This document shows, piece by piece, positions 1 through 36,385 of a stretch of DNA of 36,385 bases. Position 1 is the first letter of the stretch. Every line of letters begins with the position of its first letter. Source of the DNA: a virus; IMG/VR virus record IMGVR_UViG_3300029259_000156, positions 1 through 36,385 of that record; one strand, 5' to 3'. A program made the translations under genes and the position numbers. The notes below the pieces were generated by a model. It saw nothing but the letters and a program-made list of their open reading frames with translations. It was not told the DNA's origin and did no database searches.

Positions 1-26
1 ACTTAGCCAATCACTTAGCCAGCTAC

Positions 27-208
27 TACCAAGATCTACCTAGTTGCTACCAAGATCTATCAAGACTTACCAAGAGCGGCTAATACACTATCTACTGCTA
101 TCTATGTCACAAAGAACATAGCGGGTACTTAAGCAGGCAGGAGCGCCGATTGAGCAAGCCTATAGTATGGAGCACCTATAGAACCATAATAGTTACTACC
201 AAGATCTA
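27..208. repeat. three dispersed TACCAAGATCTA boxes
   Basis: Exact 12-base copies lie at 27-38, 48-59 and 197-208, with related TACCAAG at about 68-74. They add to the repeat density of this non-coding end. Confidence 0.75.
123..193 (-). repeat. 71-bp imperfect direct repeat, copy 2 in transcription order
   Basis: This is the second copy of the element at 270-340, with a perfect 37-bp match at 157-193. The repeat ends next to a TACCAAGATCTA box. Confidence 0.85.
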
Positions 209-385
209 TCTAGCTAGTAAGATTGGTATGGCACTAGTCATTTGCTACCTACACACAAATGATGCAGGTGGGTACTTCAGCAGACTGTGACGCCCTTATT
301 ACTAGCCTATAGTATGGAGCACCTATAGAACCATAATAGTACTTAGGTCAGTAATGTCAGTCAAGACAGGGACTACCTATAGTAC
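157..385 (-). promoter_or_regulatory. cluster of five CTATAGG elements, candidate promoters for a phage RNA polymerase
   Basis: On the minus strand CTATAGG occurs at about 375-381, 323-329, 306-312, 176-182 and 159-165; three of the five are TACTATAGG. The element resembles the CTATAGGG start region of T7-class promoters. The upstream bases within each pair of repeat copies are conserved, but they do not match a known phage promoter. They point leftward, to genes outside the window. Confidence 0.35.
270..340 (-). repeat. 71-bp imperfect direct repeat, copy 1 in transcription order
   Basis: It matches 123-193 at an exact offset of 147 bases. The last 37 bases (304-340) are identical in both copies; the first part shares GGGTACTT and AGCAG and then diverges. 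On the minus strand each copy carries two CTATAGG elements. Confidence 0.85.
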
Positions 386-412
386 TGTGAACTTAGTCTC
401 TTGAACTTTGTC

Positions 413-430
413 TTGACCTTGACCTTGACC
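413..430. repeat. three tandem TTGACC hexamers
   Basis: TTGACC occurs three times in a row and is flanked by related TTGAAC and TTTGAC sequences. It is part of the repeat-rich non-coding end of the window; its role is unknown. Confidence 0.8.
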
Positions 431-579
431 TTTGTTTTAGGTCTTTTGACTGGGTGAGCGCAGCGAACTAGAAGACTGTAAAGTCTACATAGATGCCGGG
501 ACGCCCCAGACTTATGGTACTCCTTAGGTCTTTATCTTCCGCAATATTGTAGGGCTACTAAGCATGCACCACTAGCTAA

Positions 580-600
580 CTAGCCCTCTAGGAAGGCTAG
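580..600 (-). terminator. hairpin after the second RNA polymerase gene
   Basis: CTAGCC and GGCTAG pair around a 9-base loop, 19 bases past the polymerase stop. There is no T tract on the minus strand, so it is at best a weak terminator or a 3-prime-end stabiliser. Confidence 0.4.
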
Positions 601-618
601 GTGTCAGGCTATTTAGTA

Positions 619-2871
619 TTACTTAGCGAAGAAGTAAGTGTTGCCTGTTCCTTCCAACTCATTCTGTATATCACCAATCAGTGTAGGCATATCAACACCT
701 TCTAAGTATAGGTTACGTAGGAATGACTTAGACATAACATCATACTCAAACTGTCCATGCTTCTTATTAATCAGCTTGTCACTGCGCTTCATCTCTTTCT
801 TAGTAGCTCTATTAACGCCTTCAAAGTACATTACTAAGGCATCACTGCCCATTGGTAGCTCAGCTGTTGTGTTATTGTATTGTGAACCAAACAAGCTATT
901 ATAAGCGAACTTGATAGCATTGTGTAGCTTACCACTGATCATGTCAGGCACTGATACTCTGAAACAGTCATGTACAGAATCACAGTGGGTAGCGCCAAGA
1001 CGTTCTAGCTTAGTGATAATCAGCCTAGCTAGCAAGCCATCCATGCTCTGGATGAAGTTAACAAAGCCTGTACGTGAGTAATCATACAAAGCTTCTTCAT
1101 CTGTCTTGAATGTTAGCTTATCAAACTTGAATGTCTCACCTCTTACTGTTAGTGATACATTAGGTGCATCGGCTTGTGCCAGAGTCGCAGTACCAAGGAT
1201 TGTATTCTTTACCTTATAAGATGTAGCTACTAATTGTCCATCAGGTAGGAAGTATGAAGTAGGCTTATCAGTATCCATAACACGTACATAATCTTCACCT
1301 TGCTGTTCGAAGTGCCAATGAGCACATGTAGGTCCGTTGATAGCATTTCTTAGTGCAATCATCTTACTACCAAAGCTACCCTCAACTACCTTGTGGAACA
1401 CCTTAGCAGCCTCTTCTAGGTTGTTATCATAGCTAAGTATGACTGGAAGTAGCGCTATATCCATATCCTTCTTACTTGGATCAGCTATGTATAAACTCTC
1501 GTCTGCAAATGCCATCCAGCTTTGACCATAGAATATACCCATGTATGGAGTCTTAATAAGCTCTCTTGCTCCAGATGCAGGAAATGTAAACCCAGCTGCT
1601 TTTAGGTTCGCAACACATGCCATATAAGCATCATCAACTACTGATTCACTAAATCCACAAGATGCTATTATATCTTCATCACCAACCATCAAGCCACCTA
1701 GCTGTGGTCCTGAGCACTTGGCATCCAAGCCTACTGTAATATCCAAGTAAGGCTGCTCACCATTACGTAGGCGATTGATTAAGTTAGCGATCTTATGAAA
1801 TGCCCAAGGCTTCTTAATCTTCTTAGACTCTTTAGTATTATCATCTATGCACGCCTTGATAAATTCAACATCCCCTAGCTTAGCCAACTGAGCTAATGCT
1901 TGGTCTACTGTACAGCCCTTAATCATATCCTTTGCTTCAGCTATCAGTACTAACAATGCCTTGTCTGTATCATAGTCAAGCGTTACACCATATGGACTAA
2001 CCATTGCTCTAGCCATGTCTGAAGCCTGCACGTTACCACCATGAGCATCACCTTGGTATATACGGAAGCGGGTATCGAAGAAGTACTCGTTAACACTAGG
2101 CACGTTACCTAGATCTACCTGATGCTGGGCACCACTGATTACGAACTGCTCAACCACTACCTTCTGGCCAGCGAATACTAACTTGGCAAGCTCTAGCGTT
2201 GGTATGCAGATAGTGCGCTCATTAAGCTGTAGGAAGTTAAGTGTACGTTGTGATAGCTTACTCAGCTTAGCACCATTCTTAACAACACGCTTACGTCTAT
2301 TCTGCTTGTTGATTCCTTCTGTTGCAGGTCTTGCATATGCTTTTGGCTGATCTTCGTTAAGCATTGCAAGATACTTACCTTCAAGTCCTTCTCGTGTTAT
2401 TAAGTCTGTTGTGACTAAGCACTCAAACCAGTTATCAATCTCCATTTCTTCAACTGTTGTTACTTCATCACCTAGCGCAGTTTTCTTTGTTGCTGTAAGT
2501 ATTGCACCATTGATGCTATTGTTCATGTTACGAATCCATACTTGTGGACGAGACTTAGTAAGAGTTGCCTCATTAACTATGAATGATGTTGCTAAGATAA
2601 GAGCTTGTATTTCAGTAAGCTTGTGCTGAGACTTACGATATAGCTGCTGAGTTATCCTTGCAACCTTCACGCTTTGCGGGATCTTCTTAGTCTTGTTCTC
2701 AACACTTTGTACTACTACGTTAGCTTGAGTAGCCTTTGCTTTAGCTTGTGTGTTGGCGATCAGTGTTTGGAGTGAGTTCATAGCTGGCGATACCTTTGAA
2801 GTAGTTATAGTTGCGTTAGTTGCATTAGTTGCGTTAGTTAGTGCATTGTTAATCATAGAGTTAATAGACAT
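619..2871 (-). CDS. divergent single-subunit RNA polymerase (750 aa)
   Basis: The catalytic core follows the T7 RNA polymerase plan but is very divergent. Residue D266 begins DTRFR, in the place of the T/DxxGR motif, with Phe instead of Gly. Motif A is GLDAKCSGPQL with D383; motif B is LIKTPYMGIFYG with K440 and Y448 (the K-x7-Y spacing of T7); FVNFIQSMDGLLARL matches the T7 segment before motif C; and motif C is SVHDCF with H634 and D635. The presumed catalytic D, K, Y, H and D residues are kept. The N-terminal 100 residues are Asn/Thr/Ala-rich and unlike T7. The start is placed at the ATG at 2871 after AAAGG; a longer frame of 24 codons has no good ribosome binding site. Confidence 0.87.
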   Translation of the reverse strand: MSINSMINNALTNATNATNATITTSKVSPAMNSLQTLIANTQAKAKATQANVVVQSVENKTKKIPQSVKVARITQQLYRKSQHKLTEIQALILATSFIVNEATLTKSRPQVWIRNMNNSINGAILTATKKTALGDEVTTVEEMEIDNWFECLVTTDLITREGLEGKYLAMLNEDQPKAYARPATEGINKQNRRKRVVKNGAKLSKLSQRTLNFLQLNERTICIPTLELAKLVFAGQKVVVEQFVISGAQHQVDLGNVPSVNEYFFDTRFRIYQGDAHGGNVQASDMARAMVSPYGVTLDYDTDKALLVLIAEAKDMIKGCTVDQALAQLAKLGDVEFIKACIDDNTKESKKIKKPWAFHKIANLINRLRNGEQPYLDITVGLDAKCSGPQLGGLMVGDEDIIASCGFSESVVDDAYMACVANLKAAGFTFPASGARELIKTPYMGIFYGQSWMAFADESLYIADPSKKDMDIALLPVILSYDNNLEEAAKVFHKVVEGSFGSKMIALRNAINGPTCAHWHFEQQGEDYVRVMDTDKPTSYFLPDGQLVATSYKVKNTILGTATLAQADAPNVSLTVRGETFKFDKLTFKTDEEALYDYSRTGFVNFIQSMDGLLARLIITKLERLGATHCDSVHDCFRVSVPDMISGKLHNAIKFAYNSLFGSQYNNTTAELPMGSDALVMYFEGVNRATKKEMKRSDKLINKKHGQFEYDVMSKSFLRNLYLEGVDMPTLIGDIQNELEGTGNTYFFAK

Positions 2872-3024
2872 AGTAGTTACCTTTAGTAAGTTAGTTAGGT
2901 CAAGCAATTGCATACTCACATGAGCACACACAATAGAATACAAAAAGACTTTAGAGACTCCTTATACACACACACCACCCAAGCCCCGCAAGCACATACC
3001 ATATATAATATTATTTTGAACCCA

Positions 3025-3084
3025 TACCAAGCCTACTCACTACCTACCAAGCCTACCCACTACCTACCAAGCCTACTCACTACC
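3025..3084. repeat. three tandem 20-bp repeats (TACCAAGCCTACTCACTACC)
   Basis: Units at 3025-3044, 3045-3064 and 3065-3084 are identical except for one T-to-C change in the middle copy. They lie about 150-215 bases before the second RNA polymerase start. A short plus-strand open frame crosses them but looks like a by-product of the repeats. Confidence 0.9.
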
Positions 3085-3188
3085 TACCTAGCGTCCCCAT
3101 CCACTGAACCAAGCAAGGCAGTGATAGGATCTTAGTAGGGTCTAGCATATAATATTTTATTTACTACTTAGATTTTGTAAGTATATAT

Positions 3189-3216
3189 TGATCATTATTT
3201 GATCATTATTTGATCA
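3189..3216. promoter_or_regulatory. three helically phased TGATCA palindromes (operator-like)
   Basis: TGATCA occurs at 3189-3194, 3200-3205 and 3211-3216, each 11 bases from the next, with TTATT between them. Each is a perfect palindrome. Equal one-turn spacing suits cooperative binding of a dimeric regulator upstream of the second RNA polymerase gene. The palindrome contains GATC, so Dam-type methylation is possible if the host has it. Confidence 0.55.
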
Positions 3217-3259
3217 CTCTATTCTATATACTCAGATTGTTCAAATACACAGAATAGAG
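3217..3259. repeat. inverted repeat CTCTATTCT / AGAATAGAG
   Basis: Nine-base arms at 3217-3225 and 3251-3259 are exactly complementary around 25 bases. They lie beside the TGATCA array and could form a protein site or weak hairpin. Confidence 0.65.
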
Positions 3260-3268
3260 CAATAAAGT

Positions 3269-3320
3269 CGCACTACAGCTATTATTAGCCCTAAATTAGG
3301 ACGTTTTAAGCCGTAGTGCG
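3269..3320 (-). terminator. long inverted repeat, possible terminator or cruciform
   Basis: CGCACTACAGC (3269-3279) and GCCGTAGTGCG (3310-3320) pair over 10 of 11 bases. The 30-base loop contains a second palindrome, CCTAAATTAGG. On the minus strand it is followed by ACTTTATT. It may end transcription from the baseplate and fibre genes before the second RNA polymerase gene, or act as a folded DNA element. Confidence 0.55.
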
Positions 3321-3369
3321 GCCATTGTATTAAGTCGAAACAGTGGTGTGTAGACAGCCTTAAAAGCCG

Positions 3370-3402
3370 TAATACGCTACTAATACGCTACTAATACGCT
3401 AC
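3370..3402. repeat. three tandem 11-bp repeats TAATACGCTAC
   Basis: Three perfect copies occur head to tail (3370-3380, 3381-3391, 3392-3402), followed by a partial fourth, TAATTATGCG. The 11-bp unit is close to one helical turn, so any bound protein would sit on one DNA face. It lies just downstream of the DUF1353-like gene in the gap leading to the second RNA polymerase gene. Confidence 0.9.
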
Positions 3403-3428
3403 TAATTATGCGTAAACGAGTTAATCAC

Positions 3429-3833
3429 TTACACAGTAAAGACTACCTTACCTACAGACCCTTCCTGAGCGTACTTACCGCCAGCATACCTCAAGCCAAC
3501 CATATGTATAATCACTAGTATGGTCCAATAGCCTTGCTTCTTAAGTTGCTTAAAGTACTCGCCATCAGCTACAGCCCATAACTTACTAGGCACCAAGCCC
3601 TCTCTCATGAGTTGATACAAAGCATCGTGCAATAAGCTAGCCATAAGGTTTCCTGGCCTATCCCTGACAGGGCCGCTAACCCCATCCCAAGAATATCCCT
3701 TTCTTATAATAACCCTGCCATCAGGATACATAGTTATGAACATAGTTACTATGATATCTTTAGGCCTGAATACTGTTTGGAAACACTCCTCAGTCTCTAG
3801 TATGTAGGTTCTACGGCTCTTGTAATACTGCAT
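3429..3833 (-). CDS. DUF1353-like protein (134 aa)
   Basis: The start is placed at the ATG at 3833, which has AAGGA at proper spacing; another ATG three codons upstream is too close to that site. The central GYSWDGVSGPVRDRPGNLMA, then LLHDALYQLMREGL with a conserved HD, fits DUF1353, a small family common in tailed phages and sometimes next to lysis genes. The C-terminal part contains a hydrophobic segment (YWTILVIIHMVGLRYAGG), perhaps a membrane-associated helix. The biochemical role of the family is unknown to me. Confidence 0.68.
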   Translation of the reverse strand: MQYYKSRRTYILETEECFQTVFRPKDIIVTMFITMYPDGRVIIRKGYSWDGVSGPVRDRPGNLMASLLHDALYQLMREGLVPSKLWAVADGEYFKQLKKQGYWTILVIIHMVGLRYAGGKYAQEGSVGKVVFTV

Positions 3834-4062
3834 CAATTCCATCCTTTATAGTGCACACAGGCTTCCAGTTAGGTACGAATACCCTCATAGAAGCGACTAG
3901 TAATGCCTTAGTAATTGGACTAGTAGTGCTACAGTATTGTTCTGCTTTCTCCGATGCTGTAGAAACTCCATCACCTATTTGGTAGCCATCACTTAGCGCC
4001 ACACTCTTGATGCACCCCACCAGAAGTAGGGGCATTACTAGTACTAGTAATACCTTTTTCAT
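3811..4062 (-). CDS. small phage lipoprotein, possible outer-membrane spanin-like protein (83 aa)
   Basis: Residues 1-17 form a lipoprotein signal peptide (MKKVLLVLVMPLLLVGC) with lipobox LVGC, so C17 would be lipidated after cleavage. The short mature part has a Cys pair (EQYCSTTSPI and PVCTIKDG) and is small enough for an outer-membrane spanin or a surface-exclusion lipoprotein. GGAGG lies before the ATG. It overlaps the next gene. No inner-membrane spanin partner is adjacent. Confidence 0.7.
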   Translation of the reverse strand: MKKVLLVLVMPLLLVGCIKSVALSDGYQIGDGVSTASEKAEQYCSTTSPITKALLVASMRVFVPNWKPVCTIKDGIDAVLQEP

Positions 4063-4074
4063 GCTGCCTCCTAC

Positions 4075-4734
4075 TTATACAAACTCTATATCTATGCTAT
4101 CTAGCTCTGCCTTAGCAGTATCTAGATCTAAATCCACAGAGTTTATAAGATCCTTAAAGTCCCAGTTTTGAGATATAAGGCTAAGTCCTTTCTGCTTAAT
4201 GCTAAGGATAATCCCAGCATAGTCTGATAGCTCTACCTCGTGGCTAATATTATCAGCATCTCTAACTGTAAGAACACCTAAGTCATGTCCCACTTGAAAG
4301 TTAAGAAGGTCAGCATGACTGCCATCTACTGCAAATCCAAGGGAAGTATCTACTCTTGGGCGTAGTGATACAACATTAAACTTTTCCTTTAGACTCCTAA
4401 GTATAAGTTCTCTGTGTAGGGTCTTAGTTGCCAACTCTTCATAGTTCCTTAGCGACTCACTGGCAAATAAGATATCATTTAATACCCACTTCTGTAGCCA
4501 ATTGCCTGCCAGATCTTGATTGGTGGCAGGCACTTCAACATACTGTTTAGTGGTATCCCTATTTACTTCTGGTATGGTGTGGACAAATACTCCATAGCCA
4601 AACTCTGCAATATCATCTGACTCTAAGGATATTTTGTCCAACCTTCTTATTTCTTCTATTGTCTGCCTTGCATTAGATAGTAGCATAGGCAGGCCTTTTG
4701 CCGCGCCGCCTTCTATCTCAATAATAAACTGCAT
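4075..4734 (-). CDS. possible tail fibre assembly protein (219 aa)
   Basis: It follows the fibre gene, the usual place of fibre chaperones. The first 110 residues are unrecognised. The C-terminal 60 residues (DYAGIILSIKQKGLSLISQ, then WDFKDLINSV and a helix) resemble the helical end of DUF4376-type and related fibre-assembly proteins. GGAG precedes the ATG. No signal peptide or membrane segment is seen. The call is a suggestion from position and a loose pattern. Confidence 0.5.
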   Translation of the reverse strand: MQFIIEIEGGAAKGLPMLLSNARQTIEEIRRLDKISLESDDIAEFGYGVFVHTIPEVNRDTTKQYVEVPATNQDLAGNWLQKWVLNDILFASESLRNYEELATKTLHRELILRSLKEKFNVVSLRPRVDTSLGFAVDGSHADLLNFQVGHDLGVLTVRDADNISHEVELSDYAGIILSIKQKGLSLISQNWDFKDLINSVDLDLDTAKAELDSIDIEFV

Positions 4735-4769
4735 CTTATTCTCCGTAGTTAACTTTATAGGTATAGTTA

Positions 4770-4789
4770 CCTGCTATTAGTATAGCAGG
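4770..4789 (-). terminator. 7-bp hairpin after the fibre gene
   Basis: CCTGCTA and TAGCAGG pair around a 6-base loop. There is no T tract on the minus strand, so termination is uncertain. It lies 12 bases past the fibre stop and upstream of the possible fibre-assembly gene; it may stabilise the mRNA end instead. Confidence 0.4.
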
Positions 4790-4801
4790 CATAGTTTGAT
4801 G

Positions 4802-7225
4802 TTAGGCTCCGTTAGCTGGGAAGTACCTAGAAGCACCCCAGATAATTCTAACAGCACCTCCTCCTCCATCTACAGAATTGTACTGTACTCCATAGTACCC
4901 ACCACCGCCTCCATAGGTTCCTCCTTTTCCTCCAAGGCCAGCAACACCAGAACCGTGGTTGTCTTCTCCATCAGTTCCGCCGCCCATTCCTCCTTCTCCA
5001 CCGCCACCAGCAGAAGTACTACCGCTATTTCCTCCAGTTGTAGTAGTAATGGGGCCACCAAATAATCCAACACCACCGCCACCACCAGAACCACCAGAAG
5101 ATTGAACACCTTGGCCACCACCTCCACCACCACCAGTAGAGCCACTGCCAACATTTCCGTTAGTACCACCAGCACCACCAGCACCAGTATATCCACCAGC
5201 ACCTCCGCCTCCACCTACAAAGCCACCTCCATTGCCTCCATTGCCACCACCTGTGTATGGAGTTGAGAAAGTAGTTCCGCCATCGCCGCCACTGGCACCA
5301 CCACCAGACGAGACTACACCTGAAAAGCTGGATGTACCTCCATTGCCATTGTTAGTGCCTCCAGCCCCTACAACTATTGGTATATTATCTCCAGAGGCAA
5401 CAGATATGGAGTTTTCGTAAGATAGTCCTCCTCCCCCTCCACCAGTTCTGGCTGATCCATTGCTAGATCCTCCGCCACCAACTGTCACTACTGATACTGA
5501 TGTAACTCCAGCAGGTACTATCCATGTGTAGGACCCAGCAGTTGTGAACACAGCCTCTCCACTAAAGACTACTAAGGTACTAAATGAAGTAGCAGCAGAC
5601 CAATCACTATCTCCTGCAAGATTTCCTTTGTGACTAACTCTCCAGTAGTAGGTGGTATTTGCAAGCAGTCCTGTAGTTGTGAAGCTAGTTAAGTTTGGAG
5701 CAGAATCCCCACTATCAATTACTATACTAGAAAATCCAACATCTGTACTTACTTGCCACTTGCTTGACACATGAGATTGCGCACTTCCCACACCAGCAAA
5801 AGCACTACTTGTAAGTACGGTTTCAGCCCCTAAGTCTGAAGCTGCATCGCTTGGTGAAGTGTTGGTTGGAGTACTAGTCTCAGTAAACACGTTAACCGTA
5901 GAAAAGCTAATAGCATTTGACCAATCACCAAATCCAGTTATTGATCCTTGGTACCTAACTCTCCAGTAAGAAGTAGTTAATAGTGCTGGGTAGCCAGTAG
6001 CTGATATGTTGGTTAAGTTGTTTACATCATTCCCGCTATCAAAATGCACAACAGTCATGTTAGCATCATTGCCTACTTGCCATTGACTAGCTATATGTGT
6101 TTGAGCATCACCAATGGGATTAAATGCACTAGCCACTAATGTCTGCTTGGTCTCTACTCCTGTAGTACCATCAACTGGTGTGGCGTTAACAGGCTTGCCT
6201 ACTTTTGTATACGTAAGTATAGATGTGAATGTCTTAGTAGGGGACCAAGCACTAAATCCTGTAACAGAACCTTTGTACCTAACCCTCCAGTATACTAATA
6301 CCTCTCCCTCAGGATAGCCAGTAGCTTCAATACTGGTTAGGTTTACATTATCTTCCCCACTATCAAAGTAGACCACTGTGAAATCAGAGTTACCTGCTTG
6401 CCACTGACTTGCTATGTGAGTTTGTGAGCTGCCTATTGGAGTGTACGCATCGGCAGATAGTGTCACTTCTTCTATTACATCTATAGATCCATTAGCAGGT
6501 GAAGTACTAGTAGGAGTTTGTACTACTTCTGTTACAGTAGTAAATGAAAATACCTCTGAGAAGTTAGACCAACCAAAGGCTGCATCCTTATATCTTACTC
6601 TCCAGTAATAGGTTACTAGGTTGAGGCCCAATCCTGCATAGTTAAAAGAAGTTAGGTTAACTCCATCTTCTCCACTATCAACAGTAATAGTACCTGTAAA
6701 GTTTTCGTCTTCAGCTATCTGCCACTGAGAAGCTATGTGGTCTGGTACTCCTCCTGCTACAAGTGCAAATGAACTTGATGTTAACTCTACAGTGTCCCCA
6801 ACTTGGGTATTTAAGTCTGTTGGGGATACGGCTATAGGGGTCTCGATAGATATGCTTGGCAGCGTCATGCTGCTTGGTAATGACCTAGCTGACCAAAGAC
6901 CATCAGTATCTCTATACCTAGCATCCCAAAAGTATTCGTCTCCTACACCAACTACATCAGATACCCAACTTTCTACTGCCCCAAGTATGCCAGAGGTAGC
7001 TACTATATTAGACATATCTGCATCAGTAGACACTCTAAACTCGGAAGCTGCATGCACCCCACCAGACGATGGACTATATAGGTGCTTGTATTCAGATGCC
7101 GTTAGTGTAGGTGTTGTTGTTCCTATAGTTGCACCATTGGTAGGGGATACCACTTGTGGCTGCCCTATTACATCTAGTTCTTGCTCTCTTGATATAAAGA
7201 ACTCACTTGCTGAACGTACTGTCAT
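4802..7225 (-). CDS. tail fibre/adhesin with Ig- or FN3-like repeats and a Gly-rich C-terminus (807 aa)
   Basis: Residues about 20-555 hold five to six beta-sandwich-like repeats of about 100 residues, each with THIASQWQ, then DSGxDxxNLT, YWRVRYKG and WSxxxxFST, typical of FN3/Ig-like phage repeats. From about residue 585 to 795 the protein is dominated by runs of glycine (GGGGGG, then GGNGGNGGGF and so on), the type of sequence that forms a polyglycine-II sandwich in T-even-like adhesins. It ends GGGGAVRIIWGASRYFPANG, a conserved end of Gly-rich phage fibre proteins. It is probably the receptor-binding fibre. GGAGC precedes the ATG. Long open frames on the opposite strand here come from the glycine codons. 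Confidence 0.85.
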   Translation of the reverse strand: MTVRSASEFFISREQELDVIGQPQVVSPTNGATIGTTTPTLTASEYKHLYSPSSGGVHAASEFRVSTDADMSNIVATSGILGAVESWVSDVVGVGDEYFWDARYRDTDGLWSARSLPSSMTLPSISIETPIAVSPTDLNTQVGDTVELTSSSFALVAGGVPDHIASQWQIAEDENFTGTITVDSGEDGVNLTSFNYAGLGLNLVTYYWRVRYKDAAFGWSNFSEVFSFTTVTEVVQTPTSTSPANGSIDVIEEVTLSADAYTPIGSSQTHIASQWQAGNSDFTVVYFDSGEDNVNLTSIEATGYPEGEVLVYWRVRYKGSVTGFSAWSPTKTFTSILTYTKVGKPVNATPVDGTTGVETKQTLVASAFNPIGDAQTHIASQWQVGNDANMTVVHFDSGNDVNNLTNISATGYPALLTTSYWRVRYQGSITGFGDWSNAISFSTVNVFTETSTPTNTSPSDAASDLGAETVLTSSAFAGVGSAQSHVSSKWQVSTDVGFSSIVIDSGDSAPNLTSFTTTGLLANTTYYWRVSHKGNLAGDSDWSAATSFSTLVVFSGEAVFTTAGSYTWIVPAGVTSVSVVTVGGGGSSNGSARTGGGGGGLSYENSISVASGDNIPIVVGAGGTNNGNGGTSSFSGVVSSGGGASGGDGGTTFSTPYTGGGNGGNGGGFVGGGGGAGGYTGAGGAGGTNGNVGSGSTGGGGGGGQGVQSSGGSGGGGGVGLFGGPITTTTGGNSGSTSAGGGGEGGMGGGTDGEDNHGSGVAGLGGKGGTYGGGGGYYGVQYNSVDGGGGAVRIIWGASRYFPANGA

Positions 7226-7711
7226 TTATACTGCTCCTACTAAGTTACTTTGACTAATCATCCACATATTATCCGTAGCTCTAAAATGAAACCTAAACAT
7301 CTGGTTATCAATATCTAATTGAATACTTGTAGTTCCTACTACCATAATATCCTTACCATTACCATTGATGTTCACACCATAGTTTGTGTAAGCTACCTTG
7401 CCACCAAAATCTACCCACTGTCCATCAACTGGATCAGCTGGCAAGAACCCAAACACACTAGAGCTGGTATTGTCTAAGAGTACATGCTCTCCTGCACTAG
7501 CTATGTATAGGCTAGACTTTTCTTTAATTTCATTGTTGGCTGTTACGTAGTGTCCTACTAGGTTCTGCCACCAGTTCATGTAGCCTACTTTAGGCTTTTC
7601 TATTACCCAGCCTTGTACTTGTTTTACAACTCCAGGGTCTTCTTTATTAGCGTCCCCATTTACTAGTGGAGTTGAGTCCGTTCCCCAGAAGGGAAATTTT
7701 AATGCTGCCAT
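7226..7711 (-). CDS. tail tip or fibre-base protein (161 aa)
   Basis: The start is set at the ATG at 7711 after AAGGAG; the frame extends six codons further into the preceding gene. The opening FPFWGTDSTPLVNGDANKED followed by GYMNWWQNLVGHYV is a pattern I associate with the N-terminal part of some phage fibre and collar proteins. The second half is beta-rich. It is directly upstream of the large fibre gene and may anchor it to the baseplate. Function is inferred from context. Confidence 0.66.
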   Translation of the reverse strand: MAALKFPFWGTDSTPLVNGDANKEDPGVVKQVQGWVIEKPKVGYMNWWQNLVGHYVTANNEIKEKSSLYIASAGEHVLLDNTSSSVFGFLPADPVDGQWVDFGGKVAYTNYGVNINGNGKDIMVVGTTSIQLDIDNQMFRFHFRATDNMWMISQSNLVGAV

Positions 7712-7721
7712 GTCTGGCTCC

Positions 7722-8873
7722 TTATACAAATATTATTTCTAATTCATGACCAAAAGCTTCGAAGTGAGGCTTAAGGGATTCAAGTACAGCTAAGGATAGT
7801 TGATCTATATCCGTAGGTACGTACAGTGATATTGCAAACTTTTCTTCTAGTACTTGTCTTATTGATCCTGTAACAGAGTTCCATACATTACCAACATCAT
7901 CATCCCCAGTAGTACCAAACGTGTCTGAGTCTTCACTGCCATCAAAGCCAAAGAAGATTGTGTTATCATATTCAACTAGAATATCGAACGCAGCCTCTAC
8001 TGGCCTTACTCCAAGTACACTAGCAATAATGCCATAGAGAAGTTCTACTGCTTCCTCTTCTGGTTCAGGTGTAAGTACAACTGGTACTTGCTCAGCTATA
8101 GGTGGAATGAACTTTATTACTAGCTGGTATCCAGCAGGTATAAAGTAGGGTTTCAGTGCTTTGATTAAATTAAGGGATACGTTGTTGGTATTCAAAGGTA
8201 CCCATAAAGTAATCCTATGTGCATTGCCTACTACATACTCTAAAGTAGGAGATAGAGAACACCAAGCTGCTCCAGCACACTTATCACTAACCGAGCCAAA
8301 GGAGTCTGAGTCTTCACTCTCGTCAAAGCCAAAGAAGATTGTTTCTGGTACTTCCAACTCAGCTTTAAGGCTAATAGCTTCTGGTTCTACTCCTAATATT
8401 GTGTATATAACTTCATACATAAACTCTACATCTTGAGTCTTAGTTCCATTACACATTGCCTTAGCTCGTACAGCTCTTTTAAATACTTCATCATCTAACT
8501 GTATCAAATCCTTAGTAGGACTTGTTGACGCCCATATGTCTCCAAGATTAGAGTCGCTTGATGTACCAAATAAGCCAGCTCCAAGATCTTCTATGAATCC
8601 AAAGTTAATAGGGTCGAGACTTAACTCTCTGTTAATGCCAATTAAATCTCCTAGTACAGTTAGCTGTGTGCCTGTTGCGTACTCTAGGAATCTACCTAAG
8701 TAGACTTTCTCTATCTGCTCAAATAGAAAATCAAACTCACCCAAGAAGAATGATGCATACGTATTTATATTAGGACTGTTTGTATATTGAGAGAGGAGCA
8801 TCTTATTAAATACATCTGTGCCCTTAGTCTTACTAACTACAGAATCTAAGTCTTTAGCCAAAAATATTGACAT
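7722..8873 (-). CDS. DUF2612-like baseplate protein with a repeated unit (383 aa)
   Basis: The N-terminal half fits DUF2612: LLSQYTNSPNINTYASFFL, a helical segment, FLEYATGTQLTVLGDLIGI and LDPINFGF. The C-terminal half carries two copies of a unit beginning IFFGFDxSEDSDxFG and ending in a helix plus strand (LIKALKPYFIPAGYQLVIK and VLESLKPHFEAFGHELEII). A third weaker copy, INFGF...LFGTSSDS, lies in the first half. GGAGG precedes the ATG. It probably sits at the outer wedge and connects to fibres. The extra copy makes it longer than I would expect. Confidence 0.78.
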   Translation of the reverse strand: MSIFLAKDLDSVVSKTKGTDVFNKMLLSQYTNSPNINTYASFFLGEFDFLFEQIEKVYLGRFLEYATGTQLTVLGDLIGINRELSLDPINFGFIEDLGAGLFGTSSDSNLGDIWASTSPTKDLIQLDDEVFKRAVRAKAMCNGTKTQDVEFMYEVIYTILGVEPEAISLKAELEVPETIFFGFDESEDSDSFGSVSDKCAGAAWCSLSPTLEYVVGNAHRITLWVPLNTNNVSLNLIKALKPYFIPAGYQLVIKFIPPIAEQVPVVLTPEPEEEAVELLYGIIASVLGVRPVEAAFDILVEYDNTIFFGFDGSEDSDTFGTTGDDDVGNVWNSVTGSIRQVLEEKFAISLYVPTDIDQLSLAVLESLKPHFEAFGHELEIIFV

Positions 8874-8882
8874 ATATCCTCC

Positions 8883-10025
8883 TTAGGGATCTGTCACAGT
8901 TATTGTAATGCCTGCTGTATCTATCCTTGCAAACTCTCTTTCTTCTATTGGTACATTTGATGAAGTAAGTGTATCTCCAACCTTACCTATTGACAAAGAG
9001 TTGATCTGAGCTTTTCCATAAGGAGTTATTATTCCAAACAGTCTAGACCACACCAGATCTTCACCCGCTAGTAAGTCATTGGTATAGGTTATTAGTGCTT
9101 CCCTAATTGATACTTCAGCCCCTGCAACATCGCTGGATAGGAAGGTAACATCTAGTGCTAGCCCTATATCAACTGCTGCTGCCTTAGTAAAGAATATAAC
9201 TTGTGATACTCCTTTCGAGTCAACTACATCTACTCTAGTACTACCATAAGTTGGTACGCCCATACCTTTGTACTTCATTATCTGTCTAGCAATGTCTACA
9301 TCTAAAATTAGGGACTCTGCTACAGTGATGTGGATGTACCCAGAGGGTGTCCCATCTAGTAATTGTGCATCAGTGTCATTAATAACTATGTCGACTTGAG
9401 ATATTCCTAACTCGACAATCTTAGCAGTAAGTGCATCCCCCACAGATAGTGATGGTGACATTACAACACTAGTTCTTCTATTCCTAAATTGCTGCTGAGT
9501 CTCTGGTAGCACACCCATGATACCTTCTACGTCTTGTAGTATGCCAGTCCAGCCATTTACAGGAGTCTCTATATTTACTAGGGTCCCTATTGTGACTGGT
9601 GTTGGTCCAGCTAGTACTGAGTATACTTGAGCTGTGTTAGGTACTACAGAATCATATACTGTCTGAAATATATTCCCATCTTCATCTGACACTTGGGATC
9701 CAGCTGGTATGATTGTGTCTGCAACACCTTGTAGGTTTACAGTTGCATAAGATCTATTTGCTTTCTGGTATACTATACCTGATACGTGGCCTAGGTTTTC
9801 AAGGCCCGATCCAGCTGCACTAGTTACATCAAAGCTGCTATATACTTGACTTAGTTGTGCCCAAGCCATAGCTAACTCAAAGCTAAATATCTCTATGTTT
9901 TGTCCATCAGGAGACTCAGGGGATACATCAAAGTCAGGATTATTTACCAAGAACTTAGCCTGTATCCTATCCCTTATCTCGTTATGCGTAAGGGCAGTAA
10001 AGCCCTCGTTAGTTAATCCTGCCAT
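8883..10025 (-). CDS. baseplate J-like wedge protein (380 aa)
   Basis: This is a clear member of the Baseplate_J family. Visible parts are an N-terminal helical section (DVSPESPDGQNIEIFSFEL), AAGSGLENLGHVSGI, ADTIIPAGSQVSDEDGNIF, ETQQQFRNRR and a C-terminal ITPYGKAQINSLSIGKVGD. It is a wedge part that transmits the contraction signal. Length is normal. It overlaps the gp25-like gene by one base, the standard order in these phages. Confidence 0.92.
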   Translation of the reverse strand: MAGLTNEGFTALTHNEIRDRIQAKFLVNNPDFDVSPESPDGQNIEIFSFELAMAWAQLSQVYSSFDVTSAAGSGLENLGHVSGIVYQKANRSYATVNLQGVADTIIPAGSQVSDEDGNIFQTVYDSVVPNTAQVYSVLAGPTPVTIGTLVNIETPVNGWTGILQDVEGIMGVLPETQQQFRNRRTSVVMSPSLSVGDALTAKIVELGISQVDIVINDTDAQLLDGTPSGYIHITVAESLILDVDIARQIMKYKGMGVPTYGSTRVDVVDSKGVSQVIFFTKAAAVDIGLALDVTFLSSDVAGAEVSIREALITYTNDLLAGEDLVWSRLFGIITPYGKAQINSLSIGKVGDTLTSSNVPIEEREFARIDTAGITITVTDP

Positions 10026-10384
10026 TACTTATCTTCCCAAGGTACGGTTAATGAAATCTCTCCATAGTTAGTTGTCGCAATAATACTAATGTCGAGCTTC
10101 CTGTCTTTATAGGTAGACTCAATACTGGTTATTGATAGTACTCCATCAGTAGCAAGCACTATCTTTCTAGCTCTATCTTCTATTTCGAACAGGTCAAAGT
10201 TCTTTTCAAAGTAGGTTTCGTTTACCCAGCCTATAGAGGGGTCTAATGACCACTCTCCAAACCATACCCTTAGCTTGGAAGCTACCTGCTGTACTACGAA
10301 CCTGCCTTTATCTACCCTTTCAACTCCAGTACTGCTGAATATTAAGTCGTTGGTGTTTTTACCTAATGCTAAGTGAGTACTCAA
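10025..10384 (-). CDS. baseplate wedge protein, gp25-like (119 aa, TTG start)
   Basis: Small wedge protein with the gp25/W-like pattern: RFVVQQVASKLRVWFGEWSL, then FDLFEIEDRARKIVL and beta strands toward a C-terminal ISLTVPWEDK. The start is a TTG at 10384 supported by a strong GGAGG seven bases before it and by overlap with the spike stop (TTGA). The next gene starts at its own stop (TAATG). It would join sheath to baseplate. Confidence 0.8.
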   Translation of the reverse strand: MSTHLALGKNTNDLIFSSTGVERVDKGRFVVQQVASKLRVWFGEWSLDPSIGWVNETYFEKNFDLFEIEDRARKIVLATDGVLSITSIESTYKDRKLDISIIATTNYGEISLTVPWEDK

Positions 10385-11064
10385 TGTGCAACCTCCCCAT
10401 CAACTCCATCCCCAATATGTCTATGAACATGAGTTAGCATAGACACACCATCTGCGGTTATGTCACCAACTGACTCAATAGAGCCAGAAACATTTAGGTC
10501 TCCAGAGCAATTTATGGTAGGCGTAGTTAGGTTAATCTCAGTACTAGATAATATATTAACTATGGGTGCGGTGATAGTTACTTCACTTACACTATCAATA
10601 GTAATAGTCTCGTCTAAGTTTAAGCTGATTACCTGAGTGCCTTCTAAGTCTCTCCACTGGGAGTGTGTGGCAGAATAATTCTTCACAGCCCTAGGTAGTG
10701 TGTTTAGTCCAACTATTGCATAGCAGTCTTGCATGTCAAACTTCCTGCTCAACCAAGTCATAGGCTTGCTCTTAAATAGTCCTGCTTCATCCTTATCATC
10801 AAAAAGCCAGTGGTCATAGCCCTGCTGACTAAAGAATAGCATACAAGTATTCCCTGTAGTAATAGGCATAGTCACAGACCACCCACCACCTGAGGGAGTA
10901 TGTACAGGTACATCGACAAGTGCATTCCTTTTTACTTTTCCATTTGACTCGTCAGTAGAACTTGACAGCCTCTCTACACATATTTGTATAGTAGCTGTCT
11001 GATCTTCAGGGAAGTACTCCACGATACGCCCAGGAAGGCTTATATACATTTCATCAAGATTCAT
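10381..11064 (-). CDS. baseplate spike protein (Gp138/Mu gp45-like) with histidine-bearing tip (227 aa)
   Basis: The first 100 residues fit a Gp138-type OB-fold domain (LPGRIVEYFPEDQTATIQI, then ALVDVPVHTPSGGGWSVTMP). The C-terminal part is a repetitive beta-helix (ITIDSVSEVTITAPIVNILS and onward, INLTTPTINCSGDLNVSGS) that ends LTHVHRHIGDG. The closely spaced histidines fit a metal ion at the tip of a membrane-piercing spike, as in P2 and phi92 spikes. It would puncture the outer membrane. Its stop overlaps the next start as TTGA. Confidence 0.85.
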   Translation of the reverse strand: MNLDEMYISLPGRIVEYFPEDQTATIQICVERLSSSTDESNGKVKRNALVDVPVHTPSGGGWSVTMPITTGNTCMLFFSQQGYDHWLFDDKDEAGLFKSKPMTWLSRKFDMQDCYAIVGLNTLPRAVKNYSATHSQWRDLEGTQVISLNLDETITIDSVSEVTITAPIVNILSSTEINLTTPTINCSGDLNVSGSIESVGDITADGVSMLTHVHRHIGDGVDGEVAH

Positions 11065-12212
11065 AGTAAATTATCCTTAACTGTATAGGAAACCCTAGTG
11101 AGCGTAGCAGGAGAACTTACTGCTCCCGTGCTATTATTAGTAGGCTCAAGTATGCTATCCCCTATCCTCCTAGCTGCGCCGAGTATATCTTCTGCTGAAG
11201 GTAAAGACTCTCCTGGCTTCCATTGGAATTGATCTTCATACCCAGTCACTCCCCGCACTACACAACCCGAGGCCATACCTAGTAGCTGCTGCCCAACCTC
11301 ATCATCTACCATGTGCATGATGCGGTACTTAGCACCGTAGATAGATCTTGTTAGGTCGCCCATAGCTGTGTTGATAGTGTCAAGGGTTGACTCTTCTAGT
11401 ATGTCTGCTCCTCCACTAATCAAGCAATCTCCTACTTGTTCGAGTCCAGCAGTTATGTCAAAGCCAGTGCTCTGAGCTACTACGTTCGCAACAGTATCCT
11501 TAATGTCTTGGAACATACCTGTGTCAGATGTATTAACTACATATGAGTAGGCATTGGTAATTGCATCCCATCCTGTGTTTATGTAGGTGGCTATACTTGA
11601 TATACCTAGATCATCTGAGCTTTCAATAGAGAAATTAGATCCTAAGTATACTACCGCTTCTTCAAATATTGCACCAACCTTAGTAGGAAACCCTGCTCTG
11701 TTAAGTGCAATCTCCCTAGCTACTGATTCTGCTGGAGTTAGTAGAACCCAAGTAACAGGCACAGGTGCTGTACTATTTACATCCTCTGCTACTATTAACT
11801 CCTCACCAGATATGGTCAGCCTCATTGAGTCAACCATACCAGCTTCTTGTTTAGTCTTAAAACTATTAAAGATTACTGGGTAGTATGTCCCAAGGTTAGT
11901 CGTGACTGTAGCTTTTCTTTTGTTGTTAATTAGATCTTCTATCATAGTAAATACAGACTTAGTATTACTACTAAGAGAATATTGGTAGGCTGTTGCACCT
12001 CCCTTTAACAGTTTGTTAGATATGACAGCTTCTATTGTGACTACTCTGTTCCTACGTATAGCATGATTACTTACAAGAAATCCTAGTTGAACAGGATACT
12101 TTGTAATCTCAGATGAAGCTTGGTGTGACTCTGAGATTATTGCATGAAATCTTATTGATTGCTCTACGTCACCTATAAAGTACTCAATACGTGCAGGCGT
12201 TAGTACTGCCAT
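11061..12212 (-). CDS. Dit-like baseplate protein (383 aa)
   Basis: The N-terminal 130 residues fit a Dit-like distal tail domain: FHAIISESHQASSEITKYPV, LVSNHAIRRNRVVTIEAVIS and a later strand pair (MVDSMRLTISGEELIV). The middle is helical and may span the baseplate (YINTGWDAITNAYSYVVNT), and the C-terminus is Thr/Val-rich. It lies between hub and spike genes. Its stop overlaps the spike ATG as ATGA. Confidence 0.68.
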   Translation of the reverse strand: MAVLTPARIEYFIGDVEQSIRFHAIISESHQASSEITKYPVQLGFLVSNHAIRRNRVVTIEAVISNKLLKGGATAYQYSLSSNTKSVFTMIEDLINNKRKATVTTNLGTYYPVIFNSFKTKQEAGMVDSMRLTISGEELIVAEDVNSTAPVPVTWVLLTPAESVAREIALNRAGFPTKVGAIFEEAVVYLGSNFSIESSDDLGISSIATYINTGWDAITNAYSYVVNTSDTGMFQDIKDTVANVVAQSTGFDITAGLEQVGDCLISGGADILEESTLDTINTAMGDLTRSIYGAKYRIMHMVDDEVGQQLLGMASGCVVRGVTGYEDQFQWKPGESLPSAEDILGAARRIGDSILEPTNNSTGAVSSPATLTRVSYTVKDNLL

Positions 12213-12213
12213 A

Positions 12214-13179
12214 TTATTTACCTCCTTGCCAGCTTAATATTGGCATCTTATTTCCTCTTGTGGGTGAAGTTGCTGTTACTACAGTCCTCCACTCACTAGT
12301 GTAGTTGGATCCTTTATGTATAGCATCAGTTACTTGATATTTAGAAAACCCTAATTGATTGTTTAGTTGGTCAGGGGATACCCTCAGAGACGTCTCTTGC
12401 AAGTTAGTGCCTATTATGTTTAATTCAAATAGCTTTGCAATATCTAGTATAGATCCTCCTTTAATCCTTGGATCTAAGTTGCTAGTTATATTAAGTGATC
12501 CTGGACCTATCTTTGGATTGGCCCTCATGTTTATTATGTTGATTACTATGTCTGGATCTTTATCAGGTAAGTCAGTATGCTTAACTTCATCTAAGTCAGG
12601 AGAGTACACCATATGCAAGTCTCCTTCGTTTGTGTACATACTAAACTTGTGTGTCTTTTGCAATGAGCTAATACACTCCTGTAAAGTTCCAGCATGATTA
12701 GAATACCTACGTCCTGTCCTTTGGTCAGTTAGTCCCTCAGGAAAGTTCTGAAACTTTACAGAACCAAGAAACATACCAGCATCACAAATTTCCTTTAGGA
12801 CCTTTTTAAGTGTGGGCTTGTATACTTTTACATCTATTTGCCTTTCCAGTACTGTCTTTCTAAGTTTGTCAAAGCAATAGAGGGTAGTAATACTGTTAGG
12901 TACTTTCTTCTCCTCTAGTATGTTACTAATAAAGTACTCATCTGCCAGTACATAACTTGGGCCATCATGAAGCCTAGTAGTGATAGATGCGTAATTCTCT
13001 CCATCGGCTAGGCTTTCTATTGTTGCACGACTAAGGTTATATATAACTATAGTACCTCTGCCAAACCCATCTAAGTGTCTAATATCAAAATCTACCCTAA
13101 GCTCGGAAGTCTTAAAGACTTCCTCACCACTTGCATCGACAACTTTGAGGGTAACATGCTGTCCAAATTTCTTTTCCAT
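12214..13179 (-). CDS. baseplate hub protein (T4 gp27/Mu gp44-like, 321 aa)
   Basis: The start is placed at the ATG at 13179, which follows GGAGG and lies just past the tape measure stop; the longer frame would overlap the tape measure gene by about 90 bases. The sequence begins MEKKFGQHVTLKVVDASG and carries the hub pattern of paired beta domains (ELRVDFDIRHLDGFGRGTI, then YFISNILEEKKVPNSITTLY) and a helix, KVLKEICDAGMF. It would form the ring that joins the tail tube to the spike. The family is inferred from pattern and order. Confidence 0.72.
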   Translation of the reverse strand: MEKKFGQHVTLKVVDASGEEVFKTSELRVDFDIRHLDGFGRGTIVIYNLSRATIESLADGENYASITTRLHDGPSYVLADEYFISNILEEKKVPNSITTLYCFDKLRKTVLERQIDVKVYKPTLKKVLKEICDAGMFLGSVKFQNFPEGLTDQRTGRRYSNHAGTLQECISSLQKTHKFSMYTNEGDLHMVYSPDLDEVKHTDLPDKDPDIVINIINMRANPKIGPGSLNITSNLDPRIKGGSILDIAKLFELNIIGTNLQETSLRVSPDQLNNQLGFSKYQVTDAIHKGSNYTSEWRTVVTATSPTRGNKMPILSWQGGK

Positions 13180-13180
13180 A

Positions 13181-16100
13181 CTACCTCCCACTCTTCCATT
13201 TTGTAATATCTCTGAAGAGTTCATCTCCGTTCTCAAGGACCTCTGAGTTGATTCCTTCTTTGTCAACATTAGTATTGACTTCGATATTATTATTTACTAC
13301 ATAGCCTGCCTTTTCACTGCCTGCCTTTGCTATAGAATCTCCTACGTACTGTATATCACTACTAGGTACAACTACTTCATCCGCTTCTTGTGCGGACTTA
13401 AACATAGCAGCAGCTCCTTGGTTGTTTCCACTCCAGAAGTGGCCAGGAGTTGCCACCCCGCTAGTATCAACCATTTCTTTTAACGTAGCATCAGCAGCTC
13501 CACCTATGGCACCGACTGGACCAAATATAGAACCCTTAGCAGCTCCTTCTCCTATGTTTAGCATAGTATCTAAAGTGCTTCCTTCCTCTACATCTAGCAT
13601 CTCCCTGATTCCATACACTGCTAATCCAGTTACCGCAGCAGCGCCTATCTTGCCTTTGTTGTTCAGGATAGCATCTTTAGCTTTCTGTAAGGAACTCCTA
13701 GTGGAGTCAGTATTAGCGCTAGAAGATTCTACTAAGTTACCAGTAGATGGGAAGAACTTGCTCTTTAGAGCCTTAATTGCAGCAGCAGTGGCTATAGCTC
13801 CTACTACCCCTCCCCCTATTGTAGTGGCAGTATTAGATATTGTCTTTCCCATTACGGATGCAAAACCTGTCTCTTCATTGACAGATCCTAGCTCTTCTGT
13901 AGCCCTCTGCTTAAATAGCTCACCCTTTACAACTCCCTTGTATTGAGCACGAGTACCATCAGGATCTATGTACTTGTCAACATCTAATACACTCTTGCCT
14001 TCTACTTCTTCGTATGTTGCAAGTTCTTTATTACCAAATAGGTATTCAGCTGCATAGGCTCTATCTTGTGGGTCTAATTTAGATAACTCCCCAGTTTGGT
14101 ACTTAAGCATCTCTTGTTGGGAAAATGACTTTAGAACATCAATATCAGGTATGTTAACTTTATTCCTTATTGAATCTTCTGCGTTACCCTTAGCTACGTG
14201 CATTTCTGTAAACAGCCTAGCTGCTTCAGTTTTATTGTCAAAGCCTTTAACTAGGGTGCCAGCTCTGGACATAACCTTTGTTGCACCTGTATCACTAAGT
14301 CCACCAGCCATGAGAGCTATCCTTGTACCCCTAGCATGGCCAGCACTTTCGAAACCTTCCTCACTTCTGAGTCTGATTTCTTCCATACCTGTCTCAGTGC
14401 CACTAAGTGCAATACTGCTAATCTCTCCTAACACTGCTATAGATTTACCTACAGCAGACTGGAAGTTACTTAAGGATTTAGATGCATCATTCAAACTCCT
14501 TATGTTTCTACTTTGAGCTTCTTCATATGCAGCAAATTCAGACCTAGCTACATCTGGCTTGTCCACTCCATCATAGCGATCCATAGCAGTATACTTAGGA
14601 TCTGTGTATACAGCATCAGGCTTTCCAGCTTCTAATAGTGCATCTTTAAGCTTATTCCTATGATCCTCTTTCATCATCTGTTCAGCAAACAAGGTGCCAG
14701 AGGCAGAGTTCTCAGTGTTCCTTGAATCTCTTATAGGAGTAGGCTTGAGCTCTGGGTTAGTCATAGTCATTTCGTAGCCAACACCCTTAGAATCTTCTAG
14801 TGCTTCTTTGGCTAGACTTGACTGTTCTGCCTTCATCATCTTTTCAGCGAACAAGGTATTAGAAGCAGAGTTCTCAGGGTTCCTTGAATCTCTAATGGGA
14901 GTGGGCTTGAACTCTGGGTTAGTCATAGTCATTTCATAACCAACACCTTTAGCCTCCTCTAAAGCTTCCTTAGATAAACTAGCTTGTTCTGCCTTAATCA
15001 TCTTCTCCGCAAACAAGGTGCCAGAAGCAGAGTTATCAGGGTTCCTTGAATCTCTAATAGGAGTAGGCTTGAACTCTGGGTTAGTCATAGTCATACTATA
15101 TCCAACACCTCTAGAATCTTCTAGTGCTTCTTTGACTAGGCTAGCTTGTTCTGCCTTAATCATCTTCTCCGCAAACAAGGTGCCAGAAGCAGAGTTATCA
15201 GGGTTCCTTGAATCTCTAATAGGAGATTTGAACTCTGGGTTAGTCATAGTCATTTTATAACTAGTACTTTTAGCAGCATCTAAAGCTTCCTTAGATAAAC
15301 TAGCTTGTTCTGCTTTAGCCATTCTCTCTGCAAACAATGTATTAGAAGCAGAGTTCTCAAGGTTCCTTGAGTCTCTAATAGGAGATTTGAACTCTGGGTT
15401 AGTCATAGTCATTTCATAACCAACACCTTTAGCTCCCTCTAAAGCTTCCTTAGCTAGGTCTCTTTGTTCTTCCTTGATCATCTTCTCAGCAAACAAAGTT
15501 CCCTCAGCAGAGTTAGATGGGTTAGATGTGCTTATGAAGTTTTGTGCAGGTGCAGGTACAGGATTGGAAACCTTGTCTCCTTTCTTTTTGTTCCTGTCAG
15601 AACCTTTAAGTGGGCTATTCGTACTTTCTAGTATGGCTTTAGCTTTATCCCTCTGCTCTTTATTGTGCATAGCTCGCATCTGCTCAGCAAACACTGTATT
15701 GGCGGCAGAGCCATTACCCTCACTAACTGGATTAGAGCCAGAGTAGTTAAAGGCAGTCATTGCAGCCTGTTCTTCTTCTGTTAGGACAACAACTGTAGCC
15801 TTTTCCATAGTCTTTTCCGATGCATGAGAAGCAGTGCTAGACTTCGGCCTCCTAGCACCTTTTACTTTTCCTTCCATATCAATGATCTTCCCATATTTAT
15901 CTAAGCTTTTAGTTACTTCTAGTGCAGACATACCAAGTTCAAGTAATTCATCCTGCATCTCTTTGTCAGCAGATACTACCTCGTGCTTCATCTGTCCTGT
16001 ATCAGCATTCATTGCGTATAGGTGAGTCTGCTTCTCTCCAGTAACCATCATTTGCATTTGCATCTGAGGCATTGTATCTTTTACCACAGACTGGAAAGTC

Positions 16101-18352
16101 CTGTCTCCAAAGTACTTCATCTCTAGTAGGCCTGCACTTTTACCTTCTGAGTCAAACAACCTGCCATCAGGAGAAGCACCAAATCCAGACAACTTACTAT
16201 TAGTCTCAAAGAAAGCCTCTCTATGAGTTAGTCCTTTTCCTTCGTTTGCCATGAATGATCTAAGGACTACATCTTCTTTCTTTGAGCCTCTTACTGTGTA
16301 AGCATTAGATATGTCATCAGCAATACCCATACGTTCTTTGGCAAGAGTAATAGCTAGCCTTTCATCTCCTTTGCCTTTCCAGAGCTCTTTAGCTTTAGAT
16401 CCAGTTACCATACCTTCACGTTGAGCTAACCACTCTTTAGATCCTTGCTCAGGAGAGTTTTTGTCTAGTACTTGCAATGCATACCTTTCCTCATCAGAGC
16501 CAGGCATTGCAAAAGAATCTTTGCTGTGAGTAGGATTAAAGAAGTTTGGCTTGTGTATTTTATCAAGTCTAAAGAAGTTTGGAAGATCAGGGTCAAATTC
16601 CTTTTCCTCCTTAAAATCAAACTCATCAGGCACTCCTGACTTAATCTCTGCCATGTACCTATCAGCTTCTGACTTATCTCCCTCTACACCTAGATTTCTA
16701 TAAGTATCTAACCCACCCATATCTAGAAATGAAGATACCTGATTTCTTTCTTCAAACTGTAAAGCTTGTTCGTCATCTACTGTATCTCTACCTTGTACTC
16801 GCTCGGTGTTGCCTCGGTACTCATCTCTAGTACTTAAAGCAAACCTTCTTAGTGGATCTCTAATGCCTCTTACCTTGTATTCAAGTTCTGCCATAGCAAC
16901 TTTTTGAGAGTGGATAGGATCACTAGCATTCCAATCAATAGGCCTTAATGTATTGGATAGGCTTGGAGCAGACTTTATAATACTCTCTTGCTCAGCCACA
17001 GTAATTTCACCTTGGCCTCTTGCTTTTTCAATTGCAGCAGCATGTTGTATGTAGGTAAATGGGGATGTAGTATTCTTCTGCCCACTATTCAATCCACCAA
17101 ACGTACCTACAGATGCTGTTGCTTTTAGCCCTTCTGTACTTAACTCATTAGGTGTAGGTAGGAATACATCACTACTCCAAGATCTATCTTTATCCAAGAT
17201 CCAGTTAGTAAGCTCTCCCTCCAACTGCCTAGTACGCTGGGCATACAAGTTAGTTGGTCCGTACTTCTTAGCAGCGTCAGTGAAGTAGGATGGGGCTATA
17301 TCTCTTATGCCTTGGAAAGCATTCATGAGTTGATCATTGGCTTTGTCATTAGCTTTCTCACTTAGCCTCTGGCCAACCATCCTACCACCTGGGCCTATCT
17401 GTAAGTACTCGTCAGAACTTCTCATAGTTCCTAATGTCTGTACTACATCTTGCCTACTGGGTATATGCTTTCTTACCTCAGTAGGTTTCATAGTAACAGG
17501 ATCAATAGTAGTTATATCACCTATGTATGCATCCTTTGGCATGTTCATCTTTGCTGCTGTCTCTGCGGCAGGAACGCCTGTGGCATCTTCAAATGCCTCT
17601 ACTGATGCCATTACATCTATCTGGCGTAGTCCGTGAATGCTTACATCTATGTTACCAGATAGTATATCTCTGGTAAGTCTTTGTACACTTAGGCTAAGGT
17701 GGCCTGTTCTTTCTATTAGTAGTGATTCAGACAGGCCACTTATTGCCTCTTCCTCTGACTTCTCTGCCCTAGCTGAACCAGCTCGTTCCTCTTTTGCCTT
17801 GGCTACATCAGCTGCACGTGCATTGTTTATAGCTATAGCTTCTTGTATAGTATGGGCAGATTTAGCATCCTTCCATATAAGGTCACCATGTTTGTTATAC
17901 TCTCTATGTATACTTCCAGTTACATCTGGTGCAGTGTCAGTACCATAAGTATTAGGTGGAAGCACACCCCCAGTAACACTAGTTTCCTGTTCAAGCCTGC
18001 GCCTTTCTATTCTGGCCTCATTTAGATCCTCTATTACCACCCCATGCCCATCTACTGGAATACCATCAGACCAATGAGGATTAGGATTTTGGTTGCTAGG
18101 ATCTGGTAGGTATCTTATTTGACTGCTAAGCAGTCTATCACTTCTTACACTATCAGTACTATCTGCACCAGTGCTTACATCGACCTTATTACCAGAGATA
18201 TCATTCTGAGCTAACCAGTCATTTCCTATTCCTTCATTAAGATCTAGCTCCTCACCTTGGAAGCCAGTACCTCTAAATTCTATTTCTCGCTCGTCTTGTG
18301 AGCGTAGGTCATTAGATCCATCCATCTCACTTGCGTAATCATCGTAATCCAT
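13181..18352 (-). CDS. tape measure protein with internal YqaJ-type nuclease domain (1723 aa)
   Basis: Position after the chaperone, great length, two hydrophobic segments near the C-terminus (around GGGVVGAIATAAAIKAL and GAAAVTGLAVYGI) and the tail-end segment YVVNNNIEVNTNV identify the tape measure protein, which sets tail length and leaves with the DNA. The first 600 residues are hydrophilic and low in order. Residues about 630-810 form a YqaJ/lambda-exonuclease-like PD-(D/E)xK domain: KEWLAQREGMVTGSK (W641, R645), SPDG with D729, LLEMK with E744 and K746, and QMQMQMMVTG. Residues about 945-1245 hold repeats of about 54 aa (NSASxTLFAEKMxKAEQ...GYEMTMTNPEFK...IRDSRN). AGAGG precedes the ATG. 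A nuclease domain here is unusual. Confidence 0.9.
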   Translation of the reverse strand: MDYDDYASEMDGSNDLRSQDEREIEFRGTGFQGEELDLNEGIGNDWLAQNDISGNKVDVSTGADSTDSVRSDRLLSSQIRYLPDPSNQNPNPHWSDGIPVDGHGVVIEDLNEARIERRRLEQETSVTGGVLPPNTYGTDTAPDVTGSIHREYNKHGDLIWKDAKSAHTIQEAIAINNARAADVAKAKEERAGSARAEKSEEEAISGLSESLLIERTGHLSLSVQRLTRDILSGNIDVSIHGLRQIDVMASVEAFEDATGVPAAETAAKMNMPKDAYIGDITTIDPVTMKPTEVRKHIPSRQDVVQTLGTMRSSDEYLQIGPGGRMVGQRLSEKANDKANDQLMNAFQGIRDIAPSYFTDAAKKYGPTNLYAQRTRQLEGELTNWILDKDRSWSSDVFLPTPNELSTEGLKATASVGTFGGLNSGQKNTTSPFTYIQHAAAIEKARGQGEITVAEQESIIKSAPSLSNTLRPIDWNASDPIHSQKVAMAELEYKVRGIRDPLRRFALSTRDEYRGNTERVQGRDTVDDEQALQFEERNQVSSFLDMGGLDTYRNLGVEGDKSEADRYMAEIKSGVPDEFDFKEEKEFDPDLPNFFRLDKIHKPNFFNPTHSKDSFAMPGSDEERYALQVLDKNSPEQGSKEWLAQREGMVTGSKAKELWKGKGDERLAITLAKERMGIADDISNAYTVRGSKKEDVVLRSFMANEGKGLTHREAFFETNSKLSGFGASPDGRLFDSEGKSAGLLEMKYFGDRTFQSVVKDTMPQMQMQMMVTGEKQTHLYAMNADTGQMKHEVVSADKEMQDELLELGMSALEVTKSLDKYGKIIDMEGKVKGARRPKSSTASHASEKTMEKATVVVLTEEEQAAMTAFNYSGSNPVSEGNGSAANTVFAEQMRAMHNKEQRDKAKAILESTNSPLKGSDRNKKKGDKVSNPVPAPAQNFISTSNPSNSAEGTLFAEKMIKEEQRDLAKEALEGAKGVGYEMTMTNPEFKSPIRDSRNLENSASNTLFAERMAKAEQASLSKEALDAAKSTSYKMTMTNPEFKSPIRDSRNPDNSASGTLFAEKMIKAEQASLVKEALEDSRGVGYSMTMTNPEFKPTPIRDSRNPDNSASGTLFAEKMIKAEQASLSKEALEEAKGVGYEMTMTNPEFKPTPIRDSRNPENSASNTLFAEKMMKAEQSSLAKEALEDSKGVGYEMTMTNPELKPTPIRDSRNTENSASGTLFAEQMMKEDHRNKLKDALLEAGKPDAVYTDPKYTAMDRYDGVDKPDVARSEFAAYEEAQSRNIRSLNDASKSLSNFQSAVGKSIAVLGEISSIALSGTETGMEEIRLRSEEGFESAGHARGTRIALMAGGLSDTGATKVMSRAGTLVKGFDNKTEAARLFTEMHVAKGNAEDSIRNKVNIPDIDVLKSFSQQEMLKYQTGELSKLDPQDRAYAAEYLFGNKELATYEEVEGKSVLDVDKYIDPDGTRAQYKGVVKGELFKQRATEELGSVNEETGFASVMGKTISNTATTIGGGVVGAIATAAAIKALKSKFFPSTGNLVESSSANTDSTRSSLQKAKDAILNNKGKIGAAAVTGLAVYGIREMLDVEEGSTLDTMLNIGEGAAKGSIFGPVGAIGGAADATLKEMVDTSGVATPGHFWSGNNQGAAAMFKSAQEADEVVVPSSDIQYVGDSIAKAGSEKAGYVVNNNIEVNTNVDKEGINSEVLENGDELFRDITKWKSGR
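14630..15515 (-). repeat. array of about 160-bp coding repeats in the tape measure gene
   Basis: Five near-identical units and a degenerate sixth encode 53-55 residues each, reading NSASGTLFAEKM.KAEQASL, KEALE..KGVGYEMTMTNPEF and (PT)PIRDSRN. A more distant copy lies upstream (SAANTVFAEQM). Units differ by a two-codon PT insertion and by single-residue changes, and DNA identity between neighbours is high, a sign of recent duplication. The predicted helix-turn repeat lies between the nuclease and the hydrophobic end, where extra units could alter tail length. Confidence 0.88.
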
Positions 18353-18375
18353 CGTAAAGCCTCTAAGGTAATTAA

Positions 18376-18401
18376 ACCTCCGAGCCAGTTACGGCGGAGG
18401 T
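18376..18401 (-). terminator. GC-rich hairpin between the chaperone and tape measure genes
   Basis: ACCTCCG and CGGAGGT are complementary around a 12-base loop; an inner GCC/GGC pair offers an alternative inner stem. On the minus strand it is followed by TTAATTACC, so the T tract is weak. It begins 3 bases after the long-form stop codon, 24 bases before the tape measure ATG, and could be an attenuator or an mRNA-processing or stability element rather than a full terminator. Confidence 0.45.
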
Positions 18402-18403
18402 GA

Positions 18404-18975
18404 TTATGATGTATGTCCCTTAATTTCTATGATCTGATGAAACATCTCTAGGTCATACAAATTATAAGTCCCATCTTGTAACTCTTTAAGAGAACACATG
18501 GGAGGACTCACTAGTAAAGGTCTAATAAGATACCCATTAAGTTCTGGGTATATATCACCAAATTCTATTGGTATAGTTACATCTTCACCAGTTACGTAGC
18601 TTCTGGGGAGACTGCCTTTGCTAAGCCTAATTCGAAAAAACTGCTAAACTGTGAGTGCATTACATGTGCAAACATCTCCACAATTAACTCTAGCTTACTT
18701 TCAAACATACTGTCTATTGTCTTTGCTTCTATCTTCTTGCCATCAATTCTTACTTGGCATACGAAGTGTGTAAGTAGCTTAGCTGCTTTGTGAGCATCAC
18801 TAGCCTGCATTATTCCTACTACTACAGCTGCTGTGTTTAGCTCAGCTATAGTTACTACATTCTCTGATCCTAGTACTTGACCAGCTAGTGTGAGGTTTTC
18901 CAAGGCCACTGTTACAGGCCAAGCTGGTATATATATCTCACTACCATCTTTAAGTGTTGCTGAGTATCCAGCCAT
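18404..18975 (-). CDS. tail assembly chaperone, long form made by -1 frameshift (GT-like, 190 aa)
   Basis: Slipping back one base at T_TTT_TTC (residues 113-114 of the short form) opens a continuous frame that passes the short-form stop and runs to the TAA at 18404-18406. The added 76 residues begin RIRLSKGSLPRSYVTGEDV and end with YDLEMFHQIIEIKGHTS. The two frames overlap, the total length is consistent with one -1 shift, and no start codon with a good ribosome binding site serves the second frame. This is the lambda G/GT arrangement. Direct proof would need protein data. Confidence 0.85.
18592..18975 (-). CDS. tail assembly chaperone, short form (G-like, 127 aa)
   Basis: It lies between the tail tube and tape measure genes, the fixed place of tail assembly chaperones. 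The protein has a beta-rich N-terminus (YSATLKDGSEIYIPAWP) and a helical C-terminal half (KIEAKTIDSMFESKLELIV). It is translated to the TAA at 18592-18594. A slippery site near its end gives a longer form. The chaperone binds the tape measure protein and recruits tube subunits, and is not part of the finished virion. GGAG precedes the ATG. Confidence 0.85.
   Translation of the reverse strand: MAGYSATLKDGSEIYIPAWPVTVALENLTLAGQVLGSENVVTIAELNTAAVVVGIMQASDAHKAAKLLTHFVCQVRIDGKKIEAKTIDSMFESKLELIVEMFAHVMHSQFSSFFELGLAKAVSPEAT
18634..18640 (-). promoter_or_regulatory. -1 ribosomal frameshift slippery heptamer T_TTT_TTC
   Basis: On the minus strand the zero-frame codons are AGT TTT TTC, which gives the canonical X_XXY_YYZ heptamer TTTTTTC. 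It is 14 codons before the short-form stop. I see no strong downstream hairpin, which is common for this type of slip site in phage chaperone genes. Confidence 0.85.
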
Positions 18976-19030
18976 GTTGGGTCTCCAAGTTAGCTATTAA
19001 ACTAGTGTATATGTATTTAAGTACAAACCG

Positions 19031-19062
19031 AAAAAGCCCTACCCAGTTAAGGATAGAGCTTT
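19031..19062 (-). terminator. rho-independent terminator after the tail tube gene
   Basis: On the minus strand AAAGCTCTATCC pairs with GGGTAGGGCTTT over 12 positions (two G-T wobbles) around a TTAACT loop, followed by two further T residues and CGG. It starts about 11 bases after the tube stop codon and sits in the 97-base gap before the tail chaperone gene. It would limit read-through from the abundant capsid, sheath and tube genes into the less needed tail genes. Confidence 0.78.
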
Positions 19063-19072
19063 GGTACGGGTA

Positions 19073-19558
19073 TTATAAAGCGTCGTAGTCGCCGCCATGC
19101 TCACGTACATATGTTACTGTCTCGAAGGTCAGTACCCAAGTGACTGTATTCATAGTTTGCCCACGAGCCATAGCTGGCATAGCAAGGATGATACCGTTAG
19201 TCATAACAGCTGCATCTTTACCCATGTTATCAACTAGTGTTGCTTGGATAGGAACTATTAATTCACCATCTGCATCTGCTTGCTGATTAAAGTGGTTAGC
19301 CCAATCCTGAAGATACTTATTCTCAGGAGCGTTCATAAGAACTGGGAAGGATAAGTCACCTGCACGAATACGTTGCATGTTAACTACCATCGGGCCATAA
19401 GCTCCAAAGGTAGTAGTAGCATTAGGTGCACGACGATTAACTGTGATTAGGTTTTCACCTGTTGCGAAACCCTTTACCTTGAAGGTGGTAGGGTTTGTGT
19501 TACCAAAAAAGTCACACTCTAAAATGAGGTCGACATTAGCGAAGGAGTACTGGTACAT
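19073..19558 (-). CDS. tail tube protein (DUF3277 type)
   Basis: The 161-aa protein starts with YQYSFANVDLILE and continues with TTFGAYGPMVVNMQRIRAGD and GIILAMPAMARGQTMNTVTW, a pattern typical of DUF3277 tube proteins that follow DUF3383 sheaths. It forms the inner tube through which DNA passes. AAGGAA precedes the ATG. A strong terminator-like hairpin follows its stop. Confidence 0.88.
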   Translation of the reverse strand: MYQYSFANVDLILECDFFGNTNPTTFKVKGFATGENLITVNRRAPNATTTFGAYGPMVVNMQRIRAGDLSFPVLMNAPENKYLQDWANHFNQQADADGELIVPIQATLVDNMGKDAAVMTNGIILAMPAMARGQTMNTVTWVLTFETVTYVREHGGDYDAL

Positions 19559-19570
19559 TTATATAGTTCC

Positions 19571-21025
19571 TTATTCTGAGAAGTTGCCAGAGATTGTAAG
19601 TTCGTGCAATGCACCTGCTCCAACCATATCGAAACCTAAGCCATTGTAGACTCGGTTAGACTTATCACTACCTGCGGTATCTTCTAAGGATACCATAGTA
19701 ACTCTGAAGCCCTCTGGTAGGAAAGTTCCATTCGGTAGGTAGCCTGGAGCTGAAAGGCCATTACGTACAGCAGCCTGTAGAGACTGTGTTAGTCTGGCAG
19801 CAGCAATGTTTAAGCCTTCTTGAGTATAAGGCAGCTTAGTGTTATTGACATAAAGCAGGTTAAACATATCTACTTCACATCTATTCTCTAACCACAACAA
19901 GCCATGGGTAGTATCTAACCATGAGCCAGAAGCCATACGTGAACTTGTATAAGCATTTACAGAAGAACCAATCTTAACTACAGCAGAAACATTCTTAGCC
20001 TTCATAGCAGAGTACTCACCTGGAGTTAGATCTTCTGCAATGATAGTAGGCATTTGCTTAAGGTTAAGTGTGATGGTTGTATCAATACCTGAGAAGTTAA
20101 CTGAGGCTGCACGGCCAAATACAGATACAGATGGGTAAGCATCAACTGCTTTACTAAAGGTAGTAAGAGAGAATCTTAGAGTCTTACTCTTCAACACAGA
20201 TCCAATGTCAGTGCTAATAGCAGAAGACAATGTAGTAAGGTTGTTAGTAGTGTTCATGAAGATCTTCTTAGCAGCTTCAGCCCAGTCAGCTATATCAGCT
20301 GTATTCTCTCCAGAGGCTTGTGCAGCAATGTCACGGTACTTCTTGTGAGTAGCTAAGCCAACAAATTGAATACCTTGTGTAAGTGCAGAGGCTAGGCCAG
20401 CTACAGCATTCTCTGCGTCGATACCTAAAGAGATCTTACCTTGATGCTGTGCAAAGCCTAGAGCTTCAGCAGTGTCACCAACAGCAAAGGTGATGATAGA
20501 AGAAGCGCCATCTACCTGAGACTTCATTTCAAAACCATAAGGTGTGCGGGTTACTATCGCAACTTCTGAGGCTGAGTTGGCTGCTGTAATGAGGGTTGTA
20601 ATCTCAGCTGCTACTCCATCAAGGTCAGTCTCTGTAGATAGGTCAACACCAGTTAGTGTAGTTAGTAAGCCATCTACTGTGAATGACATAGAGCCATTAG
20701 TAATAAGATTAAGCTCCTCTAGTGTACCACTGTCACCACCTGTTAGTACCGCAGGCTGAGCTGACTCAAATGCCATAAGAACTGTGAAGTCTTTAGGTGT
20801 AGGTGTTTGTGCGTAGAAAGCTGTAGCAGCCTTATACACTTCTGTACTTGTGGACCAATCGCCACCTACGCTTGCTAAGCTTGTATAAGCTCGGGCACGT
20901 TCTGCTGTGCCAATAACTCCTAGCTCATTAGTTAGGAATCCGAGAATACCAAAATTACCACCAGCAACTCCTGTAGGAGAGACTGAAATGTTAACATTAG
21001 TAAACTCTGTAATTTCAATAGCCAT
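19571..21025 (-). CDS. contractile tail sheath protein (DUF3383 type)
   Basis: This 484-aa protein fits the DUF3383 sheath family. The N-terminus has VGGDWSTSTEVYKAATAFYA followed by PKDFTVLMAF; the middle has a domain with LTGVDLSTETDLDGVAAEI; and the C-terminal part includes SWLDTTHGLLWLENRCEVD and QEGLNIAAARLTQSLQ, the conserved sheath core. It surrounds the tube and contracts on infection, which identifies the phage as a myovirus. AAGGAA precedes the ATG. The tube gene follows after 12 bases. Confidence 0.92.
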   Translation of the reverse strand: MAIEITEFTNVNISVSPTGVAGGNFGILGFLTNELGVIGTAERARAYTSLASVGGDWSTSTEVYKAATAFYAQTPTPKDFTVLMAFESAQPAVLTGGDSGTLEELNLITNGSMSFTVDGLLTTLTGVDLSTETDLDGVAAEITTLITAANSASEVAIVTRTPYGFEMKSQVDGASSIITFAVGDTAEALGFAQHQGKISLGIDAENAVAGLASALTQGIQFVGLATHKKYRDIAAQASGENTADIADWAEAAKKIFMNTTNNLTTLSSAISTDIGSVLKSKTLRFSLTTFSKAVDAYPSVSVFGRAASVNFSGIDTTITLNLKQMPTIIAEDLTPGEYSAMKAKNVSAVVKIGSSVNAYTSSRMASGSWLDTTHGLLWLENRCEVDMFNLLYVNNTKLPYTQEGLNIAAARLTQSLQAAVRNGLSAPGYLPNGTFLPEGFRVTMVSLEDTAGSDKSNRVYNGLGFDMVGAGALHELTISGNFSE

Positions 21026-21038
21026 TTGTTGTTCCTTG

Positions 21039-21578
21039 TTAAATATTATTAATATTGTAGGTATCTAACACTGCTGCTAGATTACCCTCATAGAATGCTG
21101 AAGAGATATTTATAGAGGTTATGTTATCTACTAACTCTTCATATATCCTTGTTACATACAACTCCACTGAGAAACCTTTTCTGTACTCCCAATCTCTCTC
21201 TAGCTTAGCATCCTCATTAGATATAGGAGTACACTTAATAAAGCCGTATCCTGTATCAATCATGAGTCTGCGCATGGCGTCACTAGTCCACCCATGCATA
21301 ATTTTAGTGCTAGCAAGACCGTTAGTATCTTGTACACCAACTCTATACCTCAGTCTAGCAGGGCTAATGTGCCGGTAAGAGGTTGTAAGACTATCCTGAG
21401 CAGTAGTTATTCTGTTAGGTATTCCTACTGGGTATTCTTCTAGGACTCTAATGTGTGCAAACTCTCCAGCAGGTTTGGGAGATCCTTTCTGTCTGGCAGG
21501 ATAAGAGAAGTTCTCTATTCCTACCATTAGATCAACCATGGCTTGCATTACCATTACATCAGCTCTATCTGGGGTCAT
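21039..21578 (-). CDS. neck/tail terminator-like protein (gp12-like, 179 aa)
   Basis: The protein resembles phage neck terminator proteins: an N-terminal helical segment, a segment with EFAHIRVLEEYPVGIPN, then RLRYRVGVQDTNGLA and a C-terminal strand, FSVELYVTRIYEE. Such proteins cap the tail tube and join it to the head. It lies directly upstream of the sheath gene, where the tail terminator is expected. Its ATG overlaps the preceding stop as ATGA. Confidence 0.7.
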   Translation of the reverse strand: MTPDRADVMVMQAMVDLMVGIENFSYPARQKGSPKPAGEFAHIRVLEEYPVGIPNRITTAQDSLTTSYRHISPARLRYRVGVQDTNGLASTKIMHGWTSDAMRRLMIDTGYGFIKCTPISNEDAKLERDWEYRKGFSVELYVTRIYEELVDNITSINISSAFYEGNLAAVLDTYNINNI

Positions 21579-21949
21579 GGCGTAAACTTCTCCAGTTTCT
21601 CAAGAAGGTAGTGCATAAAGCCAAAGGTTGCCTCGTCTGAAGTCTGTATGACCTTAAAGTAAGTTCCTTGGTAGCTTAGTACATCACCTTTACTAACAGT
21701 GTATATAGTTTTTGTATATAGGGTTCTGTAGTCGCTGAATCTCTCACCGCCGTCTCCTATGTGCAAAGCCTCGCCCTCGTCAAATTGAGAGAACTTGTTA
21801 CCTGTTTGCACAACACCCATTAAGGTAGAGACAGACTTAACACCTTCTACCCAGCTGTTATTCCCATCATAAGCCCCAGTGGTAATGGAGTACCTAGTAA
21901 TTCTGGTCATCATACGGGCATCAAATGCTCTTCCCATTTGCATGGCCAT
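21575..21949 (-). CDS. head completion/stopper-like protein (124 aa)
   Basis: The start is placed at the ATG at 21949, which follows GAGG at good spacing and overlaps the previous stop as TAATG. A TTG nine codons upstream would make a longer product but has a weak ribosome binding site. The protein contains beta-rich segments (LYTKTIYTVSKGDVLSYQGTYF split at residues 80-101) ending in an amphipathic helix. Position and size fit a head-tail stopper. The family match is not strong. Confidence 0.62.
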   Translation of the reverse strand: MAMQMGRAFDARMMTRITRYSITTGAYDGNNSWVEGVKSVSTLMGVVQTGNKFSQFDEGEALHIGDGGERFSDYRTLYTKTIYTVSKGDVLSYQGTYFKVIQTSDEATFGFMHYLLEKLEKFTP

Positions 21950-22308
21950 TAAGTGTGCCTCATGCCAGTCAGACAAATCTTTCTTATCTGGATGTATCGC
22001 TTACCATAGGAAGTGCTCTGTAACTCATTGTAGTTAGGTTCAACATCACCTATAGCAACTTCAGTAATTACATCATCAACCTCCCGCTTACGCAATGGAG
22101 CTACTGCACCTGAGTCACCTGCAAATTGAAACTCACTTACTGTTAATAAGTGGGCAGCGTAATAAGATTGGGCCATGTCATACATGTCCAGCCACTTACC
22201 TTTAGAAGACATAAACGTGGCAGTATCAGCTAAGAATAAGTCTATTCGTACATCTTCTACACCAATAAACTCAGGGAAGCGAGATTTAAATTCTAGGCTT
22301 GTTGCCAT
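21949..22308 (-). CDS. head-tail connector/adaptor protein (DUF4054 type)
   Basis: The first residues, EFKSRFPEF, followed by a helical stretch with MYDMAQSYYAAHLLTVSE, match the DUF4054 head-tail connector family, which docks under the portal. The length of 119 aa is normal. GGAG lies before the ATG at 22308. Its stop overlaps the next ATG by one base (TAATG). Confidence 0.78.
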   Translation of the reverse strand: MATSLEFKSRFPEFIGVEDVRIDLFLADTATFMSSKGKWLDMYDMAQSYYAAHLLTVSEFQFAGDSGAVAPLRKREVDDVITEVAIGDVEPNYNELQSTSYGKRYIQIRKICLTGMRHT

Positions 22309-22317
22309 GTTACACTC

Positions 22318-22608
22318 CTATTTAGTTGATACAGGTTTCTTCTTACTAGCTACTAGTGCTTCGGCCTTAGCTAGCTCTTTTGCATCTGACATTTCTTGCT
22401 CAGCTTTTGTTAGCTTAGGTGCTTCGGTAACTACTAAGATGCCAGACTTTAGCTGGGCAGCAAAGTTATGTTCTTGTGCTTTCCATGTTTCATCATCAAG
22501 AGTCAAAGTAGACTCACCAATAATGGTAATGTACTTAGTAGGTGCATCAGCCTTTAGCTTACTACACATGATTGATTGATTGCTTGGAGATACGTTTTTA
22601 ATTTTCAT
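22318..22608 (-). CDS. small head-module protein of unknown function (96 aa)
   Basis: The N-terminal half has short beta strands (YITIIGESTLTLDDETW), and the C-terminal half is a Lys/Ala/Glu-rich helix that ends in KKKPVSTK. I do not recognise the family, but small proteins of this type occur between capsid and connector genes in related myoviruses. Its ATG overlaps the stop of the coiled-coil gene and it ends 9 bases before the head-tail adaptor. Confidence 0.6.
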   Translation of the reverse strand: MKIKNVSPSNQSIMCSKLKADAPTKYITIIGESTLTLDDETWKAQEHNFAAQLKSGILVVTEAPKLTKAEQEMSDAKELAKAEALVASKKKPVSTK

Positions 22609-22973
22609 AGCTTTAGATTCTCTTCTCTAGTATTTATTGACTGCACCAGATTTTTGATGCGTTCATCTTGTACGGCAACCCTGACAATTACACTTTGGTA
22701 CACTATGTCAAGTTTATCAAGAGCAATTAATACTCTTTTATTTGTGTCTGCCAGCATGGGTATCTGGCTCTCAAGTCCTGACAGCCTTAAAATTGTAGAC
22801 TGTAAGGCCGTAGACTCAGCCAACAACCTAGCATTGAACTCATTCAGTGTCAGGTCTTGTACTATGTTTGCCTTGCTGTTTGCATCAACCTTAGCATAGA
22901 AAGCACCATAAGCACTTCCTGCTGTTAAGAGAACAACCAGAAGGCCAACAGCATTTTCTTTGATCCAGTGCAT
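22605..22973 (-). CDS. membrane-anchored coiled-coil protein (122 aa)
   Basis: Residues 7-27 (AVGLLVVLLTAGSAYGAFYAK) form one clear membrane helix. The rest is a long amphipathic helix with heptad spacing (ALQSTILRLSGLESQIPML and beyond) and a charged end. The shape resembles phage holin-like or inner-membrane spanin-like proteins. It lies, oddly, between the major capsid and the head-completion genes, not with lysis genes. GGGG precedes the ATG, and its stop overlaps the next start as ATGA. The function cannot be decided from sequence. Confidence 0.65.
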   Translation of the reverse strand: MHWIKENAVGLLVVLLTAGSAYGAFYAKVDANSKANIVQDLTLNEFNARLLAESTALQSTILRLSGLESQIPMLADTNKRVLIALDKLDIVYQSVIVRVAVQDERIKNLVQSINTREENLKL

Positions 22974-22987
22974 GTTGGCCCCTTACT

Positions 22988-24076
22988 TTAGACTCCGTAG
23001 AAGTGCTGGAATGCCGCTGGTCGTATCATTTCTACACCTGCAAAGCGACCATAGCAGTTTATTTCAAACTCCAATCCTTTGTACTGAACAGGTAAGTGCA
23101 TGTACGGGAATGGCTCACGAATACGTGCATTGTCTGCACCAGTAGTCATAACGGTAAAGCCAGCACCCTTGCCGCCAAGAGGATCGAATGTACCGCCAGC
23201 TTGGTCATAGATACCTTCTAGCTCATTGATATCGACAAACTGGTCAGCACTCTTGATGTACTTGTTGTTAGCTAAGAACCAATTCATAATAGAAACATCA
23301 GAGTTGATTGAGCGAGGAGTGTTCTCTAAGTATAGCTTCTTCTCAACAGAGATTAAGATACGGTCTGCTCGGAACAACTTCTTAGTATCTGTGTATATCT
23401 TTGCACATGCATCTGTAAGATCTTTGATAACTTCATCAGGAGTCTTATCGACACCCCATGCACGAGAGTTACCACCACCAGAAGCCTGAGCTACCTGAGT
23501 TTTAGCTACTGTCAATGCAGGTGCACCTGCTGGTCCAGCAAAGAAGCCTTCCAAGTTATTTTCTTCACTACCGAATAAGATGATCTGATTGACCTTCTCT
23601 TCATAAGAACGACGACCAGCTTCAGCTTTACGAGCTTCCAAAGGCAAGCCAGTTAGTTTAGCAGCTGCTAGTTCCTGACGTGAGTAGCCAAAAGCGTTAC
23701 CCAAAGTACGAACAGTGATGCTGTACTCTTTACCAGAAATATCAGAACGAGGAAGGTCAGTTGCCTTACCAGCAATGATAGCTGTCTCACCACGCTTGTC
23801 GTAAGAGCGGTAAGTGATAGTATTAACACCTTCACCACCTTCAGTGTTTAGTGCAAAGATATTACGACCCATTAAGTCTGGGTATAGAACATCAAAAGAC
23901 TGAGCTTGAATATATTCAAGTTGACGTTGGAAGAATACACCTTCATCATCATTTAGAAAGGCACCGATTCTAATGCCATTCTCAATAGCATCAGAGATAA
24001 CGAAGTCTACTTTAGCTTCGTTAGTTAGCTCAACTCGGGTTACTTCGTCTAGGGCAAATACTTGTACTGTTTTCAT
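22988..24076 (-). CDS. major capsid protein (DUF2184 type, HK97 fold)
   Basis: The 362-aa protein matches the DUF2184 major capsid family along its whole length: VFFQRQLEYIQAQSFDVLYP, ITYRSYDKRGETAIIAG, then GYSRQELAAAKLTGLPLEARKA split around residues 135-158, YEEKVNQIILFGSEENNLEGF, and a C-terminal LPVQYKGLEFEI near the end. It builds the icosahedral shell. AAGGAA precedes the ATG. Unlike many HK97 capsids it does not show a long N-terminal delta domain, which fits the separate scaffold region in the protease gene upstream. Confidence 0.9.
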   Translation of the reverse strand: MKTVQVFALDEVTRVELTNEAKVDFVISDAIENGIRIGAFLNDDEGVFFQRQLEYIQAQSFDVLYPDLMGRNIFALNTEGGEGVNTITYRSYDKRGETAIIAGKATDLPRSDISGKEYSITVRTLGNAFGYSRQELAAAKLTGLPLEARKAEAGRRSYEEKVNQIILFGSEENNLEGFFAGPAGAPALTVAKTQVAQASGGGNSRAWGVDKTPDEVIKDLTDACAKIYTDTKKLFRADRILISVEKKLYLENTPRSINSDVSIMNWFLANNKYIKSADQFVDINELEGIYDQAGGTFDPLGGKGAGFTVMTTGADNARIREPFPYMHLPVQYKGLEFEINCYGRFAGVEMIRPAAFQHFYGV

Positions 24077-24115
24077 TTATAAAATTCCTTAATTCTTAAA
24101 AGATGTAAGTAGTGC

Positions 24116-24619
24116 TTAAGCTACAATAGAGATGCGCACTTTGATAATGTCATCAGAAACGCCAGAATCTTCAGCAACTACGTTAAGTGTCTCAACGATA
24201 GTAGTAGTAGAAGCAGCTGCACTAGTAAACATACCAGTAGCTGTGACAACGTTAAGTACTTCGCCAGCAGCTACAGCAGCAGACCCAGAATCTAATTGAA
24301 TGTATAAGTAGCCATCACGAATCAAAGATACAGATTCAGTAGCGTAGTAGTAAGTACTGACACCATCTGAAGGACGTGTACCAGATTCATGGTTGTACTC
24401 TCGCTGAGAGATAGCAAAGATATTAATGGCAGTGCCAGCAGTACCAGCAGCAGATAGGCTAACGCCACGCTCTACGGTAGCAGCATCACGGGACATAGCC
24501 TTACCGAAGCCAGCTTGTGCAGAAGTTAGTACGCCAGTTTGGACAACGCGAGGGCCAGAGTCAACTAGCTCACCAGCGTAACCTTTGGCTGTGTAAACGT
24601 TAAATGCTTGGATAGTCAT
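24116..24619 (-). CDS. capsid cement or decoration protein (167 aa)
   Basis: This is a small beta- and alanine-rich protein directly upstream of the major capsid gene in the position of the structural cement protein of related myoviruses. Visible features are a repeated GTA/AAG style, SVSLIRDGYLYIQLDSGSAAVAAGEVLNVV split over residues 95-125, and a C-terminal strand (IIKVRISIVA). The pattern of a cement trimer, with a DGYLY...VxxGdxL segment, fits. AAGGAA precedes the ATG. It probably binds capsid three-fold sites and stiffens the shell. Confidence 0.7.
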   Translation of the reverse strand: MTIQAFNVYTAKGYAGELVDSGPRVVQTGVLTSAQAGFGKAMSRDAATVERGVSLSAAGTAGTAINIFAISQREYNHESGTRPSDGVSTYYYATESVSLIRDGYLYIQLDSGSAAVAAGEVLNVVTATGMFTSAAASTTTIVETLNVVAEDSGVSDDIIKVRISIVA

Positions 24620-24636
24620 AGTATGTTATTCCTTAT

Positions 24637-25728
24637 TTATTTACTTTGGGCTGATTGACGTGCAACCATTTTATTACGAGCTTCGGCTACTGCATCAACA
24701 GGCTTAGCATCAATTGTTATGTGAGTATCTTGTGTCTTGATTAACTTACCCATAGGTGTTTCACCACTCTCAAGGGCATCAGCAATCAATTCAAACATAG
24801 CCTCCACGAAACTTTCTTTCTTAGTAGAGAAGTCTTTATCAGGATACTGGTCAGTAACAACTAGCAGACGAATCTCGGCAGTAGTCTTACCACCAATGTC
24901 AGCAAGTCTAAAGTCAGAGATCAAGCGAGCTTGCTCAATAACTTCACATCGTTCAGTAACATCTTCTTGTCCAGCAGCAATAGCGTCAGCTAACTCTACC
25001 TTATCTTTCTCTACTTGTAACTCTAATGCATCTACTTTAGTGTTGGCTGCATCTAGTAGTTCCTTAGAGGCCTCTACCTTAACTAGTGCATCAGCTAATG
25101 CCACTTGAGCACACTCTAGCGCATCACCTACTAATACTTCAGCTTCATCAGATATACGGCAACTTGATCCTGCGCGGCCTGCTGTTACTATAGCAATATG
25201 GTTAGCACGTATATTACGTTGGAAGTACTTACCATCTACTTCTTCAATGTCACAAGTGTACCCAGCGGATAGCTCCTGTGCTTCATCAAGACAAGTAATA
25301 GCTTCTTTGGTAGTAAGAATGAGGGTACCACCTAAGGTGTCTTCATCACGAACTGGCATTCCTTCTAGCATACCTACTTGAAGCTCTTTAGCATTATCTA
25401 CAGTAATAGCAATGGCTGTACCTTTGTCATCTTTAGGATGCCCAATAGTAACAGGTGCACTACGGAATGAGTCTAAGGAGTCTGTATTAAATACATCTGC
25501 TTCGTCACGCCATACTGTAACAACTTTGTCTGGGGATACATCTGCTAGGCCTAACTGCTTAGCTGTGTACAATTGTGAGCCTGTACGAGCAAACTTACAA
25601 GGTACATGCATTTGTCCTGCATCTGTAAGAGTCCTCTTAGTAGGCACACTAATTCGGTCTGTAAATGATACACCAGTTAATAGTGCTTCATCGACCATAA
25701 GTAAATTAGTCTTAATAACTTTATTCAC
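24637..25728 (-). CDS. DUF2213-type prohead protease fused to a scaffold-like region (363 aa, GTG start)
   Basis: The N-terminal 200 residues match DUF2213: FRSAPVTIGHPK and then the signature around NHIAIVTAGRAGSSCRI, with H177 and S188/S189 as likely protease residues. The rest is a long charged helical region (residues about 205-265) suitable for internal scaffolding. The start is placed at the GTG at 25728 because an AAGGAG sits at ideal spacing before it and it overlaps the portal stop by only 8 bases. A longer frame begins 22 codons earlier but would overlap the portal by 74 bases and lacks this site. It would mature the prohead during assembly. Confidence 0.8.
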   Translation of the reverse strand: MNKVIKTNLLMVDEALLTGVSFTDRISVPTKRTLTDAGQMHVPCKFARTGSQLYTAKQLGLADVSPDKVVTVWRDEADVFNTDSLDSFRSAPVTIGHPKDDKGTAIAITVDNAKELQVGMLEGMPVRDEDTLGGTLILTTKEAITCLDEAQELSAGYTCDIEEVDGKYFQRNIRANHIAIVTAGRAGSSCRISDEAEVLVGDALECAQVALADALVKVEASKELLDAANTKVDALELQVEKDKVELADAIAAGQEDVTERCEVIEQARLISDFRLADIGGKTTAEIRLLVVTDQYPDKDFSTKKESFVEAMFELIADALESGETPMGKLIKTQDTHITIDAKPVDAVAEARNKMVARQSAQSK

Positions 25729-27040
25729 TTTTAGCTCCTTGGTTAATGTTCTTGTTAGGGTCTTCACCGACTTGTGCATATTTAGAGATAGCACCAGTCT
25801 TCTGTAACTCTTTTAATCCTGACTCTCTGGACACAATACCCGCCTCTACAAGTCCTTGCATGCTTTCACGTTCTGTCTTGATACGTTCAGCTTTCTGGCC
25901 AGCAGATTCAGGAAAGATGCAAGCCCACTCATACTTAAACTCTTCTTCACCTAATCCAAAGTGAGCAGCCAATAGTTGGTCTACTACCTTAAGTCTAGGC
26001 ACAAAGATATCTTTATGAAGTCCTTGAAGAGTCTCTATATAGTTAACTAAATCAGATTCTCCAGTAGCATTCATGCCATCTGGGGAAGCCGAGAGAAATC
26101 TTGTAGCAGGTATAGAAACTGAAGCTGCGACAATCTTTAAGTATTCCCATATTAAGTCCTTAACTCCTGAGAGCTGGATCTTCTTCTGGTCGTACTCTTC
26201 ATTCTGATCCAGTATTGATACTCCAAACACACCTTTTATAGTCTTCCAGTTAGTGAATCGGCTTACCATAGCGGCAGTACCAGCATCACTTTCTAGTATA
26301 GATTGTAGGTCTGGGATCCTTATTACATCAGTGTTTGCTTCTTGTACCATCTGTGCAGCAGCAGCGCTAGCTACATGGAAGTTATCCATCTGCCGCATCA
26401 AAGGTATAAGTATGCTATCACTGTACCATAGGTTACGTTGCCGTTCGTAGATAGGAAGTTCAGTTCCTTCAAAACGAATCAGCCTGTCCTTATGTATAGG
26501 TGATGTTGTATTTACAAATTGGTAGTGATCTGGCATACCAAAGGTAACGCTCATTGGCTTCTGGTCGATCTCACCCAAAGTTACTATACGAGTCCTATCA
26601 ACTACGTGCATAGACCGTAAGCAACCTGGCTTCAACCGTTTCCAGTTGACAGGCTTATCGGTGGTTCGACCATCATCAATATCTAATACTATAAAGCTTG
26701 TGCCATATAGCCTAGCCCACTGGTATGCCTCACGAAAGAGTTTATCAACTTCAAAAGCTTTGTCGGCTTCTGTGGCTTGCTCTGAATCGAACTTACGCCA
26801 CTCTCTTGTCATATCCTGTGGTACTATCTTACACACCTTCTGGCTCAACCAATCTTCTCGAAAGCGTACAGAAAGTGTTACATGATCGTAGTTAGCACCA
26901 GAGTGGTTCCACTGTGCGTAGCTGGACTTATCTTGTGCACCACCTAGACCTGTGGCAAGATTAGATAGGCCATCTTGTAGTGCGGCCATTGTTACTTGGT
27001 TTGAGATCACTATGTCGGACTTGCTTAAGTCAGTTTCCAT
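25721..27040 (-). CDS. portal protein (DUF1073 type)
   Basis: The portal forms the dodecameric DNA channel at the unique capsid vertex. The 439-aa protein shows the DUF1073 pattern: an N-terminal segment on entry into the capsid fold (SQKVCKIVPQDMTREWRKF), a wing segment (LYGTSFIVLDIDDG), and the long helical stem region near YLKIVAASVSIPATRFLSASPDGMNATGESD. This last motif is typical of the family. AAGGAG precedes the ATG. The gene overlaps the next one by 8 bases. Its direct link to the protease and capsid genes supports the call. Confidence 0.88.
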   Translation of the reverse strand: METDLSKSDIVISNQVTMAALQDGLSNLATGLGGAQDKSSYAQWNHSGANYDHVTLSVRFREDWLSQKVCKIVPQDMTREWRKFDSEQATEADKAFEVDKLFREAYQWARLYGTSFIVLDIDDGRTTDKPVNWKRLKPGCLRSMHVVDRTRIVTLGEIDQKPMSVTFGMPDHYQFVNTTSPIHKDRLIRFEGTELPIYERQRNLWYSDSILIPLMRQMDNFHVASAAAAQMVQEANTDVIRIPDLQSILESDAGTAAMVSRFTNWKTIKGVFGVSILDQNEEYDQKKIQLSGVKDLIWEYLKIVAASVSIPATRFLSASPDGMNATGESDLVNYIETLQGLHKDIFVPRLKVVDQLLAAHFGLGEEEFKYEWACIFPESAGQKAERIKTERESMQGLVEAGIVSRESGLKELQKTGAISKYAQVGEDPNKNINQGAKSE

Positions 27041-27063
27041 AGTTACTCCTTATTTAATAGTAA

Positions 27064-27378
27064 TCATACAATACACTGAGAGGATATACTTAGTAGTATA
27101 TTGCTCTCTCTGTTAAATTTGGTCACTAAGTTCTCTATTTGTATGCAGATGGTGTAGTTTCCTACATCCAACAGGGAAGTCTGATCTGGCAGTAACCTAA
27201 ATGGGAAGACTCCTAATGCTTCACTTATGGGGTAGATTGATTGAACCTCTGCCCCTTCGGTGTCAATGATTACATACTTACAAGTATAGTCAGTGAGGTC
27301 TTGTATTTCGTTATTAATACTTACTTTGAAGTTAACAACGTCTGAACTCTCACCCTTCTTTAATACCATGCTAGTCAT
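27064..27378 (-). CDS. small beta-rich protein, resembling the N-terminal domain of BppU-type baseplate proteins (104 aa)
   Basis: The pattern LKKGESSDVVNFKV, then a strand-rich middle and DVGNYTICIQIEN, resembles the Ig-like N-terminal domain of baseplate upper proteins (BppU/DUF2479 type), where it attaches receptor-binding parts. Here it is a stand-alone domain. AAGGA precedes the ATG at 27378. It lies directly upstream of the portal gene at the end of the appendage cluster. The family assignment is by overall pattern only. Confidence 0.55.
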   Translation of the reverse strand: MTSMVLKKGESSDVVNFKVSINNEIQDLTDYTCKYVIIDTEGAEVQSIYPISEALGVFPFRLLPDQTSLLDVGNYTICIQIENLVTKFNRESNILLSISSQCIV

Positions 27379-27387
27379 GTTTGTTCC

Positions 27388-27639
27388 TTATTTAACTTGC
27401 TCCACTAACACATTAATTAGTAGCTCGGATGTTCCTTCACTTACAGTGCTACTGCTATCTAGTACGTCAATAACTAACTCTTCTGTAAATACTTCTGACA
27501 ATACTTCCGCAGTATCTTCAGTAACAAGTATATGAGAATCTCCCACCACAGTTACAAATAGTAAGTTATTAATCAAACCCCAAGCATCTAAGCTATCAGT
27601 ACTAGGATAGCTAATTGCCAATTCCTCCCAAGCATCCAT
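27388..27639 (-). CDS. small acidic protein of unknown function (83 aa)
   Basis: I do not recognise it. It is strongly acidic in its second half (VTEDTAEVLSEVFTEELVID), with alternating hydrophobic residues that suggest beta strands or an amphipathic helix, and it has no signal peptide. Its start overlaps the preceding stop by one base, so it is translationally coupled to the appendage cluster. Confidence 0.6.
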   Translation of the reverse strand: MDAWEELAISYPSTDSLDAWGLINNLLFVTVVGDSHILVTEDTAEVLSEVFTEELVIDVLDSSSTVSEGTSELLINVLVEQVK

Positions 27640-28319
27640 TACCTAGTATACCTCCACACATTATCTGCTGTTAGTTTGTTATCAACTATAGAAGATATAA
27701 TGGTGTTGACATTTACAGTGTCACTATTGGTAGTAGGTAAGAGGGAGACTGCATTGGCTAGTTCACTTATGCCCACACTTGAGTTAAATGTAGGTATGTT
27801 ATCTAAAGTAACAGTCAGGCTACTTAATGTATCTTCTCTAGCTATTACAGTAGAGGCTTCAATCTCTCCTAGTGAGATATTGTTTAGGCTGCTTATGGCT
27901 GACAGTACAGGAGCAATATCAGCTACACTATTAGATGTAGGTATAGCATCTACCTTAGCCTCTTGGGATTGAGTAAGCCCAGTAGAATAATGCCTGACTA
28001 CACCATCAAATACATCAAACTCTTGGGCTATGTTTTGTACGCTATCTACTCCACTATAGTGTAAGTATGCATAGTATCTCCCATCAAATCCTGATAGATC
28101 AAGTGAGGTTTCGTACACACCTTCAAAGTTATTAAGGTCTAGTCTAGTTAAGCTTTTGTCCTTAACGATCCAACCACTTTGCTTAAACTCATTACTACTC
28201 CAATCATATGAATAATTATCTGATAACCTACGAAGGGCTATAGTAGGCAAAGGGTTGGCATTAAGGACAGGTGCATTTTCTATATCTAATAGTAACCAAC
28301 TAAAATTTTCAATTGCCAT
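27639..28319 (-). CDS. probable structural or appendage protein with an N-terminal beta domain (226 aa)
   Basis: The first 110 residues look like a small beta domain (LTRLDLNNFEGVYETSLDLSG region at about residues 57-77, then GRYYAYLHYSG), resembling linker domains that phages use in tail and capsid decorations. The remainder is Ser/Val/Asn-rich with a fibrous look (VADIAPVLSAISSLNNISLG). AGGATAATACT precedes the ATG. It sits between the repeat fibre and two small genes just before the portal. Function is not known. Confidence 0.6.
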   Translation of the reverse strand: MAIENFSWLLLDIENAPVLNANPLPTIALRRLSDNYSYDWSSNEFKQSGWIVKDKSLTRLDLNNFEGVYETSLDLSGFDGRYYAYLHYSGVDSVQNIAQEFDVFDGVVRHYSTGLTQSQEAKVDAIPTSNSVADIAPVLSAISSLNNISLGEIEASTVIAREDTLSSLTVTLDNIPTFNSSVGISELANAVSLLPTTNSDTVNVNTIISSIVDNKLTADNVWRYTR

Positions 28320-28334
28320 AGTATTATCCTATAG

Positions 28335-29780
28335 TTAGAAAGGGTAGTAAGTGATCTGAATTTGTGCGGCTGCCGTAGCTGCTATTGACATAACATCATA
28401 AGTCATATCAGTGTAAGCACCTACAGCTGATATTGGACCAGAAGATAGCGAAGTTCCAGGAACCTCATACACATTTGGTCCTTGTCCAGCATTAGCACCA
28501 ACTAATGCTACATGAAGGGTAGTTGCTACAATACTCTTCATAACAATTGTTAAAAGAATAATGTTGCCGCTGACTCCTGCGCTTTGGTAAGTGTTAGTGG
28601 AACCATCAGGTGTTGGACCTAACTTGGTTTGCGCACCAGCGTTCAATATGGCCATAGCACCAGAATTTCCAGACATTGTAGTGATCAATGCTGTTGAACC
28701 AAAGATTGCGTCTCTTGCTGATGCATTAGCTAGTAGTAGTGGGAACGCTGTAGAATTTGCAATCAACTCGCCCATTACGCTTTCATTACCTGCAACAACA
28801 CTCATAGCGGCAGGGTTAGCTAACACAGCACCTAAGTGTGGGCTAGCAATCAAAGCAGCCTTAGCAGTAGGTTCAGTAAGTATAGCAACCATGCTAGCTT
28901 CGTTACCGGAAACTACAGCCATTGCATCACTACTACTTATAACATCAGCCGAAGTTATTAGAGAAGGGCTTAGGTCATTAATATTAACCAATATGTCTCT
29001 AAGATTGGCAGCCAATGTACTTGAAGGTGAAACACCGTCTGGGCCAGTAACAACTGCCGCCCAAGTAGTAGGGTAAGAAGAAATTATCTTAACCGCTGAA
29101 GGAGTACCTACTACGATACCCCTTGCTTCATCATTTACTTCTGCTAACGCAACTGCGCTTTGTGATATTAGATGCATAGACAAGTCACTGTTAGCTACAG
29201 TATGCATAGCAAATGTGTCAGAAGCTATGTTACTCATAGCTGTGGCATCTTCTGTTATCAAAGCCATAGTTGGAGCACTAGCTACAGCTGCCTTAATAGC
29301 GCCTTCAAATGTTGAAATAGCTGCTGCAGCTTGAGTGTTATCTACAAACAAAGCCATTGATGCGTGCGTACCTTGAGGTATCTCACACATTAAATGTAGT
29401 ATAGAAAGTATGTTAGTCTCGTAGTACTGGCTAGCTATGAACTCGGACCAAGATGTATCATTACCTTCTATTACATCTAAAGTAGACTTAGAAGCCGATA
29501 CCATAGACATTGCAGTAGGTGATTTTACCATGTACTGAATTGCTACTTTAGAGTCAGGGTTAGCCAATCCAAACGTAGCTTCAGTAGCAGTAGGTGACGT
29601 AATTAACGCATCCATAGTTACTGTTGAGTTTGCCATTCGTCTGACTTGCTCTCGCATACCCAGCAACGTACTTAAGTCTGACACCCTGCCTGCATCAGCT
29701 AGTAGTGCTTCGAGTGCAGCACCATTTGTTATTCCTGCTTCTACTGATTGTAATAGCCTAACGGCTCTTAGCATAGGCAT
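28335..29780 (-). CDS. Ala/Ser-rich short-repeat protein, probable appendage or fibre (481 aa)
   Basis: Most of the protein, from about residue 30 to residue 390, is a degenerate short repeat of about 10-12 residues in which A, M, V and S recur in phase, for example TAMSMVSAS, TAMSNIAS, DAMAVVSGN, EASMVAILTEP, AAMSVVAGN and ESVMGELIANS. The periodicity suggests a regular solenoid or fibrous shaft. The last 90 residues lose the repeat and look like a globular beta domain (GNIILLTIVMKSIVATTLHV). I know no named fold for it; similar Ala/Met/Val repeats occur in phage tail proteins. AAGGA precedes the ATG, which overlaps the previous stop as TAATG. Confidence 0.7.
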   Translation of the reverse strand: MPMLRAVRLLQSVEAGITNGAALEALLADAGRVSDLSTLLGMREQVRRMANSTVTMDALITSPTATEATFGLANPDSKVAIQYMVKSPTAMSMVSASKSTLDVIEGNDTSWSEFIASQYYETNILSILHLMCEIPQGTHASMALFVDNTQAAAAISTFEGAIKAAVASAPTMALITEDATAMSNIASDTFAMHTVANSDLSMHLISQSAVALAEVNDEARGIVVGTPSAVKIISSYPTTWAAVVTGPDGVSPSSTLAANLRDILVNINDLSPSLITSADVISSSDAMAVVSGNEASMVAILTEPTAKAALIASPHLGAVLANPAAMSVVAGNESVMGELIANSTAFPLLLANASARDAIFGSTALITTMSGNSGAMAILNAGAQTKLGPTPDGSTNTYQSAGVSGNIILLTIVMKSIVATTLHVALVGANAGQGPNVYEVPGTSLSSGPISAVGAYTDMTYDVMSIAATAAAQIQITYYPF

Positions 29781-30475
29781 TAAATTAATCCTTTCGTTGT
29801 TAGGTAGGTAGAAAAACGAAGTTCTTCGTCTTCATCTAATTCGTTTCTAAATGATTTTTCAACCATAGCATGAGCTTGAATTAAGTCATATGCGGGTAGT
29901 GTTAATAACCACTGACCTACAAATCCTACTGTGTCAGTGTTAAAACAGGTTTCATCATCTTCAGGCTCTGATTGTGTGGCAGTCCAGTTAAGCCTACCAA
30001 TACCTTCTACAGTCACCATGTTACCAATGATAGGTGTTAAGTTCTTAACATCACCCCTATTTTCGTAACTAAAGTCTCCTATAAAAGAGCCAACGTTATC
30101 CAATGCAAATTGCAGTCCTGTAATTTCAGATATAGCGTGTTCTGCTGGGTGGGTGTAAACAGTGTCTATAAAAACCGCACCCGCAGGTACATTGGTAAGC
30201 ACCTGAGCATTTGTTACTTTGTCATCCAGTAAAGCCTGTAGCCCTGCTATTTCAGAGATAATATGCTGTGCTGGATGTATATATGGTACTAGCGTGTCCG
30301 TGAACAATGCACCATAAGGAACATCAGTAAGTACCCGTGAAGCGTCTACCTTGCTTGCTATAGAAGCACTGCTTGAGTTTACTGTGGTTTCTAGTGCATC
30401 GACTCGGGTAACAACTGTTTGCGTTAAAGTACCAACATTATCTATCAATACTTGTACTTGTGCTGTTGTCGTCAT
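29780..30475 (-). CDS. tail-fibre-like protein with two HPAxHxISEIxGLQ repeats (231 aa)
   Basis: After an N-terminal coiled-coil-like segment there are two copies of a unit reading roughly VLTDVPxGAxFxDTxxxYxHPAxHxISEIxGLQxxLDD. The HPAxH...I..LQ..LD pattern is widespread in tail fibre and collar-type proteins of phages. The C-terminal half is different and ends in a charged helix (NELDEDEELRFSTYLTTK). AGGGG precedes the ATG. It is likely a fibre or baseplate-attached appendage, and its place between terminase and portal is unusual for such a gene. Confidence 0.72.
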   Translation of the reverse strand: MTTTAQVQVLIDNVGTLTQTVVTRVDALETTVNSSSASIASKVDASRVLTDVPYGALFTDTLVPYIHPAQHIISEIAGLQALLDDKVTNAQVLTNVPAGAVFIDTVYTHPAEHAISEITGLQFALDNVGSFIGDFSYENRGDVKNLTPIIGNMVTVEGIGRLNWTATQSEPEDDETCFNTDTVGFVGQWLLTLPAYDLIQAHAMVEKSFRNELDEDEELRFSTYLTTKGLI

Positions 30476-30666
30476 TACGTGCCCCTACCTACGATTGTAG
30501 TTGAAAGCTTAACAAAGCTAGAAGCTACAGTAAGTATAGGTTCAAGTACTGCTGCTGCAATACGATCATCCAAACCATTCTGTAGCGCTGTGCTAGAATC
30601 AATTAAGCCTGTGGATTGTGTAGACAGGTTATCAACTGCTGCCTCTAGCGCTACGAGATCTGTCAT
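30475..30666 (-). CDS. small helical protein in the appendage cluster (63 aa)
   Basis: I do not recognise the family. The sequence is alanine- and leucine-rich with heptad-like spacing (VALEAAVDNLSTQSTGLIDSS), suggesting a short coiled coil. A similar style appears at the start of the next protein (QVQVLIDNVGTLTQTVVTRV), so the two may be related trimerising segments of one fibre assembly. Its start overlaps the preceding stop, and its own stop overlaps the next start, so it is tightly coupled. Confidence 0.6.
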   Translation of the reverse strand: MTDLVALEAAVDNLSTQSTGLIDSSTALQNGLDDRIAAAVLEPILTVASSFVKLSTTIVGRGT

Positions 30667-30830
30667 CGCGTTAGCCTCTCTGTCATTATTCGTTGTGTCT
30701 TAATAAGGTTAGCTGCAGCGGTGATAGCCTTATCAGTACGAGGTACTTGAAGGAGTATATCACCGCTGCCCGTAATCTTACTGCCATTTATAGTCTTTAT
30801 AGGAGTTGATCTTAGGGATTCAAATTGCAT
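30663..30830 (-). CDS. small tail-fibre-like protein with an IKTINGSKITGSGDI motif (55 aa)
   Basis: This short gene runs from the ATG at 30830 to a TGA that overlaps the next ATG as ATGA. Near its N-terminus it carries IKTINGSKITGSGDI, which closely resembles the IKTINGxxLLGSGNI linker that recurs in many phage tail fibre proteins. It ends in a basic helix (LIKTQRIMTERLTR). It is probably one part of a multi-gene appendage whose other parts follow. Its role is inferred from the motif and the neighbours. Confidence 0.65.
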   Translation of the reverse strand: MQFESLRSTPIKTINGSKITGSGDILLQVPRTDKAITAAANLIKTQRIMTERLTR

Positions 30831-30862
30831 AATATACCCTTAACCTAATCCAAACTTCTGTG

Positions 30863-31045
30863 CTACTTAGATCTAAAGCCATTTGGCTTCTCTATGTGAA
30901 GTCCAGCCTTGGTAGTTATTTCTAGTGTAATGGATGGGCTTCCCTCTAGTACTTTAACACTAGCTATCAAGCTGCCATCCTCGTCTCTTATTTCTAGTGA
31001 GCTATTACTTTCACTCTTTCCACTTAATCGAGTCTTCAAACTCAT
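30863..31045 (-). CDS. small protein of unknown function, possible fibre segment (60 aa)
   Basis: The start is placed at the ATG at 31045, which follows AAGGAGA at good spacing; the frame extends nine codons further but would then overlap the large terminase. The protein is rich in short beta-type stretches (SLEIRDEDGSLIASVKV, then SITLEITTKAGLHIEKP) and has no membrane segment. It is the first of a run of small fibre-like genes between terminase and portal, so a structural or appendage role is plausible but unproven. Confidence 0.6.
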   Translation of the reverse strand: MSLKTRLSGKSESNSSLEIRDEDGSLIASVKVLEGSPSITLEITTKAGLHIEKPNGFRSK

Positions 31046-31055
31046 ATGTTTCTCC

Positions 31056-32654
31056 TTACGACCAGTCTTCATAGTTCATACTTCCACCTGCAAACGCAAT
31101 GTTGCAAGCATCAGATACATTATCTGCAAAGTCATCGTGACCTGTAGCAGACCCTAGTGAAGATTGACCTAGCAATTCCCTAACTATGTACGCATAGTGT
31201 TCATGGTCTGAAGGTAGTAGTATCCTTCCCTCTTCAAAGTAGGGTATTGTTACCAAGAACCTAGAAAACTTATCATTGCCAGAAGTTCCATCTCTAGGTA
31301 CTGGCTTGACGTTCACTGTCCCATCCTTTAGGAATTGCTGGTTTAGGAATAGTCCACTTGACTTGTTTTCCATATAGAAACCTCTAGGCCTCAAGTTGGA
31401 ATACGACTTGTCGTAGTTCATGCACTTCTTCCAAAAGTCTCTCATTGCTACTATGAGCTCTGGAGTCTCCCACTTATCTAGTACTACATCTAATAGCAGG
31501 AGTTGGCCTCTTCTATTTAAGCCCCACAAACATGCTACTGTATAATCAGAGTATGTCTTGGTAGTGGATGCAGTATCAGCAGTAACAAAGGTGTACCTAA
31601 TTGATCTTGGATCTAAGTTAACATTATTATAGTCACCAATCATGCCTATCTTTAGTGCAGCTTTACCCTTACCTACAGGCTGTCCCATATACTGTGAGTA
31701 GAATGTATAAGCATCCTTAGTACATAAGCCTAGTAATGTTTCAACAGTCTTACGTATAGCCCAAAAGCTTGAGACAAGTTGTAGATTGCCTTCAAACATT
31801 TGTTCTTTGTACTCTCTATGCTCACCAGCAGGTAGGTTGTATAAGATAGGTTCTACATGAGTGTATCCATATAGATCAATCTGCTTCTGATACCAATCAG
31901 TCGAGCCAGTTTCTGGGGTTATTATTCCAGGAATATTCAGCCACTTGTAAGTATCATTACTGCCACCTTTCATCAAGAACCCACACAAGTCATCAGCATG
32001 CAGTCTTTGCATAATGATAGCTAAGGGAGTTGTTTCTGTAGCAAGTCTGGATAGTAGGGTGTTACTAAATCTATTGTTAATCTTGTCTCTCTCAGTAGGG
32101 GAATTAGCATCATCAGGCTTGATAACATCATCAATAGCCATTAATCCTGCAAAGCCTTCTACTAGTGCACCACACCCTTTACCAGTCATCTTGCCAGTAG
32201 TAGGTATAGCATGTAAAACCCCAGCACTCATTGTACCAAGTCTCTCCACCGATTTCTTATTGTTGTCTATCACAACATCGGGAAACACTCGCTGGAAGTC
32301 AGGGTCAGACATTATAGTCCTTATGTAACCTGAGCATTCCGCTAAAACATCTGAGTTGAAGCCAGTTAAGATAGTCTGGCCGCTGGGGTTCCTCACCCAA
32401 GCAAATAGAGGTAGGAAGATACTTATTAATAAAGTCTTACCTGCTCTGGGTGGTATGTTGATTATCATACGCGTACACTTCTGGTCAATAAGCATCTGTA
32501 TCGCATCAAATAATATAACGTAGTAATCAACATGTAACAGTTTCTGTCCTGTCATGATCTTGAAACAGAACCTACTAAATTCTTGAAAGTCACCTTCTAA
32601 GTGGGCACGGAGAATTGCTACTTCAAATTCATCCATGTTACTAATGTGACTCAA
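31056..32654 (-). CDS. terL: terminase large subunit (packaging ATPase and nuclease)
   Basis: This is the motor that cuts concatemeric DNA and pumps it into the prohead. The ATPase half shows the Walker A-like PPRAGKT (GKT at about residues 72-74), Walker B as LMAIDDVI, and a coupling segment, PLAIIMQRLHADDL. The C-terminal RNase H-like nuclease shows an acidic start, FVTADTAST, a middle segment, FYMENKSSG, and a final acidic GHDDFADNVSDA. At 532 aa it has the usual length. The longest frame starts at a TTG that overlaps the small-subunit stop; the first ATG is six codons later at 32636. Neither has a strong ribosome binding site, so translational coupling is likely. Confidence 0.95.
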   Translation of the reverse strand: MSHISNMDEFEVAILRAHLEGDFQEFSRFCFKIMTGQKLLHVDYYVILFDAIQMLIDQKCTRMIINIPPRAGKTLLISIFLPLFAWVRNPSGQTILTGFNSDVLAECSGYIRTIMSDPDFQRVFPDVVIDNNKKSVERLGTMSAGVLHAIPTTGKMTGKGCGALVEGFAGLMAIDDVIKPDDANSPTERDKINNRFSNTLLSRLATETTPLAIIMQRLHADDLCGFLMKGGSNDTYKWLNIPGIITPETGSTDWYQKQIDLYGYTHVEPILYNLPAGEHREYKEQMFEGNLQLVSSFWAIRKTVETLLGLCTKDAYTFYSQYMGQPVGKGKAALKIGMIGDYNNVNLDPRSIRYTFVTADTASTTKTYSDYTVACLWGLNRRGQLLLLDVVLDKWETPELIVAMRDFWKKCMNYDKSYSNLRPRGFYMENKSSGLFLNQQFLKDGTVNVKPVPRDGTSGNDKFSRFLVTIPYFEEGRILLPSDHEHYAYIVRELLGQSSLGSATGHDDFADNVSDACNIAFAGGSMNYEDWS

Positions 32655-33145
32655 GAGTCTAAGAATGCGGCAAGTAAAGTTACCCCATCTTCCTTATTAA
32701 CCATCATCACCATAGCCTTATCAGACATAGGAGTTCCTTTACCTTCGGCTATTAGCCTAGATATTTCTTTAGATACGTTAATAATAGTATTTATGTCAGG
32801 AGGTGTTTCTTGTACATCTCCATTTATGTCTACAAAGGAGCCTCCCTCGTAAGCTTCTTCTTGTATCTCGGCCATCTTTAGTATGCGTTCACTAATATGT
32901 AAGCCTTTGTCTTGCAGCTCTTGTGCCAGCAGCTCTTGATATCTCATTCTAATGATTGGATTATCTTTCACTACCTTCCTTAGAGACATAGCATTGTAGG
33001 TTACGCTCTTGTCTCTAGAAGCCTTATTGATGTTGCCTCTAGTACCTAACATAGCTAATGCAATATTCTCAAACTCTGTTGATAACTGTTCAGGCTCTTC
33101 TAATGTCTGTTTAGTATCTATTGAGATTTCTATCTCTTTGCCCAT
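32651..33145 (-). CDS. terS: terminase small subunit (probable)
   Basis: The call rests mainly on position: it lies directly upstream of the large terminase gene, with overlapping stop and start codons (TTGA). The 164-aa protein has an N-terminal helical region that could form the usual DNA-binding fold (AMLGTRGNINKASRDKSVTYNAM region split around residues 31-55), then a helical middle and a variable C-terminus, a layout typical of small terminases. It would recognise phage DNA and present it to the large subunit. AGGAG lies 7 bases before the ATG at 33145. I see no family motif strong enough to name a terminase subtype. Confidence 0.7.
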   Translation of the reverse strand: MGKEIEISIDTKQTLEEPEQLSTEFENIALAMLGTRGNINKASRDKSVTYNAMSLRKVVKDNPIIRMRYQELLAQELQDKGLHISERILKMAEIQEEAYEGGSFVDINGDVQETPPDINTIINVSKEISRLIAEGKGTPMSDKAMVMMVNKEDGVTLLAAFLDS

Positions 33146-33316
33146 TATGATTCTCCTAGTATAGTATAATGGTAAGCCTCTCCCATCCCCTCTCCCTAAT
33201 CAGGCGGGGTAGTAACGGTTTTGGAAAAGGCTTATCATTAGCACGTATTTTAAATACATTTTGAAATTAGCCCTTTTTACAGAAACTCTATCATTAGCAC
33301 GTATTTTAAATACATT
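33146..33316 (-). promoter_or_regulatory. control region upstream of the terminase and structural genes
   Basis: This 171-base gap contains no convincing reading frame. It holds the two 30-bp repeats, then on the minus strand a purine-rich stretch (GGGAGAGGGG type), a TATACTATAC element and the ribosome binding site AGGAG for the small terminase gene. It is the most likely place for the main start of structural-gene transcription, because it is the only sizeable non-coding gap between the RNA polymerase gene and the tail tube terminator. That role is inferred from position. Confidence 0.5.
33233..33262 (-). repeat. 30-bp direct repeat, copy B
   Basis: This is an exact copy of 33289-33318 and is separated from it by 26 bases. 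About 90 bases lie between it and the small terminase start. Two perfect copies in a short non-coding gap, oriented toward the structural genes, fit tandem promoters or regulator sites. The sequence alone does not decide between these. Confidence 0.9.
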
Positions 33317-33318
33317 TT
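33289..33318 (-). repeat. 30-bp direct repeat, copy A (upstream of the packaging and structural operon)
   Basis: This copy is identical over 30 bases to 33233-33262, with a centre spacing of 56 bases. Its core on the plus strand is GTATTTTAAATAC, an inverted repeat of 6-base arms around one base. It ends inside the stop codon of the RNA polymerase gene and lies upstream of the terminase genes on the minus strand. It is a candidate promoter for a phage polymerase or a paired operator. Confidence 0.9.
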
Positions 33319-35161
33319 ATACAAAGAATCGGTCAAGATTGTATAGTGTATCAGGCCTCCAACTGCCTAACGCTGGAGTTGGATCTAGCTTAATTGTGTA
33401 TAAGTCCTCCCAGTAATCCTTTAGTTCATTTAGGTAATCCCTACTATAAAGCTCTACGAAAGTCCCAATAATTATCTTATAAAGAACATCCCTGTAGTTA
33501 CAGTGGGTAGCAAACGAGTCATGGATAAATATCATAGGCAAGCCTAACTCCTTCAAGCGTCTAGCAACCATCCTGAGGTGGGTAGCATCTAAGCTGTGTA
33601 TTACATTAGGTGCAATGGCTGACTTGTGCTTGGCAGAGTTAGGTGTATCTACTGTAAAGTCTAGTATCTGTAACGTGAGTCTATCGCCACTACTTAACTT
33701 GCAGTCTAAGTCCAGTCTAGACCCCTTAACCTTCCTTTGCAAACAAGTAAACCCATCAGGAGTAGGCCAGCGTATCTCTACATTACCTATGTTTGAGATA
33801 GTATGGGCACAGTTACTTACCCAATCTACCGCTGCCTGTAGTGGACCTAGAGTAATGCTAAGCTGTCTGTATAGCTCACACCCCAGCCTGCTAGTCTCCC
33901 CTCTTTCTAGTCCCTCCCCTACCTTTACATACTCAAACAGATCTGGATCCCAGAACTGCTCAGCACCGAACAACTTACCCATGTGATCCATAGAGGTCAT
34001 CATAGTTGCATTGTATCCCCAAGTCATAACAGGAATCTTAGTAGCCTTCCTAGTCGCCAAATACTGTTCCTCTGGCGGCAGTGTGTCCTTCCAATCGCTA
34101 GCTACCTTCTCATATATATCTAGCTCATGCTCTTCTTTATGCATGCCCAAATGCTTGGTAATAGCGTTTGATCTAACCACAGCAGACCAATGCTGTAAGC
34201 CAGAACACCTGCCGTCCAGTGGTATGAAGGCAGGTATAGCCTCCAAAGGATCAGCCAAATACCTACGGATAAGGTCGGCACAAGCCATGTAGCTGTAAGG
34301 TTTATCAGCTTTCTTCCATTCATTCTCGTAATTCTCTGGTTTTGATGCATGACTAGCCATCGTAAAAACATCCCAATCCTGCTCAGAGTATCCTCTTGCA
34401 GCTTCCTTCAGAGCTTCAAATCCATCCTCATTAAGTGGTAATGCGTAAGTAGGTATTAGTAGGGCCTTCTCATGATCTGCCCCTTGTGGAGTAAATCCGC
34501 ATGTAGTATCTGTGTACATTCTTCCACGGCTATCAAGAAAGTAAGGGAACTTAAACTTATCCTTGGCCATCTTATGAGCTGCCTTCATAGTCCTGTTATA
34601 CATATAGTATGAACTGGACTTATCAAACTCTGGAGGAAACTTATCTATTAAGCTAAGTGTGAAGCTATTAATTTCAAACTCTTCTTGAGCCATATCAGAT
34701 GTTATAGCAGATACTTCCCTATTCATGATATTGCCTACACCACCACGTATGGGCGCTCTAGGTATATCTTCACCAGCTAGCTTAGGATAGGAGATAGCAC
34801 TTTCAGGCGCTCTCTCACAGTCTAACTCTAGCTCAAGGAACTTCTTAGTGGGCATTACTACCCTCTCGTCAAACCCTCTCTCTAGTGTTATGTACCCAGC
34901 TAACTCCATCTCACCCATGAACCTTAAAGCAACATTGAACGCGTCAGTAACTTCCAACATCTTACGTGCAATGCGGGGCACTACTGAGTGGAGGGGAAGT
35001 TCAAAGTGCAAAGGGAGTGAGTATAAGCAATGCAAGTAAGCTCTTTCCCACCTGCCATTCTTATCCTTATCCCACCTTCTCTGGTTAATATCATTAGGCC
35101 TAGCAAACCCTTTAGGTCTACAAGGCTCTGGCAACATAATGCCGCCATCTAGATTGATCAT
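33317..35161 (-). CDS. T7-type single-subunit DNA-dependent RNA polymerase (614 aa)
   Basis: This is a phage transcriptase of the T7/mitochondrial family. All signature elements are present: the T/DxxGR motif as DSRGR from D210; motif A, PLDGRCSGLQHW, with metal-binding D316; motif B, TKIPVMTWGY, with K375 and Y383 (the K-x7-Y spacing of T7 K631/Y639); the segment IAPNVIHSLDATHLR; and motif C, IHDSF, with H547 and D548. The segment between PDGF and IAPN corresponds to the T7 specificity-loop region. It is about 270 residues shorter than T7 RNA polymerase. The DSRGR motif lies about 210 residues earlier, so most of the missing length is in the N-terminal domain that in T7 helps promoter binding and opening. 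AGGAGG precedes the ATG. Two identical 30-bp repeats begin at its stop codon. Confidence 0.95.
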   Translation of the reverse strand: MINLDGGIMLPEPCRPKGFARPNDINQRRWDKDKNGRWERAYLHCLYSLPLHFELPLHSVVPRIARKMLEVTDAFNVALRFMGEMELAGYITLERGFDERVVMPTKKFLELELDCERAPESAISYPKLAGEDIPRAPIRGGVGNIMNREVSAITSDMAQEEFEINSFTLSLIDKFPPEFDKSSSYYMYNRTMKAAHKMAKDKFKFPYFLDSRGRMYTDTTCGFTPQGADHEKALLIPTYALPLNEDGFEALKEAARGYSEQDWDVFTMASHASKPENYENEWKKADKPYSYMACADLIRRYLADPLEAIPAFIPLDGRCSGLQHWSAVVRSNAITKHLGMHKEEHELDIYEKVASDWKDTLPPEEQYLATRKATKIPVMTWGYNATMMTSMDHMGKLFGAEQFWDPDLFEYVKVGEGLERGETSRLGCELYRQLSITLGPLQAAVDWVSNCAHTISNIGNVEIRWPTPDGFTCLQRKVKGSRLDLDCKLSSGDRLTLQILDFTVDTPNSAKHKSAIAPNVIHSLDATHLRMVARRLKELGLPMIFIHDSFATHCNYRDVLYKIIIGTFVELYSRDYLNELKDYWEDLYTIKLDPTPALGSWRPDTLYNLDRFFV

Positions 35162-35173
35162 GTTGCCTCCTAG

Positions 35174-36130
35174 TTAAACGTCAGATGTAGATTTATCGTG
35201 TCTTTCTTCTCCTACTTTAGGCAGTCTTAGCTTGCCCTTGCTAGACTCTTCTAGTGCATAGACTTGGAAGATCTTGCCAACTGGAGTATCTATGTTAGGG
35301 TGACTTGCACAATGATACATACTAGCAGCTAGCTCATGAGACCAGCCTTTCCCTAGCATACACTTGATAACTACACCTTCTTTCCACTTAAATAATAGGT
35401 TAGCTATCTTGCGTTTGTACTTACCCTTACCTTCTTCCCAGCCAATGCAAAGTAAGTCGTAGTCACAACCACGAACTATTTTCATTTTACGATAGCCTTT
35501 GTGTCCAGCCTCCCAGCCAGCAGATGGATCACATATTACTATGCCTTCCTCGCCTCTTTCAGTTTGCTGGCCAGCCCATAGACGAATTAGCTCTTCAGAC
35601 TCTACTTCGTGTGTTGGCAGTACATGAACCCAAGGACTTCTACTCGATTTACGATAACGATCAGTTAAGTTCTCGTGTCGAGTTTGGAAAGGAGTCTGGT
35701 CATAACCTTTGATAAATGCCTTAGTACTTACCATGTCATAGAAAAACATTTCTAAGTCAATAGCAATGTACTGCTGTTCTTTATTTAGGTCTTTAGTCCT
35801 ATTAGGGTTAACTATGCCTGACATTACCTCAAGGGATACTGACTTGTTAACCATCTCACCAAAGTACGCACCATCTCGAAAGTCCATACTAGTTATTGAA
35901 TGCTCAAGTGCCCAAGTATTAGTAAATCGCTTACCAGTCCTGCTCCAAATAGTAGCAAGCCCATTAAGGATAACTACAATTGCACACACACCATCTTTCT
36001 TGACTTGCAGTGAAAATACCTTACCAGTCTTATTCTTCTCCACTACTTCATCCCAATTCTTTACTAGTTGGGTAGTTTTATTTGCCTTGCGGTAATCTTT
36101 ACTAAGGCCAAATACTTCGAATATACTCAT
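35174..36130 (-). CDS. ATP-dependent DNA ligase, T7 type
   Basis: This enzyme would seal nicks in phage DNA using ATP. The nucleotidyltransferase motifs are visible in order: motif I KKDG at residues 44-47, with K44 as the likely AMP-accepting lysine; a motif III-like segment, AYFGEMV; motif IV, EEGIVI; and motif V, KMK. At 318 aa it is close to the short phage ligases such as T7 gp1.3 (about 359 aa), with room for only a small C-terminal OB-fold domain. GGGG precedes the ATG. It is followed after 12 bases by the RNA polymerase gene, a ligase/RNA polymerase neighbourhood reminiscent of T7-like phages rather than of myoviruses with this structural module. An RNA ligase is less likely because motif V and the overall pattern fit the T7-type DNA enzyme. 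Confidence 0.87.
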   Translation of the reverse strand: MSIFEVFGLSKDYRKANKTTQLVKNWDEVVEKNKTGKVFSLQVKKDGVCAIVVILNGLATIWSRTGKRFTNTWALEHSITSMDFRDGAYFGEMVNKSVSLEVMSGIVNPNRTKDLNKEQQYIAIDLEMFFYDMVSTKAFIKGYDQTPFQTRHENLTDRYRKSSRSPWVHVLPTHEVESEELIRLWAGQQTERGEEGIVICDPSAGWEAGHKGYRKMKIVRGCDYDLLCIGWEEGKGKYKRKIANLLFKWKEGVVIKCMLGKGWSHELAASMYHCASHPNIDTPVGKIFQVYALEESSKGKLRLPKVGEERHDKSTSDV

Positions 36131-36138
36131 ATAAACCC

Positions 36139-36348
36139 CTAATGTATTGTTTGGGACTCCCCCTTATTTAGAGGGTCACTCCCACTTATCATTTGTATAA
36201 TTATTTCATCAGCCTTCCTGAATACAAGGCCAGCATTTAGCAAGGCAAGGAAGTTTTCTGAAGGGGGCAGACTAGAGATATCTTCTACTAACTCCGTCAC
36301 TAGCTGTCCAGCATCTTCAAGTATCTCTTTATCTGTCATTAATTTCAT
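36139..36348 (-). CDS. small acidic protein of unknown function (69 aa)
   Basis: I do not recognise the family. The protein is predominantly helical in character and acidic in its first half (EILEDAGQLVTELVEDISS), with no signal peptide and no clear membrane segment. The ATG at 36348 follows a GAGGAAG ribosome binding site and overlaps the stop of the preceding frame. It ends 8 bases before the DNA ligase gene, so the two are probably co-transcribed and may belong to the phage DNA metabolism block. Confidence 0.6.
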   Translation of the reverse strand: MKLMTDKEILEDAGQLVTELVEDISSLPPSENFLALLNAGLVFRKADEIIIQMISGSDPLNKGESQTIH

Positions 36349-36385
36349 GCTTTCTTCCTCACTTTTCTCTTCACAGGTTTCTGCT
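36345..36385 (-). CDS. C-terminal end of an unidentified basic protein (partial)
   Basis: Only the last codons are inside the window. The reading frame that ends at the TGA at 36347-36345 reads QKPVKRKVRKKA, a Lys/Arg-rich tail. Its stop overlaps the ATG of the next gene as ATGA, the same coupling used by many gene pairs in this phage, and this overlap is the main reason for calling it. The basic tail would suit a nucleic-acid-binding protein, but too little is visible to name a function. An alternative is that the next gene starts further upstream in its own frame, which is also open to the window edge. Confidence 0.4.
   Translation of the reverse strand, partial: QKPVKRKVRKKA

Follow-up and report, generated by a model that had tools for sequence, protein, structure and literature searches.

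The 36,385-bp viral fragment analyzed here (IMGVR_UViG_3300029259_000156; hereafter the window) encodes a 1723-aa protein in the tape-measure slot of its tail genes, and this protein bears a YqaJ/lambda-exonuclease domain at residues ~628–815 (15908..16471, minus strand), as detected with Pfam, PHROG, a PDB profile search, and AlphaFold2 combined with Foldseek. The domain is almost certainly a genuine member of this nuclease family, and the tails of these viruses probably contain a DNA nuclease able to act during the entry of their DNA into the cell. The arrangement was confirmed as a new one of known parts, namely a known nuclease family in a known protein slot, in a combination found in no paper. 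Our search for papers on a DNA nuclease within a tape measure, which returned none, covered mainly the open literature, and an earlier mention is possible.

The structural genes of the window lie on the minus strand in the order terminase, portal, protease, major head protein, tail completion, sheath, tube, tail assembly chaperone, 1723-aa protein, baseplate hub, Dit-like protein, and baseplate wedge. The 1723-aa protein is encoded by a single open frame (13181..18352, minus strand) between the tail assembly chaperone (18592..18975; PHROG 11820, Pfam PF21822) and the baseplate hub (12214..13269; PHROG 196). Flanking these, and likewise on the minus strand, are the tail tube protein of the KPP10 Orf10 family (19073..19558; PHROG 280, Pfam PF11681) and the tail sheath (19571..21025; PHROG 205, Pfam PF11863) on one side, and the Dit-like tail protein (11061..12212; Pfam PF21821) on the other. 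This gene order places the 1723-aa protein in the tape-measure slot. Its frame is the longest gene between chaperone and hub, as in relatives, and the window contains no competitor for the tape measure role. As listed, the hub frame starts within the end of the tape measure gene, and its real start may thus be located further in. In the stretch that separates the nuclease domain from the C-terminal part of the 1723-aa protein, Tandem Repeats Finder identified an array of 5.2 copies of a 162-bp unit (54 aa; 14673..15514, minus strand), and these protein repeats may set the tail length.

Two traits of the Chaseviridae were present in the window, the contractile tail sheath (PF11863) and a T7-like single-subunit RNA polymerase of 614 aa (33317..35161, minus strand; Pfam PF00940, 8.6e-46), a hallmark common to that family. 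The nearest cultured relatives by sheath were indeed Chaseviridae. Since the best sheath identity was 39%, the window phage would represent at most a distant or sister lineage of the family, whose other criteria are a genome of 52–56 kb, terminal repeats of ~3 kb, and a position within the family in core-gene phylogeny, the window being a 36-kb fragment.

A sequence-only reading of the window had recognized the marks of a YqaJ nuclease inside the tape measure, and all of them were found at the residues it gave: W641, R645, S727-P-D729-G, E744-M-K746, and QMQMQM from 763. Pfam YqaJ (PF09588) matched residues 640–773 with 6.2e-9 and 36.7 bits (curated cut-off 22), and PHROG 434, "RecE-like recombination exonuclease", matched residues 630–805 with 6.4e-15, while the TIGR03033 score of the domain was under that model's own cut-off (23.6 vs 68). 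In searches of the PDB, the single sequence retrieved LHK-Exo (3syy, 1.4e-4), and a profile of eight related domains retrieved LHK-Exo (3syy, 1.5e-22) and lambda exonuclease (1avq, 3e-13). The structure prediction that the reading had called for gave the lambda-exonuclease fold: AlphaFold2 modeled residues 623–830 from a 48-sequence alignment with a pLDDT of 88.8 and a pTM of 0.85 (a model from only 8 sequences, with a pLDDT of 47, was discarded), and the best Foldseek matches of the model were LHK-Exo (3sz4, 3.6e-11; 3syy, 2.1e-10) and lambda exonuclease (3slp, 2.1e-9). The domain resembles lambda exonuclease (Red alpha), LHK-Exo, and YqaJ proteins (PF09588, TIGR03033, PHROG 434) in its fold, in the motif order W..R..S/T..G..E..PD..ExK..Q, and in its active-site residues.

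In the HMMER alignment, D729, E744, and K746 fall on the SPDG and E-x-K motifs of lambda exonuclease, which makes D729 (codon 16166..16168, minus strand) the equivalent of D119, and E744 and K746 (codons of E744-M745-K746 at 16115..16123, minus strand) those of E129 and K131; PDB entry 3sm4 is lambda exonuclease carrying K131A, namely a substitution of the lysine equivalent to K746. Across 48 very divergent sequences, both tail-embedded and free, W641, R645, G689, E693, D729, E744, and K746 were invariant. A dead enzyme was considered unlikely given this invariance of the catalytic residues. The family matches, the predicted fold, and the intact catalytic residues all bore out a real YqaJ/lambda-exonuclease domain within the tape measure, and the domain is probably catalytically active. 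Members of this family are Mg-dependent 5′–3′ exonucleases that form a trimeric ring.

The fusion was not confined to a single assembly. The same single frame was found in a near-identical contig (99.98% over 18.7 kb) and in a divergent one whose domain is 46% identical. A profile scan of viral contigs for the domain produced two clean classes, embedded and free: in loci L050–L060 it lies inside frames of 948–1735 aa adjoining the hub and Dit genes, and the chaperone where the contig extends that far, whereas in loci L061–L092 it occurs as free proteins of 200–422 aa, and none of these loci showed a tail gene. Loci L040–L042 provided additional embedded cases. The proposed search for other tape measures with the domain yielded, apart from the window and with near-copies counted once, some ten divergent metagenomic phages, along with all 17 cultured Chaseviridae scanned, and bacterial genomes scanned with the domain profile contained only two free enzymes. 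A sequencing or assembly error joining a free exonuclease gene to a tail gene could draw on two older records, Spp001 (L010) and pAh6-C (L018), in which the tape measure gene occupies two or three frames and is broken near or in the nuclease domain. Against this stand the unbroken frames of 948–1735 aa in many independent genomes, and, because the arrangement recurs in contigs that are divergent and were assembled independently, such a fusion is ruled out for practical purposes.

All 17 of the 17 cultured Chaseviridae scanned, which represent both subfamilies, and three uncultured records had exactly one PF09588 match each, which scored above the cut-off and lay in the tape-measure slot. A further search, of ten records including eight new ones, gave one YqaJ match each; CP-T1, a more distant contractile-tailed relative, gave no YqaJ match in the PF09588 scan. 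The presence of one YqaJ per genome, in the tape measure, together with a domain more conserved than its flanks in most pairs, pointed to a core rather than an accessory function. An accessory gene was regarded as unlikely, one YqaJ being present in each family genome scanned. The description as an unusual effector calls for qualification, given that the domain turned up in all Chaseviridae genomes scanned as well as in uncultured phages that form a sister group. In databases, most of these genes go by "tail fiber", "virion structural protein", or "hypothetical", and the few GenBank labels that hint at a nuclease are "exonuclease" with a "yqaJ" note in ZPAH14, "exonuclease" in LA93P1/2, and "putative endonuclease" in SKA49; the ICTV profile of the Chaseviridae leaves the nuclease domain unmentioned. 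Among the carriers, coliphage flopper was isolated on E. coli K-12 MG1655. The record of Pel53 (L043, PP952070.1) names Staphylococcus hyicus as the host, a label that may be wrong since the Chaseviridae are a family of Gammaproteobacteria phages. Close relatives of Spp001 and pAh6-C have the tape measure gene in one frame, and the splits in these two records are either sequencing errors or real.

The domain-bearing protein is present in virions of a cultured relative, Escherichia phage 4HA13, in which the domain occupies residues 442–631 of the tape measure. The LC-MS/MS analysis of its virion reported 15 proteins at ≥50% coverage, with the tape measure second in a list of twelve proteins with high-abundance peptides, which ranks this protein among the major ones of the virion (PMC9699118). 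The domain is very likely virion-borne throughout the family; its delivery into the cell appears somewhat better than an even prospect.

To evaluate the constraint on the domain, dN/dS values were compared with those of its flanks, with the reservation that synonymous sites are close to saturation in distant pairs: they were 0.088 for the domain and 0.233/0.227 for the flanks in Mangalitsa–4HA13, 0.109 and 0.209/0.218 in 4HA13–PO103, and 0.31 and 0.57/0.55 in window–L004, while ZPAH14–PVN03 displayed no difference between domain and flanks. In most pairs compared, no other part of the protein changed as slowly as the domain.

Within the Cleopatravirinae, sequence comparison indicates that the nuclease block is exchanged between tape measures by recombination, as a cassette. 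Two domain types, ~60% identical, occur in proteins that are otherwise 80–93% identical (GJ1, MLP1, flopper, Pel53, TH37, JL1). The tape measures of GJ1 and Pel53 are flopper-like with an MLP1-like central block. Over the domain, nucleotide identity was 0.94–0.98 for GJ1–MLP1 but 0.52–0.67 for GJ1–flopper, and outside the block GJ1–flopper identity was mostly 0.85–1.00. On another backbone, PO103 and TH37 compared with MLP1 gave the same contrast, with flanks at 0.89–0.92 and the domain at 0.58. At least two swaps are therefore represented, one in GJ1/Pel53 against flopper/JL1 and the other in MLP1 against PO103/TH37, and the different left breakpoints of GJ1 and Pel53 likewise suggest more than one exchange. 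In the structural half of GJ1, the block at ~38.5–40.5 kb is the only MLP1-like stretch; a gene for immunity tracking the domain type, sought through this mosaic profile, did not appear as a second such block there, and the early half was too mosaic to judge. The domain tree contained three tail-embedded groups, each staying together. In the best tree, the tail-embedded domains all fall on one side of a branch with support 35/61, which is compatible with one or several origins.

The reading that we favor is that of a 5′–3′ exonuclease carried in the virion and brought in as the genome enters, where it would most likely resect the ends of the incoming genome, a step that would involve the terminal repeats and the avoidance of RecBCD; end resection as the main role is advanced tentatively, at somewhat below even probability. 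Tape measures exit the tail at ejection, lambda-type exonucleases start at free double-stranded ends and digest the 5′ strand, the circular host chromosome has no free ends, and RecBCD requires near-blunt ends. As tape measures do, the protein would precede or accompany the DNA out of the tail, and its nuclease domain would refold inside the cell. Because the enzyme class starts from free ends and the circular chromosome offers none, the first free double-stranded end met by this putative 5′–3′ exonuclease would be that of the incoming phage genome. Within the ~3-kb terminal repeats, removal of 5′-strand sequence would then create 3′ single-stranded tails, which could block RecBCD loading before the expression of any phage gene, and the exposed complementary repeats might anneal, leading to circularisation or recombination. 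Limited 5′ trimming within terminal repeats would cost no information. Chaseviridae have linear genomes with terminal repeats of ~3 kb (PMC12842549), that is, ends whose trimming is tolerated; those of 4HA13 measured 3120 bp.

These phages encode a separate 5′–3′ exonuclease, SSB, and ligase for replication, so that the tail copy is not needed there. In addition, PF03837 and PF04404 gave no match to a RecT/ERF annealing protein in 13 records; the window itself is a 36-kb fragment. The separate replication enzymes and the lack of a detected RecT/ERF together favored a role at entry over a replicative one. The classical recombination pair of exonuclease and annealing protein was set aside on the same RecT and ERF result. 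Several points weigh against end resection. Only the leading genome end adjoins the tape measure; with no RecT/ERF detected, annealing would have to rely on SSB or host proteins; and the exchange of two domain types as cassettes would be expected more of an antagonistic than of a housekeeping role. Moreover, the narrow lumen of the tail tube leaves little room for a folded domain, which would have to sit there unfolded or threaded.

The strongest argument for a weapon or counter-defence function comes from the cassette exchange. In this reading, the injected nuclease would target other DNA, for example plasmids resident in the cell, genomes of competing phages, host DNA with breaks, or an intermediate DNA of a defence system, and two allelic types would persist as hosts or competitors adapt to one; the block was, after all, swapped between tape measures at least twice. 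Injected anti-defence proteins are represented by T4 Ip1-3 (PMC12373910). Like these, the end-protecting proteins T4 gp2 and Mu N come with the virion and act within minutes of the start of entry; all of them are separate proteins that bind or inhibit, whereas the present case would be a nuclease within the tail ruler. The SNIPE defence nuclease contacts siphovirus tape measures during injection (PMC13190303). Nevertheless, a domain shared by all family genomes scanned speaks for a core role, the structural half of the GJ1 mosaic profile revealed no linked immunity gene, and the enzyme class requires free ends. PADLOC returned no defence-system match. Furthermore, cells infected with coliphage Tiny, a close relative of MLP1, retained condensed but still stained nucleoids under DAPI at 20–60 min (PMC13340011). 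We regard this function as unlikely, at roughly one chance in four. The same stained nucleoids, together with the need for free ends, rendered the cutting of host DNA the weakest of the options raised by the sequence-only reading, and mass destruction of the host chromosome is disfavored. A broader proposition, that the family delivers a lambda-exonuclease-type nuclease via the tail as part of the tape measure, that the module is exchanged as allelic cassettes under host or competitor pressure, and that the tape measure is an injected DNA-processing effector, seems possible but is on the doubtful side.

A DNA-gripping module, which would mainly hold the DNA end in the tail or at ejection with cleavage secondary or absent, would suit a fold that binds DNA ends, the ring-shaped trimer of lambda exonuclease, and the few tape measure copies per tail. 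Binding alone, however, would not demand that the metal-binding and catalytic D729, E744, and K746 be invariant in very divergent copies, and this reading is improbable. Slightly less probable still is a late or assembly role, in which the nuclease would act in the producing cell, for example on concatemers or late host DNA, and then merely be carried into the tail. The protein is indeed made late in the producing cell, but replication and packaging are served by other nucleases encoded in these genomes, and the fusion to the tape measure would have no purpose.

If end resection is true, a nuclease at the leading end of the genome would be a new answer to the long-standing question of how linear phage DNA withstands RecBCD between its arrival in the cell and gene expression. 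The arrangement also bears on the passage of enzyme domains through the narrow tail tube. Known YqaJ members are free enzymes of 200–400 aa, usually encoded beside a single-strand annealing protein, whereas here the domain is internal to a tail protein of 1165–1735 aa. The enzymes known from tape measures cut the cell wall; SLT transglycosylase or peptidase domains, for instance, likewise place an enzyme in the tail ruler, but for opening the wall. The tape measures of the Chaseviridae (GJ1 gp62, 4HA13 gp67, Mangalitsa gp68, ZPAH14 gp34) share gene position and embedded domain with the window protein, which differs from them in its greater length, in its 54-aa repeat array, and in that no SLT domain was detected in it. 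Some tape measures of the Cleopatravirinae combine both enzymes: besides the nuclease, that of Mangalitsa (L009:5362-8859) has an SLT transglycosylase at residues 971–1075, near the C-terminus.

In addition to the genes described above, the window contains an ATP-dependent DNA ligase gene (35174–36130, minus strand; PF01068, PF14743) and a second T7-like single-subunit RNA polymerase gene of 774 aa (619–2943, minus strand). The two polymerases, of 774 and 614 aa, are only 25% identical over 203 aa. One single-subunit RNA polymerase is annotated per genome in three Chaseviridae gene lists, and frames of 705–727 aa in relatives gave weak matches to the single-subunit RNA polymerase family.
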